DNA from: Methanoplanus sp. FWC-SCC4
Lineage (GTDB): Archaea > Halobacteriota > Methanomicrobia > Methanomicrobiales > Methanomicrobiaceae
Length of the DNA stretch: 64,000 bases
Direction of reading: 5' to 3'
NCBI RefSeq assembly: GCF_032878975.1
Contig: NZ_CP043875.1
Coordinates: 984,370-1,048,369, forward strand
Part shown: positions 1 to 64,000 of the stretch, one piece after another
Position numbering within the stretch: position 1 is the first letter of the stretch
Layout of the letters: every line of letters starts with the position of its first letter
Translations under genes and position numbers: made by a program
The notes under the pieces: model-generated
Seen by the model: only the letters and a program-made list of their open reading frames with translations
What the model was told of the DNA's origin: nothing
Database searches by the model: none

Positions 1-1
1 C

Positions 2-613
2 ATTTTAAACCAGGTCACTGCCATAAAACTTGCCGGGGATCTTATCGCTTATGATGATAAAATACCCCCCGAATCTGAAACCGCAGAATATATTCAGATG
101 ATCCTTGAATCAGTTGAAGTCATTAACAAACAAATTAGTTTTACAAAGGATTACGAAGAACTTGGAATAGAGCTTGCAGACTGGCAGGACGTTTCTGCGA
201 TTATAAAAAATAATTATGCGAATAAAATTTTTGAATCTTTTAATCTAAAGTGTGACATCCCGGATTTTGAAGTCTTCGCTGATCCCATGTTTAAAAAAGT
301 TATTTTCAATATGTTTGATAATTCCCTAAGGCATGGTGTTAATGTTACCTCTGTGAAATTTTCATTTATAGAGAATGAAGACAACGGTGTTTTGGTCTAT
401 GAAGATAACGGACAGGGCGTTTTGGATGATAAAAAATCAATGATATTTGAAAAGGGTTTTGGATCAAATACCGGCCTTGGCCTTTACCTAAGCAAGGAGA
501 TTCTCGGGATAACTGATATATCAATAACTGAAAACGGCGTTTATGGAAAAGGTGTACGTTTTGAAATAATTATTCCTTCTAAATACTGGAGGATGAAAAA
601 TCAGGAACATTGA
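2..613 (+). CDS. Histidine kinase, C-terminal part (5' end outside window)
   Basis: The frame is open from base 2, so this is the 3' end of a longer gene. It begins with ILNQVTAIK, which resembles the DILNQ region just after the phospho-acceptor His in many methanogen sensor kinases; the His itself would lie just off the window. The ATP-binding (HATPase_c) domain follows: N box with NMFDNSLRHG, G1 box YEDNGQGV, and G2 box GSNTGLGLYLSKE. It ends after IIIPSKYW plus a short polar tail. Such kinases autophosphorylate and pass phosphate to a response regulator, which is not visible here. The next gene is convergent. The sensor part and signal cannot be told. Confidence 0.9.
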   Translation: MLNQVTAIKLAGDLIAYDDKIPPESETAEYIQMILESVEVINKQISFTKDYEELGIELADWQDVSAIIKNNYANKIFESFNLKCDIPDFEVFADPMFKKVIFNMFDNSLRHGVNVTSVKFSFIENEDNGVLVYEDNGQGVLDDKKSMIFEKGFGSNTGLGLYLSKEILGITDISITENGVYGKGVRFEIIIPSKYWRMKNQEH

Positions 614-665
614 ATCTTTTTTTATTAAGATATTTCTAAAAAAATTATATTTTTAAAAAGTTAAA

Positions 666-1550
666 TTATTGAAGTTCTTTTGAAAGGGGGATGTTTAAAT
701 CCGGACATTTTTTAGGGTCGTCTTCTGCAAACCATACAACTCTCTGCGGGAATGGAATTTCTATACCTTCAGACTCAAGAGCATCCTTTATTTTTAACAG
801 AAGAACAATTTCAGTATTCCAGTAATCCCATGAAGGTGCCCACATCCTTGCAACTATGTCAACCCCGTTGTCACCGAGATTTTTTATCCAGGTATATGGT
901 GCAGGATTTTTAAGAATATAGGGCTCTTTTTCAATTACATCCTTAATAACCTGAACAGCCTTGTCTCCGTTATCTTGATAGCTGATATTAACGGTATATT
1001 CAAATCTTATCGCCACATTTGTGACATAGTTGATTATTTTTGAGTTGAACACTTTTTCATTTGGGAACCGGACGAACTTGCCTTCATACGTTCTGATAAT
1101 TGTCGAGAGTATTCTGATGTCGTCAACATATCCCATTTCATCTTCAATTACTATCTTGTCGCCGACTTTTATCGGATGCTCAATTATTAAGAATAATCCT
1201 GATACAAGATTTGAAACCGTGCTCTGACTGGCAAAACCGATTATTATACTGAATACTCCGCCGGCGAGGAGAAGACCTGAGACGTCGGATATAATATTTG
1301 GCAAAGCTACCAGAAAACCGGTTATGACAATTCCGTAAAATAAAATCTTCCTGATAAGATTTAATTCATTGTCATCGAGTTTTTCCTTTAGTGTTTTGGT
1401 GAGGCTGTTTGTAACTATTCTTGCAATCAGGAATGTTGCACAAATAATTACAATGAATGAAGCGATATCATAGATTGAAATGCTGGTGGTTCCTAAGGAT
1501 TGTGTGAAATATTTGGATATTTCACTTGTATTTATATCGGATGTATCCAT
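666..1550 (-). CDS. MscS-family mechanosensitive ion channel
   Basis: A 294-residue small-conductance mechanosensitive channel of the MscS family. Hydrophobic segments lie near residues 25-48 and 70-90, followed by the pore-lining helix and the MscS signature (about 92-145) with alternating Gly/Ala (LLLAGGVFSIIIGFASQ) and the HPIKVGDKIVI turn into the beta domain. The C-terminal cytoplasmic part ends in IPFPQRVVWF. The family releases ions when membrane tension rises on hypo-osmotic shock. The start is 3 bases after the stop of the upstream DUF432 gene, so the two are probably one operon. A second, longer MscS homologue lies at 5385-6449. Confidence 0.92.
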   Translation of the reverse strand: MDTSDINTSEISKYFTQSLGTTSISIYDIASFIVIICATFLIARIVTNSLTKTLKEKLDDNELNLIRKILFYGIVITGFLVALPNIISDVSGLLLAGGVFSIIIGFASQSTVSNLVSGLFLIIEHPIKVGDKIVIEDEMGYVDDIRILSTIIRTYEGKFVRFPNEKVFNSKIINYVTNVAIRFEYTVNISYQDNGDKAVQVIKDVIEKEPYILKNPAPYTWIKNLGDNGVDIVARMWAPSWDYWNTEIVLLLKIKDALESEGIEIPFPQRVVWFAEDDPKKCPDLNIPLSKELQ

Positions 1551-1553
1551 TGT

Positions 1554-2315
1554 TTAGTAACCCCATTCCATTGTAAATGTCTTCCCGACAACAGGTATGT
1601 TTCTGGCTGCAAAAACCTCTATTGATTTTTTCATTCCTTTATTAAGAGGTCTTGCACAGCAGAGAGTTTCAGCATCTTTTTTGCTCTGGATTTTCATTCG
1701 GCCGGCCATTGAAACAAGAGATTTATCGTAATATAATTTCATCCCGTATCCGTCCAGAATTATTCTGTTGATCTCCATCCACTCTGACATTTTATTCTCT
1801 ATTTCGATGCTGATCACCCCTTCTTTTTGGTTATCTGTTTCAGGGACTGATGAGTAGATTTCACTTTTTGTCCATCTTGTTATTGTGCCACCGTTAGGAT
1901 TACCATAAAGAGATAATTTGGGACTGTTGAATGAAAAAATATCAATCAGATGAGAATATTTGTTTGATATTAAAAATACTCCTATTTCGACAGGGAATTT
2001 CAGGAAAATTTCTTTCTTCTGATTTGGGCCGACAATTACCGGATCAAATTCAATTTCAAGATGATTTGATTTGGTTACTGTTTTTGGAAGGTTTACAGGC
2101 TCTACGGGATTGATAATAACCATCCCGTTTTCTTCAAGAATTTTTTTTTCAAATACATCGTCACCCGGAATCCGGCGGTAGTATTTAAAAAACCCATTCT
2201 CTTTTTTAATGCCTATTTCAATCTCATCTGTGTGATATTGAAAATCAAATGAATGCTTCCCGAACATAATGTTATTTTTAATTTCTGTTTTTTCAGGTAA
2301 ATATGTATAGTTCAT
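1554..2315 (-). CDS. DUF432 family protein
   Basis: A 253-residue protein matching, by recall, the archaeal DUF432 family: the N-terminal part contains MFGKHSFDFQYHTDEIEIGI, and the rest is rich in beta strands, without signal peptide or membrane helix. A segment about the value of the quantity at residues 85-110 (IEFDPVIVGPNQKKEIFLKFPVEIGVF, shown only in part here) looks like an Ig-like beta sandwich. It sits directly upstream of an MscS channel with a 3-base gap. I infer a role connected with the channel or membrane stress, but the biochemical function of the family is not known to me. Assignment to DUF432 is from memory of the motif, not a search. Confidence 0.7.
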   Translation of the reverse strand: MNYTYLPEKTEIKNNIMFGKHSFDFQYHTDEIEIGIKKENGFFKYYRRIPGDDVFEKKILEENGMVIINPVEPVNLPKTVTKSNHLEIEFDPVIVGPNQKKEIFLKFPVEIGVFLISNKYSHLIDIFSFNSPKLSLYGNPNGGTITRWTKSEIYSSVPETDNQKEGVISIEIENKMSEWMEINRIILDGYGMKLYYDKSLVSMAGRMKIQSKKDAETLCCARPLNKGMKKSIEVFAARNIPVVGKTFTMEWGY

Positions 2316-2415
2316 ATTAGTTCTGACTAAATAAATGAAAATTTGAGAGTTCTATAAAATTATTAATAAAATAGTGTCGGAATGAGATTTTTATTAAAAT
2401 ATCATGTGGTTATTT

Positions 2416-3663
2416 TTAACAGAGATCTCCGGATATTATTTTTTCAGTATTTGTATTTTTTATAAGATTGCAGATATCCCTGATATTTATTGGTTTATAT
2501 CCGGTTAATTCGCAGCTTACATTTATTGTCTTTCGATTTTTTTCTATGAAGGGATATTCATATAGTCTGCTGTTGTGAGTGTGTCCGTGTATAGCCCATG
2601 AATTATTGTTTTCCGGTATTTTTTTTGGATCATGAACTACAAAAAAATTGAAATCTTTGTAAGAAAAGGTGTATGAATCCAGTCCGTTTTCCAAACAGTG
2701 ATCGTGATTTCCTTTTACAAAAATTATGTTGCCGTTTAATTTTGCAAGATATTCATGTACCTCAGAGTATGACGAATTGTAAGAGAGATCGCCGGCAAAA
2801 ATTACCGTGTCTTCTGGTTTTACGGTATTATTCCAGTTTTCAATTAAAATTTTGTTCATCTCTTTGGTATTTTCAAAAGGTCTTGCAGTGTTTTTAATGA
2901 TTTCACTATGACCTAAATGCAAATCACTGATTAAAAATATCTCTTTTTCATCATCGAATTGTGAAGCATTTATTTCGTAATTTTTAATAAGTCTATAATT
3001 TTCCAGAGTTTTTTTCCAGGTATTTTTGCTCTGCAAAGTGATCCATTTTTTTGAGGGAAGATCAAATTCCCTGTATAATTTTCCGTCTTTTTTGATGGTT
3101 ATTCTCATGATGTCAACCGGCAGATAAAGTGCCCTGAAAGAATGTTTTGGTGACGGAGTGTTTTTGTAAAATGTTTTTTGAAGAAACCTGGAGATTATTC
3201 CGCATTTTTCGCCAATTGCTTCTTTAATTTTTTGCATTTCAATATTTGTTATGTCATCGGTAACAGGTATTTCAAATGTGTTATTCCGGGGTTTAATCTT
3301 GATAGATGATATTTCGTTTGTTAATTTCTCGTACCAGATTTCCAGGTTTTCTGCCGGTTCCACTCCGAATGACAAAGAGAATTTTTTATTATTTTGTGAT
3401 TTTTCCCACCCACTGACAAGACATGTCAGATAATCATAATTAAGACTGGCCAGTTCTGTTGCTTTTAGAATATTTTCAATTTCTTCTTTGTCGTTTGCAA
3501 TTGCAGTAATTATCTTTATTTCAGGATTTTCAACAACCTTTTTGTAAGGTATCGCTGACTGGACCTCCTGAATTCTGTCTGCAATTTTTTGTGATGAGGC
3601 AGAAAGATTTAATGAAATTTCTATTCTGGACGTCAAGTGATCAATATCTCCCGAAACTTTCAA
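2416..3663 (-). CDS. Calcineurin-like metallophosphoesterase with an N-terminal 2H-phosphoesterase-like domain
   Basis: A 415-residue two-domain protein. The C-terminal half carries the full metallophosphoesterase metal site: DLHLGH (247-252), GDLS (291-294), GNHDH (318-322) and HGHTH (359-363). The N-terminal ~150 residues look like the fold of 2'-5' RNA ligase/2H phosphoesterases (ISLNLSA strand, IIT at 51-53, FSLSFGVEP at 95-103), but the two catalytic HxT motifs are not recognisable, so this is inference. A linker with REFDLPSKKWIT joins them. The listed start is TTG and overlaps the upstream RHH gene by 23 bases; TTG at 3636 is an alternative that removes the overlap. The substrate is unknown. 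Confidence 0.8.
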   Translation of the reverse strand: MKVSGDIDHLTSRIEISLNLSASSQKIADRIQEVQSAIPYKKVVENPEIKIITAIANDKEEIENILKATELASLNYDYLTCLVSGWEKSQNNKKFSLSFGVEPAENLEIWYEKLTNEISSIKIKPRNNTFEIPVTDDITNIEMQKIKEAIGEKCGIISRFLQKTFYKNTPSPKHSFRALYLPVDIMRITIKKDGKLYREFDLPSKKWITLQSKNTWKKTLENYRLIKNYEINASQFDDEKEIFLISDLHLGHSEIIKNTARPFENTKEMNKILIENWNNTVKPEDTVIFAGDLSYNSSYSEVHEYLAKLNGNIIFVKGNHDHCLENGLDSYTFSYKDFNFFVVHDPKKIPENNNSWAIHGHTHNSRLYEYPFIEKNRKTINVSCELTGYKPINIRDICNLIKNTNTEKIISGDLC

Positions 3664-3820
3664 GTTCTTCTCTTATTACCATCCTGACATCTTCAATCTC
3701 AATTCCTTTTTTTTGTTTTTGAAGAAGTTTTTCCATGGTCCTTATCCCCTCACTTATTGTATTGCCGTATTTTAAAGTAATTTCAACCGCATCTTCCTGT
3801 ATTCTTGTTACTTTCGACAT
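3641..3820 (-). CDS. Small ribbon-helix-helix-like DNA-binding protein (59 aa)
   Basis: A 59-residue ORF starting MSKVTRIQEDAVEITL and containing KYGNTISEGIRTMEKLL, the pattern of a ribbon-helix-helix (CopG/antitoxin type) regulator: a short beta strand, then an NTISEGIR helix. It ends in a charged helix (EDVRMVIREELESFGRY). Two copies of a 15-bp palindrome lie immediately upstream and flank its probable TATA box, which strongly suggests autoregulation. No Shine-Dalgarno sequence is visible and the predicted transcription start is within a few bases of the ATG, so the mRNA may be leaderless. It runs into the downstream phosphoesterase gene, an arrangement like toxin-antitoxin operons. Family call is by pattern only. 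Confidence 0.72.
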   Translation of the reverse strand: MSKVTRIQEDAVEITLKYGNTISEGIRTMEKLLQKQKKGIEIEDVRMVIREELESFGRY

Positions 3821-3822
3821 CT

Positions 3823-3837
3823 GTTACAAAATGTAAC
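3823..3837. promoter_or_regulatory. Operator palindrome 1 (GTTACAAAATGTAAC)
   Basis: Near-perfect 15-bp palindrome with GTTAC/GTAAC arms, 2 bases upstream of the RHH gene ATG. It overlaps the predicted transcription start. A second copy with the same arms begins exactly 31 bp away, close to three DNA turns, so both would face the same side of the helix. Confidence 0.75.
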
Positions 3838-3840
3838 TAG

Positions 3841-3850
3841 AAATTATTTA
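3841..3850 (-). promoter_or_regulatory. TATA-box region of the RHH-phosphoesterase operon
   Basis: On the minus strand the sequence between the two palindromes reads TAAATAATTT. It lies about 25 bases before the ATG at 3820, the usual archaeal TATA spacing for a leaderless start. Protein bound at either palindrome would block TBP/TFB or RNA polymerase. Confidence 0.6.
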
Positions 3851-3853
3851 TGC

Positions 3854-3868
3854 GTTACTAAATGTAAC
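3854..3868. promoter_or_regulatory. Operator palindrome 2 (GTTACTAAATGTAAC)
   Basis: Second copy of the palindrome, differing from the first at one central base. It lies on the upstream side of the TATA box, where TFB would bind. The repeated arms and 31-bp spacing make a chance origin unlikely. Confidence 0.75.
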
Positions 3869-4038
3869 AGTGCTGTTTTCCGGTTAAAGACTGCATTTAT
3901 CTATGGGAAAATTTTATAGAATTTGGAATTCGTCTTTTATTTAATATGCAAAGATGATTCCGATGAGAAATCCTGCCGATTTATTGAAATTTCAGGGTAA
4001 GATTATATATTATCGCATTTATTATCAGCTGAAGATGA

Positions 4039-5106
4039 GTGAATGTGAAATCTCATAGTATTAAGGAATCTTCAAAAGCAGGACTTCCTCCCGGGACTCT
4101 TATACATATAAGTCAGAATCTTCCAGCCGGAACTTTGGTTAACCGGATAGAATACAATGAGAAATATTTTAAAAAGACAGAAAATATCTCTGTTGATGAG
4201 ATAACATATCCACGACCCAACGGGATAAAAGAATGGATTCAGATAAAAGGACTTGCCGATATAAGTCAGATTGAAAAAATTGGTACGATACTGAGTGTTC
4301 ATTCTCTAACCCTTGAAGATATCCTGAATACTTATCTCCGGCCCAAATACGAGCATTTTGATGATTATATCTACCTTTCACTAAAGTACCTTTTTATCAG
4401 GGATAGTGAGATTGTTGAAGAGCAGATCAGTCTTTTGGTTAAGGAAAACCTGATGGTTTCTTTTCAGGAGAATAATGATGATCTTTTTGGAATTATTGAA
4501 AAAAGACTAAAGGAAAATATTGCAGGAAGGATTAGATCATACGGAACCGACTATTTACTCTATGCAGTCATTGATTTTATCGTCGATAATTATTTTATTG
4601 TTTTTGAATACCTCGGAGAAAAAATCGATGAGATTGAAGATATTTTAATTGAAGATCCATCCGGGGATGTACTTGATTCAATTTATTCTCTTAAGCGTGA
4701 TTTAATTCAGCTGAGGAAAATAATCTGGCCGGTGAGGGATTTAATATCCGGTATTACCAGAAATAATTCAGCTATTATAAAGGAAGGCACAATTGTATTT
4801 TTTAACGATATAATGGATCACATTATTTCCATAATCGACACCCTGGAAACATACAGGGATATGGTTTCAGGAATGAGAGAAATTTATCTTTCAGGCATTA
4901 GCAACCGGATGAATGAAGTTATGAAGGTTCTGACAATAATTGCGACAATATTTATACCGCTCACTTTCATAGCCGGAATTTACGGGATGAATTTTAAGAA
5001 CATGCCGGAACTTGAATGGGAAATGGGCTATTTTGCAGTCCTGTTTGTAATGATAATATTGGGCATTTCCATGTTTGTATATTTTAAAAATAAAAAATGG
5101 ATGTGA
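4039..5106 (+). CDS. corA: CorA-family magnesium/cobalt transport protein
   Basis: A 355-residue CorA-family divalent cation channel. The signature YGMNF is at the end of the first of two C-terminal membrane helices (about residues 298-320 and 330-350), preceded by the long stalk helix ending in IATIFIPLTFIAG. The N-terminal cytoplasmic domain (about 40-290) includes the usual EEQISLLVKENLMVSF strand region. The C-terminus is lysine-rich (FKNKKWM), typical of the basic tail near the gate. The start is GTG; a second GTG lies two codons later. A TATA-like ATATATTA near 4003-4012 would give a short leader. Likely imports Mg2+; cobalt or nickel cannot be excluded. Confidence 0.93.
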   Translation: MNVKSHSIKESSKAGLPPGTLIHISQNLPAGTLVNRIEYNEKYFKKTENISVDEITYPRPNGIKEWIQIKGLADISQIEKIGTILSVHSLTLEDILNTYLRPKYEHFDDYIYLSLKYLFIRDSEIVEEQISLLVKENLMVSFQENNDDLFGIIEKRLKENIAGRIRSYGTDYLLYAVIDFIVDNYFIVFEYLGEKIDEIEDILIEDPSGDVLDSIYSLKRDLIQLRKIIWPVRDLISGITRNNSAIIKEGTIVFFNDIMDHIISIIDTLETYRDMVSGMREIYLSGISNRMNEVMKVLTIIATIFIPLTFIAGIYGMNFKNMPELEWEMGYFAVLFVMIILGISMFVYFKNKKWM

Positions 5107-5112
5107 TAATTT

Positions 5113-5259
5113 TTATTCAAGATATTTTTGAGGCTCTTTTTCAAACGCAATTTTGCAGCCCTTTGAACAGAAAAAATATGTTTTGCCTTCATAATCTGTC
5201 TTAAATTCAGCAGTCTTTTCATCAACTTCCATTTTACATACAGGATCAATCTCTGTCAT
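5113..5259 (-). CDS. YHS-domain small metal-binding protein
   Basis: A 48-residue protein consisting of one YHS domain: DPVCKMEV at the start, then TYFFCSKGCKIAFEKEPQKY. The Cys-x-Met and paired Cys motifs are those found on P-type metal ATPases, Cu/Ag proteins and small stand-alone metal proteins. The ATG at 5259 was chosen over a longer frame because it follows a GGGGGTTTATAAA ribosome binding site and begins at the domain. It is convergent with corA (6 bases apart). Probably binds or senses a soft metal; the partner is unknown. Confidence 0.85.
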   Translation of the reverse strand: MTEIDPVCKMEVDEKTAEFKTDYEGKTYFFCSKGCKIAFEKEPQKYLE

Positions 5260-5384
5260 TTTATAAACCCCCTTTTTGTGATAAATAATCTTCATCTGAT
5301 ATATTCTTATTTGGGGCAACAATATTTTCAAAGATTAAACCTGGAAAAAAAGTGAAAGTTTTGTAAATAGTTTGTATTTGAAAT

Positions 5385-6449
5385 CTATTCTTTTTTGATG
5401 TGGACATCCATCTGTGGAAACGGGATTTCAATTCCTTCTTCATTGAACCTTTCATCGATCATGAAATTAATGAAATCCTTTACTTCCCATGACATGTTAA
5501 ATTTTTCAGCCCATAGTACCATCATATAATCAAGGCTTGAGGCTCCGTACTCAAGGAAATATACACCGGGTTTTGGATCTGTTAATATGTAAGCTGTATT
5601 TGCAGCAGCTTCGTTTGCAATTTCCTCGAGAATTTCTTTTACACGTCTGACGTCACTGCCGTATGCAACGGATACAGGAATTTTAACTTTTAGCTTGACA
5701 TCCGGCATTGCATAATTTGTAATGATTGTGTTGGCTATTTTGGAATTTGGAACAGTAAGCAGCTGATGGTCAAGTGTTTTGATCCTCGTGCTTCTCGGCC
5801 CGACACTTACAACATCACCAAGGTTACCCTCAATTTTGATTCTGTCTCCGCATTTGAACGGTTTATCAACCATTATCAGAGCACCTCCGAAGAAGTTGGA
5901 CAATAAATCCTGTGCGGCAAGTGCTATTGCAATACCAAAAATTCCGGCACCGGCAATGAGCGGTGTGATATTTATTTCCAGATATGACAGTATCACAAGA
6001 AAACCGATGAACCAGATTATGTATCTTGCAGAGACTTCAAGGAAATCAATTATCTGATCATCAAGTTCTGTTTCTGTCTGTGATGCTATCCATTCACCGT
6101 AGAGCTTGATGAAATTATGAACAAATACGGATATAATCCATGTGGCGATGATGATTAATGCCGTATACAGATACTTGCTTTCAAGTATCCATGCGTAATC
6201 CGGAGGAAGCGTCACATAAGTCAGGGATAGATAAAGCGCTGCAATAAATACTGCAATTGATGCCGGTTTTGCAATTGCCATTATTAATATATCATCTATT
6301 TTTGATTCGGTTGTTTCCGCTTTTTTGCCCAGCCATTTGAAGATATAATTTACAATTACCGCCAGAATTATTCCGGCAAACAGGATTGAAGATGCGATTA
6401 AGATGTCTGTCATATTATTTTCTATATAGTAAATGATCTGATAATTCAT
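5385..6449 (-). CDS. MscS-family mechanosensitive ion channel (second copy)
   Basis: A 354-residue MscS-type channel. Four to five hydrophobic segments precede the pore helix, and the signature GAGIFGIAIALAAQDLLSNF leads into VDKPFKCGDRIKI. The C-terminal part ends EEGIEIPFPQMDVHIKK, matching the end of the other MscS protein in this window (IPFPQ), so the two are related paralogues, this one with extra N-terminal helices. No DUF432 partner gene accompanies it. Likely a tension-gated osmotic release channel in the cytoplasmic membrane. Confidence 0.92.
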   Translation of the reverse strand: MNYQIIYYIENNMTDILIASSILFAGIILAVIVNYIFKWLGKKAETTESKIDDILIMAIAKPASIAVFIAALYLSLTYVTLPPDYAWILESKYLYTALIIIATWIISVFVHNFIKLYGEWIASQTETELDDQIIDFLEVSARYIIWFIGFLVILSYLEINITPLIAGAGIFGIAIALAAQDLLSNFFGGALIMVDKPFKCGDRIKIEGNLGDVVSVGPRSTRIKTLDHQLLTVPNSKIANTIITNYAMPDVKLKVKIPVSVAYGSDVRRVKEILEEIANEAAANTAYILTDPKPGVYFLEYGASSLDYMMVLWAEKFNMSWEVKDFINFMIDERFNEEGIEIPFPQMDVHIKKE

Positions 6450-6613
6450 TATTATTTAGGATGGTGGAAATTTTGAATTATAATCTGATCGTTATATTTC
6501 TTTAAATGCAGTTTATGCTGATTTATTATAAATATTCAGGTGTATTTTTATTTGATATTTTACGGGAAAAATAGTTTTAAGGTTTAAAAAAATAAGAGAT
6601 TTTGCTGTATTTG

Positions 6614-7504
6614 TTATTTTAGGATTTTATGAAGATAGAAATTGTTAGTTCCTAGTTTTCCTTCATAATTCCCGGCACCTATGTATAAAATGCCTTCTTC
6701 TTTTACTGCAGCAAGAATACCTTTTTTCATTGCCTCTGCAATCACTTCTTCATTAAGACCGTTGATTACAATTTCATATATTGAATTTACTCCGTCAGGT
6801 ACAAGTGAGTCTTCTACCACACCTTTTAATGTCGGGCAATATCTGTGGTTTGTACTTGCGGACATTGGGAATTTGTAATTTTTGGATGCAACTTTAGAAC
6901 CGCTTGCAACAAGTCCTCCCGGAAAACTTGCAATTATCCCTTCACTGTTTTCAAAGGCTTTTACTGCCGCTCTTGCAGCTTTAAGTGCACTGGCTCTGTC
7001 TTTTCCCATTATGAGGAAGTTTCCGCCTGCAATTCCCTTTACAGATCCAAAATTCTCTTCACCTACAAAGTCACCTTCCATGATTGGAATCTTCCAGCAT
7101 TTTCTGCCTCCGACTTCGCATCTGCTCTCGTAAGAGTCACCAAAGTAGTGCATTCTTGTCGAAAATCTTGTACTTGCATCCGGGAATCCGTCAAACACAG
7201 CTGTTGTCGGGGCTGTCAGAATACACTGGGATATTCTCTCAGCTGTTCTGTCCCGCATATTTTTTCTTGCGGTGCAGATTAGAATTGACAATCCCGGTCT
7301 GTTGTCAGGTGTTTCCTCAGGTGAATATTCTCTTTCAATTCCTGCTTCACAGGGGCATGCTATGGTTGAGGTTGCAAATCCGGTTGCTTCAACAGCAGCA
7401 ATTTTTGCAAGTTCAAGAGAATCGGCAGTAATTATTACTCTTGAAAACCAGATTGGAAATGCTTCCGCATAGGTGTCAATGATTTCAACATTATTGATCT
7501 GCAT
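6614..7504 (-). CDS. ftr: Formylmethanofuran:tetrahydromethanopterin formyltransferase
   Basis: A 296-residue Ftr, near the family length of about 297. It starts MQINNVEIIDTYAEAFPIW and contains EATGFATSTIACPCEAGIE, FGDGY-like FGDSYESR and the GIAGGNFLIMG segment of the family. The enzyme moves the formyl group from formylmethanofuran to N5 of tetrahydromethanopterin, the second step of CO2 reduction to methane, in the cytoplasm. It is followed on the upstream side by a 5-formyl-THF cyclo-ligase homologue only 21 bases away, transcribed in the same direction. An AGGAGAG-type ribosome binding site (GGAGAGAAGGATAATG) precedes the ATG. Confidence 0.96.
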   Translation of the reverse strand: MQINNVEIIDTYAEAFPIWFSRVIITADSLELAKIAAVEATGFATSTIACPCEAGIEREYSPEETPDNRPGLSILICTARKNMRDRTAERISQCILTAPTTAVFDGFPDASTRFSTRMHYFGDSYESRCEVGGRKCWKIPIMEGDFVGEENFGSVKGIAGGNFLIMGKDRASALKAARAAVKAFENSEGIIASFPGGLVASGSKVASKNYKFPMSASTNHRYCPTLKGVVEDSLVPDGVNSIYEIVINGLNEEVIAEAMKKGILAAVKEEGILYIGAGNYEGKLGTNNFYLHKILK

Positions 7505-7525
7505 TATCCTTCTCTCCTTTATTTT

Positions 7526-8086
7526 TTAAGGATAGACAATACCATCTTCTGTAATAATGATATCCATTAATACATCGTTGTCTTCAAGAGGTATTTTTTC
7601 TGCTTCCTGGCAGGCGAATGCAATGCCGATCTTTTTAATTTCAGGGTTCTTTTCAAGGAACCTGTCATAATATCCTGCACCATATCCGAGTCTTCCTCCG
7701 TTTCTGTCAAATCCGAGCATCGGAAGAAGAATGATGTCAACAGCACCCTCGGGAACAGGGATTTCGTTTCCGATTGGTTCGGGAACTCCGAATGTGCTTG
7801 GTACGAGGACGTCGAGGCTCTTTATATATGAGAGTCTGAGACTTACGTCTTCTTTTACAATTATTGGGACGACAACAGGATAATCATTTGAAAGAAGCAT
7901 TTCCATTAATGGAGTTGTATTTACTTCGATCTCTTTTGAGGAAAAGCACATGACTGTTTCGCCGGGTTTTATGGCATTAAAGACGTGCCTGCATATGGTT
8001 TCGCTTTTATTTTTGCGTTCTTCGGGCGTTAGGGCTTCTCTTCTCTGGCGCATGATATCGCGGGTCTGATTTTTGAGTTCACGCAT
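7526..8086 (-). CDS. 5-formyltetrahydrofolate cyclo-ligase family protein
   Basis: A ~186-residue member of the 5-FTHF cyclo-ligase family (COG0212). Visible marks are the N-terminal KNQTRDIMRQRR and the ligand motif GGRLGYGAGYYDRFLEK. The family closes 5-formyl-THF to methenyl-THF using ATP. The ATG at 8086 fits the family N-terminus; an upstream TTG at 8134 would add 16 residues. A TATA-like TTAATAAATAG lies about 25 bases before this ATG and no Shine-Dalgarno is seen, so the message may be leaderless. It lies just upstream of ftr, whose product is 5-formyl-H4MPT; that a related ring closure is its job here is inference. Confidence 0.88.
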   Translation of the reverse strand: MRELKNQTRDIMRQRREALTPEERKNKSETICRHVFNAIKPGETVMCFSSKEIEVNTTPLMEMLLSNDYPVVVPIIVKEDVSLRLSYIKSLDVLVPSTFGVPEPIGNEIPVPEGAVDIILLPMLGFDRNGGRLGYGAGYYDRFLEKNPEIKKIGIAFACQEAEKIPLEDNDVLMDIIITEDGIVYP

Positions 8087-8301
8087 ACGAATAAAGATGC
8101 GCTCAGATCTATTTATTAATGTCCTTTTCTGCAAAAAATATCGAATTATATAATAGTTGTTATTTTACTTTGGGTTGGCCGGATTATTTAGAATGTGTTA
8201 ATAACTTTGATTGACATATGTATACTGCTGATTTGATAATTTGATTACCGTTAAATCTTCTGAATTATCATTTGGCATAAAGTGAAGCATTTATTTTGTT
8301 T

Positions 8302-8386
8302 GCGAGGGTTGCCAAGCCTGGTCAAAGGCGCAGGGCTTAGGACCCTGTCTCGTAGGAGTTCGAGTGTTCGAATCACTCCCCTCGCA
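8302..8386 (+). tRNA. tRNA-Leu (anticodon TAG)
   Basis: An 85-base class II tRNA. The acceptor stem GCGAGGG pairs with CCCTCGC at 8379-8385, with discriminator A at 8386. The anticodon loop CTTAGGA has anticodon TAG (reads CUA/CUN Leu). The T arm is GAGTG-TTCGAAT-CACTC (8362-8378), and a long variable arm (GTCTCGTAGGAGT region) fits tRNA-Leu. No CCA is encoded. Confidence 0.96.
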
Positions 8387-8500
8387 TTTTCTTTTTTAGG
8401 GTTATAGTTAGTTGTGAAAAATGCCACTTTTTGCAATTCCATATTCTATCCGAAAATTATTGAGTTAATTTAATGGGTATGTTAAAATTATATTGAACTA

Positions 8501-8593
8501 ATGAAAGGCAGTCCTAAAGAGCTATCAATTTTTGCAGTTTTTGTTATCTTCACCGTGCCATTTCTCTTTATGGCGTTTGGGCTTTATGAATGA
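8501..8593 (+). CDS. Small hydrophobic ORF (30 aa), overlaps the next
   Basis: A 30-codon frame starting MKGSPKELSIF, mostly one hydrophobic helix (FAVFVIFTVPFLFMAFGLY). It ends at a TGA that overlaps the ATG of the following small ORF by 8 bases. It could be the first membrane helix of one gene split by a frameshift, or a tiny separate membrane peptide. No known family is recognised. Confidence 0.35.
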   Translation: MKGSPKELSIFAVFVIFTVPFLFMAFGLYE

Positions 8594-8759
8594 CCCTTCA
8601 GAAGAAAAATTCCCTCAACTAATTGAAGAAGCAACAGTTCCTTGGTGGATTGGAATAATGTCAGGAATGGTGGATATTTTCGGAAAACATCCTTACATAT
8701 TTATTGCAATATTTGTGCCATTCGTCTTTTTCTTAAAATGGATTGGAGAAATTAAATAA
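8586..8759 (+). CDS. Small membrane protein (57 aa)
   Basis: A 57-residue frame from ATG 8586 (MNDPSEEKFPQL). The first half is acidic, then comes WWIGIMSGMVDIF and a C-terminal membrane helix (YIFIAIFVPFVFFLKW). Together with the overlapping 8501-8593 ORF it would give a two-helix protein if the two are one frameshifted gene. It is not recognised. It lies between tRNA-Leu and the type I restriction operon. Confidence 0.4.
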   Translation: MNDPSEEKFPQLIEEATVPWWIGIMSGMVDIFGKHPYIFIAIFVPFVFFLKWIGEIK

Positions 8760-8824
8760 AATTCAGCTTTAAACCAGAATTTGAACAAATATTGTATATT
8801 TTATATCCGACATCCAAAAATGAT

Positions 8825-10336
8825 TTACTTATTTTTCAACAATTCCCGCAGCTCATCAAGATTTACCAATATCTGTTTCTCAATACCCTCAATCTTGTCA
8901 ATAATCACTTCAGGAGCTTCATATTCAATCTCCTCATATTCAATCTCCTTATACCGCGAGATCGAGAGGTCGAAATTATTCTCCTTCACTTCATCAAACG
9001 GCACATAGAAGCACTTGCCCTTCCGGTCTTCAGGCACTTCATCTCTCCGGCCCCGGAAGCGCTCGATGATATTAGGGATATCACCCTTCCCGTCAATGAG
9101 CGTCCGTTTGTCATCCAGTGAGAAACCGTCTGCTTCCATATCATAGAACCAGACATTCTCAGTCGTCCCGCCCTTAGCAAAGATGAGCACAGCGGTGGAA
9201 ACTCCTGCATACGGTTTGAAGACACCGGAGGGCATGGAGACAATGCCTTCGACCTGGTTCTCCTCAAGGAGCATCTGACGGAGTTTTTTATGAGCCTTTG
9301 AACTCCCGAAGAGTACTCCATCAGGCACGATCACGGCACATCTGCCGCCAATCGTCAGGAGGTGAATCATCCGTTCCACAAACAAAAGTTCGGTCTTTGT
9401 TGTTGAAAGGCTCAGGCTGTCGTTGATATCACTCTTATCAATACTCCCCTTGAATGGCGGGTTGGCAAGCACCACCGAATACCGTTCCTCCTCATTGTAG
9501 AGTTTGGAGAGCGTATCCTTCTGCTCGATCTTCGGGGCCTTGATCCCGTGGAGCATCATGTTCATGAGCGAGATGCGGGCCATAGTGGAATCAAAATCAT
9601 AGCCATAGAACGTATCACTCCAGAGCTTCTCCCAGTGCCGCTTTTCAGTGATATTATCCCCGATGAGATTGCGGTATTCACCCTCGTCATCCACTTCCAG
9701 CATATCGGGGCTGGTGTATTTCCGGATGATGTATTCATAGGCATTGATGAGGAATCCTGCCGTTCCGCAGGCCGGATCACAGATACGGTCGTTGACATCA
9801 GGTTCAACGAGTTCCACCATCATCCGGATGATATGCCGGGGCGTTCTGAACTGTCCGTTCTTGCCTGCGGTGGCAAGCTGGGAGAGGAGATATTCGTAGA
9901 TGTCACCCTGCGTATCACGGTTCTGTGCAGTGATGTCCATCTCATCGATGAGGGCAACCGCCTCCTGTAAGAGGGACGGCTTTGGGATGATGAAGACCGC
10001 GTCCCGCATCTGGCGGGCGAAGAGCGTCTTTTCCCCGTTGTGCAGGTTCTTAATGAACGGGAAGACGACATCCCGGACATGCACGAGCATCTGCTCAGCA
10101 GGATAGTGCTTCCAGTTTGACCACCGGCACACATCCTGTCCCTCGAAGACTGATGTATATTCGATGTCCCGTGCCCGTGCCCGGTTCTGCTCGACCACAT
10201 CCATGTCCTCCAGCCTCTTCATGAAGATGAGGTAGGACATCTGTTCGATGGACTGGAGGGGGTTTGACATCCCACCGCTCCAGAAGCGATCCCAGAGGGT
10301 GTCAATTTTTGATTTAAGTTCGGGGGCGAGTTTCAT
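8825..10336 (-). CDS. hsdM: Type I restriction-modification system, methyltransferase subunit M
   Basis: A 503-residue N6-adenine methyltransferase. An N-terminal helical HsdM_N domain (about 5-135) precedes the catalytic domain with QFRTPRHI (162-169), SAM motif I DPACGTAGF (187-195) and catalytic NPPF (292-295). It methylates the host target site and, with HsdS and HsdR, forms the restriction complex. The ATG overlaps the stop of hsdS by 4 bases (ATGA), so translation is coupled. The C-terminus has an EIEYEEIEYEAPEV acidic repeat before a terminal helix. The gene is visibly more G+C rich than the flanks, consistent with acquisition as an island. Confidence 0.95.
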   Translation of the reverse strand: MKLAPELKSKIDTLWDRFWSGGMSNPLQSIEQMSYLIFMKRLEDMDVVEQNRARARDIEYTSVFEGQDVCRWSNWKHYPAEQMLVHVRDVVFPFIKNLHNGEKTLFARQMRDAVFIIPKPSLLQEAVALIDEMDITAQNRDTQGDIYEYLLSQLATAGKNGQFRTPRHIIRMMVELVEPDVNDRICDPACGTAGFLINAYEYIIRKYTSPDMLEVDDEGEYRNLIGDNITEKRHWEKLWSDTFYGYDFDSTMARISLMNMMLHGIKAPKIEQKDTLSKLYNEEERYSVVLANPPFKGSIDKSDINDSLSLSTTKTELLFVERMIHLLTIGGRCAVIVPDGVLFGSSKAHKKLRQMLLEENQVEGIVSMPSGVFKPYAGVSTAVLIFAKGGTTENVWFYDMEADGFSLDDKRTLIDGKGDIPNIIERFRGRRDEVPEDRKGKCFYVPFDEVKENNFDLSISRYKEIEYEEIEYEAPEVIIDKIEGIEKQILVNLDELRELLKNK

Positions 10337-11532
10337 GTAATTAGTTCTCCGGTGAAGGCTTTTGATATAATTGACTTGAAAAGAAGGGAATCATCATTCG
10401 TTGATTTATTTATTTTGATGAGGGTATTTTCATATAACTCAATAAATTGAGCAAATTCTAATTGTTTATTTAATGGTGGCAAAAATACTTCAATTTCCTT
10501 TATTTTGCCTTGGAACAGATTCGCTTGTGATGACTTATTAACGGAGCGATTTATTTGGGCTTTAACAAACGGTGAATCAAAACAGTATTCTAAATATATT
10601 GGATGGACTTTTGCAAAATCAGGACGGATTAGAGCCACACTCCTTACCATCTGGAATTTTATATCATTCATTACTCGGGTTACTCTTCCAATCGTCCCCG
10701 AGCAAGACACAAGTACATCCCCCTTCTGTGGTACAATCCTCTTTGAAATTCTTTCATATTCTTCTTGATCGATAAAATCGACATCGTTCACATCAATTTT
10801 ATGGTTTTTAATATTCCTTGCAGATAGAAGGTAAATACCATCATCAGTTCTTCTTGGGGTAGCATGTTCACCATCAGTAATTTTTTCGCATATTTGGGAT
10901 AATTTAACACTTTCCCACCCCATCGGATTCGTCACCGGGTCGCCAAACATCTCCAGAAACACGCTCTGCACCAGCTCCTGCGTGAGCGCATCCGCCTCCG
11001 CCCGCAGGCGCTGCGTTGCCTCTGCCTTTTCAAGGATGGCGACAATCTTGCGCTGGGTTTCGAGGGGCGGTATTACAATTGGAATTTGGGAAAAACGAGT
11101 TGATGAAACCTCAAGGAAAGTTGTTCCACTGGCATACTTTTCAGCCAATTTTTTATTAGCCTTCAGATAATAGAAGACATACTCCGGAATGATTCGATCA
11201 TCATTCAATACAAGGTTTTTAAAGCCCTGATTGGTAGTAATTGGATTGTCTGCTATTGCAACATAACCTACAGGAGCTCTTGATGAAAATAGAACCGTTC
11301 CTTTAGGCAATATTTTGATAGAGGTACTTTTCAGTCCTTTTTCGGAAATATTCTTTTTTCCTTTCTGAATATACATCTCATCAAAATTAGAAAGATCAGC
11401 GGGAGTTATCCATGGAATATCTCCATTGAAATTTTCTTCAACTTTTGTTGATGGAGTACTCCCTGAAAATATTTTCCCAATATCCCCCAATTGCTTCCAT
11501 TCCCATCCCTCAGGCAACTCCTTCTTCACCAC
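10333..11532 (-). CDS. hsdS: Type I restriction-modification system, specificity subunit S
   Basis: A 399-residue HsdS. Two target recognition domains (about 5-150 and 205-370) are each followed by a helical spacer; the central spacer contains LEKAEATQRLRAEADALTQE and the FLEMFGDP boundary. Each domain reads one half of a bipartite DNA site, which cannot be deduced here. The two recognition domains are more AT-rich than the spacer and than hsdM/hsdR, as expected for exchangeable modules. The start is one of two adjacent GTG codons (11532 or 11529) just after a GGAG at the end of hsdR. Confidence 0.93.
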   Translation of the reverse strand: MVKKELPEGWEWKQLGDIGKIFSGSTPSTKVEENFNGDIPWITPADLSNFDEMYIQKGKKNISEKGLKSTSIKILPKGTVLFSSRAPVGYVAIADNPITTNQGFKNLVLNDDRIIPEYVFYYLKANKKLAEKYASGTTFLEVSSTRFSQIPIVIPPLETQRKIVAILEKAEATQRLRAEADALTQELVQSVFLEMFGDPVTNPMGWESVKLSQICEKITDGEHATPRRTDDGIYLLSARNIKNHKIDVNDVDFIDQEEYERISKRIVPQKGDVLVSCSGTIGRVTRVMNDIKFQMVRSVALIRPDFAKVHPIYLEYCFDSPFVKAQINRSVNKSSQANLFQGKIKEIEVFLPPLNKQLEFAQFIELYENTLIKINKSTNDDSLLFKSIISKAFTGELIT

Positions 11533-11538
11533 TTCTCC

Positions 11539-14376
11539 TCATGCCTCCGCAACAAACAATTCCTGTTCCAGTCCCTGACAGATGCCAATGAACGCCCTGA
11601 GATCGCCTTCGTCAAACATCGGCAGCGGTGCGTTGATGCCAAAATTGGTGAACGGGGCGTCCCAGAGATCTTTCATATCTATGTGTTTTTTGCGCATAAA
11701 TACCGTCTGAATTGTCCTGATGAAATGGAGCTGGTCGGCGGTGTAGTGCTTGTTGTTTTCCACCATGAAGGTCTGGAACGCCTCCTCGATCTGCTCTTTC
11801 GGGTCGGGTGCCTGGTAGAGTCCCAGGACTGATTTGATGAAATCAACGAGCGTTCCCCGTGGCTGCCGGTATCCCTTCTGCAAGGTTTCCCCGGTGATGT
11901 CCACCCCTGCATCCGTGAGGGTTTCTTCAAGACGGGAGAGATCGGTCTCGGTGATTGCCTCATCGTTGGCAATTTTTTTGATGACCGGATCTTCGGTCGC
12001 CATCTCGCGGATTCGCTCCTCCACCTTCTTGACAAACGCGGTGACATAGGGAGGGGCTTCCTCGTTCACCTCCCACTTGGTGCGTTCCTCAATCACATCG
12101 CCCATGTCAATGACAATCGTCTGGGGTGTCTCCTTTGACATGTACTTCATCAGCGGTGCGATATCAGAAACAAGCATCCGGGTATCCTCAAATGAGATTC
12201 CCTTCCAGAATGAATAGGAGAGCACGTCATCCAGTTGCTCTTCCTTTTGCCTGACTTTTTCGAGATTGCGGGGGAGAAGGTCAACCATCTCAGCGATGGC
12301 CTTCTTCTGCCGCTCAATTTCTTTGTCATTTCCTTCTAAGACAGCAAGCGCAAGCCGCTCGGTCTTGATCGTAAAGGACGCTTCCTTGAGATTGACACCC
12401 GTCTGGTACCGCATCAGTGGCATCATATGGGACGTCAGATATTCAACCGGGTCGATGGCAATATTATCCCATAATTTCGGAGAGAGTGCTTTTGCGATCT
12501 CCTGTTCGTGTTCCCGCACACTAACAGAGTCTTGCGGCAGGGCACGGATGTCGTCCTCGATTTTTGCCCGGATCACCGCAGCACCTTCCTCATCTCCCGC
12601 CTGTATCAGCCGGTCAAGCTGCTTTAACCGCAGAAGAAAGATCCGACTGGTAATAGCTTCGATGGGTTCGTTCTTCACCCCTTCCGGGTTCATGTTCCAG
12701 TAATCAAAGTTGTTCCAGAAATCGAAGACCTTGAAATACTCCTTCTTCCCGTCCGGGAGCCAGTCACGGTGTTTGCATGCCGCATCTGCCCGTGTTCCCC
12801 TCCCCAGCATCTGCCAGAATTTGATCTTGGAAAAGACCGGTTTTGCAAAAACAAGGTTGCAGACCTCCGGCACGTCAATGCCGGTGTCGAGCATATCGAC
12901 CGAGATTGCTACACGGGGAAAAGATTCCTTCTCAAAGTCTTTGATGAGATCCTGTGCACGGGAGTCCTCAGAGACAATGATGCGTGCCAGATTCCCCTTG
13001 TATTCAGGATAGAGGTCATTGAACGCCTCATGAAGCCGGTTCGCATGCTTCTTTGATATCGCAAAGAAGATTGTCTTCGCCGGGAGTGTGCCGGTTTCAT
13101 CCATCTGGCAGTTGTCCATGAACTCACGGACGATTGCTTCTGACGTTCCCTTCACAGCAATCTTCTTCTCCAGAACAGAACCATCAAAATCGATCTCGTC
13201 CGGATCGATGCCCTGCTCGATGAGGCGGTTTCGTTCGGTCTCGCTCAGGTCTGAGGGCTTCACCCCTTCAATCTGGAAATGGGTCTGGGCACCCATGATA
13301 TTCTTGCGGAAATCACAGAGGATACCGTCCTTTACTGCCTCCTCATATGAGTAAAGAGCAGTTGGTGCCTGGTCATCACACCCAAAGAACCGGAAGGTGT
13401 CACGGTCAACAAGGTCAGCGGGCGTTGCGGTCAGCCCAATCTGGATGGCATCGAGATAGGTGAAGACATCCCGCCATTTATTGTAGATACTGCGGTGTGC
13501 CTCGTCAGAGATGATAAGGTCAAACTCACCGGGCGAGATGAGATATTGTCCGTTCTCATCCTTCTGGGTATAAATTTCCTGAAACGTCTGGATGGTGGAG
13601 ACATAGAGCCGCTTTTCCTTGTTGAAATTCCCGTGCAGGATTTTGTCCTTCGCCTCCTGCGGGAAGAACTCCTGAAACCCTTTGTTCCATGCCTGATCCC
13701 GCAGTGCCTTTCTGTCTGCAAGGAAGAGCACCCGGTGGGCACGGTTCTCCTGCATGAGGGCATCGATAATTGCCATTGCGACACGGGTCTTGCCTGTGCC
13801 CGTAGCCATCACAATCAACGCCTTCCGGTGTCCCTTCTGGATGTGCTCCACTATCCGCTTGACATTCTCGATACTCTTCGGGCGGTCAACAATATCAGTA
13901 TTTACTCCTCCCGGTGTGTCCGGTTGAACCTGTTCATTCTGAAAGCGAAGCCGCTCAAGGTCTTTGCGGGCGTAGAACCCGGTCACCGGCCGGGGAGGGT
14001 AGAGCTGTCGATCCCAGAACGAGATCTCATAGCCGTTTGTAAGAAAAATGAAGACATCCCGACCCGTCTGGTGTTTGATATCATCTGCATATTGTTCGGC
14101 CTGTTTTTGACCGATATTGGGGTCTTTTGATGTTCGTTTTGCCTCGATGATGGCAAGGGGATTTCTCAGACTGTCCAGCAGGAGATAATCTGCATATCTA
14201 CTTTCAAGATCGTTCTTGAGCGTCTCTTCTACAGTCTTGTAGTCGAAGGCATTGAAATCAGACTGCTTCGTATCAACCTCAGGAACAACATGCGAACGAC
14301 TGTCAACATCCCAGCCCTGCTCCCTGAGCAGAACATCAATCTTCAGTTTACGCGTCTGATTTTCAGTTAGATCCAT
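11539..14376 (-). CDS. hsdR: Type I restriction-modification system, restriction/translocase subunit R
   Basis: A 945-residue HsdR. The N-terminal nuclease domain has the IIEAKR motif (E78, K80) followed by a QAEQYA helix. The SF2 motor follows with Walker A ATGTGKT (191-197), DEAH box DEAHRS (291-296), a GLTATP motif and motif VI GRGTRAD. The C-terminal ~250 residues are the helical region that binds the methylase core. The subunit moves DNA using ATP and cuts unmodified DNA at a distance. It is the first gene of an R-S-M operon; GGTGCAGTTGC precedes the ATG. No truncation or frameshift is seen, so the system looks intact. Confidence 0.95.
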   Translation of the reverse strand: MDLTENQTRKLKIDVLLREQGWDVDSRSHVVPEVDTKQSDFNAFDYKTVEETLKNDLESRYADYLLLDSLRNPLAIIEAKRTSKDPNIGQKQAEQYADDIKHQTGRDVFIFLTNGYEISFWDRQLYPPRPVTGFYARKDLERLRFQNEQVQPDTPGGVNTDIVDRPKSIENVKRIVEHIQKGHRKALIVMATGTGKTRVAMAIIDALMQENRAHRVLFLADRKALRDQAWNKGFQEFFPQEAKDKILHGNFNKEKRLYVSTIQTFQEIYTQKDENGQYLISPGEFDLIISDEAHRSIYNKWRDVFTYLDAIQIGLTATPADLVDRDTFRFFGCDDQAPTALYSYEEAVKDGILCDFRKNIMGAQTHFQIEGVKPSDLSETERNRLIEQGIDPDEIDFDGSVLEKKIAVKGTSEAIVREFMDNCQMDETGTLPAKTIFFAISKKHANRLHEAFNDLYPEYKGNLARIIVSEDSRAQDLIKDFEKESFPRVAISVDMLDTGIDVPEVCNLVFAKPVFSKIKFWQMLGRGTRADAACKHRDWLPDGKKEYFKVFDFWNNFDYWNMNPEGVKNEPIEAITSRIFLLRLKQLDRLIQAGDEEGAAVIRAKIEDDIRALPQDSVSVREHEQEIAKALSPKLWDNIAIDPVEYLTSHMMPLMRYQTGVNLKEASFTIKTERLALAVLEGNDKEIERQKKAIAEMVDLLPRNLEKVRQKEEQLDDVLSYSFWKGISFEDTRMLVSDIAPLMKYMSKETPQTIVIDMGDVIEERTKWEVNEEAPPYVTAFVKKVEERIREMATEDPVIKKIANDEAITETDLSRLEETLTDAGVDITGETLQKGYRQPRGTLVDFIKSVLGLYQAPDPKEQIEEAFQTFMVENNKHYTADQLHFIRTIQTVFMRKKHIDMKDLWDAPFTNFGINAPLPMFDEGDLRAFIGICQGLEQELFVAEA

Positions 14377-14530
14377 GCAACTGCACCAAATTATGTGAAT
14401 TATTGAATTAAGAATATATTCAAGTCAATAATTGACTCGTTCAGCATCATACATCAACCTTATGAAATCTATTTGATATTGCCCAATAATTATCAACAAT
14501 ATTTCAACATCAACATCAAATAGAGATTGG

Positions 14531-14872
14531 ATGGTCTCAACAGAAAAGAAAATTTAGAAAGAGTTGGATGCTAAACAACTGGATAAGAGGGCTTTTGAAA
14601 TCTTAGTATCTTCCCTAGAATGGCGAAAAAGGAAACTTTGTTGCATTACCGAAGGAAGTGAGGAACTTATTGCCGATCTTGATGATGAAAAAGTCTGGAA
14701 ATTGATTCAAGAATTAAATTATTACTAAGAATTTAAGGACGAAGTCTCTATCATTTGGGAAAAAATAAAAAAAGATTTGGACCAAACCCAAAGAAAAAAA
14801 AGCGATGGTTCAATTTTAGATAATATCTCTTTTTTCATTTCCGATATCATGCATTTAAGGCAATTTTTCTAA
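14531..14872 (+). pseudogene. Decayed ORF with two in-frame stops
   Basis: A single reading frame of 114 codons runs from ATG 14531 to TAA 14870 but is interrupted by TAG at codon 9 and TAA at codon 66. Between the stops it reads like real protein, for example FEILVSSLEWRKRK and DEKVWKLIQELNYY, then EFKDEVSIIWEKIKK and a final IMHLRQFF. The family is not recognised. It fills most of the 700-base gap between hsdR and the next gene; the remainder of that gap is AT-rich sequence with no other feature seen. Confidence 0.5.
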
Positions 14873-15085
14873 TTACTAATTTTAAATAATTTAGTATTTC
14901 ATTAGTATTTTTGCCGGAATGAAACACAAGTCAGCAATTATCCAAAATCACCTGTATATTATTAACTAAAATGGGATGCTCTTTTTGGAAGTATTTTTTA
15001 GTCCTTGTTTTGATATTTGTGCAATAAATATTTTATATTGTATTATCAATTATCACATAATAAAATCCAAAAAAAAGGTGTTTTC

Positions 15086-16267
15086 ATGATGAAAAGTTGT
15101 GTTTTTGCGTTTGCGTTAATGGTAATAATGCTGGTAACTCCCTGTATTGCTGCGGATATTGAAACAGGACCTGTAAAGGAGATATATTCCGGAGACCTTA
15201 ATCAAAATTCACATTTATATGTTAAGGCAGACGGCTCAAATGTCCTTATTGGTGTAATAAACCTGAAAGGAACTGCTCCTGAAGATAACAGGCTTGTGTT
15301 GTATAATCTCGTATCAGGTGAAACAGAAACTGTTGCTACAGACATTTACCCTGCCACTGATTTATTTGATATTTCAGGAAACAATCTGCTCTGGTATCAG
15401 GGTCAGGGGATAATGACGCTGTATGATTTTAAAGAAAAAACGAAAACCAATATCAGCTTATACAGGGATTTTGGAAGACCGTCTGCCATTGTACTGGATA
15501 GTGACCGGATTTTAACTTCCGAGGCTGATCTGTATAGCAACCATACAGATATTTTCCTGTTAAACATAACAACAGGTGAGAAAAACGCAATATCCAAAGA
15601 TCCAAAATCACGTATTGAGCCTGCCATATCAGGAGATATAATCATATGGAGAGACCGGGAATCAGATCCCTTTGCAAATGTGTATGGATTTGATCTCAAC
15701 AAAAATTATGAATTTGCAGTACACAAGGAACCTTTCTGGCAGGGTATGGCAGACATATCCGGAGATTTTGTTGTCTGGCTCAGAGATGAAAGTGTTTCAG
15801 ATGCCCTGCAAAATACTTCAAAAAAGATTTTTTTAACTAATTTGTCTGAAAATACAACGATAATGATTGCTGAATCTTTTGATGATTTGTCTTCTCCAAA
15901 AATAGAAGGCGACTATGTAATCTGGGAGGATAAAAAAGATGGCAGATGGACTCTTTGGCTTTATGAAATTTCAACCGGCAATCAGGAAAAAATTGCAAAT
16001 CTTAAATTCGGGTATGACGGACCTCTGAATATGGAAATATCCGGAAACAATATTTTCTGGACAGATCAGGATGATACAGGCAGAGCAGTCATACGTACAG
16101 TAGCTTTACAAAATGAAGGAAATGGAAACCATGAGGCTGAAATTCCAGGTAATGAAAAAACATCAGCAACTGCAAAACCGGTATCGAAAGAAACAGGTGT
16201 TGGAGTGATTGGTATCATTGGTGCGTTGCTTGCAGGAATTTGCCTATATTCGAATAAAAAACAATGA
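15086..16267 (+). CDS. Exported beta-propeller (TolB-like) protein, membrane anchored
   Basis: A 393-residue protein beginning at ATG 15086 after an AAAAAGGTG ribosome binding site; a longer frame to 15017 lacks one. A signal peptide (MMKSCVFAF to about residue 25, ending IAADI) leads into repeated ~45-residue blades with the pattern SGDIIIWRD, SGDFVVWLRD, EGDYVIWEDK, SGNNIFWTDQ. This is a beta-propeller typical of archaeal surface proteins. A Thr/Lys-rich linker precedes a C-terminal membrane helix (GVIGIIGALLAGICLY) and a basic tail, so it should sit outside the cell, anchored at its C-terminus. Its ligand is unknown. Confidence 0.82.
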   Translation: MMKSCVFAFALMVIMLVTPCIAADIETGPVKEIYSGDLNQNSHLYVKADGSNVLIGVINLKGTAPEDNRLVLYNLVSGETETVATDIYPATDLFDISGNNLLWYQGQGIMTLYDFKEKTKTNISLYRDFGRPSAIVLDSDRILTSEADLYSNHTDIFLLNITTGEKNAISKDPKSRIEPAISGDIIIWRDRESDPFANVYGFDLNKNYEFAVHKEPFWQGMADISGDFVVWLRDESVSDALQNTSKKIFLTNLSENTTIMIAESFDDLSSPKIEGDYVIWEDKKDGRWTLWLYEISTGNQEKIANLKFGYDGPLNMEISGNNIFWTDQDDTGRAVIRTVALQNEGNGNHEAEIPGNEKTSATAKPVSKETGVGVIGIIGALLAGICLYSNKKQ

Positions 16268-16388
16268 TTTATTAAAATATAATATTTTTTTCAGGATACA
16301 GTCCGTTTTTTAGTTAGCTCCTGTACAAAAGAGAATTTTTAGTCCGGAAATACATGGGATCAGGTGTTAAATACGCCATCGTGTATTA

Positions 16389-16970
16389 TCAGGCACCGGT
16401 TTCATCCTCAAGGGAGTCTGCAAACCGCTGCAGGAGGGCGTGCCTTTGCTCAGCAATCTCCTTCGCACCGGCCGTGTACATCAGCCCCTGAAGCTTCAAC
16501 AGTTTTTCATGGATATGACTCACAGCGCCCTCGATGCCGTCCCCGTGTTCGCCTGCCCGCATAAACGTCCGTGCAATTCCGACCGCTCCCATCGCGTCGA
16601 GTTTGTCGGCGTCAGAGAGTATTTTTGCCTCCAGGGTCTCCGGTTCGGGGCCGGTGCTGAATCGGTGGGTGCGTATCGCGTGGGTAATTGCTGTGATGCG
16701 TGCTGCGTCGTAACCCGCCTGCCTGAGGTATTCTTCTGCAATTCGTGCCCCTTCCTGCTCGTGGGGGATGCCGCTCTCCTCCTCCAGTGGACGGGCAATA
16801 TCGTGGAAGAGGGCGGCCGGGATGAGGACCCGCATATCCGCACCCTCGGCCACTCCTATCTCCTGGGAGAGCCGGGTGACGCGGAGGATGTGGTCAAGAC
16901 CGTGTGCTCCCGACTGACTGAAGAACGTCTCGACATAGGCAAGTATTGTCTCAAACTCTTTCTTCTCCAT
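16389..16970 (-). CDS. HD-domain phosphohydrolase
   Basis: A 193-residue HD superfamily protein. Metal ligands are visible: H23/H27 (HGLDH), the HD pair at 56-57 (LFHDIAR), HEQEG further on, and SDADKLDAMG. The family hydrolyses phosphate esters such as nucleotides; the substrate here is unknown. The gene is strikingly G+C rich, with many GGC/GCC codons compared with both neighbours, which suggests recent transfer. It is convergent with the propeller gene. Confidence 0.85.
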   Translation of the reverse strand: MEKKEFETILAYVETFFSQSGAHGLDHILRVTRLSQEIGVAEGADMRVLIPAALFHDIARPLEEESGIPHEQEGARIAEEYLRQAGYDAARITAITHAIRTHRFSTGPEPETLEAKILSDADKLDAMGAVGIARTFMRAGEHGDGIEGAVSHIHEKLLKLQGLMYTAGAKEIAEQRHALLQRFADSLEDETGA

Positions 16971-17183
16971 AGTGAAAGAAAGGTTGGCGCCGGGTGGAGA
17001 TAAGGAGTCGGAAAATATGCAGGAAATTTACTCATAAGAAGAAGAGTAATTGAGGAAGGAGAATATTCCCGATTATTGGTAAACTGCTGAAAATAAAAGG
17101 AAAAAAGGGAATTCCCTTTTGTTATTCTGTCCCAAATTTCAAATGTCCGGGGCGGATGCAGGTGTGGTCTGCGGGAAGACGGG

Positions 17184-17726
17184 TTATTGCGCAGGTGACG
17201 GGTTTACCGGACCTGTGTATATGCCGGACCCCAGCCACCAGTCATCATCGATCTGAACACCATACACCAGTTTTGATTCGAGCGTCTGGTTGTGTGTGGG
17301 ATTGATATATTCTATCTGACAGAAGCCGTTTCCATTCCTGACAGCATCTTGGGATTCTTTGAGAAAAACTCCCACTTTTCCTTCATTCAGACGGTTTATT
17401 CCGACTTTTTCAGGATTGACCGGGTGGGCGAGGGTTGTACCGTTGAAGTCATAGGCGTAGATATAGAGTTCACCCTCGATAAATGAACCATTCAGGTCGT
17501 TAAATTCTGCAAGTGCTTTTTCCTTGCCATATGTATTTACATAGGCTGCTGCTCTGTCAACAAAGGCGACGAGTGTTTCATTGGAGATGTAGGTATCCTG
17601 TTGGAAGGTTTTGTTATCTTCCTGTGGTGGAGTCACTATCTCAGGCTGTCCCTGTGTACAGCCGGCTGTTATAAGAAAAATGCCAAGAATGAGCATGAAA
17701 AGGACTGTTGTCAATGTTTTATTCAT
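17184..17726 (-). CDS. Cache-domain lipoprotein
   Basis: A 180-residue exported lipoprotein: hydrophobic signal followed by lipobox ITAGC (Cys23) and a short Pro/Gln-rich linker. The remainder (about 50-175) resembles a single Cache sensor domain: an N-terminal helix with VAFVDRAAAYVNTYG, the strand ELYIYAYDFNGTTLAHPVNP, and DDWWLGSGIY at the end. Cache domains bind small molecules outside the cell. No kinase or chemoreceptor is fused, so it may present a ligand to a partner. No partner gene is adjacent. Confidence 0.82.
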   Translation of the reverse strand: MNKTLTTVLFMLILGIFLITAGCTQGQPEIVTPPQEDNKTFQQDTYISNETLVAFVDRAAAYVNTYGKEKALAEFNDLNGSFIEGELYIYAYDFNGTTLAHPVNPEKVGINRLNEGKVGVFLKESQDAVRNGNGFCQIEYINPTHNQTLESKLVYGVQIDDDWWLGSGIYTGPVNPSPAQ

Positions 17727-17885
17727 ATTTTTAGTTTTGCTTTTTCGCTAATTATAATATTGTATTTTGGAATGTATGGAAGGATTTTAGCGATAGTTAC
17801 GCTCTTTTTAGGGACTATTCCATCACCATCCCTGTCATTCACGCGCCATTAAAGGAATGAGGATATTTGAATTTGTCAATCAAAT

Positions 17886-18884
17886 TCAGGTTTTATATAG
17901 AATCATCAGTCCTGAAATAATTGCCAAAAACGGCCCGATAATATATCCTGACCAGACAATTAATCCGATAATGCCAAAGAATATCAGTTTAATTCCTTCC
18001 TTTTTGACAGGATTTTGTTCGGGTTTTAAATAATATTTTAGTATCAATAATCCAAGAATCAGGGGAATTAAAATAAAGATTGCAGTTGCTCCAAATGATG
18101 CCTGAAAACCTGTTTTAAAAAGTGCAATAACCGCCTGAATCAGCATAAAAACTGATCCTGCGATATACAATAGAGCTCCTGTAATTCCCGTCAGTGTTTC
18201 CGGTTTTATAGGAACGGTTTCTTTTTTAATCCTGAATAGATAAAGCAGTCCGGGAAATACAATGAATATAGGAAATCCAAATACAAAAGCCGGACTGTTT
18301 CCTTCCCAAATTCTTATATTGGCAATTGAAACAGGAATCAAAACCCACTCAGATATTAAAAACTCCTCACGATAACCGATGGCAAGACCATAATTTCCAG
18401 AACCTGTTCCTTTGTTAAACATTGCAATATAATGTGTGCCGGGAAGCTCTGCGAAGTATTCATATTCAGACCACTGATAATTTGCAGAAGGAGTAAAAGG
18501 TTCATAATCCGGCATATCAGGTTTTTTTCCGCTAATTACGATATAGCCGTAATTTTCAGGAACAGTTATTTTATCAGAAATATCCCCTTTGCTTTCAATA
18601 CCGGGACCGATTAGTACAGCTTCAGGATGGACAGGATCTTTTTTGGGTGTAAATACTGAAAACCATAACCTTTCCCCTTTTTCAAGGTAAAATTCATAGT
18701 ATGAAACCGATCCGGGATTTTCAAAAGTACCGTAAAATGCCCATGATTTAAAAGGATCATCCAGATAAACAGCATTTTCTATTCCTTCGTTTCCACCTTT
18801 TATTTCCGGCACATGCCCTGACACACAGGCTGTCAGTGAAAAAATAATTATCAAAACGGATAATGCCGCTTCTCCCCCCTTCAT
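17886..18884 (-). CDS. Membrane protein with an extracellular domain, unknown function
   Basis: A 332-residue protein. A signal-like helix at residues 5-24 is followed by an extracellular beta-rich domain (about 30-180) with YGTFENPGSVSYYEFYLEKG and SGKKPDMPDY. Four to five membrane helices follow (about 195-330), including TGITGALLYIAGSVFML and IFILIPLILGLLIL. GGGGTATT precedes the ATG. The soluble part resembles bacterial pre-peptidase-like or carbohydrate-binding sandwiches, but I do not recognise the family. It is upstream of, and far from, other genes on its strand. Confidence 0.7.
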   Translation of the reverse strand: MKGGEAALSVLIIIFSLTACVSGHVPEIKGGNEGIENAVYLDDPFKSWAFYGTFENPGSVSYYEFYLEKGERLWFSVFTPKKDPVHPEAVLIGPGIESKGDISDKITVPENYGYIVISGKKPDMPDYEPFTPSANYQWSEYEYFAELPGTHYIAMFNKGTGSGNYGLAIGYREEFLISEWVLIPVSIANIRIWEGNSPAFVFGFPIFIVFPGLLYLFRIKKETVPIKPETLTGITGALLYIAGSVFMLIQAVIALFKTGFQASFGATAIFILIPLILGLLILKYYLKPEQNPVKKEGIKLIFFGIIGLIVWSGYIIGPFLAIISGLMILYKT

Positions 18885-18972
18885 AATACCCCAAGTGGGT
18901 TTCTCCTGTAAAAAGGTTTAGTCTGAAAAACTTCCCGGAGGATTTTAAAAATAGAAATTTTAACGGGATTAT

Positions 18973-19641
18973 TTATTTAAAACCTGCAAAAGTACTGTAT
19001 ATCCTGTTCTTATATGGATGATAAATATCTTTGAAACCGGCTGACTTCATCTTTCTATAATATCCATGAATTGTATCAAAATATTGAGAATTGTTTATCC
19101 TTTTTTGAATCATCGAATCAGCTTCATCCAAAGGAAGACCGTTTTCTATCATATTTTCCTTCCACCATTCAAGATTCATTTTTTCTTCATTACTATTACC
19201 TGCCGTAAAAACATCTCCGTTAATAAAAACTCCGCCTTTATTTAACGAATCATAGATTTTTTTGATAATCATTTCACGATCCTGACCCGGCAGATGGTGA
19301 AGACAAAGTGTTGTAATTACAACATCGAAATTTCCTTCTCCCCATATTTCTCTGAAATCACCGGCAATAAAACATACATCAGACAATTCAGGTTTTTTCA
19401 TTGCAACTTCAAGCATTCCCGGTGAGAGATCGATACAGGTAATATCCACATATTTATTCTTTTCAATAATCATTGAGGTTACAAATCCGGTTCCGCTTCC
19501 AAGTTCAAGAACTCTTATCTTTTTATCAGGAACAAACGAAAGTGCAGATCCAAAAAAATCCTCTGCCGAAGGGATAATTTTGATAATCATTCTCTCATAT
19601 TCATTTTCAATACCGTCAAAATGCTCTTTTCCCTTCTCCAT
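18973..19641 (-). CDS. Class I SAM-dependent methyltransferase
   Basis: A 222-residue Rossmann-fold methyltransferase. Motif I VLELGSGTGF (44-53), the acidic D after motif II (CIDLSPGMLEVA) and motif IV region VVITTLCLHHLPG are all visible. An AAAGGTG ribosome binding site precedes the ATG. It lies 37 bases after the metal ABC transporter substrate-binding protein on the same strand, so it may end that operon. The substrate is unknown; a link to metal handling is only positional. Confidence 0.85.
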   Translation of the reverse strand: MEKGKEHFDGIENEYERMIIKIIPSAEDFFGSALSFVPDKKIRVLELGSGTGFVTSMIIEKNKYVDITCIDLSPGMLEVAMKKPELSDVCFIAGDFREIWGEGNFDVVITTLCLHHLPGQDREMIIKKIYDSLNKGGVFINGDVFTAGNSNEEKMNLEWWKENMIENGLPLDEADSMIQKRINNSQYFDTIHGYYRKMKSAGFKDIYHPYKNRIYSTFAGFK

Positions 19642-19678
19642 TTTAAAACACCTTTATATTAAGAAATACCAAAAAAAT

Positions 19679-20671
19679 TCAGGAAAATATTTTTCTCCCA
19701 AAAAGAATGACACAGGCTGATGCAAAAATTGTTATAATTCCAAATCCCGGTGACTTTGTTGGTTTGGGCAAATCGGAATCTGTATTTTCCAAAACTTCAA
19801 CTTTATCATTAGGGATTACAAGATTTTTGTTATATTCCAGAACTGCCGGAATTGAATCCACACCATCAATTGAATTTGGGAAATTTGTAAAAATTACACG
19901 TTTTACTTCAAAACCTTTGTCTTTAAGTGATTCCTCTATGCCTTTTCCAAGTTCACCTGACTGCATATTTTCTATTACGTAAAGAACATCTTCATAGGAT
20001 TTTGGGTTTTCATTGATTCTGTCAACCATTTTCGTTGCTGAATATTTTCCTCCCATGTAAAAATCAGGTGCATAATAATCAACAACATCAAGACCAAGCC
20101 AGTTTTCTGCTGCATTTTTCTGCCAGAGCATTGATATGGCCTTCTGTCCGGGAATTAGATCCTTTTCTTCCGGAGTCATTTTGCCAGCTTCATCAATTCT
20201 GGCAATATAGGATTCATGCATTTTATTGTAATAATCCGTGTTTTCCGGATCTGCCTGAATAAGCCAGTCTTTTACTTCTGTTGCAAGATTTTTTGCATTT
20301 TCGGGAGTATTCCATGTCATATCCGGATTATTTAATGTAACCCATTCGGGTTTGGTGTAACCGTTTGCATTCATGAAATCGTCCACAAAAGGCATTACAT
20401 ACTGCCTGTCAACCGAACTGTTATGGGCAACGAAAAGATCCGCAGAACTGATAAATTCCTTCTCTATCTGAATCCTGTTAGGAATAATATCTCCCTGCAC
20501 ATGTGGACAGACTGCCGGATCGGCAAGATATATGACTTTTACATTGGAACCGCCGATGCTTTGCACTGGATCCCATAAAACACTGGTCGTTGAGACCACA
20601 TTCAATGCACTGCATGGCAGAACAATAGCAAAAAATATTGCAAAAATAACGATAAAAGGTTTGCAATCCAT
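19679..20671 (-). CDS. Metal ABC transporter substrate-binding protein (ZnuA/TroA type), C-terminally anchored
   Basis: A 330-residue protein with a signal peptide (to about residue 22, PCSALNVVSTT), a TroA/ZnuA-like body and a C-terminal membrane helix (GFGIITIFASACVILFG). Candidate metal ligands are in DPAVCPHVQGD, LFVAHNS and DVVDYYAPDF, but these differ from the classic three-His site of ZnuA, so the metal cannot be named. The permease and ATPase genes are immediately upstream (25 bases to the permease stop). It should capture metal outside the membrane and deliver it to the permease. Confidence 0.85.
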   Translation of the reverse strand: MDCKPFIVIFAIFFAIVLPCSALNVVSTTSVLWDPVQSIGGSNVKVIYLADPAVCPHVQGDIIPNRIQIEKEFISSADLFVAHNSSVDRQYVMPFVDDFMNANGYTKPEWVTLNNPDMTWNTPENAKNLATEVKDWLIQADPENTDYYNKMHESYIARIDEAGKMTPEEKDLIPGQKAISMLWQKNAAENWLGLDVVDYYAPDFYMGGKYSATKMVDRINENPKSYEDVLYVIENMQSGELGKGIEESLKDKGFEVKRVIFTNFPNSIDGVDSIPAVLEYNKNLVIPNDKVEVLENTDSDLPKPTKSPGFGIITIFASACVILFGRKIFS

Positions 20672-20696
20672 ATTATGAAATAATTTTAAAAAAGTA

Positions 20697-21527
20697 TTAA
20701 ATTTTTCTATATGAAATTTTTCTTTTCCGAGAAAATATTACTGCAATCACAAAAATAACACTGAACATAACTGCCGTAAGAGGACCCACCGGAAGCGAAT
20801 ATTCAAGTCCTGCGACTGCACCGGAGACACTTATTACAGATGCCACTATTGGTGCCATTATGAAAAGTCCTTTCACGTCAAACATAAACTGGTATGCAAT
20901 CGCTGCTGGAGTAATCAGCCAGACATACAATAAAAGCCCGCCTACAATATTCAGACTTAATGAAACTGAGAATGCAATCATAAAAAGTAGTGCATAATAT
21001 ATTGGTTTCACTCTGATTCCTGCTGCTTCTGCGATCTTTTTGTCAAAAATAATCGCAGATATCTCTTTGTAAAAAATTATTACAAAAATAACAGCTGCAA
21101 GAGATATCAAAGCAAGAGCATAGATTTCCTCCCGGTAAAGTGAGATTACATCTCCGAAAAGAAGTGAATTTGCATTAAAACCTTTTCCCATATACTGCAT
21201 ATAAGCGATAAAAAATACCGCAACAGCCATGAGCATTCCAAATAAAACTCCAAGGATTGTGTCTTCAGGCATTTTTGCCCTGTCCGAAAGGGGCCCTATT
21301 AAAAGTGCGATAAGTATGCTTGCAGCAATAGCAGAAATGCCCGGGTTAAATCCAAAAAACATACCACATGCAGCACCGGCAAAAGCGGCATGGGCCATTG
21401 TAAATCCGATCGAAGAAATTTTCAGTTGTGTGATTATCACGCCGAGGACACTGCATGCAATCGATGCAAAAAGCATTGCTTCGACAGCATGACATACAAT
21501 ATTATTCGGAATTAAAAATTCAAGCAT
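20697..21527 (-). CDS. Metal ABC transporter permease (ZnuB/ABC-3 family)
   Basis: A 276-residue ABC-3 permease with about eight membrane helices. The cytoplasmic start FLIPNNIVCHAVEAMLFASIACSVLG leads into helices with the AHAAFAGAACGMFFG and DTILGVLFG segments typical of ZnuB/MntB proteins. A basic C-terminus (FSRKRKISYRK) faces the cytoplasm. The start overlaps the stop of the ATPase gene by one base, so translation is coupled. It moves a divalent metal across the membrane together with the neighbours. Confidence 0.9.
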   Translation of the reverse strand: MLEFLIPNNIVCHAVEAMLFASIACSVLGVIITQLKISSIGFTMAHAAFAGAACGMFFGFNPGISAIAASILIALLIGPLSDRAKMPEDTILGVLFGMLMAVAVFFIAYMQYMGKGFNANSLLFGDVISLYREEIYALALISLAAVIFVIIFYKEISAIIFDKKIAEAAGIRVKPIYYALLFMIAFSVSLSLNIVGGLLLYVWLITPAAIAYQFMFDVKGLFIMAPIVASVISVSGAVAGLEYSLPVGPLTAVMFSVIFVIAVIFSRKRKISYRKI

Positions 21528-22270
21528 CAGGTAACCGCCGACATATTTCTTATTATGTTTTCAACTTTGGAACCATGGCAGGTTTCATTGAGTTTTAAGG
21601 AACCGTCATCCATTACAACGATTCTTAAATCCTTGTCCGGAAGTGCATCAAATGCATGCGACACCATTATTACAGTGCACCCTTTTGATGAAATGTCATT
21701 AAGAACATCTGATACAAACTCCCTTGTGCATAGATCAAGGTTGCTGAAAGGTTCATCAAGGAGAAGAATATCAGGTTTTTTTGCAAGGTTCTGGGCAATT
21801 AAAACTTTTTGCTGCTGCCCTCCGCTGAGTGTTCCTATGGGTTTATCTGCCATATCCTCAAGACCAAGCATTTTTATTGATTCTTCAACCGCTTTGTAAT
21901 CTTCTTCACGGGGTTTATTAAAACAGCCCAAAAGTCCGTATCTTCCTATCATAACGACGTTTTTAACGGTAAAGGGTGTCAGTGGATCAAATGCAAAACT
22001 CTGAATGACATATCCGGTTTTTTTCCTGATTTCAATTCCCTTAGTGCTGACATCCATACCAAAAATTTTTACCGACCCGTGAGTTATATGCAGCATTCCG
22101 TTTATTGTTTCAAGAAGGGTTGTCTTTCCTGCACCATTGGGCCCTCCAACAATTACAAAATCACCCCTGTTGATCTCAAGTGACAGATCTCTTATAACAG
22201 GATATTCGGCCCCCATGTATGCGGTATATACTCCTGAAAGTTCAATCTGGGTATTGGAATGTTCGTACAT
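21527..22270 (-). CDS. Metal ABC transporter ATP-binding protein (ZnuC type)
   Basis: A 247-residue ABC ATPase: Walker A GGPNGAGKTT (42-51), Q-loop near VIQSFAFDP, signature LSGGQQQK (148-155), Walker B LLLDEP (169-174), D-loop SNLD and H-loop MVSHAF. The sequence is of the zinc/manganese uptake class. It starts 2 bases after the stop of the FmdE-like gene, so the order is fmdE-like, ATPase, permease, binding protein. Confidence 0.93.
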   Translation of the reverse strand: MYEHSNTQIELSGVYTAYMGAEYPVIRDLSLEINRGDFVIVGGPNGAGKTTLLETINGMLHITHGSVKIFGMDVSTKGIEIRKKTGYVIQSFAFDPLTPFTVKNVVMIGRYGLLGCFNKPREEDYKAVEESIKMLGLEDMADKPIGTLSGGQQQKVLIAQNLAKKPDILLLDEPFSNLDLCTREFVSDVLNDISSKGCTVIMVSHAFDALPDKDLRIVVMDDGSLKLNETCHGSKVENIIRNMSAVT

Positions 22271-22272
22271 TT

Positions 22273-22689
22273 TTATTCCGTTTTTTCAATTTCAAATAAT
22301 ATTGAGGGATCAGTACCGTAAATCTCTTCAGCATATTTTTCAATTTTTAACTCGTAATCTTCATCTTTTTCTGGAAGTTTGGGAAGAGTCCTAGGTTTTA
22401 TTTTAAGAACAGCAGAATCTGTTTTAAATTCACAACTAATTGATGAGCTTTCAATAATCTCAATATTTCCCTTTCCAAGTGTGCATCCTGAACCAAGCTG
22501 GATTCCGTCAATAATACAGCTTTCCGGTGTTTTCTTTGGGCAGGAGACTATTGCTTTAAGGCTGAAAGGATCATTGCAAAGTTTTTCACTGGCATATTTT
22601 CCCATCAGGTATCCAAGAACTATATTTGGCCCGAGGTGACCGTGAAATTTTGCCAGATCTTCAACTGAATATTCTTTTGAAAGTTCCAT
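22273..22689 (-). CDS. FmdE-family protein (formylmethanofuran dehydrogenase subunit E-like)
   Basis: About 138 residues. The FmdE fold motif FHGHLGPNIVLGYLMG follows the start, and IQLGSGCTLGKGN with Cys in SCPKKTPESC marks the conserved metal-binding face. The C-terminal zinc ribbon of longer FmdE proteins is absent. The ATG at 22689 was chosen by family alignment; an in-frame ATG at 22749 would add 20 residues very rich in His, Cys and Lys (MHKYHKFQHKCMKWHSKC). No Shine-Dalgarno is seen at either. As first gene of a metal ABC operon it may sense or bind the metal; FmdE itself is a subunit associated with Mo/W formylmethanofuran dehydrogenase. That role here is inference. Confidence 0.82.
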   Translation of the reverse strand: MELSKEYSVEDLAKFHGHLGPNIVLGYLMGKYASEKLCNDPFSLKAIVSCPKKTPESCIIDGIQLGSGCTLGKGNIEIIESSSISCEFKTDSAVLKIKPRTLPKLPEKDEDYELKIEKYAEEIYGTDPSILFEIEKTE

Positions 22690-22943
22690 ATATTTACATT
22701 TTGAGTGCCATTTCATACATTTATGTTGAAATTTATGATATTTATGCATGTTTTTATGTATTGGTAATATAAGGTGTAAACAAAAAAATAATTTATCGTC
22801 TTGTTTAATACACTTTATAGAAAATATGTTCTTTTAAGACATAATATTAATAAAATGATGTTTAATTTTTTAAAATCTCAATGGTATTATAAGTAATTTT
22901 CAAAAAAAAGTAATGGTGAAATGATTAAATTAATTAATCATTT

Positions 22944-23453
22944 TCAGTATTTATAAAGATAAACCCAGAGATCATTTTCATTATCAAAATCACTCTGTTT
23001 AAACCCGTTTTTTTCAAGGACTCTTATTGAAGGGGTATTTTCGCTGCCGGTTTTTGCAATGATCCTTTTTTTAAAATCATGCCCGCAAAACCACTCTGTC
23101 ATCGCCTTTACCGCTTCTGTTGCATAACCTCGATTCTGAAACTGTTCGAGGACTGAATATCCCAGTTCATATTCTCCGTTTTCCAAATCAATAAATCCTC
23201 CACTGCCTGATAAGATCCTTTTCCCGGACATTTCCTCAGAAATCCAGTAATATGTATATAGTTTGTTTTCTCTGGCAAGATTCAGAAATAATGAAATAAC
23301 ATCTTCAGACATAGCTTCAGGAGGCCAGTTATCAGGTATTGTTACTTCTTTTATGCATTCGGGAAAAACGTCATGGTTTTGCTCAAATAAAAACAAATCA
23401 GGAGTTGCGGGAATTAATGTCAGTCTTTGTGTCCTGATAATTTTAAAATCCAT
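22944..23453 (-). CDS. GNAT-family acetyltransferase (RimJ/RimL type)
   Basis: A 169-residue GNAT protein. It starts with FKIIRTQRLTLIPAT, the usual opening of RimJ/RimL-like enzymes, and has motif A ELGYSVLEQFQNRGYATEA with the acetyl-CoA pyrophosphate loop, then NTPSIRVLEKNGF. It transfers an acetyl group from acetyl-CoA, perhaps to a protein N-terminus or a small amine. A GGGA site precedes the ATG. No functional link with neighbours is evident. Confidence 0.88.
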   Translation of the reverse strand: MDFKIIRTQRLTLIPATPDLFLFEQNHDVFPECIKEVTIPDNWPPEAMSEDVISLFLNLARENKLYTYYWISEEMSGKRILSGSGGFIDLENGEYELGYSVLEQFQNRGYATEAVKAMTEWFCGHDFKKRIIAKTGSENTPSIRVLEKNGFKQSDFDNENDLWVYLYKY

Positions 23454-23504
23454 GAATTATCCCGGGAATATTGCTCTTTTATGGTTGAAAAAAATAAGGG
23501 TTTT

Positions 23505-25328
23505 TCAGCGACCGCCTGCACCGCCGCCTCCGAATCCTCCGCCTGCACCAAATCCGCCGCCGGCTCCGCCCTGTGAAGGCGGTGTGAATGTGCTGATTGT
23601 ATGAAAGCCCATATACCACATGTAATGGGGAACATAATAGCCGGAATCTTTCAAATCAACATGAAGTTCTTCCATTGCCTTTCGGACATTGTCTCCGACA
23701 CCAAGTGCCGTTCCGTATACAAGCCACTCGCCCCACATGTTGATATCCTCCGGAGCGTATTTTTTGATCTGGCTTAAGTCAGAGAGGAAATTCCTAAAAG
23801 AATTCCATTGCAGTTTTTCCATGTAATAATCATCTTTCCAGTGTCCGAAAAGTGTGGACGGAAAGACTGCCGCAACAGAAATCTGAATAATCATCAAAAC
23901 AGCCAGTAAAACTGATACAAAGATAACTCCTCCTGCATCAGGTGCAAAGAAGAAAAGCCCGAGAGCTGCAATCAGGTAAAATATTGCCACAAAGAAGAAT
24001 GGTATCAGGTAACCTTTTCCGTTGACCGCATAACTTCCGGAGAAGGACTCATTGGTCTTACTGGTCAGATCATTTAAGCGATCCCTCAGGGCAGTTGCAA
24101 TCTTTTCATCAGCTCCGGAATGGGATGCACTTTTGGCAACTTCCTCAAAGTAACCGGTATCGAGAACATTGTCTTCACCGGAGTTTACAGCGATGAAATT
24201 CAAAACTTCCTGCTCATAGCTGTTGTCGCCATTTTGATCAATTAGTTTTATCAAAACTCCTTTTTCGTTTTCTTTCTCTTTAATTGAGATTCTTTTCTTC
24301 CTGTGAAGATCAAGAAGGGTTGCATAAAAACCGTTTTCATCGGATTCAAACGCGTCTCCTTTAAAGACCAGGTTAACTTCCCAGGGTGTTAGTTTCCTGT
24401 TTGGAATTGTGCTCAGGTATTCCGGAACTGTGAAACTCTTTTCACGTCCGACTAAAAGATACAATAAAACAAGGAAAAACGGAACAAGAATTACCATAAT
24501 CTTTCCGACGGATGCAAGCGTTTCGGCGACTGAAATCCAGAAGGTATATCCGCTGTTTGCAGACAGGGTTTTTCCTGTAACATCGTCAACCTGTCTTTTT
24601 ACACCATAAATGCTGTTGATAACTCCGGGATCCATTAAAAATTCCGCTTCAATTCTCTCATCCTCAGGAGAACTTCCGGTGATAACAGTTTTACCGGCTT
24701 CTTTTACTATTTCGTATCCGGGAGGATGCATGAATACTTCATTTATGCTGTCTGATACAAGCGTGATTTTTACGGATTTGTAAGGGATGTGGCTGCTTGC
24801 AAACATCAGGTTTAGATGCACAGCTTCGTTATCATATTCTACCGGAGGGGATATTTTGTATTCGTATTCAACAGTATATATCCCCGGTTTGAAGTATCCG
24901 GTGTTTATTATGCCGGCTTCGTTATCGTATGCCTTGTCAGCAACGTATGATTTTATTCCTGAGTTCTGATTTCCAAAAAGGAATACCCTGCCATCATTTG
25001 TTTTTATGTAACCTGTAAGACCCTCAGAAATCTTAATGTCTGTCAGGGCGACATGGGGCTTTTCAGGAAGGTTATCTTGATCGGCTGAAAATAATGGTGC
25101 TGCCCATACGCGGTAAAGCATTCTGAATTCTTCAGATGACTTTACATTGTAGACATATTTTTCAGAAAGCGTGCCGTCCTCATGCCAGACAACCTCATAT
25201 GAATCAACAACGAGATCGCCGTCAAATCCAACGGCATCTTTTGGAATCACTCCCAAAGTAAAGACTGCGGCTGCTCCAATAAGCAGGGTAATTATGAAAA
25301 CCAGTGCAATCTGTTTTTTTTCATCCAT
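23505..25328 (-). CDS. DUF2207 membrane protein with Gly-rich C-terminus
   Basis: A 607-residue protein of the DUF2207 family. An N-terminal helix (8-28) anchors a large extracellular beta domain (about 30-265) with VDSYEVVWHEDGTLSEKY. A membrane helix near 272-292 and two more near 445-500 (FVAIFYLIAALGLFFF) follow. The C-terminus is glycine-rich (about the last 25 residues). In the related TPM/LemA neighbourhoods such a Gly tail is common. It lies 11 bases after lemA and is probably in one operon with it. Function is unknown; a role in envelope or membrane maintenance is inferred from the pairing. Confidence 0.85.
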   Translation of the reverse strand: MDEKKQIALVFIITLLIGAAAVFTLGVIPKDAVGFDGDLVVDSYEVVWHEDGTLSEKYVYNVKSSEEFRMLYRVWAAPLFSADQDNLPEKPHVALTDIKISEGLTGYIKTNDGRVFLFGNQNSGIKSYVADKAYDNEAGIINTGYFKPGIYTVEYEYKISPPVEYDNEAVHLNLMFASSHIPYKSVKITLVSDSINEVFMHPPGYEIVKEAGKTVITGSSPEDERIEAEFLMDPGVINSIYGVKRQVDDVTGKTLSANSGYTFWISVAETLASVGKIMVILVPFFLVLLYLLVGREKSFTVPEYLSTIPNRKLTPWEVNLVFKGDAFESDENGFYATLLDLHRKKRISIKEKENEKGVLIKLIDQNGDNSYEQEVLNFIAVNSGEDNVLDTGYFEEVAKSASHSGADEKIATALRDRLNDLTSKTNESFSGSYAVNGKGYLIPFFFVAIFYLIAALGLFFFAPDAGGVIFVSVLLAVLMIIQISVAAVFPSTLFGHWKDDYYMEKLQWNSFRNFLSDLSQIKKYAPEDINMWGEWLVYGTALGVGDNVRKAMEELHVDLKDSGYYVPHYMWYMGFHTISTFTPPSQGGAGGGFGAGGGFGGGGAGGR

Positions 25329-25339
25329 ATTTTATCCTT

Positions 25340-25900
25340 TCAGAATGATATCTTTGGAGCTTTTTCGAGGTTTTCGTCTTCAAATTCCAGGTATTCAAGT
25401 TTCTGCATATGAATCATGTTTCCGACAATGTTGGACGGAATTGTTTCAAGCATGGTGTTGAACTGCTGGGAGATGTTGTTGTATGTATAACGCTGACGTG
25501 CAATCTCATCTTCAATGTCTTTTATGGAATTCATAAGATCCTGCACCGTGTTTGAGGTTTTAAGGTCAGGATAGTTTTCCATAACGGCAAACAGCCTTCC
25601 AAGAACCGATCGTGATTCAGCCTCAATCTGGTTTAAGTCACCGGCACCGGCACTTCCAACAGAGCTGCGCATCTTTGTAACAGATTCAAGAGTGCTCTTT
25701 TCAAATTCAGCATAGCTCTTTACAGATCCAAGAAGCTGCTCTATCATGTCAAGACGCTTTTTCATTGCGACTTTAATCTGACCCAGAGTTGCCTCTGATG
25801 AGTTTTTAAGCCTGAAATAAGTGTTGTAAATACCTATGAACCAGATTATAAGTCCTATAACTACCAGAACAAGTATTCCGGCGATAATTAATTCGATCAT
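25340..25900 (-). CDS. lemA: LemA family protein
   Basis: A 186-residue LemA protein: an N-terminal membrane helix (LIIAGILVLVVIGLIIWFIG) followed by a long helical bundle with NTYFRLKNSSEATLGQIKVA, KRLDMIEQLL and ENYPDLKTS, and the C-terminal FNTMLETIPSNIV. All are family hallmarks. The helix anchors it with the bundle probably on one membrane face. It is first in a two-gene operon with the DUF2207 gene, a combination seen in many bacteria and archaea. The molecular role is not established. Confidence 0.93.
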   Translation of the reverse strand: MIELIIAGILVLVVIGLIIWFIGIYNTYFRLKNSSEATLGQIKVAMKKRLDMIEQLLGSVKSYAEFEKSTLESVTKMRSSVGSAGAGDLNQIEAESRSVLGRLFAVMENYPDLKTSNTVQDLMNSIKDIEDEIARQRYTYNNISQQFNTMLETIPSNIVGNMIHMQKLEYLEFEDENLEKAPKISF

Positions 25901-26114
25901 GATTACTCTCTTAATTTTTATTTAATATTGATTTATTGATTAATACGAGGTTTGTATTAAAGGAGTCGGATGATTTTTTTACCGGGATTGAATTTGTTTG
26001 TAGAACAGATATAAAATGAAATATTTTGATTTTTTTTTTTGAATTTTTAAAATTTATTCCTGCTTTTTTACGACAGATGTAGTAATGTGCCGCAGAAACC
26101 CGGCGGGAAGATAA

Positions 26115-26135
26115 TGTTTGCATGTTGTTTGCATG
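26115..26135. repeat. Tandem TGTTTGCATG direct repeat
   Basis: TGTTTGCATG occurs at 26115-26124 and 26126-26135, exactly 11 bp apart. It lies just upstream of a strong ribosome binding site with a two-codon ORF (26151-26169). Its core TTTGCAT differs by one base from the TTTGCAC repeated further on at 26604-26928. Confidence 0.6.
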
Positions 26136-26150
26136 TAATCCCCAAAAATG

Positions 26151-26169
26151 AGGAGGTACAATGAGTTGA
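26151..26169 (+). other. Strong ribosome binding site with a two-codon ORF
   Basis: The sequence AGGAGGTACAATG is an excellent Shine-Dalgarno plus start, but the frame is ATG-AGT-TGA. Shifting by one base, the next codons read LKKSVRIQRIIK before another stop. This may be the start of a broken gene or a leader-type element. It is unlikely to encode a useful peptide as it stands. Confidence 0.35.
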
Positions 26170-26229
26170 AGAAGAGCGTAAGAATACAGAGAATTATTAA
26201 GTAAAGTTTAAATAAGCCTCTATTGTGGT

Positions 26230-26384
26230 TCAAACGCCGGTAAAAGTGACCTTCACAAAAGCCCTGTATTCCACGATCTCACCTTTAGCCGATGTAAACA
26301 TCGTCTGAAAACCAGATGTCAACACAATCTGTTTAAATATCTCAATTTTGGGCGTTATTTTAGTTTTTAGTGGCTTAATATTGT
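26230..26384 (-). pseudogene. Possible dodecin-like gene remnant
   Basis: A minus-strand frame without a start codon ends at TGA 26230-26232. Its last residues include SAKGEIVEYRAFVKVTF, which resembles the C-terminal strand of dodecins and related small flavin-binding proteins (GKVxEYxVxVKVxF). The N-terminal half cannot be found intact. The match is short, so this is only a suggestion. Confidence 0.28.
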
Positions 26385-26603
26385 TTTTTTATAGTGTTGA
26401 TAACTGTCTTTGGAAATACTGAAAAATATGCCTTATATGCCGTTATTTCAGCTAAATACCTGATGAATTATCTCATGTTTACTACTATTTGTTGATATGA
26501 CATGGATTTTTTAAATTTTGATATATTTTCATTCCATCATTTCCCGAATTTTAAATTAATTAGGGGTAAAGTTCCGGACAATCCTTTTAAAGTCCTCTGA
26601 TGT

Positions 26604-26928
26604 TTGCACATTTGCACCATGTTTGCACCCGTTTTGCACTTCCAAAGTGCAACTTAAAAAGCCGGCAATCTGCGGGATTTCTCCTGATCTAATAGAAAAT
26701 GATGAAACGCTTCTTACTATTACTAATAGTTTGCACTGTTTTTCGGGGACACAGAAACAATCTGGTATAGCCTCATCTCCGGCTGTCTGTGTGTGTTCTT
26801 CCGGTGAAAGTGCAACCCTGATATAAAAAAAGGATTTAGGGCAGAAAAAGAGTTTTGAAAAAAGGATTCAGGTCGTTTTGGTTTCACTGGTAAAGTGCAC
26901 GAGGGTGCAAACCAGTGCAAAAGTGCAA
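26604..26928. repeat. Phased array of TTGCAC/GTGCAA motifs
   Basis: Ten exact copies in 325 bp. TTGCAC begins at 26604, 26612, 26623, 26634 and 26731; GTGCAA begins at 26647, 26810, 26905, 26915 and 26923, with a GTGCAC at 26895. The outer clusters are in opposite orientation and spaced 8-13 bp, near one helical turn, so the array forms a large inverted arrangement. It lies about 200 bp upstream of the Gabija-like operon. Both minus-strand frames through it are open for 80-115 codons but lack convincing genes; one (stop at 26556) ends NVQTSEDFKRIVRNFTPN and may be a remnant C-terminus. Confidence 0.6.
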
Positions 26929-27140
26929 ATGACATCTGCTTTTTGGGTGAGAACGTGAAAGAGGGTTTCACTCGTCCGCTGCCGGGAGTTATGAGTGCAG
27001 CGGATTTGTATTAAAGTTTTAAACCCTTATTAAATTTATGTGCTAAAATCTAAAAGTATTTTAAAAATTCATTTAAGAATACTTATTATATTACATTTGA
27101 AATAATTTAATTAAATTGATCTAATTAAAAGGTGCATGAT

Positions 27141-29372
27141 TTGAAAATTTCTCGTTTTAACATTAAAAATTTTAGAAAATTAAAAAATTGTAGCATTGAA
27201 TTAAGCAATGACCAAACAATTTTTGTTGGAGCAAACAACAGTGGAAAGACTTCTGCTATGGATGCATTGTTAGTTTTTCTTAAAAAAGATCGAAGGAAAA
27301 AAATTACCACTAATGATTTTACACTATCAAATTGGATTAAAATAAATAATATTGGTAAGGATTGGATTAACTGTTCTGATCCAAGGGATTTGGATCTCAG
27401 TGACAATCACTGGTTGGAGTTACTTCCAACTGTTGATGTTTGGTTGGATGTTGATGAATCTGAAATTCACTATGTAAGTAACTTAATACCCAGACTAACT
27501 TGGGAAGGTAGATTATTATGTATTCGTCTAAGATTTGAACCAAAGGATATTGAAAAACTCTATAAAGAATTTAAAGACTCCTTTGAAAATGCGAAAAATA
27601 CTGTAACTAAAGCAAAGGAAGAGGGTATAATAAATGAAGAATTTTATTTGTGGCCAGATTCCCTAAAGGATTTTCTCGACAAAGAATTGCATAACCATTT
27701 TGAAATAAAGTTTTACTCACTTGATCCAATTAAATTAGCAGATGAAGATAGCAGAGATGAATTATGTTCGCCCATTGAAATAGAACCATTTGAGAAATTA
27801 ATTAAAATTAATATCGTTGATGCTCAAAGAGGATTATTTGATGCTAATTCAAGTGGAAGTGGTGAAAGAAGTCTTTCAAAGCATATATCAACATACTATG
27901 ATAAACATCTAAATCCCTCCATATCTCCAAGTTATGAAGATATTGAGGCTTTATCATCAATTAAGGATGCAAATAATAAGTTTGAAATTAATATAAACTC
28001 CAGCCTTAAGCCTGCTATCATGGAACTTGAAAAATTAGGTTATCCTGGCTTAAGCGATCCTAAAATATCCGTTAAAAGTGATCTAAATCCAATAGAGAAT
28101 TTAGAACATGAATCTGCCGTTCAATTTTACTTTGGAAATGATTCTTTTTTTTGTTTACCTGAAAAATACAATGGACTTGGATACCAGAATCTTTTGTTAA
28201 TCGTATTAAAATTAATTTGTTTCAGAGACAGATGGATGCGCAAGGGGAAATATGGATTAGGAGATTGCAGCGATGACAACGTAATCCAACCTCTACATCT
28301 TGTTCTTATAGAGGAACCTGAAGCACATCTCCATGCGCAAGTTCAACAAGTTTTCATTAAAAAGGCATATGAGGTACTACGTAATCATGATCTGTTGGGT
28401 AATTCAAAAAAATTTTCCACTCAAATGATTGTTAGTACTCATTCAAGTCACATTGCTCACGAAGCTGATTTTGCCAATTTAAGGTATTTCCGGAAAAAAC
28501 CAGCCTCAGATGAAAGAGAAATTCCATATGCAGAGGTTAAAAATTTATCTGAAGTATTTGGAAAAGGAAATAAAACCTCTAAATTTGTTACTCGCTACCT
28601 TCAATCAACTCATTGTGAGCTTTTTTTTGCTGATGCTTTAATTATTGTAGAAGGTGCAGCAGAGAGGATTCTTTTACCTCAATTTATTCGCCAAAGCTAT
28701 CCTAAATTGGATTCGAGATATATTACTATATTAGAAATTGGAGGAGCTCATGCACACCGTTTTAAGCCCTTAATAGAGATTCTGGGAATTCATACTCTGA
28801 TAATTACTGATATAGATTCACAAAATGAATATATAGATGATAAAGGAGATGAGAAAACAGGAAAAGTTAGACCTGAGCGTAATAAAAATTGCACTACTAA
28901 TAATGATACCCTAAAAAAATGGATACCTCAGATTGAGGGATTAGATAAATTAATTGATTTAGGCGAAGAAGAAAAGAAATCAAAAAATAACTTAGTTAGA
29001 GTTGCCTTTCAATGTCCAATCGAAATTTCTTCTTTTGATAATAAGGAAGCTATACCTTATACATTCGAGGATGCTTTAGTTCTTACAAATGCTGAATTAT
29101 TTAAAGGTAATAAAGCAACGGGTTTATTAAAAAAATTGATTCTAGCTCTTTCGGAACAAGATCTTGATGAGGTCTGTGAGAAAATGTTTAGTAGTTTTAA
29201 GGATGGGGTGAAAGCCAAAATGGCTTTGGATGTATTATATGACTTTGATATTGATTACCTTAATATTCCAACTTATATTGGCAATGGTTTGAAATGGCTT
29301 GAATATGAATTATATCAAAACGATTGTGACTATTTGGATACTGAAAAAATATCGACTGAGGATAAAGAATGA
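27141..29372 (+). CDS. OLD-family ATPase/TOPRIM endonuclease, GajA-like
   Basis: A ~743-residue overcoming-lysogenization-defect nuclease. ABC-type ATPase parts: Walker A VGANNSGKT near residue 30, signature region YNGLGYQNLL near 343, Walker B LIEEPEAHLHAQ near 390 and STHSSHI near 433. The TOPRIM domain follows with IIVEGAAE (catalytic Glu) and ITDIDS (Asp pair). The ATP-hydrolysis residues and the nuclease metal ligands are both present. The start is TTG 27141, after AAAGGTG; GTG 27132 is an alternative. The next gene overlaps by 4 bases and encodes a UvrD-like helicase, the two-gene arrangement of Gabija anti-phage systems. It is larger than the Bacillus GajA I recall, with an extra ~150 residues at the end. 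Confidence 0.88.
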   Translation: MKISRFNIKNFRKLKNCSIELSNDQTIFVGANNSGKTSAMDALLVFLKKDRRKKITTNDFTLSNWIKINNIGKDWINCSDPRDLDLSDNHWLELLPTVDVWLDVDESEIHYVSNLIPRLTWEGRLLCIRLRFEPKDIEKLYKEFKDSFENAKNTVTKAKEEGIINEEFYLWPDSLKDFLDKELHNHFEIKFYSLDPIKLADEDSRDELCSPIEIEPFEKLIKINIVDAQRGLFDANSSGSGERSLSKHISTYYDKHLNPSISPSYEDIEALSSIKDANNKFEININSSLKPAIMELEKLGYPGLSDPKISVKSDLNPIENLEHESAVQFYFGNDSFFCLPEKYNGLGYQNLLLIVLKLICFRDRWMRKGKYGLGDCSDDNVIQPLHLVLIEEPEAHLHAQVQQVFIKKAYEVLRNHDLLGNSKKFSTQMIVSTHSSHIAHEADFANLRYFRKKPASDEREIPYAEVKNLSEVFGKGNKTSKFVTRYLQSTHCELFFADALIIVEGAAERILLPQFIRQSYPKLDSRYITILEIGGAHAHRFKPLIEILGIHTLIITDIDSQNEYIDDKGDEKTGKVRPERNKNCTTNNDTLKKWIPQIEGLDKLIDLGEEEKKSKNNLVRVAFQCPIEISSFDNKEAIPYTFEDALVLTNAELFKGNKATGLLKKLILALSEQDLDEVCEKMFSSFKDGVKAKMALDVLYDFDIDYLNIPTYIGNGLKWLEYELYQNDCDYLDTEKISTEDKE

Positions 29373-31264
29373 ATTCCTCAACAGAATTATCAGCAAGTGC
29401 TGATGATGAAATATATAAGTGCCTTGATTTAAAATCTCCAAAGAGTTTTTTTCTTTTTGCAGGTGCAGGTTCAGGAAAGACTCGAACTTTAGTAACTATT
29501 CTGAATAAATTTCGAACGGAAAAAGGCAAGGAGCTTTGTCTAAATGGTCAAAAAATAGCAGTAATAACATATACAAATGCTGCTAGTGATGAGATTAAAA
29601 GACGCCTTGAATTTGATTCTACTTTTATTGTTTCAACAATACATAGTTTTTCGTGGGAATTGATCCGACCATTTCAGCATGACATTAGAGAATGGATTAG
29701 AAAAAATACAAAGACTGAATTAAAAAAACTTGAAGAAGAACAAAGGAGAGGAAGAGCAGGAACAAAAGCATTTCGTGAACGTGAAGAACAAATAAAATTT
29801 AAAAGGAATCGGTTAAAGAATTTAGATAATATATCTAGATTTACTTATAACCCAAATGGGATCAATAATGGGAAAGAGGCTTTAAACCATGCCGAGGTCA
29901 TTAAAATTACAGCTGATTTTCTATCTTTATTTCCATTAATGCAAAAAATTCTCATATCCAGTTATCCTATCCTCCTAATTGATGAAAGCCAAGATACAAA
30001 AAAGGAACTGATAGAGGCCTTTTTTAAAATCCAAGAGAATTTTCCAGATAAATTTTCCTTAGGTTTATTTGGCGATACAATGCAAAGAATTTACACCGAC
30101 GGAAAAATTGATTTAGGTGATAATTTACCAAAGGATTGGGCAAAACCTGCTATAATAACAAATTATCGGTGTCCTAAAAGAGTAATTACTCTAATAAATA
30201 AAATTCGTTCTGATGTAGAGGAGCATGAACAGAAACCTGTGGATAATGCAGAGGATGGTGTTGTTCGTCTTTTTATTGTTGATTCAAATAATATCCCCGA
30301 TAAAGATCTAATTGAAAAAAATATATCTTCTCTAATGGCTGAATATACATCTGATTCTCTATGGGAATCATTAAATTCAAATGTAAAAATTCTCACTTTA
30401 GAACATCATATGGCAGCCCGGAGAGGAGGTTTCTTTGAATTTTTTGAACCACTTTATAGCCAAGACAAGCTAAAAACTGGATTATTGGATGGTAATCTAT
30501 CGGGGATATCTTTTCTTACTCAGCAAATTCTTCCTTTAGTTGAAGCAATGAGAGCGAATAATGAATTTGCTGTAGCAAAAATAATGAGAGAATATTCTGA
30601 ACTCTTAGATGAAGAAAATCTTAAGGAATCTGAAACTCCAATTGAACAGATTAAAAAGACAGGTGAATCTGTAGATTCCCTTTTAAAATTATGGGATTCT
30701 GGCCAAGAGCCCTCTTTACTTGAAGTTCTTCAGCTTGTAGGTGAATTAAATATCTTCCCTATTCCTGAAAATTTAATTCCAGTTACCTACTACTCACCAG
30801 ATGAAGATTTAGGAGATGATGAAGAAGAACCACAGGATAAAGACGAAATAATTGATGCCTGGAGAGCAGCCCTCAAATGCCCGTTTAATCAACTTGAGTT
30901 TTACACGGATTACATCTCAGATAAATCTGCATTTGGTACTCATCAAGGAGTAAAGGGTCTTGAATTTCCACGGGTTATGGTTGTTATTGACGATGAAGAA
31001 GCGAGAGGCTTCATGTTCAGTTATGAAAAATTATTTGGAGCAAAGGATCTTTCAGATACGGATATTAGAAATATAAATGAAGGAAAGGAGAGCGGAATTG
31101 ATAGAACCAGACGGTTATTTTATGTAACATGCAGCCGTGCTGAAAAGAGTCTTGCAATAGTGGCATATACGAAGAATCCTGAAGCTGTAAAAAATCATGT
31201 CCTCTCTGAGGAATGGTTTAGTGAAGATGAAGTTATTGACATGAATCTATTTTTATCTGAATAA
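29369..31264 (+). CDS. UvrD/Rep-like SF1 helicase, GajB-like
   Basis: A 631-residue superfamily 1A helicase: Walker A AGAGSGKT (31-38), motif Ia TYTNAASDEI, Walker B DESQD (205-209), motif III LFGDTMQRIY, motif IV NYRCPKR (265-271), motif V THQGVKGLEFPRVMV and motif VI RRLFYVTCSRA. A charged coiled-coil insert lies near 115-150. It starts within the stop of the OLD nuclease gene (ATGA), so translation is coupled. In Gabija, GajB is the partner of the GajA nuclease and acts with it against phage DNA. Both genes are AT-rich (many AAT/AAA/TTA codons) compared with hsdR/hsdM. Confidence 0.88.
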   Translation: MNSSTELSASADDEIYKCLDLKSPKSFFLFAGAGSGKTRTLVTILNKFRTEKGKELCLNGQKIAVITYTNAASDEIKRRLEFDSTFIVSTIHSFSWELIRPFQHDIREWIRKNTKTELKKLEEEQRRGRAGTKAFREREEQIKFKRNRLKNLDNISRFTYNPNGINNGKEALNHAEVIKITADFLSLFPLMQKILISSYPILLIDESQDTKKELIEAFFKIQENFPDKFSLGLFGDTMQRIYTDGKIDLGDNLPKDWAKPAIITNYRCPKRVITLINKIRSDVEEHEQKPVDNAEDGVVRLFIVDSNNIPDKDLIEKNISSLMAEYTSDSLWESLNSNVKILTLEHHMAARRGGFFEFFEPLYSQDKLKTGLLDGNLSGISFLTQQILPLVEAMRANNEFAVAKIMREYSELLDEENLKESETPIEQIKKTGESVDSLLKLWDSGQEPSLLEVLQLVGELNIFPIPENLIPVTYYSPDEDLGDDEEEPQDKDEIIDAWRAALKCPFNQLEFYTDYISDKSAFGTHQGVKGLEFPRVMVVIDDEEARGFMFSYEKLFGAKDLSDTDIRNINEGKESGIDRTRRLFYVTCSRAEKSLAIVAYTKNPEAVKNHVLSEEWFSEDEVIDMNLFLSE

Positions 31265-31270
31265 GATTTT

Positions 31271-31702
31271 TCAGGCAACATGCATAGCAACATCCTCAAA
31301 CCAATTATCAAACCTTCCCTTCACTAATTCATCCTGATAATACAGAACAATATCTTCATCAGTAAAAATCAGATACGCAACCTCTCCAGACTGGTAATTA
31401 CACTTTAATCTACAGTAGTACCTGTTATTCTGATAATCCGGAATGTAGTCAGCATCATAAATCTCCATAAGCTCTGAATTATCAACCATAGATAGTGATA
31501 CATTCAGGCATTCTTCCGGAGAAGAACAATTAAACTGAGCGGCGCCAACAGTTTCAGCATTTTCATCTTCAAAGATGAAAGCCTCCCCGGAATAATCTAC
31601 CTCTGAAGAATTAGCAGGCCGGAATAATGAATTACCGTTTATAATTCCGGTAATCGGAGCTAAAAAGTACATTAAATCAATAAACTGCACTCCAAAGGAC
31701 AA
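31271..31702 (-). CDS. Hypothetical protein, probably 5' truncated
   Basis: A frame of up to 143 codons from TTG 31702; ATG at 31672 is an alternative start. The body is acidic with four or five cysteines (FNCSSPEECLNVS, RYYCRLKCNY) and ends KGRFDNWFEDVAMHVA. No family is recognised. Its first ~14 codons overlap the YgjP remnant on the other strand, so the gene's real 5' end was probably lost at that junction. It is convergent with the helicase gene (6 bases). Confidence 0.45.
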   Translation of the reverse strand: MSFGVQFIDLMYFLAPITGIINGNSLFRPANSSEVDYSGEAFIFEDENAETVGAAQFNCSSPEECLNVSLSMVDNSELMEIYDADYIPDYQNNRYYCRLKCNYQSGEVAYLIFTDEDIVLYYQDELVKGRFDNWFEDVAMHVA

Positions 31703-31894
31703 CCTGAATATTAACTGACGCCTGATTAAGGCACCTATGTTTGTTATTGATTATGTTGTCATCCATGAGCTCATCTGATTGTGGGAAATCATACACTGGA
31801 GTTCTGGAATATCATCCGGGCACAGACTCCGAAAATGGATAAGGCGAAGCGTTGGTTAATGGAGAACAAGCAGCTCTTAGAGGAGGAGATATGA
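31686..31894 (+). pseudogene. Remnant of a YgjP-type M48-like metalloprotease gene
   Basis: Reading two frames together gives a clear YgjP/DUF45 C-terminus: CTPKDNLNIN-stop-RLIKAP, VIDYVVIHEL, then after a small frameshift HLIVGNHTLEFWNIIRA and KMDKAKRWLMENKQLLEE. In intact family members the stop (TGA at 31716) is Trp and the HELCH zinc motif is continuous; here about 4 bases are missing at 31770-31774. The 5' half is absent. YgjP genes often accompany type I restriction loci, so this may be left from an older island. Confidence 0.72.
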
Positions 31895-32210
31895 ATATCC
31901 ATTTTATTAAATGTATACGGCAATGTATCACTTTCTGTTCTGAGGTTTCACCGATATTTGCTATTTTTGTATACCATAATAAATTCTTAAAAAACAATAT
32001 CTTTTTCATCAAAAGGACAAAAGGAACAAGATAACAGATTCAGAATAAATACCTCATAAAATATCCGCATATCAGGATTAAAGACAATTTTATTAAATGA
32101 TTTTGTCTGCAAACCAATAATGCGGATATGACAAAAACATTTTATATTGAAACAGAATTATTTTCACGATGCCTGTATAAATTGCAGGGAACTAAAAAAT
32201 AGGAGTTCTT
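31895..32210. promoter_or_regulatory. Upstream region of the CDF-NifX gene with a 10-bp inverted repeat
   Basis: No gene is seen here. ATATCCGCAT (32061-32070) and ATGCGGATAT (32120-32129) are exact inverted copies 49 bp apart. A TATA-like TTTATATT at 32141-32148 lies just downstream and a TAGGAG site precedes the ATG at 32211. The repeat could be a regulator site for the metal transporter; the arms are too far apart for a simple terminator. Confidence 0.5.
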
Positions 32211-33464
32211 ATGCAGGAAAAAAAAGTTGATAATAATATTCCCCTGAGAAAAAAAGAGGAATCCATGGTCAGAAAGGTGGCATGGTACTCACTCATTGTC
32301 AACACCCTGCTTGTAATTGTCAAACTCTATCTTGCATGGATATCAGGAAGTCTCGCTCTACAGGCAGATGCAATTCACTCTTTCATTGACATTATTGCAT
32401 CTGTGGCATTAATTGTCGGGATCTGGCTTTCAGGTCTTAAAAGCAGGGATTTCCCGTATGGTCTTTATAAAATTGAGAATATTGTATCGTTAATTATTGC
32501 TTTCCTTGTCTTTTTAACAGCCTGGGAAATCCTGAATGAAGCTGTATCAGGGAAAAGCACAGACATGATATTCGACGGATGGTTACTTATTGCAGTTGCT
32601 ATACTCGTATCTGTCCCATATTTCCTTGGCACATATGAAGTCAGAATGGGGAAAAAATACAATTCTCCGGGATTAATTGCAGACGGAAAACAACACAAGG
32701 TGGATGTTTTCTCCACAATGGTAGTATTTTTTTCACTCTTTGCCCAGTACTTTGGAATTCCTGTGGATAACATTGCAACAATAATAGTTGCAGGATTTAT
32801 TGTTTATTCAGGTTGGGGGATATTAAAAGACAGCATGAAAACCCTTCTTGATGCATCAATTGATCACAAAACCAGTGATCTGATAAAATCCGCAATATTA
32901 TCCGATCCGATGGTGATAGATGTCAAAGACCTTACTGCCCGGAATTCCGGGAGATACATATTTGTCGAAGCCAATGTAAACATGAAAAAAACAAACCTGT
33001 TAAAAGCACATATTGCAAATGAAAGGATTGAATCAGAAATTCGTGACTTGGTGCCCAATGTTGAAAGGGTTATCATACACTTTGAACCAAAAGAGAGACT
33101 GCACATACGCTATGCTGTACCTCTTGAAAACATTGAAGGAAAAATCAGTCTTCATTTTGGCGAAGCACCATATTTTGCAATTCTGGATTTTAACATGAAA
33201 AATGCAGAATTCATCAGAAAAGAAACATTATCCAACCCTGCAAGTACTATAGAAAAGCAAAAAGGAATACGTTCAGCAGAGTTTTTGTTAAATTATAAGC
33301 CTGACATTATATTTTCAAAAAAGAAACTTACCGGAAAATCCGCTGAATATGTCTTTGAATCTGTCGGTATTTTAATGAAAACAACAGATGAGGAAAAAAT
33401 AAATTTATTAATTAAAAAAATTGAAAATGAACTTAAATTTGAAAAAGACAATAATTCTGAATAA
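32211..33464 (+). CDS. Cation diffusion facilitator fused to a NifX/dinitrogenase cofactor-like domain
   Basis: A 417-residue fusion. Residues 20-290 form a CDF metal/proton antiporter: six helices with the site ADAIHSFID (52-60) and LIADGKQHKVDV, then the cytoplasmic domain that ends IIHFEPKE. Residues ~300-410 match the dinitrogenase iron-molybdenum cofactor biosynthesis (NifX/NafY/MTH1175-like) family: ISLHFGEAPYFAILDF and KPDIIFSKKKLTGKSAEY. The family is known as a fusion in methanogens. It should export Zn2+, Fe2+ or similar, with the NifX part possibly binding a metal cluster. TAGGAG precedes the ATG. Confidence 0.88.
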   Translation: MQEKKVDNNIPLRKKEESMVRKVAWYSLIVNTLLVIVKLYLAWISGSLALQADAIHSFIDIIASVALIVGIWLSGLKSRDFPYGLYKIENIVSLIIAFLVFLTAWEILNEAVSGKSTDMIFDGWLLIAVAILVSVPYFLGTYEVRMGKKYNSPGLIADGKQHKVDVFSTMVVFFSLFAQYFGIPVDNIATIIVAGFIVYSGWGILKDSMKTLLDASIDHKTSDLIKSAILSDPMVIDVKDLTARNSGRYIFVEANVNMKKTNLLKAHIANERIESEIRDLVPNVERVIIHFEPKERLHIRYAVPLENIEGKISLHFGEAPYFAILDFNMKNAEFIRKETLSNPASTIEKQKGIRSAEFLLNYKPDIIFSKKKLTGKSAEYVFESVGILMKTTDEEKINLLIKKIENELKFEKDNNSE

Positions 33465-33643
33465 TTATACATATATCACTTTGATAAGGAAATTATCAAA
33501 TTTTAATTCTACAAAAATACATAACTGAAAAATTTTCATTATTTTTGAATATGTAATTTATTTATTCCTTTGATAACTGAGGGTATATAACTAAATTTGA
33601 TTACAATATATAATTCACTAAAAAAGAATGTTTATTTTAATGA

Positions 33644-33715
33644 AGCCTCAGGCGAGAGTTGAACTCGCGACCTCGTCCTTACCAAGGACGCGCTATGCCA
33701 CTAAGCCACTGAGGC
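33644..33715 (-). tRNA. tRNA-Thr (anticodon GGT)
   Basis: A 72-base tRNA on the minus strand. Acceptor GCCTCAG (33715-33709) pairs with CTGAGGC (33651-33645), discriminator T at 33644. Anticodon arm CGTCC-TTGGTAA-GGACG gives anticodon GGT (Thr). The T arm is GCGAG-TTCAACT-CTCGC. No CCA is encoded. The AT-rich flanks (33465-33640 and 33716-33826) show no other feature. Confidence 0.96.
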
Positions 33716-33826
33716 ACCCTTTGAATTGTGCACTACAATGTTGATGTGAGTCATATAAAATCTTAACTAAAACTGATTGGAAAAACGGAGATTTAGATCA
33801 TATGCAAAATATCAAAAATATGTGGA

Positions 33827-34540
33827 TTAAAGTTTATTTAGGGCTGAAATACTTCTTTTAACACCATCCAGAGTTGCAACTTCAATGATTGGGAACCCTT
33901 TGTTTTTTGACAATGCCTTAATAACCGGCGCGAAATCTATCATTCCATCACCCACCGCCATATGCGAATCTGATTTACCGTCATTGTCATGAAGATGAAA
34001 ATGGGAAATCTCAGTTTTTAAAAATTCATCAAGACAGTTATTCATAAACGCATGCCCCGTATCAAGAGCAAACATAAAATCAGTAATCAGCGGGAGATCC
34101 TCAGTTGTCTGAAGGAAAAAATAATCCCATTTTGGCATATTTTCAATAAAAAAAGGGACTGAATACTCATCTGAGATTTTTTTCAGTTCAATGAGTGACT
34201 TCTGAAGCTGAAATATCCCGACATCCTTATCAGAAATCCACCCAAAATATCCCGGATGGACCACAACACCGCCTGCATCAATTTCTGATGCAGTTGACAT
34301 ACAGTTCCTTACAACTTCAACACTCGCTTTCCTGATAGGTTCAAGATGAGAAGCAATATTTACTCCCCTTGAAGGTGCATGGAAATAATAATCAAATGAA
34401 AAACATTCAGGAATCTCAGGAGAATCAATAAAATGAAGTCCGTCATTCATAATTTCCACAGTGTCGGTAATATCTGAAAGAATATATAACGCGGTTTCAA
34501 GAGGTTTATCAAAAAGGCAGTGAGTAGAAACCCCATACAT
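33827..34540 (-). CDS. Sugar phosphate isomerase/epimerase-like TIM barrel protein
   Basis: A 237-residue protein of the xylose isomerase-like TIM barrel (AP endonuclease 2) family. Strand ends carry likely metal ligands: VVHPGYF, IENMPKWD, ALDTGHAFMN, HFHLHDNDGKSDSH and the final PIIEVATLDG. These resemble the His/Asp/Glu ligands of endonuclease IV and sugar isomerases. A DNA-repair or sugar role cannot be decided. The gene stands alone between tRNA-Thr and the ATPase operon. Confidence 0.8.
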   Translation of the reverse strand: MYGVSTHCLFDKPLETALYILSDITDTVEIMNDGLHFIDSPEIPECFSFDYYFHAPSRGVNIASHLEPIRKASVEVVRNCMSTASEIDAGGVVVHPGYFGWISDKDVGIFQLQKSLIELKKISDEYSVPFFIENMPKWDYFFLQTTEDLPLITDFMFALDTGHAFMNNCLDEFLKTEISHFHLHDNDGKSDSHMAVGDGMIDFAPVIKALSKNKGFPIIEVATLDGVKRSISALNKL

Positions 34541-34607
34541 AAATTAAATAAAGTGGGATATATTTAAAAATTTAACGTAATTTAAAAATTAAGATAATTC
34601 CTGTATC

Positions 34608-35489
34608 TTACAGATTATTTGAAATTATATCCGTTATTCTCTCATAACTTTCAATCAGTGATTTAGAGGCAGGACAATCATAATCTGTTACAGGTCTTTG
34701 TTCCCGTACTGCCTTAAAAACAGTATCATCATAAGGAACTCTGCCGGCGACATTAATACCTTCATTTTCGCAAAAGCTTTCAATCTGCCTGCAAATATCC
34801 GGATTTAAATCAAAACGGTTTATAACCACAAGAATTTTTGTACCAAAGCCTAAAGCAACCCTGATGGCACGCTTCAAATCATGAAGTGCGGAAAGGCCCG
34901 GTTCAACAACAACAACAGCATAATCCGTACCGCTGACTGTTGCAATAAAAGGACATCCGATACCCGGAGGACCGTCGATTAACATAACTTCAGAACCCGG
35001 ATATTTTTCCTCAGCTGTTTTTTTAAGCCTTTTAACAAGAAGGCCGCTTGCACCACAGCCTGGTTCAAGGCTTGCATGAATCAGTGGAAATGCTTTGGTT
35101 TTAGAAATATATATCTCACCGGTTTTTCTTAAACCAAGAGAAACAGCATCAAAAGGACAAACAATGGTGCAGACCCCGCAACCCTCGCATTTTACAGGAT
35201 TTATCTGAAATTGTTCATTTTCACTATCGTAATATATTGCTGAAAAGCGGCAGTTCTCCATGCATGAACCGCATTTGACACAGACATTCTGATCAATTTC
35301 TGCAATATTTCCCCCAAAAAAATCTTTGGTTTCTTCAGTTACATGGTTAAACAAAATACCTGCATTTGCGGCATCCACGTCACAATCCACAAAACATAAC
35401 TTTTTTTCGTCCAGATATTTTGCAAATCCTGCTGTAAATGTGGTTTTACCGGTTCCCCCCTTACCGCTTATAACTGCAATTTTTTTCAT
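34608..35489 (-). CDS. MinD/Mrp-type ATPase with two ferredoxin-type 4Fe-4S clusters (copy 2)
   Basis: A 293-residue P-loop ATPase with a deviant Walker A KGGTGKTT (10-17) and a DGPPGIGCP switch. Two 4Fe-4S motifs are inserted: Cys 70, 73, 76, 80 and Cys 101, 104, 107, 111. Such proteins are common in methanogens and are thought to act in iron-sulphur or metal cofactor handling. The ATG overlaps the stop of the upstream paralogue by one base. It is third in an operon with copy 1 and a NifX-like gene. Confidence 0.9.
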   Translation of the reverse strand: MKKIAVISGKGGTGKTTFTAGFAKYLDEKKLCFVDCDVDAANAGILFNHVTEETKDFFGGNIAEIDQNVCVKCGSCMENCRFSAIYYDSENEQFQINPVKCEGCGVCTIVCPFDAVSLGLRKTGEIYISKTKAFPLIHASLEPGCGASGLLVKRLKKTAEEKYPGSEVMLIDGPPGIGCPFIATVSGTDYAVVVVEPGLSALHDLKRAIRVALGFGTKILVVINRFDLNPDICRQIESFCENEGINVAGRVPYDDTVFKAVREQRPVTDYDCPASKSLIESYERITDIISNNL

Positions 35490-36334
35490 CAGTCAAAACC
35501 CCTGCTCTTTATTGATTCAAAAAGATTCAAAAAATCCGTCTCCCATTTGGGCATAACCCTGACAAAAAGTTCTCCGTTATTTTGAATCCTTGCAATTTCA
35601 AGACTGTTTGGTATTTTCATTAAAATGTCCAGACATTCCTCTTTACAGAAATTCTCAATCAAAGAATCATCTTCAAGACTCCTGTTGATGATAACCCCGA
35701 CAGGTACATTTAATTTTTTGCAGACCTCAAACGCTGCCTTTAAATCATGAAGTCCAAAAGGAGTGGACTCAGTGACCAGAACACAAAAATCAGAATCATG
35801 AACTGTTTCAATAAAAGGGCATGCGGAACCGGGCGGGGAATCATATATTACAATGTCAAAATTCTCTGACAATTGCTTTGCAGTATCTATAACATCATTC
35901 CCGGAAGGTTTACCCGGGAGAAGCCGTCCTTCAATTACTGTCAGATTGTTATCCGGAGAGTAAACAGAAACTTCTCCAATTTCAATATCTTCCTCAAAAA
36001 TTGCATTTTCCGGACAGATTATTTTACAACCCCCGCATGAATGGCAGAGATCATAGGAGAAATAGATATTTTCTTTGATTATGTTGATTGCACCGAATTT
36101 ACAGAAATTCATACACTCTTTACAGAAACTGCAAAGTTCCGGATTTGCAAAAGGTTTTTTCTGGAAAACTTTTTTTGATTCAGCCGGACCATTAAAAAAA
36201 ATATGAATGTTCGGCTCTTCAACATCACAGTCTACAAGAGCCGTCCTGAATTTTTTTGAAAGGCACAGTGCAAGATTTGAAGAAACTGTTGTTTTTCCTG
36301 TACCTCCCTTTCCGCTTGCAACTGCAATCTTCAT
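35489..36334 (-). CDS. MinD/Mrp-type ATPase with two ferredoxin-type 4Fe-4S clusters (copy 1)
   Basis: A 281-residue paralogue of the following gene: Walker A KGGTGKTT (9-16), YDSPPGSACP switch, and two 4Fe-4S sites at Cys 68, 71, 74, 78 and Cys 97, 100, 103, 107. Each copy has VDCDV after the first strand. The pair probably form a heterodimer, since MinD-type ATPases dimerise; this is inference. It starts 12 bases after the NifX-like gene and shares its operon. Confidence 0.9.
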   Translation of the reverse strand: MKIAVASGKGGTGKTTVSSNLALCLSKKFRTALVDCDVEEPNIHIFFNGPAESKKVFQKKPFANPELCSFCKECMNFCKFGAINIIKENIYFSYDLCHSCGGCKIICPENAIFEEDIEIGEVSVYSPDNNLTVIEGRLLPGKPSGNDVIDTAKQLSENFDIVIYDSPPGSACPFIETVHDSDFCVLVTESTPFGLHDLKAAFEVCKKLNVPVGVIINRSLEDDSLIENFCKEECLDILMKIPNSLEIARIQNNGELFVRVMPKWETDFLNLFESIKSRGFD

Positions 36335-36346
36335 AAAAGCCTCTTA

Positions 36347-36679
36347 TCAGAATTTTTTAAGATCGCCTTTTTGAAACGCTTCTATTGTTTCTTCAACTGA
36401 GGCTTCAGCACTCTGTTTATATGTTTCAATTTCAGCAATATCAATAGCTTTACGGGCATTGTCACCAATCATTCCGGTAATAACAACCAATGCCCCTGTA
36501 TCGGCAATTAACTGGGCTGTTTTCGGGCCGACTCCCCCTGCATCATCTTTGTGAGTATTTTCAACGAATTCAAACGCTTTTTTTTCCTCATCATATAATG
36601 CAAGAAAAGGAGTTCTGCCAAAGTTTTTTTCAACAGGACTTTTTGGTGTTTTGCCTTTGCAGGTAATACAGATCTTCAT
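36347..36679 (-). CDS. NifX/MTH1175-like dinitrogenase cofactor domain protein
   Basis: A 110-residue single-domain member of the dinitrogenase iron-molybdenum cofactor biosynthesis family. Marks: KICITCKG, the VEKNFGRTPFLALYD strand, GGVGPKTAQLIADTGA and VVITGMIGDNA. The GAGG-like AGGAGAT site precedes the ATG. No nif structural gene is in the window, so it probably serves a different metal-cluster pathway. It heads the operon with the two ATPase/ferredoxin genes and is divergent from a radical SAM gene (about 86 bases to its start). Confidence 0.92.
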   Translation of the reverse strand: MKICITCKGKTPKSPVEKNFGRTPFLALYDEEKKAFEFVENTHKDDAGGVGPKTAQLIADTGALVVITGMIGDNARKAIDIAEIETYKQSAEASVEETIEAFQKGDLKKF

Positions 36680-36765
36680 TTTAATCTCCTAAATCGATTT
36701 CCATTAGTGCTAATACGCACACAGCTAAATACCTAATGACTGTAACAATATTTGGAAGCTTAAAA

Positions 36766-37710
36766 ATGGATTATAAATATCTTTTCGGACCTGTTCCGTC
36801 CAGACGTCTTGGTATATCTCTTGGTATTGATTTAGTAACGCCGAAGATATGCTCATATAATTGTATATATTGCGAATGCGGAAAAACAACCTGTCTTACT
36901 GTCAACAGAAAGGAATTCGTTCCCGCAGAGATTGTTATTAAGGAACTGGATGATTTTTTAAGCAAAAATCCAAAAATAGATTATATCACCTTTGCAGGTT
37001 CGGGAGAACCAACATTAAACAGCGGTATCGGAAAAATTGCCGTTTTTCTAAAAGAAAAATATCCACAATATAAAACGGCCCTTTTAACCAATGGAAGTCT
37101 TTTGGGAGACAATGACGTTTTAAATGACTGTAAGGATATTGATCTTGTAGTTCCATCACTTGATGCAGCTTTGGAAAAATCATTTTTTAAAATCGACAGG
37201 CCTCACCACTCCCTGAAAATAGACGCCATAATAGATGGCATTGCAAAATTCAGGACTAATTTTTCAGGAAAAATGTGGCTTGAAATATTTCTTGTACCGG
37301 GCATCAATGATAAAGAAGAAGAAATTGAAGCATTAAACAGGGCAATTCTAAAAATAAATCCGGATAAAGTTCAGGTAAACATACTTGACAGGCCTGGAAC
37401 TGTTGACTGGATCAGGCGCCCGGATGACGATGAACTAAAAAATTTTGCCTCAAAAATATTACATTCAAATGTGGAAATAACAGGTAAACCCGCAGACCGT
37501 GATACAATTGCCTCATTTTCCGGAGATATAAAACAAAAGATTCTTGAAACCATAAAAAGACGGCCCTGCACCCCTGATGATTTAAGTAAAATTCTCGGGC
37601 TTCATCAAAATGAAATCAATAAATATCTTGGATATCTGGTTGAAAATAATGAAATTGTCGAATCTGCTGAAGAAAGGGGAATATTCTACAAAGTAAAACA
37701 AAAAAATTAA
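36766..37710 (+). CDS. Radical SAM protein with C-terminal winged helix
   Basis: About 314 residues from ATG 36766, chosen because GGAAGC lies upstream and the family begins YLFGPVPSRRLG. The CxxxCxxC cluster motif is CSYNCIYC (29-36). TFAGSGEPTLNSG and LTNGSLL follow the typical radical SAM strands. A C-terminal ~60-residue winged-helix-like segment contains RPCTPDDLSKILGLHQNEIN. This COG0731-like group is poorly characterised. It is divergent from the NifX-ATPase-ATPase operon, and a functional link is likely by position. Confidence 0.88.
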   Translation: MDYKYLFGPVPSRRLGISLGIDLVTPKICSYNCIYCECGKTTCLTVNRKEFVPAEIVIKELDDFLSKNPKIDYITFAGSGEPTLNSGIGKIAVFLKEKYPQYKTALLTNGSLLGDNDVLNDCKDIDLVVPSLDAALEKSFFKIDRPHHSLKIDAIIDGIAKFRTNFSGKMWLEIFLVPGINDKEEEIEALNRAILKINPDKVQVNILDRPGTVDWIRRPDDDELKNFASKILHSNVEITGKPADRDTIASFSGDIKQKILETIKRRPCTPDDLSKILGLHQNEINKYLGYLVENNEIVESAEERGIFYKVKQKN

Positions 37711-37884
37711 GCAGATGAATTATATTTATTACCTCTTCTGACCTATTTTAGAGAAGATTGATATTATCATTCCAAATTTTAACAAAAATATCCTGAATGT
37801 TAATTTTAGAAGATAATGCAAAAAAATAATAGAGATAAAGAGTATTACGGGATTAAATAATAAATTAGAGAAAAGGGGTAAAAT

Positions 37885-38898
37885 ATGGATAAAAAAATTT
37901 ATTCCGGAATTAGTTGTAATGAATCAGATATTGAGGCAGACAATATCCCGGATTCTGTTGTCATAATTGATGATGCCCTGAATGTTGTATTCTGGAATAA
38001 AGCTTCAGAATCACTATTCGGGCAAAGTTTTCATCAGACCAAAGGTAAAAATATTCTGATACTTCTAAAAGATGAAAATCTAAAAAACATAATCAGGGAA
38101 TATTCAAATTATGTGGAAAATATTCCTGATGATTCTACCGGTTTTTTTAGAAAAGAGAGGCTAAACATTAACAATCAGGAGATCTGTATCGATTTCTCCA
38201 TTTCATCATTTAATATCAATGAAACCGGCTATGCAGTCTTCATTGCAAGAGATGTTTCAAAACAAATCGAATCTGATTTTGAAAAAGAATATTTTACAAA
38301 TATTGTCCTCTCATCAAATGATGCAATTATCGGGATATCCCTGGAAGGAGATGTTATAAGCTGGAATCCGGGTGCTCAAAGAATATACGGATACACCTCT
38401 GATGAAATATCAGGAAAAAATATAGACATACTCATTCCTGAAGAAAAAAAATATGAAATAAAAGCCGAGATTGAAAAAATTAGAAGCGGTAAGACAATAA
38501 GAAGTATGGAAACCGAAAGGATAACAAAATCAGGCAAAAAGATAAATGTTGTTTTTACTATGTCGCCTGTGAAAGACAAGTCCGGCGAAATAAAAAGTGC
38601 ATCCATCATTGCAAGTGATATAACCTTTGAAAAAGAGGTTTTTAAAATAATGATTCGATACATCTCTGAAGCTGCAATGAGGCTCAAAAACCCTGCCGAA
38701 ATGGTTCGTCTTAACTTATTCAATTTAATAGAACAAATTAAAAATGACTCGATAGAAAAAGAAAATCTGATTCTAAATCTGAACATACAGATGAAAAATA
38801 CTCAACAGATTGTCCACAACCTCAGAGAATTAAATCAGGCAATCATTGGAAGCTACGATGAAGTACCTGATGAATATGTAAAATATTTCAATAGTTAA
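37885..38898 (+). CDS. Tandem PAS-domain protein without a catalytic kinase domain
   Basis: A 337-residue protein. PAS domain 1 spans about 20-135 (VVIIDDALNVVFWNKASESLFG) and PAS domain 2 about 140-250 (ISLEGDVISWNPGAQRIYGYT, PVKDKSGEIKSASIIASDIT). The last ~80 residues are a helical segment (LKNPAEMVRLNLFNLIEQI) resembling the dimerisation helices of methanogen kinases, but no phospho-acceptor His motif or ATP-binding domain follows. It probably senses a ligand or redox state and acts through dimerisation. GAAAAGGGGTAAAAT precedes the ATG. Confidence 0.85.
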   Translation: MDKKIYSGISCNESDIEADNIPDSVVIIDDALNVVFWNKASESLFGQSFHQTKGKNILILLKDENLKNIIREYSNYVENIPDDSTGFFRKERLNINNQEICIDFSISSFNINETGYAVFIARDVSKQIESDFEKEYFTNIVLSSNDAIIGISLEGDVISWNPGAQRIYGYTSDEISGKNIDILIPEEKKYEIKAEIEKIRSGKTIRSMETERITKSGKKINVVFTMSPVKDKSGEIKSASIIASDITFEKEVFKIMIRYISEAAMRLKNPAEMVRLNLFNLIEQIKNDSIEKENLILNLNIQMKNTQQIVHNLRELNQAIIGSYDEVPDEYVKYFNS

Positions 38899-39003
38899 TC
38901 TTTTTTAAATTAAACCGGTTATCAAAAATACTTTATAGATCAGGTTTTACTATTAACCAGCCGCAGCAGCCGGCTGATAATTAAACAGGAGAAACAGAAA
39001 AAA

Positions 39004-39423
39004 ATGGTAAAATTAACTGATGAAATGAAAGAAGTATTCTTAAAGAATATGGAAATACTGCATGCAGTCCCGATGGCTACTGCATCATCAAAAGGCATCC
39101 CCAATGTGGCACCAATGGCATCCGTCTGGCTAAAGGATGACGATGAAACATTCTGGATCTGTGACAATTTCATGGTAAAAACCCTTCAGAATCTGAAAGA
39201 AAATCCTAATGTTGCTCTTTATTTCTGGAACCCTGAAACAAAACGCTGCCTTCAGGTAAAAGGAAATGTGGAAATAAAAACCGAAGGCTCCGAGTATGAA
39301 GAGATGTACAAACAGGTTAAAGAAACAAAACCTCAGTTTCCTGCCAAATCACTTATTGTTTTAAACAGCACTGAAGTTTTTGAATGCACACCCGGGAGTG
39401 TTGCAGGAAATAAAGTTCTTTAA
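39004..39423 (+). CDS. Pyridoxamine 5'-phosphate oxidase-like FMN-binding protein
   Basis: A 139-residue split-barrel flavin protein. It includes HAVPMATASSKGIPNVAPMA, WLKDDDETFWICDNFMVKTL and LKENPNVALYFW, all typical of small PNPOx-like proteins in methanogens. It probably binds FMN or F420 and acts in redox chemistry. GGAG at 38991 precedes the ATG (ACAGGAGAAACAG). No operon partner is adjacent. Confidence 0.9.
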   Translation: MVKLTDEMKEVFLKNMEILHAVPMATASSKGIPNVAPMASVWLKDDDETFWICDNFMVKTLQNLKENPNVALYFWNPETKRCLQVKGNVEIKTEGSEYEEMYKQVKETKPQFPAKSLIVLNSTEVFECTPGSVAGNKVL

Positions 39424-39446
39424 AAAAATTAATCTAAAAATATTTT

Positions 39447-40619
39447 TTATTTTAAAAGTCTTGCCTGGAATCCGTAATATGCGGAGAATCCAACTGCATC
39501 ATTCTGATCAATTGTTGTGCTTTCAAAGGATACGAGATCGTCAGAGTAAAGACTGTTTGGTGAATCTCTGCCTGCAACAGTGACGCTTCCCTTGTATAAT
39601 ATCAGATCTACATTTCCGGAAACTCTCTCCTGTGTTTTGTCAACAAATGCAGAGAGTGCTGCAAAGAGAGGTTCATGAATAAGTCCCATGTAACCCAGTT
39701 CAGACCATTTGTCATCGACAATATTCTTGAATGCAAGTTCCTGACGGCTTAAAACAAGGCGCTCAAGATCAGCATGTGCTTTTAAAAGAACTGTGGCTGC
39801 AGGGTGCTCGTAAATTTCACGGGCTTTAAGACCAAGAATACGGTCCTCAATCATATCATTTCTGCCCACTCCGTTTCTGCCGGCAATTTTATTCAGTTCC
39901 ATTATTAAATCAATGCCTTTCATCCTGTTCCCGTTAATTGCCACAGGGATACCCTTCTCAAATTCAAGGGTAATTTCTTCAGGAGTGTCAGGTGCATCCT
40001 GTGCGGAAACAGTCCATGCATAGATATCATTTGTCGGATGTGTAGATGGATTTTCCAAAACACCGCCTTCAATGCTTCTGCTCCAGCAGTTTTCATCAAT
40101 TGAATATGGTTTGTCTTTTACAACAGGAACAGGAATATTGTGCTGTTCAGCATAATCCATCTCCCATTCGCGTGTAAGATTCATCTCACGCATTGGTGCA
40201 ATAATCTCCAGACCTTCTTTTCTGAAGATAAAGTCAAAGCGAAGCTGATCATTTCCTTTACCGGTACATCCGTGGGCAACGGTATTTGCACCCTCTGCTT
40301 TTGCTATTTTTGAGATCTCTTCTGCAATTAAAGGTCTTGCAAGAGCGGTTCCCATCGGGTATCCCTCGTATGAACCATTTGCCTTTATTGACGGGAAAAG
40401 CTGTTCTTCAACAAAGCGATCTTTAATATCGATTGTATAGTGCTTGTCTCCAATCAGTTCTCCTTTTTCCGTAGCTTTCTGAATATCTTCAGGAGGCTGC
40501 CCCACATCTACTGCGACTGTAATGACTTCATCGTATCCATAATGCTCTTTTAAAAGCGGAACACAAATTGAAGTGTCAAGACCGCCTGAAAATGCCAAAA
40601 CGACTTTTCCTTTACCCAT
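39447..40619 (-). CDS. argG: Argininosuccinate synthase
   Basis: A 390-residue argininosuccinate synthase. It has the PP-loop AFSGGLDTS (9-17), [24 protein letters not shown] and the substrate segment [15 protein letters not shown]. It joins citrulline and aspartate using ATP in arginine biosynthesis. The carAB and argF genes of the same pathway are elsewhere in this window. AAAGGAGAAT precedes the ATG. Convergent with the flavin protein gene. Confidence 0.96.
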
Positions 40620-40738
40620 TATTTTATTCTCCTTTAATGATAAACAGATAAAAAATTCTGTATATACAAATTGTTTTCAAATAATTTAAGACTGCTTAAG
40701 CGATTAAAATTAAAAAAAGTTTGGTAAAAAATAAAAAT

Positions 40739-41221
40739 TTAGAGCTTTTCAGGAACAAGACTGTCGTATATAACATATGTTCCGATATTGCCGTCAAAAG
40801 TTACAGTAACTTTAACTCTTTCCTGAGATTTTGGATTCCCTTCAAATTCAACCTGATTCCCGACATTAGTTGCGCTTAACTCTTTGCTTTCATGGTTTCC
40901 GTCAGGGTAGTAAACATCAACAACTATATTGTTTACAAAATTCTGCCCAAGTCCACCTCTGAAAATTGCAGTAATGGTACCATAAATGCCGTCCTTGTTT
41001 ACCTGAACATCAACCTTGTACTTTGCCTCAGGCTGTTCTACAGAACCCGGAACCATCTGCACACTCTGTGTAGGCTCACTAAAAGGAGTGGGTGTTACTG
41101 TCTTTGCCGTATCCGGTGTACTCTCAGGTGTTGCACTTCCTGAATCACTACCGGTACATCCTGCAAAAAATGTCATTGAAACAAGAAAAACTGCCAGAAT
41201 AATGAATAATAATTTTTTCAT
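40739..41221 (-). CDS. Lipoprotein of unknown function
   Basis: A 160-residue exported lipoprotein: signal helix FIILAVFLVSMTF with lipobox FFAGC, then a Ser/Thr/Pro-rich linker (residues ~25-60). The folded part (65-158) is a single beta-sandwich-like domain with YKVDVQVNKDGIYGTITAIFRGG and KVTVTFDGNIGTYVIYD. No family is recognised; such small beta domains are common on methanogen surfaces. Confidence 0.75.
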   Translation of the reverse strand: MKKLLFIILAVFLVSMTFFAGCTGSDSGSATPESTPDTAKTVTPTPFSEPTQSVQMVPGSVEQPEAKYKVDVQVNKDGIYGTITAIFRGGLGQNFVNNIVVDVYYPDGNHESKELSATNVGNQVEFEGNPKSQERVKVTVTFDGNIGTYVIYDSLVPEKL

Positions 41222-41325
41222 AGATATGCTTATATGACTGTTAATTATTTTATATTTTTGATTAGGAGAATTATCCTGGAAAAATTACGTGAATTATGTA
41301 TAAAAAATAAAAATTATGGATTTTA

Positions 41326-42372
41326 TTAGTTTTTGCTGAAATCAGGCTTTGTTTTTAATGCTTCCACAAGGAGCTTAATTCCGTTTTCAACATCTTTTAA
41401 GTCAACCACTTCGACAGGGGAGTGAATATACCTTGATGCAATTGAGAAAGGAATGCTTGGAATTCCGTCTCTTACAAGGTGAATGATTGTTGCATCCGTG
41501 TTTCCGCCTTCTCCTACCTCAAGCTGGTATGGAATTTCGTTTTTGTCTCCGACATCTCTAAGCCAGTCTGAAAGTTTCCAGTCTGCCATCAGGCCTCTTC
41601 CGGCAGCACTGACCAGAACAAGTACAGGACCTTTACCCATCTCAACTGTCGCTTCCTTCTTAGTAATTCCCGGATGATCGCCTGGGATTGTCACATCGGT
41701 TGCGATTGCACAGTCAGGTTCAATTGCAAAAGCGCTGACCTTTGCACCTTTAAGGCCCAGTTCTTCCTGTACTGTAAACACACCGTAGATTGTGTGAGGG
41801 GATTTTGCCTGCTTAAGTGTTTCAATTAATACTGCAACACCAACACGGTTATCAAGTGCTTTTCCGGTAACACGATCATTTGCAAGTTCCATTAATTCAC
41901 GATCAATCGTAATCGGAGTGCCGATTTCAATTCCCATCTCTTTTAACTGTTCCTCTGATGTTGCTCCGACATCAATGAACATATCTTCGATTTTGATCTC
42001 CTTTTTACGATCTTCAGGGGTCATAACATGAGGAGGTTTTGCACCGATTACTCCGATAACATCGCCTTTTTTACCGTGTACAATGACTCTCTGGGTATAT
42101 ACTGTCGGGTTAAACCATCCTCCGATTGGGACGAATTTGATAAAGCCCTTCTCATCAATATACTGGACCATAAATCCGATTTCATCCATATGGGATGCAA
42201 TCATGAACTTAAAATCGTCACCTTTTTTGACAGCAATCAGGTTTCCCATCTTGTCTTCGTAGATGTCATCAACGTGGCCTTCAAGTTCTTTTCTTATAAT
42301 ATCTCTGATATTTCCCTCATAGCTCGAAAGACCATGAGCATCAGAGAGTTCTTTAAGTAATTCTTTTACCAT
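41326..42372 (-). CDS. M42-family aminopeptidase (TET-type)
   Basis: A 348-residue M42 metallopeptidase. Metal and catalytic signatures: FMIASHMDEIGFM, ALDNRVG (the shared Asp), FTVQEELGLKGA with the catalytic Glu pair, IATDVTIPG and the final SRYIHSPVE. The family forms large tetrahedral shells that trim peptides in the cytosol. The start is 11 bases after the stop of... the upstream aminotransferase gene ends at 42384, so the two are likely one operon. Confidence 0.93.
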   Translation of the reverse strand: MVKELLKELSDAHGLSSYEGNIRDIIRKELEGHVDDIYEDKMGNLIAVKKGDDFKFMIASHMDEIGFMVQYIDEKGFIKFVPIGGWFNPTVYTQRVIVHGKKGDVIGVIGAKPPHVMTPEDRKKEIKIEDMFIDVGATSEEQLKEMGIEIGTPITIDRELMELANDRVTGKALDNRVGVAVLIETLKQAKSPHTIYGVFTVQEELGLKGAKVSAFAIEPDCAIATDVTIPGDHPGITKKEATVEMGKGPVLVLVSAAGRGLMADWKLSDWLRDVGDKNEIPYQLEVGEGGNTDATIIHLVRDGIPSIPFSIASRYIHSPVEVVDLKDVENGIKLLVEALKTKPDFSKN

Positions 42373-42383
42373 AATTATCCTTC

Positions 42384-43487
42384 CTAAATTGCGCTTTCAA
42401 TTCTCTTTAAAGCTTCATTTATGTTGTCTTCAGAAGCTGCGTAACTGAATCTGACATAATCTTTTGCATTGTTTCCAAATGCATCTCCGGGAATTGCAAC
42501 AACTCCTGCATCAATTATTTTTGCAAAGATTTCACCAGACATCGGAACAAACATGTAAAAGGCACCTTCTGGTTTTGGAAACTCAAATCCAAGATTTTTA
42601 AGTCCGTTATACAGTAATTCCCTTCTTTTTGCATATTCGTTTCGCATTTCCATGACACAGTCCATACTGCCGGTGTAAGCTGCAATAGCTGCATATTGTG
42701 ATATTGATGTTGCACAGGTCTGACAATACTGGTGAACTTTAAGACACTGTTCAATACAGTCTTCAGGCCCTCCGATAAATCCTATTCTCCATCCTGTCAT
42801 TGAAAATGTTTTGCTTGCAGCATTTATTGTCAATACATCATCTGAATAATTAGCCGCAGAATAGTGACTTTTGTCATATACAAAATGTTCATACACTTCA
42901 TCAGAAATTATTGAAACTCCCATATCTTCAGCATATTCTGAAATTGCTTTTATGGTTTCCTCACTCTCAACGGCACCTGTAGGATTTCCGGGAGAGTTTA
43001 AAACAAGGACTTTTGCTCCGTCCATCTGCTCTTTACAAGCTTCAACATCAATATGAAGTGTTTCATCAAGTTTAATTCCCTCAGGCTTTCCGCCGGCAAG
43101 AACCGCACATTCCCTGTATGAAACAAACCCCGGATCCTGATATAATACACGATCGCCGTTGTCTACAAGAGTCTGCATCGCAATATGCAAAGCCTCGCCT
43201 GCACCCGCTGTAACAATAATCTGATCAGGTGTGTAATTTAGACCATTTTCATTTTTAAACTTGTTACTTAAAGCCTGCCTTAGTTCAGGAACTCCACTGT
43301 TGAAGGTGTAGCCTGTAAGGTTATCTTCAATGGCTCTGATTCCTGCCTGCTTTATATGTAGTGGTGTAGGGAAATCCGGCTGTCCGATACCTAAATTTAT
43401 CGAATCCGGCTTTGCTTTCTGAAAAAATTTTCTGATGCCGGACATTTCAATTCCAAGCACCCTTTCGGAATAGACATTTCTGTCCAT
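42384..43487 (-). CDS. PLP-dependent aminotransferase (aspartate aminotransferase family)
   Basis: About 367 residues from ATG 43487, after GGAGATATTATA; an earlier in-frame start would overlap the upstream gene. It is a class I/II aminotransferase: NLGIGQPDFPTP near the start, the PLP contacts NSPGNPTGAV and DEVYEHFVY, the lysine in NAASKTFSMTGWRIG, and the terminal YVRFSYAAS. It could act on aspartate or aromatic amino acids. It lies 13 bases after the hexuloisomerase gene and shares its operon. Confidence 0.92.
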   Translation of the reverse strand: MDRNVYSERVLGIEMSGIRKFFQKAKPDSINLGIGQPDFPTPLHIKQAGIRAIEDNLTGYTFNSGVPELRQALSNKFKNENGLNYTPDQIIVTAGAGEALHIAMQTLVDNGDRVLYQDPGFVSYRECAVLAGGKPEGIKLDETLHIDVEACKEQMDGAKVLVLNSPGNPTGAVESEETIKAISEYAEDMGVSIISDEVYEHFVYDKSHYSAANYSDDVLTINAASKTFSMTGWRIGFIGGPEDCIEQCLKVHQYCQTCATSISQYAAIAAYTGSMDCVMEMRNEYAKRRELLYNGLKNLGFEFPKPEGAFYMFVPMSGEIFAKIIDAGVVAIPGDAFGNNAKDYVRFSYAASEDNINEALKRIESAI

Positions 43488-43500
43488 TATAATATCTCCA

Positions 43501-44103
43501 TTATTCGATGTTTGCATGTCTTCCTTTAAGATCACACTCTTCACATTCGGTAATTTCCATAATTGCGGAAATAATGGAATCGCTAAATACCATTGATGCT
43601 GTTTCAAAGAGTGTTCCCAAAGGTGCAAATGATTTATGCTCGCCCATCATCTGGCGAATTTCATATTCTTCCGACTCATCCTTTACTTTGTCGCGGTGAC
43701 TTTCGATTACAACCACACAGTTGGCAATTCTTCCAATCCTAGAATCTGTTTTGGAAGATACAAGGCATATTCTGCCGCCTATTGACTTTGCGGTTTCACA
43801 GAGTTCTGCAATTGTTTTTGTCTCTCCCGAGCCTGAAAAAGCAACTACGATGTCGCCCTCTTTCATTGCCGGCGTAATGGTTTCTCCGATGACATAAGAA
43901 CGTAAACCCAGGTGCATAAGTCTCATTGCAAAAGCCTTTGCGACAAGACCTGATCTTCCCGCACCCATCACATAGATACGCTCTGCATTTAGTATTTCGT
44001 CAATAAATTTCTGAACCTGTTCATCAGAGAGAGAATCAGCCATATCCTCTATTTTTGATGCCATAAGGCGAATCATATCCTGAACTGTTTTACATTCTGA
44101 CAT
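43501..44103 (-). CDS. hxlB: 6-phospho-3-hexuloisomerase
   Basis: A 200-residue SIS-domain protein. Key parts: VMGAGRSGLVAKAFAMRLMH, the loop VVAFSGSGETKT, ICLVSSKTDS and MGEHKSFAPLGTLFE. This matches 6-phospho-3-hexuloisomerase, which interconverts fructose 6-phosphate and hexulose 6-phosphate; in archaea it works in ribulose monophosphate-type pentose formation. The partner hexulose phosphate synthase is not in the window. GATAGGGATAGCTT precedes the ATG. Confidence 0.92.
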   Translation of the reverse strand: MSECKTVQDMIRLMASKIEDMADSLSDEQVQKFIDEILNAERIYVMGAGRSGLVAKAFAMRLMHLGLRSYVIGETITPAMKEGDIVVAFSGSGETKTIAELCETAKSIGGRICLVSSKTDSRIGRIANCVVVIESHRDKVKDESEEYEIRQMMGEHKSFAPLGTLFETASMVFSDSIISAIMEITECEECDLKGRHANIE

Positions 44104-44188
44104 AAGCTATCCCTATCATTATCTCTCAAAATAATTAGAATATCCCTTTTTTGTATAATTATATTCCGAAAAAATAAAAGAACAAATC

Positions 44189-44557
44189 CTATTCATATCC
44201 AATGGGGGTTTCTTCAGTTTCTTCTTTTTCCGGGAGATATTCATATTCCACAAGATCAACATATATGCCCCCGAAAATTTCTGCAGTGAAATTATAAAGC
44301 AGAGAGAATGTTGCACCCAGAACAAATCCTCCAAATCCAAGACCAAGTGAGGTAATTATTATGTTTACAAGTCCTCCCACCAGATCTGATCCTGCCTTTA
44401 AATATGAATAATCGCTCAGCGGAGCAATTACTATTGCAAATAATCCAAGTATTGTTGTTATAAGTGCAACTATGAATCCAAATATTAAAAAAATAGTTCC
44501 TGTGACTATTGCTGCTGATATAACATCTATATAAGTAATCTCAGGCATCTCCCCCAA
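44189..44557 (-). CDS. Small membrane protein, unknown function
   Basis: A 122-residue protein with two hydrophobic segments near 20-45 (VTGTIFLIFGFIVALITTILG) and 65-90 (GLVNIIITSLGLGFGGFVLGAT), and an acidic C-terminal tail. No known family is recognised; the pattern of a hairpin plus acidic tail recalls small DUF proteins of methanogens. It is just before the hexuloisomerase gene on the same strand but 85 bases apart. Confidence 0.68.
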   Translation of the reverse strand: MGEMPEITYIDVISAAIVTGTIFLIFGFIVALITTILGLFAIVIAPLSDYSYLKAGSDLVGGLVNIIITSLGLGFGGFVLGATFSLLYNFTAEIFGGIYVDLVEYEYLPEKEETEETPIGYE

Positions 44558-44725
44558 AAACCCTCCATCTTAATGTGTCCTATGCCTTTGACACTAAAAT
44601 ATGTTTTGAATCATCAGGAATTTTGTCCGATTGGATATGGATTAAAAATAACCCTGAAATAATGACTACATCAAAATCACACAAACCAATTTCGGGGAGT
44701 CCCCAACTGTATAATATAAAATAAT

Positions 44726-45688
44726 TCAGATGCTTTCGTCTTTTATACAGACCTTTTGAAAAGAATAATATGCCGCACCATATAATGGTGAAAGTCCGTT
44801 TAGACTGCTGAACTCAATTTTTGGCATTTTAAGATATGAATCATAATGTTTTTTAATACCTGTTAATATCTCATCCCTGTTTGATAATGCAACACTGCCG
44901 TCAAGAATAATTTTTTCAGGAGAATATGCCAGAACAACATTTGATATACCTCTCGCATTTATTTTCCCGAGTTCATCAAGAAATAATACATATTCTTTCT
45001 CTCCCTGTTTTGCATTTCCAAAAATATTTTCAGCGCTTTGGCATTTTTCCTCGTCAAAAGGATAGCCTTTTTGATTACAAAATGCCCTGAAAAATCGTGG
45101 AATGTTTGCACCCGAAGAATATGCCTCCCAGTGTCCCTTTCCTTTGCACAGGCATGGCAGGTTATAGGAAGTGTCTACACAAAAATGACCAATCTCCCCT
45201 GCATTTCCATCCCTTCCAAGAATGAGATTTCCGTTCGCATAGGCTCCCCCGCCAATACCTGTTGATATGGTAATATATACCAAATTTTCGCATTTTTGAC
45301 CACTTCCTGCATATATTTCTCCCAAAACACCTGCACGACAGTCATTTATCAGATAAACATCTTTTTGGAATTCATCTTTTAAGGGCTGCACAATATCAAT
45401 ATATTCATATTTCATATTGGGTGAATTTACAACAAGACCTTTTGAAATATCAAGAGGTCCTGCCGAAGAAACTCCGATGGACAATATTTTTTGAACTTCT
45501 TTTGGTCGAATTAATTCATAAATAAGATCAATTATCCTGTCGGTTACAACTATCCCGATATTGCCGGTATCGGGAGTTTTTGATTTGATTATCTTCTTTA
45601 ATTTTCTCCCGCCAAATAATGCGACCCGGAGATTTGTTGCCCCGAGATCTACTGCAATAATATTTTTTTCATCATACATACTTATCAT
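44726..45688 (-). CDS. ROK-family sugar kinase
   Basis: A 320-residue ROK protein. Phosphate-1 motif VDLGATNLRVALFGG, the GTGIGGGAYANGNLILG loop and ENIFGNA segment are present. The zinc-binding ROK motif reads CLCKGKGHWE, where the usual CGxxGC pattern is altered (Lys for Gly and His for Cys). The family phosphorylates glucose or other sugars with ATP or is a repressor; there is no DNA-binding N-terminus, so a kinase is favoured. The substrate is not certain. Confidence 0.88.
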   Translation of the reverse strand: MISMYDEKNIIAVDLGATNLRVALFGGRKLKKIIKSKTPDTGNIGIVVTDRIIDLIYELIRPKEVQKILSIGVSSAGPLDISKGLVVNSPNMKYEYIDIVQPLKDEFQKDVYLINDCRAGVLGEIYAGSGQKCENLVYITISTGIGGGAYANGNLILGRDGNAGEIGHFCVDTSYNLPCLCKGKGHWEAYSSGANIPRFFRAFCNQKGYPFDEEKCQSAENIFGNAKQGEKEYVLFLDELGKINARGISNVVLAYSPEKIILDGSVALSNRDEILTGIKKHYDSYLKMPKIEFSSLNGLSPLYGAAYYSFQKVCIKDESI

Positions 45689-45846
45689 AAATATTTATTG
45701 AGGCTGTTTTCGCCAGCATTTTTGAATATAAATAACTCTTTTATCAGTTATCCTCAATTAATAATCCTCTCTCCTGTTTTTTAAAACCCTGCATATATGG
45801 AATTATAGTTATAAATGGGATTAAACAGTCATGTTTTGGAGAGGAT

Positions 45847-46029
45847 TTGGAATCACACATTCGGGAATCATCAAAACCCTTAACGCTTGGAATACTTGGA
45901 AAATCTGTTTCTTTCAAAATTCACACATATTTATGGGGCCCTTTTTTGATTACAGTCTTCATACACATATATATCTCAGCCGGCCTGATAAATTCAGGCA
46001 TATCTGAAAAGAAAAATAAAGAAAAATGA
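45847..46029 (+). CDS. Small membrane protein (60 aa)
   Basis: A 60-codon frame with TTG start following a strong TTTTGGAGAGGAT site. It has a charged N-terminus (ESHIRESSKPLT), then one membrane helix (WGPFLITVFIHIYISAGLI) and a lysine-rich tail. No family is recognised. The good ribosome binding site is the main support. Confidence 0.5.
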   Translation: MESHIRESSKPLTLGILGKSVSFKIHTYLWGPFLITVFIHIYISAGLINSGISEKKNKEK

Positions 46030-46180
46030 AAATTTTTGAAAATGTTAATAAAAAATTTATAGCGTGATTAAGACTAAAAATAGAGATATCCACCTGAATT
46101 TTTTAGATTAATTTAATGCCCTGCATCGAAAAGAAAAATTTATTTTAAAAAATGTGTGTTTGAATAATTAAATCAAATAT

Positions 46181-46519
46181 CTATATTTCTTTGTCAATCT
46201 CTTCCCTGATCTGAGGCAGTGAGATTCTGCCGATAGGTGTAAGATGGTTGTTTACAAGAATTATAGGAAGGGGAGGCTGGTTCTTTTCAATTATTTCTGC
46301 AACGTATTCCGGCAAACCATCATCAAGAAGTGTAAGCTTTGTCTCCACTTTTCCTTTATAGAGATGATTTAAACGATCATTTAGTGCATTAAAAGCTTTG
46401 ACAAGGTTTTCTGAAGGGGCACACTTTTCAAGTTCACATGTGCGATCCCCGTCACAGGGAAATGGTCCGCAGGCTGAATCACTAAATCCGATTACTTCAA
46501 CAGTTACTATACTACTCAT
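46181..46519 (-). CDS. Thioredoxin-like cysteine-rich protein
   Basis: A 112-residue protein. The first strand VTVEVIGFSDSACGPFPCDG leads into cysteines at about 17, 22, 28 and 33, then a helix (ENLVKAFNALNDRLNHLY), a strand LTLLDDGLPEYV and PPLPIILVNNHLTPIGRIS, the cis-Pro-like region. This fits a glutaredoxin/thioredoxin-like fold with a CxxxxC site rather than CxxC. It may be redox-active or metal binding. Confidence 0.75.
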   Translation of the reverse strand: MSSIVTVEVIGFSDSACGPFPCDGDRTCELEKCAPSENLVKAFNALNDRLNHLYKGKVETKLTLLDDGLPEYVAEIIEKNQPPLPIILVNNHLTPIGRISLPQIREEIDKEI

Positions 46520-46706
46520 ACAGGTTTATTGTCATTATTAGTATTTGGAATTTGCAATATATCCTTTAGACTGATTTATAAAACAAAATAGATTCTGCCC
46601 AGCAACCTGCGGTTTGAATACTGAAACTATATACAATAAATATGAAAAAAATTTCCTGTTCCAGAGTCATTAAATGCCATAAATACCAACATTTAATGAT
46701 TATTGA

Positions 46707-47762
46707 ATGAAGGCAGTTCTGGGTCTTGAAAACGGTGAATATATTATAGGCGATGGTTTTGGTGCAGAAGGCACCACCGCCGGTGAACTTGTATTTACAA
46801 CCCAGATGGGCGGTTATATGGAAGCACTCACTGATCCGAGTTACGCGGGTCAGATTCTGATGTTTACATATCCGCTTATCGGGAATTATGGAGTGGATGA
46901 ACAAAATTTCCAGAGTCCGCATGTTAATGCGCTCGGATGTGTTGTTAACGAAATATGTCAGCGGCCTTCGTCAAACAGGTCATTGAGTTCTTTTTTTGAG
47001 GAAAACAATCTTTTTGGAATTTCCGGTGTTGATACAAGAAAACTTACAATTGATACAAGAGTAAACGGTACACTTCGTGCTGCCCTGATTACAGGCGATG
47101 ACAACGGAGAATATGCCGTTGAATGTGCAAAAAAAGTAAAACCAATCTCAGAAACCGATCTGTTGTCCCAGGTCTCCTGCAAAGAGCCATACCGAATCCC
47201 CGGAAAAGGAAAAAGGATTGCGGTAATTGATCTCGGCATAAAGAAAAATATTGCAGTTTCCTTAAGAAAACGCGGTGCCGATCTTTATATGTTCCCGCAT
47301 AACTCTTCGCCTTCTGACATTGAAGCATGCGAACCGGAAGCAATTTTCATAACAAACGGCCCCGGTGACCCTGTACTTGCAACCGATGCAGTAAAATGTG
47401 CAAAGCATTTCATCGGTCAGATGCCCGTATTTGGAATTTGTATGGGAAATCAGGTATTAGGCCGTGCTTTTGGTGCAGAAACATACAAAATGAAATTCGG
47501 GCACAGGGGATCAAATCAGCCTGTCAGGCATCATGATGGTTCAATATATATAACAACCCAGAACCACGGTTTTGCAGTTGACGGAGACACTCTTCCTGAA
47601 GATTGTGAAATATACTTCTCAAATGTAAACGATGGTTCACTCGAAGGGTTCTTCTCAAAAGATCTTGATGTCTACTGTGTTCAGTTTCACCCGGAGGCAC
47701 ATGGAGGTCCGTGGGACACAGAAAAGACTATTTTTGATTTCATGTACAGGAGGATCCCTTAA
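46707..47762 (+). CDS. carA: Carbamoyl-phosphate synthase, small (glutaminase) subunit
   Basis: A 351-residue CarA. The N-terminal domain starts KAVLGLENGEYIIGDGFG. The class I amidotransferase domain has FITNGPGDP, the nucleophile loop VFGICMGNQVLGRA (Cys), and the His-Glu pair in CVQFHPEAHGG. It frees ammonia from glutamine and feeds it to CarB. The stop TAA abuts the carB ATG. Confidence 0.96.
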   Translation: MKAVLGLENGEYIIGDGFGAEGTTAGELVFTTQMGGYMEALTDPSYAGQILMFTYPLIGNYGVDEQNFQSPHVNALGCVVNEICQRPSSNRSLSSFFEENNLFGISGVDTRKLTIDTRVNGTLRAALITGDDNGEYAVECAKKVKPISETDLLSQVSCKEPYRIPGKGKRIAVIDLGIKKNIAVSLRKRGADLYMFPHNSSPSDIEACEPEAIFITNGPGDPVLATDAVKCAKHFIGQMPVFGICMGNQVLGRAFGAETYKMKFGHRGSNQPVRHHDGSIYITTQNHGFAVDGDTLPEDCEIYFSNVNDGSLEGFFSKDLDVYCVQFHPEAHGGPWDTEKTIFDFMYRRIP

Positions 47763-50700
47763 ATGCCGCTACGAAATGACATAAAAAAAGTAATTCTCAT
47801 CGGTTCAGGGCCAATTCAGATAGGTCAGGCTGCCGAATTTGATTTTTCAGGATCGCAGGCCTGCAGATCTATTCGTGAAGAAGGAATTGAAGTAGTACTT
47901 GTAAATTCAAATCCTGCAACAATACAGACAGATCCTGATATGGCAGACATCATCTATGTCGAGCCGTTAAAAGCAGATATAATTGCAAAAATAATTGAAA
48001 AAGAGAAACCTGACGGAATTCTCAGTGGAATGGGCGGTCAGACAGGTCTTAACCTGACTGCCGAACTTGCTGAAATGGGTGCTTTAAAGGGTGTGGAAAT
48101 ACTTGGAACTCCGCTTGAAGCAATCTACAAAGGTGAGGACCGCGAGCAGTTCAAGGAGCTCATGAATGAAATTGGTGAACCTGTACCAAAAAGTATGATC
48201 CTTGAATCAATGGCACAGATTGACGAAGCTTATGAAACAGTCGGTCTCCCTGCAATCATCAGACCTGCATACACTCTTGGAGGTGCAGGCGGTGGAGTTG
48301 CAAACACATATGATGAACTAAAAAGGATTGTTGAGCTTGGCCTTCAGCGTTCACGTATCCATCAGGTGCTCATAGAAGAGAGTGTTATCGGATGGAAGGA
48401 AATCGAATTTGAAGTAATGCGTGACTCATCCGACACCTGTATCATCATCTGTGGTATGGAAAATGTTGACGCAATGGGTGTTCACACCGGCGAGAGTGTT
48501 GTAGTGGCCCCTATCCTGACATTGCGCGATGACGAGTTCCAGCGTCTTAGAACCTCGGCAATAAAAATCATCCGTGCCCTGGATGTTCAGGGGGGCTGCA
48601 ATGTTCAGATGGCCTATAAAGACGGGGACTACAGAATTATTGAAGTCAACCCCCGTGTATCACGCTCATCAGCACTTGCTTCAAAAGCAACAGGTTATCC
48701 AATCGCCCGTGTAGCTTCAAAAATAGCAGTCGGATTAAGACTTGATGAAATCAAAAACACTGTTACCGGATGCACACCTGCATCTTTTGAACCTGCAATA
48801 GACTATGTTGTTGTAAAAGTTCCAAGATGGCCGTTTGATAAATTCAAAAAAGCAGACCGGACACTTACAACTGCAATGAAGAGTACAGGGGAGGTAATGT
48901 CAATTGGAAGGACTCTCGAAGAGGCCTTTATGAAAGCCATGAGATCTCTTGATACCGATGTAACGGAACATACATCAGAGGCAGAGATCAGGATGCTTTT
49001 GCAGCATCCGACAGATGAACGCTTTGGATGCCTCTTTGATGCTTTCCGTCAGGGGATGGAAGTTGAGGAGGTTTCAAAGCTTTCCTATATTGACAGTTTC
49101 TTTTTGCATAAAATCGCAAATATTGTCAGTGTTGAAAAAAGCCTGAAAACCGCTCCTTCAGATGAAGATATAATTCTTGCAAAGAGATACGGATTTACAG
49201 TAACTGAAATCAGTGCTCTTTCAGGAATCCCTGAAGAAAAAATTGAGGATCTGACAGGAAGTCCTGTCTACAAAATGGTCGACACCTGTGCTGCCGAATT
49301 CCCTGCCAAAACACCTTACTTCTATTCAACTACAGGCAGTGCCTGTGAAATAGAGAGGAGCGATAAAGAAAAAGTCCTTATTTTGGGCTCAGGTCCTATC
49401 CGTATCGGCCAGGGAATTGAATTTGATTACTGCACTGTCCATGCTGTAATGGCTCTCAGAGAACGCGGAACAGAAGTTCATATTGTAAACAACAATCCCG
49501 AAACAGTTTCCACTGATTTTGATACATCCGACAGACTGTTCTTTGAACCTATGAAACTTGAGGATATTACAAACATCCTCAAAAAGGATGAATATGCTGG
49601 AGTCATGGTTCAGTTCGGAGGACAGAATTCCGTAAATCTTGCCGTTCCTATTGAAGAGAAGATAAAAGAACTCGGCCTTAACACAAAGATTCTCGGAACA
49701 ACCCCTGATTCAATGGATATGGCAGAGGATCGTGACAGATTCAGTCAGCTTCTCGATGAACTGATGATACCGTCACCTGCAAACAGTTCTGCATATTCTG
49801 AAGAAGAAGCGTTTGAAATCGCAAAAAAAATCGGATACCCGCTTTTAGTCAGGCCTTCATATGTTCTTGGCGGAAGGGCAATGGAGCTAGTCCACGATGA
49901 CATCGAACTTCAAAATTACATAAAGGAAGCAGTCCGTGTCAGTAAAAAACACCCTGTCCTTCTGGATTCTTTCCTCCAGAATGCAGTGGAGCTTGACGTT
50001 GATGCTGTTTGTGACGGCGAGGATGTTTTAATCGGCGGAATTATGGAGCACATTGAAGAAGCCGGTGTTCACAGCGGGGATTCTGCATGTGTAATTCCGC
50101 CCCAGTCATTATCAGACGATATTATTTCAACCGTCAGGGATTACACCAAAAAACTTGCTCTTGGAATCGGCGTTGTTGGTCTTATTAACATCCAGTATGC
50201 TGTAAAAGACGGTGTTGTATATGTTATTGAGGCAAACCCGCGTGCAAGCAGAACAGTGCCGTTTGTTTCAAAGGCAACCGGAATTCCTCTCGCAAAGATT
50301 GCCGCTCTTGCAATGACGGGAATCAGATTAAAGGATCTGGAATACAAAGAGCCAACATTAAATCACGTTGCAGTTAAGGAAGTTCTGCTGCCATTTAACA
50401 AACTACCCGGAGTGGACGCAGTCTTAGGTCCGGAAATGAAAAGTACCGGCGAAGTCATGGGAATAGACTATGATTTCGGTCGTGCATATTACAAGGCAAG
50501 TCGCGCTGCAGACAATCAGCTTCCGCTTGAAGGAACGGTCTTTATTTCAATAGGAAATGAAAACAAACCGGATATCATACCAATCGCCAGAAAACTCTGC
50601 GAACTTGGCCTTTCAATCATTGCAACAAGCGGAACAGTTGATTTACTTGCAGGAAATAACATTCAGGCAAAACTGGTACGCAAAGTTCAGGAAGGATCAC

Positions 50701-50933
50701 CAAATGTCATAGACATCATGAGAAAAGGTGAGGTTAGCCTGATTATCAACACTCCGTCCGGCAAATATTCACGCCAGGATCATATGCAGATTATGCGTGC
50801 GGCACTTGATTTCGGAATCCCGTATATTACAACACTTCAGGCCGCAAGGGCTGCTGCAATGGCTATTGAAACAATGAAGAACGAAGACGTGACAATTGAG
50901 CCATTAAGTCATTATCATAATCTGATGAATTAA
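47763..50933 (+). CDS. carB: Carbamoyl-phosphate synthase, large subunit
   Basis: A 1056-residue CarB with two homologous ATP-grasp halves: each begins with a GSGPIQIGQAAEFDFSG or GSGPIRIGQGIEFDYC loop and has a VRPSYVLGG-type ATP-grasp lid. The last ~130 residues form the MGS allosteric domain (ISIGNENKPDIIPIARKL, ATSGTVDLL). It makes carbamoyl phosphate from bicarbonate, ammonia and 2 ATP, feeding arginine (argF here) and pyrimidine (pyrE here) synthesis. It lies directly after carA. Confidence 0.97.
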   Translation: MPLRNDIKKVILIGSGPIQIGQAAEFDFSGSQACRSIREEGIEVVLVNSNPATIQTDPDMADIIYVEPLKADIIAKIIEKEKPDGILSGMGGQTGLNLTAELAEMGALKGVEILGTPLEAIYKGEDREQFKELMNEIGEPVPKSMILESMAQIDEAYETVGLPAIIRPAYTLGGAGGGVANTYDELKRIVELGLQRSRIHQVLIEESVIGWKEIEFEVMRDSSDTCIIICGMENVDAMGVHTGESVVVAPILTLRDDEFQRLRTSAIKIIRALDVQGGCNVQMAYKDGDYRIIEVNPRVSRSSALASKATGYPIARVASKIAVGLRLDEIKNTVTGCTPASFEPAIDYVVVKVPRWPFDKFKKADRTLTTAMKSTGEVMSIGRTLEEAFMKAMRSLDTDVTEHTSEAEIRMLLQHPTDERFGCLFDAFRQGMEVEEVSKLSYIDSFFLHKIANIVSVEKSLKTAPSDEDIILAKRYGFTVTEISALSGIPEEKIEDLTGSPVYKMVDTCAAEFPAKTPYFYSTTGSACEIERSDKEKVLILGSGPIRIGQGIEFDYCTVHAVMALRERGTEVHIVNNNPETVSTDFDTSDRLFFEPMKLEDITNILKKDEYAGVMVQFGGQNSVNLAVPIEEKIKELGLNTKILGTTPDSMDMAEDRDRFSQLLDELMIPSPANSSAYSEEEAFEIAKKIGYPLLVRPSYVLGGRAMELVHDDIELQNYIKEAVRVSKKHPVLLDSFLQNAVELDVDAVCDGEDVLIGGIMEHIEEAGVHSGDSACVIPPQSLSDDIISTVRDYTKKLALGIGVVGLINIQYAVKDGVVYVIEANPRASRTVPFVSKATGIPLAKIAALAMTGIRLKDLEYKEPTLNHVAVKEVLLPFNKLPGVDAVLGPEMKSTGEVMGIDYDFGRAYYKASRAADNQLPLEGTVFISIGNENKPDIIPIARKLCELGLSIIATSGTVDLLAGNNIQAKLVRKVQEGSPNVIDIMRKGEVSLIINTPSGKYSRQDHMQIMRAALDFGIPYITTLQAARAAAMAIETMKNEDVTIEPLSHYHNLMN

Positions 50934-50947
50934 TCAGGTTAAAAAAA

Positions 50948-50973
50948 ATTTTCACATTCTTTTTTTACTTTTT
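50948..50973 (+). terminator. T-rich terminator after carB
   Basis: Just after the carB stop the + strand reads ATTTTCACATTCTTTTTTTACTTTTT. Archaeal transcripts typically end at such T-rich tracts without a hairpin. Read as likely end of the carAB message. Confidence 0.45.
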
Positions 50974-51084
50974 AAAAAACTCAGGCGACTGTTCATATTT
51001 TACAATGAATATTTATACAGACACCTCTAAAAAGCATTAAATCGTATGATTGTTTTAATGTTCTTTTCAGGAGGACTCTAAAAA

Positions 51085-52389
51085 ATGAACAGGAATATTA
51101 TGTTAATAAAAAAGTCTGCCTTATATTTTGTGCTGATAATTCTGATATTATCACTTTTACCGGCAGCTGCATCTGCACAATCGGATGCAACACTTCTTTG
51201 GAAATACACACAGAACACAAATTTTGCAGATACTGACATATCATCGGATGGAAATTTTGTGCTTGCAGGAGGAACTAATTCAAAGGTTTATCTGTTGAAC
51301 AAAGCAGGAAATTTATTGTGGGAAAAGCAGGTTGACGGTGCTGTCAGCGGCCTTTCAATATCAGATGATGCACAGTATGCCTCTGTCGGTACAAAATCCG
51401 GTTCACTGTATGTCTTTGACAGGGACGGTAATATCCTTTGGACAAAGAAAATGGGTGAGGTTGTATATGATGCCACTGTATCGGCCCACGGAGGATTTGT
51501 TGCCGCAGGCTCAAATGACGGCAATCTGTATCTGTACAAAACAGGAGGGGAACTTGTCTGGAAGAAAAGTATAGGGGGGGACATCTATGGTGTTTCCATA
51601 AGTTCAGACGGAAGCCTGATCGCCGCAGGACAAAAACTCTTCAATGTGTATCTGTATGATCTTGACGGCAACAGGTTATGGTCATATAAAACCGATGAAC
51701 AGGTCTTTGATGTTGATATATCACCGGACGGAAGTATAATTGTTGCAGGATCTGCTGACGGGAGAGTTGATGTGATTGATAAATCCGGTAAAAAAATATG
51801 GGGCACAAATATAATGACCCCTGTAAACGGAGTATCTTCATCATTATACGGCAAATATGTTGCACTTGGTGGAAATGACAATTATGCCAGACTCTATTCT
51901 GATAACGGACAGTTTGTTCTCAAATATTTAACATTTGGAAACATCAGGGGCATCTCCCTCTCACCTGAAGGCATGCATATGTCTGTCGCTTCTAATGACG
52001 GAAATATCTATTTCCTCTCACTCCCGCTGACTACCATACCGACACCCGCCCCATTACCGACTGTAACTCCGCTTCCCCCTGTTGGAAGCGGTGAACTGAT
52101 TGTAAATTCCAGTCCCTCCGGGGCAAATATATACCTTGACAATGCATATGCAGGACTCACCCCTTTGACATTAAAGGATGTATCAGCCGGCACTCATAAA
52201 ATAATTGTCAAAATGGCTGGTTATGAAGACTGGAATTCTGAGATATATATGGAGGGCGGACAGAAAAGTTACATCTCAGCTGAACTCACACCCATGAAGC
52301 CTCCAGCAGAAACACCAGTTCAGCCCGTAACAGTGCTTACCGGCCTGTTTATCGGAATGATGATACTTTTTGTCAGTAAAAAGGACTGA
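51085..52389 (+). CDS. Exported beta-propeller protein with a PEGA domain
   Basis: A 434-residue surface protein. A signal helix (residues ~10-32, ending AAASAQ) is followed by about seven WD-like/PQQ-like blades (SSDGNFVLAGGTNSKVYLLN, SNDGNLYLYKTGG and SADGRVDVIDKSGK). After a Pro-rich linker comes a PEGA domain (about 333-405: VNSSPSGANIYLDNAYAGLTP, HKIIVKMAGYEDW), then a C-terminal membrane helix and lysine tail. GGAGGACTC precedes the ATG. It probably displays the propeller outside the membrane; the ligand is unknown. Confidence 0.87.
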   Translation: MNRNIMLIKKSALYFVLIILILSLLPAAASAQSDATLLWKYTQNTNFADTDISSDGNFVLAGGTNSKVYLLNKAGNLLWEKQVDGAVSGLSISDDAQYASVGTKSGSLYVFDRDGNILWTKKMGEVVYDATVSAHGGFVAAGSNDGNLYLYKTGGELVWKKSIGGDIYGVSISSDGSLIAAGQKLFNVYLYDLDGNRLWSYKTDEQVFDVDISPDGSIIVAGSADGRVDVIDKSGKKIWGTNIMTPVNGVSSSLYGKYVALGGNDNYARLYSDNGQFVLKYLTFGNIRGISLSPEGMHMSVASNDGNIYFLSLPLTTIPTPAPLPTVTPLPPVGSGELIVNSSPSGANIYLDNAYAGLTPLTLKDVSAGTHKIIVKMAGYEDWNSEIYMEGGQKSYISAELTPMKPPAETPVQPVTVLTGLFIGMMILFVSKKD

Positions 52390-52490
52390 TAAAGACTCTT
52401 CACATTCAAATTTTTTTAATTATCTTTTGGCATTATAACTTTGAAAGATAAAAAATTCCGGATTATTTTTAAAAAAATTAGATATTTATA

Positions 52491-54107
52491 TCAGAGATCT
52501 TTTATTATCTTACCAAACCAGGGTATAAAATCATTTTTCCTTGACATCATCCCGTCTTTTCTTAAAGGCTGTTCTTTTCCCTTCATCTGATGAATAAAAA
52601 GACCTCCTGCATCAATATATACATCGCTTCCGTTTTCAACAACACTTGTTAAAAGCGCAGCCGAGATGTCTGAATTGCTTTCGTTTTTTATTTTTTTAAG
52701 CTCTTTGGATATAATATCAGAATTATTCCCGGAGAATTCAAATGTTGGTATCATGACCTGGGATATTGTGACTTTTTTCCCAAAGAGTTCATACTGTTTT
52801 ATGTCTCTTTTGAGAAGTGTCTTAATATCGTAACCGTCCAGATTCATACCTTTCTGGATAAGTTCGGTTCCATAAACCACCGGATCAACCTCTGCGATAG
52901 GAGAGAGATATTCCACCATTTTTTTGTCTTTTGTAGTGGTTGTTGAAAGTCTTAGAACAAGAGTGTCTGATAGTATTCCTGAGAGAAGAATCCCTGCAAT
53001 ATTCTTATCCGGTTTTATTCCTTCCTCAAGGTACTTTCCGGCAATAATTGTTGATGTCGAACCCACAGGTTCATTTAAGAATCCAATTGGTTTCAGGGTA
53101 GTTATTGCCCCAAGTCTGTGGTGATCAATTATTTCGAGAATTTCAGCTTTCTCAATGCCATCCACAGCCTGTGCATATTCGTTGTGATCAAGCAATATGA
53201 CCTGTTTTAAGACATTTTCAAGAAATGTATTCCTGGATATCATACCGATTAATTTGTTTTGTCCGTCAACGACACAGGCAGTACGGTATCTTGAACTTGA
53301 AACGAGCTGCTTTGCATAATCAATTGAATCCTCTTTTCTAACGGTCGGAACATCCCTGGCCATAATGTGACTTGCCGGAAGTGAGAGGTTTATCATTTTT
53401 CCGACGCCAAAGGCATCCAGATTTGTTGAGATCAGGGCAACCCCCTTCTCTGTCGCTGCTTTAATTACCCTGTCACCAACCGGTGCACTGTCTGCAATAA
53501 TCAGTGCCGCAATCCCGGCTGAAATCAGTGCAAGCTGTGCCGGTTCATTGTCCCCCACAACTGCAACGTCGTTATGGGTCAGCCTTGATAATGTCACATG
53601 AAGTGCATCTATTGCAATGTACACCCTGCCTTCAAGCAGATCTCTTGACGGAACCAGTATTTTTCCATTAAGAATCCTTGTAATCGTGGTAAGTTTTATC
53701 GGAGATATTGAAAGCTGCTCGATTTTCTGTCGTCTTACATATGCCTGGGCCAGACCGTGCTCACTCATAAGCCCGGTCAGTTTGCCCTCCTTGTTTGTGA
53801 TCGGAATATTACGGACATTATTCTCATCCATCATTGCGATGATATCAATTGACGGCACATCTTCTTCGGCATTTATTGAATAAATAAAAGGAAGATCTGA
53901 GATGTTCGGCTCAACATTTTCAATGAATTCCGGAATATCAGTATTGAATTTATCAAGTGCATATCTGGTTTCGTCATTTATTTCCCCGCAGCGTGAAGGT
54001 ATGTAAACTTGACCGTTTTTCTGGTTTAAAAGCGCAGCATACCCTATAGCACTGCATATGGAGTCCGTATCCGGATTTTTGTGACCGATAACATATATTC
54101 TGCTCAT
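52491..54107 (-). CDS. ppaC: Manganese-dependent inorganic pyrophosphatase with CBS and DRTGG domains
   Basis: A 538-residue DHH-family pyrophosphatase. The DHH N-terminal site GHKNPDTDS is at the start and the DHHRLGAI motif is at about 333, separated by a regulatory insert: a CBS pair (about 65-120 and 245-300) around a DRTGG domain (about 175-240). The C-terminal DHHA2 part includes VTISQVMIPTFEF. It hydrolyses PPi in the cytoplasm and the insert probably binds adenine nucleotides. GGAG precedes the ATG. Confidence 0.9.
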   Translation of the reverse strand: MSRIYVIGHKNPDTDSICSAIGYAALLNQKNGQVYIPSRCGEINDETRYALDKFNTDIPEFIENVEPNISDLPFIYSINAEEDVPSIDIIAMMDENNVRNIPITNKEGKLTGLMSEHGLAQAYVRRQKIEQLSISPIKLTTITRILNGKILVPSRDLLEGRVYIAIDALHVTLSRLTHNDVAVVGDNEPAQLALISAGIAALIIADSAPVGDRVIKAATEKGVALISTNLDAFGVGKMINLSLPASHIMARDVPTVRKEDSIDYAKQLVSSSRYRTACVVDGQNKLIGMISRNTFLENVLKQVILLDHNEYAQAVDGIEKAEILEIIDHHRLGAITTLKPIGFLNEPVGSTSTIIAGKYLEEGIKPDKNIAGILLSGILSDTLVLRLSTTTTKDKKMVEYLSPIAEVDPVVYGTELIQKGMNLDGYDIKTLLKRDIKQYELFGKKVTISQVMIPTFEFSGNNSDIISKELKKIKNESNSDISAALLTSVVENGSDVYIDAGGLFIHQMKGKEQPLRKDGMMSRKNDFIPWFGKIIKDL

Positions 54108-54284
54108 TTAAAAATCTCCGCCGGAAAAATCATCATATTTTTTTATCTGTTTGTCCGGGATTTATATGATTTTTGGGGTCTTTGAAAGTTTTGTCTGTTA
54201 TTGTATTTATACACTGAAATGCTCCGGAAAAAATAACTATATAAAATATAATGGAAATAAAAAAAGAAGCATTTTTTTAACTCT

Positions 54285-54479
54285 TCATTCATCCAGAATA
54301 AACAGTTCATATATGTCTGATTCAAGTGCTTTTGAAATATCATATGCAAGTTTTAATGAAGGGTTATATTTTCCTTTTTCAAGAAATACGATGGTTTCCC
54401 TCCTCACACCGACGATTCCGGCAAGTTCAGCCTGTGTTAAATCATTTTTGGCTCTGAATTCTTTTATCCGTGTTTTCAT
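54285..54479 (-). CDS. XRE-family helix-turn-helix regulator
   Basis: A 64-residue single-domain regulator: [20 protein letters not shown] then [20 protein letters not shown] with the recognition helix, and [11 protein letters not shown]. Similar small proteins are common in archaea. TTTGGAGATATATATCT precedes the ATG. It follows the DUF2178-like membrane gene by 26 bases and is probably co-transcribed, a frequent pairing in methanogens. Confidence 0.92.
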
Positions 54480-54505
54480 AGATATATATCTCCAAAAAAT
54501 TTAGA

Positions 54506-55090
54506 TCAGCTGAAATTACCCATTTTCATTATATACAACTGAATCACCGCCGCGCTGAATGGCATAAAAAATATCAGTAAACCCAGCAGAATTTCAGGTG
54601 CCACATTCAGAATATTTAGAGACATTAAAAAAAGCATAGCAATTGCAAGTACTAACGACAGACACCATGAATATGAAAAAGAGAGTGAATCAATCTTTTG
54701 TGAAAGTTCATCTTTGATAATGAAACCCTGGTTTTTTTTCAGATTAAATCCACAGTACATTAGTATGACAGCACCTGTTAAAATCCAGATTAATGAAGGC
54801 AATATTGAATTAAAGCTGTATATATCAAAATTATTGTAAGAGATTACAAGATAAGTAAATCCTGCCCCGAATAACATGAATAAAATTCCAAGCAGTGTTC
54901 CTGCCAGATATGATATTTTGTTATCCGAAATTTTGATTACTGATATAACAAATACAATTATTCCAAGTCCGTAAATTACTGACAATAAATTATGATTCCC
55001 AATTATACTTTCATAAAAAAGCATCCCCGCAAATACAATAATTATGGCTAAAGCCCCGATTACAGGCCAGAAGCCTGCTTTATACCTCAT
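54506..55090 (-). CDS. DUF2178-like membrane protein
   Basis: A 194-residue protein with five to six membrane helices, for example VIGALAIIIVFAGMLFY, YLAGTLLGILFMLFGAGF and SLVLAIAMLFLMSLNIL. A cytosolic loop has KKNQGFIIKDELSQKIDSLS, like the DERxxxI loop of DUF2178 proteins encoded next to small XRE regulators. That assignment is from context and memory. AAAAGGGGGAATT precedes the ATG. Confidence 0.75.
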   Translation of the reverse strand: MRYKAGFWPVIGALAIIIVFAGMLFYESIIGNHNLLSVIYGLGIIVFVISVIKISDNKISYLAGTLLGILFMLFGAGFTYLVISYNNFDIYSFNSILPSLIWILTGAVILMYCGFNLKKNQGFIIKDELSQKIDSLSFSYSWCLSLVLAIAMLFLMSLNILNVAPEILLGLLIFFMPFSAAVIQLYIMKMGNFS

Positions 55091-55232
55091 AATTTCAATT
55101 CCCCCTTTTAATTTATGTTATCTTTATCAAACATTTTGTTAGAAATAGATAACTCAGATGCCAAATGATACTTTATAATATTTAATACATCTCCTAAAAC
55201 TATCTGTTAATTACTGATGCTTTTTAAAAAAC

Positions 55233-56126
55233 CTAATATTCTTCATCTTCAGTCATTTCACACAATTCTCCTTCTTTTTCAATTTCAATGGTCGCATGAT
55301 CAATTCCAAGTCTTTTGGCAGTTCTTTTGACAGAACATTTTATTCTGTTGATATCGTTAAAAGTGCAGTTTTTGTCTATTACCACATGCAAAGTAATTAT
55401 GTGATGTTCCCCGTCCAGTGACCATATATGAATATCATGAACATCGGTTATATCCTGGATATTATTAAGAGCTGATTCAACCTCTGTCACAGATACCTCA
55501 CGGGGGACGCCCTGAAGAAATATTACCAGCACTTCTTTGAGATTCCTGACAACATTATAAAAAATAAATATCGTGATAATTATAGATAAAATCGGGTCGA
55601 GAACCGGCAGGTTCCAGAAATACATAATTGTACTTACTATTAACACAGCCATCCATCCAAAAAAATCCTCCAGAAGGTGCCAGGTTACAAGCTTTTCATT
55701 AAGGCTTTTGCCGCCGTAGACCCTGTATGCAGCAGCTCCGTTTATTATAACTCCGAATATTGCAAGAATGAACATTCCTGCGGCATTCGGCTCTCCGGGT
55801 ACAAACAATCTTGGAATTGCCTGTGATAAAATAAAAACAGAACCAATTATCAAAACAACAGCATTAATTAATGCCGATAAAAGAGAAAGGCGTTTTAAGC
55901 CATACGAGTATCTTTCAGTCCTCCCCTCTTTTGCAATGTGCTCAAATATCCAGGAAAGCCCAAGAGAGAAAGAGTCGCCCATATCATGCACAGCATCTGC
56001 AATAATTGCAAGACTTCCAGTGTAAAAACCACCGATAAACTCAATTATTGTAAATATTAAATTCAGAAAAAATGCCAGCCGTATATTCTCTTCAGCCCTT
56101 TTTTCTGAATTTTCCTTAGCCGGCAT
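55233..56126 (-). CDS. Cation diffusion facilitator (zinc exporter type)
   Basis: A 297-residue CDF protein with six helices. Metal site motifs are ADAVHDMGDSFSLG and HLLEDFFGWMAVL, typical of Zn2+ exporters (CzcD/ZitB group). The cytoplasmic end has VHDIHIWSLDGEHHIITLHV and acidic EKEGELCEMTEDEEY. It extrudes Zn2+ or similar in exchange for protons. It lacks the NifX domain of the other CDF gene in the window. Confidence 0.93.
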   Translation of the reverse strand: MPAKENSEKRAEENIRLAFFLNLIFTIIEFIGGFYTGSLAIIADAVHDMGDSFSLGLSWIFEHIAKEGRTERYSYGLKRLSLLSALINAVVLIIGSVFILSQAIPRLFVPGEPNAAGMFILAIFGVIINGAAAYRVYGGKSLNEKLVTWHLLEDFFGWMAVLIVSTIMYFWNLPVLDPILSIIITIFIFYNVVRNLKEVLVIFLQGVPREVSVTEVESALNNIQDITDVHDIHIWSLDGEHHIITLHVVIDKNCTFNDINRIKCSVKRTAKRLGIDHATIEIEKEGELCEMTEDEEY

Positions 56127-56299
56127 AATAACCTATCCTGTTTTTAATTCTATAAAAACAGATCCAACATTCATTTTTTTAACTGACAAAACCGACTCTC
56201 AAAAAAGATTGCCATATATTTGTTTTAATTAAAAACCCGCCATCATCAGTTAAAATAAATCAAAAATCTCTTATTATAGTGAGATAATAATCTTAACTA

Positions 56300-56578
56300 A
56301 TGGTCTGGATAAAATCTCTTGAGGAAAGTTATCTAAATGTCGACAATGTCCTCTCCATAACATTTGACAAAAAATGTAATTCATTTGTAGCAGTAGTCGG
56401 ATATAAAGAAGCAAGACTTCAGCATAAAATATTTCAAAACAAACTCCTCGATAATATTCTGGCAGGTGACAAGCCAAGGAGTAATGATGAAATTATCGAA
56501 GAAATGATTGGATATATTGAGAAAGCAAAAGAAGGAACGCAATCAAAAATCCTGGATTTTACTATTCTTTTAAATTAA
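56300..56578 (+). CDS. Hypothetical protein (92 aa)
   Basis: A 92-residue soluble protein: WIKSLEESYLNVDNVLSITFDKK, then FVAVVGYKEARLQHKIF and a helix DEIIEEMIGYIEKAKEG, ending ILDFTILLN. The N-terminal part suggests a small beta hairpin. No family is recognised and no clear Shine-Dalgarno is seen. The codon pattern looks like a real gene. Confidence 0.65.
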   Translation: MVWIKSLEESYLNVDNVLSITFDKKCNSFVAVVGYKEARLQHKIFQNKLLDNILAGDKPRSNDEIIEEMIGYIEKAKEGTQSKILDFTILLN

Positions 56579-56622
56579 ATTTATCAAAAATCTTTCTTAT
56601 GTTAAGATATAAAACAAAAAAT

Positions 56623-57144
56623 TTATTTTTTAAGGTTCTTTTTGTCCGTCATATATGAACAAATACCTGCGATGGCAACAAATCCTGAAATGATGAATAC
56701 CGGAAATATCGGAGATGGAAATTCCGGAACAGGTGCTGAGTTAAGATAGCATATTTCCAGATGACTTATGTCACAAAACTTTTTGGAGTTGGGATTAAAA
56801 GGAGTGCCTAAAACTGTATCTGATAAAACAGTACTGCCATAGATATACACAGTGGAATTAGGTCCGCCTTTTACAATTAAAGCCTTTATCGGAACTGTAG
56901 AAATAAAGTTAAAATGAGTCGAATTTATCATTGAAATATTTATCATCCCTCCGCCAAGAGAATATTCCCTGTCCCACGGGGGAGTCTCTGTTTTAAAAGA
57001 ACTACCGCAAAACCCCAAATCACAGCAGTTTGGGTTGTCTGTATATAGTTCAGGTTCAACAATACTCCCTGAAACCAAAACCACAAATAAAGACAGGAAA
57101 AATAGTGCAGGGAAAAAAATACGGGTTATATTTTTTTCATACAT
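56623..57144 (-). CDS. Exported protein with C-terminal membrane anchor, unknown function
   Basis: About 173 residues from ATG 57144, after GGTGAT; ATG 57159 is an alternative. A signal helix FFPALFFLSLFVVLVSG leads into a domain with several cysteines (CCDLGFCGSS, CDISHLEICY). A Pro-rich VPEFPSP stretch and helix FVIISGFVAIAGICSY end the protein with lysines, as in other anchored surface proteins of this window. No family is recognised. Confidence 0.68.
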   Translation of the reverse strand: MYEKNITRIFFPALFFLSLFVVLVSGSIVEPELYTDNPNCCDLGFCGSSFKTETPPWDREYSLGGGMINISMINSTHFNFISTVPIKALIVKGGPNSTVYIYGSTVLSDTVLGTPFNPNSKKFCDISHLEICYLNSAPVPEFPSPIFPVFIISGFVAIAGICSYMTDKKNLKK

Positions 57145-57382
57145 ATCACCAGCGATCATTATTATAATTTTAATATATTATGGTATGCCCAGCAAATATC
57201 AGAAAAATCAAAAATGCATGAATTTTTTTTATTTCAAACACACCATATAAATTAAAATATGATGATTTCATTAAGGCATTATAAACGGATTATTTTGTAT
57301 ATTTAGTGCATAAAAAAGTAAATACCAAATCCTGCATGAAAAATTAGTGTTTATAAAAATGTATTTTATTTTTGAAAATATT

Positions 57383-58303
57383 TTATTTATTCTTCCCTAA
57401 AAGCATGACCATAAGTGCCTTTTGGGCATGAAGTCTGTTTTCGGCCTGTTGCCAGACAACACTTTGTTTTCCATCCATAACACTGTCTGTAATTTCATCT
57501 CCCCTGTGTGCCGGAAGACAATGCATAACAACTGCACCGTCTTTTGCATTTTTCAAAAGATTCTCATCAACACAATAGCCTGAAAAAGCCTGAAGCCTTG
57601 AATCCTTTTCAGCCTCGGAACCCATGGATATCCAGGTGTCGGTATATATGACATCAGCATCTTCTGCCGCTTTTGCCGGATCTTCAATATATTTCACATT
57701 TCCACCGGCCTTTTGAGCATTTTTTATATATTCAGGATCAGGCTCATAACCTTTAGGTGTTGAAACACACACCTCATAGCCGGTAAGAACTGATGAAAGA
57801 ATCAGGGAATTGCAGACATTGTTGCCATCGCCAATCCATACAACTTTTAGTTTATTTAGATCGTCTTTGAAAATCTCTTTCATTGTAAGAATATCGGCAA
57901 GTATCTGACAGGGGTGTTCTTTATCGGAAAGACCGTTTATTACCGGTATATTTGCATTATCTGCGATCTCTTCAACTGTGCTGTGAGAATTGGAACGCAT
58001 CATCACAACAGAAAGATAACGCGACAAAACTTTTGCAGTATCACAAATTGCTTCTCCTCTTCCAAGCTGCATATCATTTGGATTTAAAAAAATGGCATGT
58101 CCTCCAAGTTCAAACATCCCTGTTTCAAATGATATACGCGTTCTCGTTGACGCTTTTTCAAAGATCATCCCAAGTGTTTTTTTGGGAAGAAGTTCTGGAA
58201 ATTCTTCGTTTTTACGTTTCTCCTTTAGTTCCAGAGCCAGGTCTAAAGCTTCAAAAAGATCATTTTTTGTAAAATCCAATATTGAAAGAAAATTTTTTTT
58301 CAT
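57383..58303 (-). CDS. argF: Ornithine carbamoyltransferase
   Basis: A 306-residue OTC. Carbamoyl-phosphate motif STRTR (in [12 protein letters not shown]), HPCQILAD, and the Cys loop [10 protein letters not shown] are present. It makes citrulline from ornithine and carbamoyl phosphate (from carAB). The ATG overlaps the purD stop by 4 bases (ATGA), so translation is coupled to purD. Confidence 0.96.
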
Positions 58304-59592
58304 CTAATCTCCTTCATATGATCAATACGCTTTTGGAGAACTTCATTAGTACCTATATCCCTGCGGTAACGGACACTGCCTTTAACCGAAGATGCTGCTT
58401 TCTCTGCAATTTTCTCAGCTTCTTCAAGGGTGTCTGCCATTCCGACAAAAGCAAGGGTTCTTGAGGTCTGAGTATATAAGACATTATTTTCTTCGGTAAC
58501 ATTAGCATAGTAGACATGGGCATCCCCGATATCTCCTAATTCGATAATATCACCGGGAATGGGTGAATCCGGATATCCTTTTGGAACAATATATTTACAT
58601 ACCGTTGACTTCTTCTCAAATACAACATCAGAAGGTGAAAGTGTCCCTTTTACAATTTTTTCTACAATATTGCAAAAATCAGACGAGAGTAATGTTAACA
58701 GATTCATTGCCTCGGGATCACCGAAACGTGCATTGAATTCAATGACTTTTGGTCCTTCAGCAGTATTCATAAACTGGCCATAAAGCATTCCTCTGTAAAC
58801 AGTGCCGGAACTGCTCATGAAAGCAACGACATCCTCCATTATTGCAAGAGCCTTGTCATAGTCTGCTTTTGTTACAAACGGGAACATATGATCAGGCATG
58901 GAATATGAACCCATCCCCCCGGTGTTCGGGCCGACATCTCCTTCAAATGCACGCTTGTGATCCTGGACAAGAGGCATAGGGACAACATGTGTGCCGTCTA
59001 CAAAAGCCATTAGTGTAAACTCTTCACCAATCAGGCGTTCTTCCAGAACTACCTCTCCTCCAATCTCTTTTATATATTCAATCGCTCCTTCCTTTCCGAA
59101 GTGCTCTCCCATAATTTTGACGCCCTTGCCTCCGGTAAGGCCAATTGGTTTTATTGCGAGATCGCCCTTGAAATCTTCAATATATTTACAGGCTTCTTCT
59201 GCTTCATGAAACACACGGTATTTTGGGCATCCGGAAACGCCATATTTTTCCATCATTTCACGGCAAAATGCCTTATCAGTTTCAAGGCGGGCTGCCGCTC
59301 TTGACGGACCCACGCAGGCAATACCATGATTTTCGAGATAGTCAACAATTCCTGCTTCCAAAGGAGCTTCAGGTCCTATAACGGCATATTCAATTCCAAA
59401 ATTCTCTGCAAAACCTGCAACAGTTTCGACTTCAGTCTCTTTTGCAATCAGATATTCTTTTGCCAGTCTTGCAATTCCTGGATTTCTTTTTGCCATTACG
59501 GCATATATTTCACAATTATCATTTTTGGAAAGCGTTTTTGCAATTGCGTGTTCTCTGCCGCCTCCACCCACAACCAGTACTTTCATTACCAT
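58300..59592 (-). CDS. purD: Phosphoribosylamine-glycine ligase
   Basis: A 430-residue Pur[14 protein letters not shown] starts the N domain; ATP-grasp parts include [10 protein letters not shown] and [12 protein letters not shown]; the end has [19 protein letters not shown]. It makes glycinamide ribonucleotide, the second step of purine synthesis. The start is ATG 59592 with ATG 59586 two codons later; GGTGAAATAAT precedes the first. argF follows in the same operon. Confidence 0.95.
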
Positions 59593-59717
59593 ATTATTTC
59601 ACCACTATCAAACTAAAAATTTGGTCTGTTTTTTATTATGTAAGCCACTTGCTGATTTTCATTTATACAAACGAAGCCTGAATACTTTATCGCCCCGCCG
59701 TACAAATTTTCAGGAAA

Positions 59718-60239
59718 TCATTCATTATCTTTTTTCAAAATTTCCGAAACACGGACAAGCGGAACAAGCTTTACATCTGAATTGGAAAGCTTTTCAGATG
59801 CACCCTGTTCGCGATCAACGACTGTTACAACTGTTTTGACAATTGCTCCTGCATCACGAAGCGCATCAATGCCATAAATCACACTTCCGCCGGATGTTGT
59901 CACATCCTCAACCAGAAGCACATTTTTCCCTTTTACATCACCGATTATTGCACCGGATTTTCCATGCTCCTTCTTCTCTTTTCTGATAATAGAATATGGT
60001 TTGCCTGAGAAAATCGAAACTGATACTGCAATGGGAACAGCTCCGACGGCAACTCCTGCCACCACATCAAAGTCAAATTTTTCAGCTATTGCCTTTCCGA
60101 TAGGTGACAATAACTCAGGATTTGTTGATGCGGTTTTAATATCAATATAATAACTGCTTTTTGCACCTGATGCAAGAGTAAAATCTCCAAATTCAATTGC
60201 ACCGTATTTTATCAAAACTTCTGCTATTTCATTTACCAT
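59718..60239 (-). CDS. pyrE: Orotate phosphoribosyltransferase
   Basis: A 173-residue archaeal-length PyrE. It has FGDFTLASGAKSSYYID, GVAVGAVPIAVSVS, and the PRPP motif VLLVEDVTTSGGS. It converts orotate and PRPP to OMP in pyrimidine synthesis. The ATG overlaps the end of the carS gene by 7 bases, so the two are translated from one message. Confidence 0.94.
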   Translation of the reverse strand: MVNEIAEVLIKYGAIEFGDFTLASGAKSSYYIDIKTASTNPELLSPIGKAIAEKFDFDVVAGVAVGAVPIAVSVSIFSGKPYSIIRKEKKEHGKSGAIIGDVKGKNVLLVEDVTTSGGSVIYGIDALRDAGAIVKTVVTVVDREQGASEKLSNSDVKLVPLVRVSEILKKDNE

Positions 60240-60787
60240 GGGACATCCTTGACTCCGATAAGATAACCAATAATGTTTGCTCCTCTATGTAATAGTGGTG
60301 TAATAATAATAATCCATAGCAAAACAGGAAGTGTCAGATTAATTACAGCCCAGTTGTAATTGAAAATAAGCACAAGAAGAAGCGATCCTGCAACCAGATC
60401 ATATTGATCTGCTATTAACCATTCCTCACCGCGTTTTTTATCAAGTCTCCGTTTAAAGAAACTTTTTACAAGATCACCAAGCAATGCCCCTGTTGCCAGA
60501 AGTACTACTGAAAGAAATGTGTGAATCGTAAAACCCGCATAATATCCAATTGCAATAAGCAAAATACCTGCAGCAATACCACTTAATATGCCTCCAAAAA
60601 GGCCTCTCCATGTTTTGCCCTCACCAAATATGCGGCGCCCGTCTTTCCAGTTCCTGCCTCCGTCAATTGGTTTGCCTCCACCAAATACTGCTGCAGCAGA
60701 GTTCGGGACATAGGCAGGGATCATAATCCACAGCGCTATGAATAAAGATATGGCAAAATCCCATAAATTAAAGTTTAAAGATGACAA
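60233..60787 (-). CDS. carS: CDP-archaeol synthase
   Basis: A 184-residue CarS (DUF46) protein with four to five membrane helices and the loop PAYVPNSAAAVFGGG, GKTWRGLFGGILSG and FFKRRLDKKRG. It activates unsaturated archaetidic acid with CTP to CDP-archaeol, the core of archaeal phospholipid synthesis. The start is TTG. The pyrE gene overlaps its end by 7 bases. It is divergent from the tetraether lipid synthase gene, another lipid step. Confidence 0.92.
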   Translation of the reverse strand: MSSLNFNLWDFAISLFIALWIMIPAYVPNSAAAVFGGGKPIDGGRNWKDGRRIFGEGKTWRGLFGGILSGIAAGILLIAIGYYAGFTIHTFLSVVLLATGALLGDLVKSFFKRRLDKKRGEEWLIADQYDLVAGSLLLVLIFNYNWAVINLTLPVLLWIIIITPLLHRGANIIGYLIGVKDVPW

Positions 60788-60865
60788 TATGACTATTATA
60801 GTGAATTAATAAAATAAATAATGTACCAAAATAATTATTGCCAAAAAAGGATTATATGACTAAAA

Positions 60866-60886
60866 ATTGTTTCACCAGTAAACAAT
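60866..60886. promoter_or_regulatory. 7-bp inverted repeat between carS and tes
   Basis: ATTGTTT, a 7-base loop (CACCAGT), then AAACAAT. It lies between the divergent carS and tes genes, upstream of a TTTTATTA TATA-like region (60891-60898). It could be an operator shared by the two lipid genes. No known regulator is implied. Confidence 0.4.
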
Positions 60887-60945
60887 GATTTTATTAGATA
60901 ATATTCCGAATAAGACTAACAATATCTAAAAAAGTGAGATCAAAC

Positions 60946-62436
60946 ATGGTAATTAAAAAAACAAAAGGTCTATGCCCTGAATGTGGTGCTGTTCTTCCGG
61001 CAGACATTATCGAAGAAGACAATAAGATCTGGATTGTCAGGAAATGCCCGGAACATGGAGAATTTAAACACCTTTACTGGTCTGATGCAGACATGTACAG
61101 TCGTTTTGACTCTTTTGAAGCAGTAGGCACCGGTATTGAAAATCCAAATAATTGCATAGTCCCACAAGACTGCCCGACCGGATGCGGTCTTTGCAATAAC
61201 CATAAATCAACAACACTTCTTGCAAATATTGATCTTACAAACCGCTGCAATTTAAACTGTGATTTTTGTTTTGCAAATGCGCGTGCCTGCGGATATGTTT
61301 ATGAGCCTTCATTTGATGAAATTGTTTCAATGCTCAAAATGCTCAGGGAACAAAAACCATGTCCTGCACCTGCAGTCCAGTTTGCAGGTGGAGAGCCCAC
61401 AATGCGTGATGACCTTGTTGAAATCATCAAAAAGGCAAAAGAACTTGGCTTTAAACAGATCCAGATGGCTTCAAACGGTGTCAAACTCGCAAAAGACAGG
61501 CAGTATGTAATGGATCTGAAATGTGCAGGGCTTAGCACACTTTATCTCCATTTTGACGGTGTTTCAAAAGAAACAAACCCGATGATTAATATCAGTAAAA
61601 AAGTTATTGAAAATTGTTCTGAAGTACGCCAGGGTATTGTCCTTGTACCAACAATCATAAACGGCAAAAACGATCATGAGGTTGGTGACATTATCAAATT
61701 CGCAGCAGAACACGTTGATGTCGTAAGAGGAGTTAACTTCCAGCCGGTTGCATTTACAGGTGCCGCATCTGAAGATGATGTCATTAACGAGCGTGTCACA
61801 ATTCCTGATCTCACAAAAAGGATTGAAGAACAGACAAATGGAAAAATCAGGCAGGATTATTTCTATCCTGTTCCCTGTATGATACCTGTATCAGATCTTG
61901 TTGAATCATATACAGGAAAACCACAGATAAGATTTACAACCCACCAGCACTGTGGTGCTGCAACATATGCATTTGTAACCGAAAACGGCCTTGTACCTGT
62001 CAATGAGATGATTGATGTTGACGAATTCTTCAAAGTCATCAATATTATGGCGGATGATCTTAAAAACAAAGGTTCTCTTAATAAATATCTGACTCTTGCC
62101 GAAGGACTCAAAGGTTTCCATTCATCCGTAAAAAAGAGCGGATCAGGTAAAACAGGTCAGTTCTGGAAGATGCTCTACCAGGCACTGTTAAAGCAGGACT
62201 TCCAGGCATTAAAGGAATTCCACTGGAATGCACTTTTTATCGGAACAATGCACTTCATGGACAATTATAATTATGATGTTGAGAGAGTGCAGCGCTGTTG
62301 CATTCATTATGCAACCCCTGATGGCAAACTCATTCCATTTTGCACATATAATTCTGGACCTGTTTACAGGGAAAATGTCTGGAAGAAATTTGCAAAACCA
62401 ATGGACAAACAAGACGAACTTGCTGATATAAATTAA
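60946..62436 (+). CDS. tes: Tetraether lipid synthase (Tes), radical SAM
   Basis: About 496 residues from ATG 60946, after AAGTGAGATC; GTG 60934 is an alternative. The N-terminal Cys-rich region (CPECGAVLP, CPEHGEF, CPTGCGLCNNH) is followed by the radical SAM cluster CNLNCDFC, GGEPTMRDDLVEI and a C-terminal Cys set (HYATPDGKLIPFC). This matches the family first annotated as MJ0619 and later shown to join archaeol chains into tetraethers (Tes). It would use SAM radicals to couple isoprenoid tails. Its divergent neighbour carS makes the phospholipid precursor. Confidence 0.88.
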   Translation: MVIKKTKGLCPECGAVLPADIIEEDNKIWIVRKCPEHGEFKHLYWSDADMYSRFDSFEAVGTGIENPNNCIVPQDCPTGCGLCNNHKSTTLLANIDLTNRCNLNCDFCFANARACGYVYEPSFDEIVSMLKMLREQKPCPAPAVQFAGGEPTMRDDLVEIIKKAKELGFKQIQMASNGVKLAKDRQYVMDLKCAGLSTLYLHFDGVSKETNPMINISKKVIENCSEVRQGIVLVPTIINGKNDHEVGDIIKFAAEHVDVVRGVNFQPVAFTGAASEDDVINERVTIPDLTKRIEEQTNGKIRQDYFYPVPCMIPVSDLVESYTGKPQIRFTTHQHCGAATYAFVTENGLVPVNEMIDVDEFFKVINIMADDLKNKGSLNKYLTLAEGLKGFHSSVKKSGSGKTGQFWKMLYQALLKQDFQALKEFHWNALFIGTMHFMDNYNYDVERVQRCCIHYATPDGKLIPFCTYNSGPVYRENVWKKFAKPMDKQDELADIN

Positions 62437-62456
62437 TCTTTTTTTTTCGTGATATC

Positions 62457-63251
62457 ATGATAAGAATCATAAAAAAACCAACCGATACGCCTGATGACAA
62501 TTCGACAGTTATGGTCGCTGATGCACTAAAAGAAAAAAAAGCCGAATTTTCATATCTCAATATTGATGATATTGATCCCTTCTCTGACGAAATTGAAAAC
62601 GATATAATCTGGGTTTGTGGAATTAAACAGGACGGTATCCAGTTTGAAATAATAAATGCCCTAAATATTAACAATAAAGTTGTAAACTCACCTGATTCAA
62701 TTGCGACATGTGCAAGCAAGGCCCAGACCAGTGCAAGACTTATCAAAGCAGGTGTTCCGACTCCTGAAACAATTTTTACAAATTCTAAAGACAGGATCAG
62801 GGAATTTATTGATATCCATAAAAAAGCTGTATATAAACCGGTTTACGGATATGACGGCAATGGAATTTATCCATTCTCATCAGTTGAGGAAATAAAGGAA
62901 ATTCCGCCATATTATATACAGGAGTTTGTCGAAAACAACTGTGATTACAGGGTATTTGTCATAGACGGAGAGGCAGCCGGCGCAATTAAAAGAAGTTCGG
63001 ACTCTTTTGCGCATAATATCCATCAGGGAGGAACTGGTGTTCCTGTAATTGATATTCCTGATGAAATGGCAGATGTTGCATCAAAAGCCGCACATGCAAT
63101 AAACATTGATTATTGCGGAGTTGATCTTCTCCCGGTAAATGACTCATATACCGTTTTGGAAGTTAACGGAACGCCAAACTGGCATTGCATGGGCGTGCCC
63201 ATACCTGAATATCTGGCAGAATATCTGATAAGAACAGAAAAAGATTATTAA
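62457..63251 (+). CDS. RimK-like ATP-grasp ligase (MptN/CofF-like)
   Basis: A 264-residue ATP-grasp ligase of the RimK group. ATP contacts include VYKPVYGYDGNGIY, YYIQEFVENNCDYRVFVI and GVDLLPVNDSYTVLEVNGTPNW. In methanogens such enzymes add glutamate to tetrahydromethanopterin (MptN) or F420 (CofF); which one is not decided. It begins 20 bases after tes on the same strand (CGTGATATC site), so they may be one operon, though no chemical link is evident. Confidence 0.85.
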   Translation: MIRIIKKPTDTPDDNSTVMVADALKEKKAEFSYLNIDDIDPFSDEIENDIIWVCGIKQDGIQFEIINALNINNKVVNSPDSIATCASKAQTSARLIKAGVPTPETIFTNSKDRIREFIDIHKKAVYKPVYGYDGNGIYPFSSVEEIKEIPPYYIQEFVENNCDYRVFVIDGEAAGAIKRSSDSFAHNIHQGGTGVPVIDIPDEMADVASKAAHAINIDYCGVDLLPVNDSYTVLEVNGTPNWHCMGVPIPEYLAEYLIRTEKDY

Positions 63252-63256
63252 TATTT

Positions 63257-63562
63257 TTAAAATTTATTACTTGGATCTTCGTCGATCTCTTTTTCGGTTT
63301 TTAAAGCCAGTTCATGCATTCTGTCCGCAATTCTCTTTGATGCGGAAGGCTCTACATCCTTCATGGCTTTTGCAATATCTTCACCAAGAACAAATATTGC
63401 ATGCTTGTGCTCCATTTTGCTTTTGTGTACCTGATTCGGTTTTATATTCAGGTCTTCATATTCTACAAACGATATCCCTGAGTTTTCCTGTTCAAAACTC
63501 TCCTTGATTGAGTACATAAACTGATGAAGGGCAATTAGTTCTTCTTTGTGCACAAGTTTCAC
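63257..63562 (-). CDS. UPF0058 family protein
   Basis: A 101-residue UPF0058 protein: HKEELIALHQFMYSIKESFE, then NIKPNQVHKSKMEHKHAIFVLG and ADRMHELALKTEKEID. This small helical family is archaeal, mainly in euryarchaea, and its function is not known to me. The start is GTG, closely preceded by GGAA. Convergent with the RimK-like gene. Confidence 0.9.
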   Translation of the reverse strand: MKLVHKEELIALHQFMYSIKESFEQENSGISFVEYEDLNIKPNQVHKSKMEHKHAIFVLGEDIAKAMKDVEPSASKRIADRMHELALKTEKEIDEDPSNKF

Positions 63563-63795
63563 TTCCAGATAATTGTTTTAAAAAGTTGATTAAAATATTA
63601 TTTCTCAATACAGTTTAAGGTATCTTATGAAAAGATTAAGAAAAACGAATCTATATTTACAATTTGTATGTAAAACATATGATATTATACAGTCTGCATA
63701 TATTCAAAATATTCAGCAAATTTCCATAATATAATGTCTTCCCCGGGGTTGACTGCAAGGTCGTATTTTAAAAAAAGGACAATATTTTCCAAACC

Positions 63796-64000
63796 ATGGA
63801 CGTTGAAATGATTTCAATAGGAAAATTTTCAGAGATTACAAGACTGTCAAAAAAAGCCCTGTACTGCTATGAAAAAAAAGGTCTTCTTGTGCCTGTAAAA
63901 AAGGATATCTGTTCTGGTTACAGGTATTACAATTCTGAACAGATTGAAAATGCAATCTGGATTGGTTCGCTGATAAATCTTGGATTTTCTCTGGACCAAA
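63796..64000 (+). CDS. MerR-family regulator, N-terminal part (runs off the window)
   Basis: The first 68 codons of a MerR-type protein. The winged helix-turn-helix reads ISIGKFSEITRLSKKALYCYE, then KKGLLVPVKKD and SGYRYYNSEQIENAIWI. This is the usual opening of MerR regulators with an effector-binding C-terminus, which lies beyond the window. ATG 63796 and ATG 63808 are both possible. CCCCGGGG (63741-63748) and TTGACTGCAAGG lie upstream. Confidence 0.85.
   Translation, partial: MDVEMISIGKFSEITRLSKKALYCYEKKGLLVPVKKDICSGYRYYNSEQIENAIWIGSLINLGFSLDQ

Follow-up and report, generated by a model that had tools for sequence, protein, structure and literature searches.

Is a small gene for a ribbon-helix-helix (RHH)-like protein, lying between two palindromes and a phosphoesterase gene, one half of a toxin–antitoxin module, or the regulator of an operon of another kind? 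The question is raised by a locus of Methanoplanus sp. FWC-SCC4, within a 64,000-nt stretch of its genome that was analysed as a whole (hereafter the window), for which the original prediction had proposed a possible toxin–antitoxin-like module.

Layout of the locus

The features under discussion are the following, with positions in the window and the evidence in brackets.

2416..3636, minus strand: phosphoesterase gene, 406 aa from the likelier start, a TTG at 3636 (ORF and homologue starts)
2554..2940, minus strand: metallophosphoesterase domain, its metal-site motifs DLHLGH, GDL, GNHD, HDP and HGHTHN all intact (PF00149; invariant columns)
3064..3627, approximate limits, minus strand: N-terminal 2H-derived domain of the phosphoesterase, both HxT motifs lost (alignment with intact 2H homologues; PF13563 in relatives)
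3641..3820, minus strand: 59-aa RHH-like DNA-binding protein, presumed autorepressor (ORF, orthologues, AF2 model, weak RHH_1 matches)
3648..3652, minus strand: GGGAG, putatively Shine–Dalgarno-like, within the final codons of the RHH gene (sequence)
3823..3837, no strand: putative operator pair O1, GTTAC-N5-GTAAC, GTTACAAAATGTAAC (sequence; position kept in relatives)
3841..3851, minus strand: TATA-like box ATAAATAATTT between O1 and O2, predicted from archaeal promoter layout (sequence)
3854..3868, no strand: putative operator pair O2, GTTAC-N5-GTAAC, GTTACTAAATGTAAC (sequence and conservation)

The two 15-bp palindromes are placed around the TATA-like box as the original prediction had described them: O1 is separated from the start codon of the RHH gene by 2 bp on its upstream side, O2 lies just upstream of the box at the BRE position, and the two are 31 bp apart, start to start. 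A sigma-70 promoter scan was uninformative, the host being an archaeon. The small gene does precede the phosphoesterase, and the suggested overlap of the two is doubtful. The phosphoesterase ORF (2416–3663, minus strand) is readable from a TTG at 3663, which would give 415 aa; however, the TTG at 3636 falls 4 nt past the RHH stop codon and most adjacent homologues begin 2–14 nt past it, so that tight coupling without overlap is more likely.

Scanning the window for the palindrome pattern with at most one mismatch returned five matches against 0.75 ± 0.82 in shuffled sequence, the only exact ones being those at 3823–3837 and 3854–3868; O1 and O2 thus exceed chance. Elsewhere in the 2.31-Mb genome, beyond the RHH promoter, GTWAC-N5-GTWAC occurs only three times within a provirus-like element and as a single sequence, GTTACCGAAAGTAAC, in four copies. 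Two of these copies were checked and sit in the 16S–23S spacer of rRNA operons, and the sequence was for that reason rejected as an operator. Because the genome-wide number of such pairs in this genome is not above the backwards control, we claim no wider regulon.

The provirus-like element (C1:1758177-1776158; L041–L042) carries a tyrosine integrase and a HerA/FtsK-like ATPase and has one end at a tRNA-Leu. Its three GTTACANNNTGTAAC sites are the sole exact copies in the genome besides 3823–3837. Sites of the GTTACANNNTGTAAC type are also carried by an element of G011 (L153) whose ATPase is related, and by provirus-like regions of G062 (L141) and G089 (L142).

The 59-aa protein

The 59-aa protein has no significant match in Pfam, NCBIfam or PADLOC, and the Pfam model RHH_1 matches only three of 53 orthologues, weakly (best E = 0.015). 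The AF2 model built from 53 sequences (pLDDT 83.6) has an extended segment at residues 1–8 followed by helices at 9–16, 22–37 and 42–57; it supersedes an earlier model from 11 sequences, in which the N-terminus was all-helical (pLDDT 73). The best Foldseek match of the model is NikR, an RHH protein, at a non-significant E of 6.5. The weak RHH_1 matches, the modelled extended N-terminus with three helices and the non-significant NikR match together make an RHH fold likely, if unproven. The RHH-like label of the original prediction is accordingly plausible but weak by sequence, the window protein itself being without a Pfam RHH match.

The gene is present in 76 of 232 genomes of the order Methanomicrobiales, in the families f1 (that of the window), f3, f4 and f6, and a search of 393 sampled genomes of the phylum gave no match beyond the order. 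It is single-copy, the exceptions being two fragmented genomes with two matches each. The RHH tree follows the families, and the partner label changes three times along it, as far as an alignment of few columns that leaves many forks unresolved allows. A search of a viral collection found no relative of the protein, and a viral origin was rejected on that ground. The 59-aa proteins appear, by sequence, to be a previously unnamed, Methanomicrobiales-restricted family of RHH-like regulators of known kind.

Putative operator arrays across the order

Upstream of the orthologues the two sites of the window recur as an array of GTWAC pentamer pairs, 10 bp apart within the pair and repeated every 31–32 bp, in two or three pairs. 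In 54 RHH promoters a 160-bp stretch contains 4.7 GTWAC on average, whereas the control windows taken from these loci average 0.10. The distances between pentamers peak at 10–11, 31–32, 41–42, 62–64 and 73 bp, which places the sites on one face of the helix, and since the pentamer is variable at its central base, a pair may read as inverted or as direct. Most members of family f4 have an 11-bp step. Across several genera the positions of O1 and O2 relative to the TATA box and the start codon are kept, and three genomes of genus g3 carry a second array between the same divergent genes. The palindromes were originally tied to autoregulation; this strong phylogenetic footprint, with conserved arrays before RHH orthologues, agrees with that proposal, under which the RHH protein would bind them.

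The two-pair pattern was found in 38 of the 232 genomes of the order, 37 of which have the RHH gene, and not once in the backwards control; a few of the matches lie away from the RHH gene. The genome without an RHH match, G112, is incomplete and has two arrays, one at the apparent RHH locus (L145:2494-2540). Some orthologues have no array at the RHH promoter, namely those of genus g6 and of the Methanomicrobium MAGs G024 and G026 (Methanomicrobium is part of g8, in f1). In four of five genomes of Methanogenium (g5, likewise in f1) the array is missing from the RHH promoter and stands instead at −59 to −10 of the phosphoesterase start; no other observation speaks as strongly for the phosphoesterase being a genuine target.

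Distribution of the two genes

Within f1 the link between the two genes is real: both are present in 24 genomes, adjacent in 19 of these, and both are absent from four (G003, G010, G019, G021), although these four include incomplete assemblies, in which one gap can remove adjacent genes. Outside f1 the two hardly co-occur. Families f2 and f5 have the phosphoesterase and no RHH gene; in f3 and f4 the RHH gene is present and a phosphoesterase is hardly ever found. In f6, which includes Methanocorpusculum, the RHH gene precedes an Asn-synthase-family gene (itself present in 56 of 60 relatives), mostly without a phosphoesterase. The operators are kept in f3, f4 and f6 alike. The phosphoesterase itself was found in 44 of 100 relatives.

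These patterns decide against a toxin–antitoxin module, in which an RHH antitoxin would neutralise a toxic phosphoesterase and repress the pair. Gene order, a small RHH-like first gene, twin operators and probable translational coupling are all as such a module would have them. Nevertheless, the obligate, co-conserved pair of a type II system is not what is seen, for whole families hold either gene without the other, and in f6 the partner is the Asn-synthase-family gene. The patchy, horizontally moved distribution that is usual for, if not strictly defining of, type II systems is also missing: the RHH gene is restricted to one order, near-always single-copy and vertically inherited on the chromosome. 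The C-terminal helix of the RHH protein, which toxin binding would need, is conserved also where the phosphoesterase is absent, and PADLOC leaves the RHH protein unmatched and recognises the enzyme only as a generic phosphoesterase. We therefore reject the module on its distribution and regard it as highly improbable. The original prediction had let the module claim fall if the phosphoesterase usually occurred without the small gene, or if the palindromes were not conserved. The palindromes are conserved and the pair is genuine in f1, but it does not hold in the other families, and in 25 of the 44 phosphoesterase-bearing genomes no small gene is adjacent, f2 and f5 having none at all.

The phosphoesterase

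The description of the enzyme as a two-domain phosphoesterase was correct. Pfam Metallophos (PF00149) matches residues 242–364 (E = 3e-11), and the D-x-H, GD, GNHD, H and GHxH motifs of calcineurin-like metallophosphoesterases are all present. The N-terminal half of the protein can be aligned to the 2H domain that f2 and f5 homologues carry, and four homologues, three from f5 and one from genus g7, match Pfam 2_5_RNA_ligase2 (PF13563), two of the four scoring above the curated threshold. Neither of the two HxT/S motifs by which a 2H domain is recognised survives in the window protein or in the f1 homologues of the alignment, other residues standing in their place, whereas most f2 and f5 homologues keep both intact. 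These relatives are thus fusions of a 2H phosphoesterase to a calcineurin-like metallophosphoesterase with both domains preserved, from which the window's family differs in having lost both motifs of the 2H domain. A sequence search for solved structures of the phosphoesterase domain returned only one, Aquifex aq_1665 (PDB 1xm7; 195 residues, entitled 'hypothetical protein'), which covers the phosphoesterase part alone. We take the protein to be, probably, an ordinary cellular metal-dependent enzyme with a degenerate 2H domain, not a toxin, which perhaps acts on nucleotide or RNA ends.

In genus g9 a gene for a family-B DNA polymerase lies directly upstream of the phosphoesterase (L091:3717-5690), and g7 has similar sequence upstream. 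A link to the published PolB2 operon was considered and set aside: that operon contains iRadA and PPB2 (PMC11791011), and a word search of the paper found mention of neither an RHH protein nor a phosphoesterase.

A probable autoregulated operon and its rivals

The reading we prefer, with a probability of about 0.72, is that of an autoregulated operon, in which an RHH-like repressor acts on phased GTWAC sites and the phosphoesterase is a co-translated enzyme. The 59-aa protein, probably as dimers, would bind the same-face pentamers. With O2 over the BRE side of the TATA box and O1 over the start region, a bound repressor would keep out TBP/TFB or RNA polymerase. The level of the operon would then be set by the repressor's own concentration, concentration-sensing autorepression being the simplest reading, and the phosphoesterase would be translated by coupling from the shared mRNA. 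Comparative sequence analysis establishes the conservation of the operators, the co-occurrence in f1, the changes of partner and the relocation of the operator in Methanogenium; that the RHH protein is what binds the GTWAC sites, and that repression is the effect, we infer, as we do the chemistry of the enzyme. Across the lineages the best reading is of a repressor that keeps its operator while its operon partner differs.

The arrays might instead be bound by a different regulator, the 59-aa protein having another role, and their persistence in G112, where no RHH gene was found, would fit this. We think it unlikely, because array and RHH gene occur together almost without exception in the order and the array usually stands directly before that gene. 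It is similarly improbable that the protein mainly organises or partitions the chromosome, at dif/xerA arrays in some genera and in proviruses, with the operon an incidental context. Methanogenium and g6 do carry GTWAC pairs upstream of xerA, mostly 118–250 bp apart (L239, L240, L251, L255, L258, L259), in g6 as one pair per unit of a 215–235-bp tandem repeat; the only two pairs in the genome of G023 sit upstream of xerA, and related proviruses carry scattered pairs. Yet among 27 genomes searched such xerA-upstream sites occur only in g5 and g6, and not in the window's genome, no ParA/ParM-like partner was seen beside the RHH gene, and the widespread feature is the 31-bp promoter array. A combined version, in which the protein would be a host nucleoid or terminus protein, MatP-like at dif-proximal arrays in some genera, autoregulating through phased promoter arrays and with resident proviruses in several genera making use of its sites, we consider very unlikely. 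Just upstream of xerA there is also an inverted repeat, TTTTGCG...CGCAAAA (L272:1957-1986, with similar sites at other loci), a candidate dif site.

Comparison with known systems

If autoregulation is correct, the family would give the methanogens of this order a regulator of their own, with an operator code (GTWAC pairs spaced by 10 and 31 bp) that is unusually easy to read and from which its promoter targets can be predicted in each genome, and an example of a regulator that retains its operator despite a change of operon partner. It also carries a caution, in that an RHH gene, an enzyme and palindromes do not make a toxin–antitoxin module without a test of co-conservation.

Among known systems, RelB of Escherichia coli, acting at relO, is the antitoxin to the toxin RelE, whereas in the present family the partner varies or is missing and the operator pairs are spaced by 31 bp. 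SvtR, an RHH protein of an archaeal virus, represses its own promoter, apparently in competition with TBP/TFB; the binding of RHH dimers to several sites is cooperative, and E73 has a third helix (reviewed in PMC5569661). SvtR, AvtR and E73 are small RHH proteins, as the 59-aa protein likely is, but they are viral and have other recognition sequences, whereas the gene described here is a vertically inherited gene of the host.
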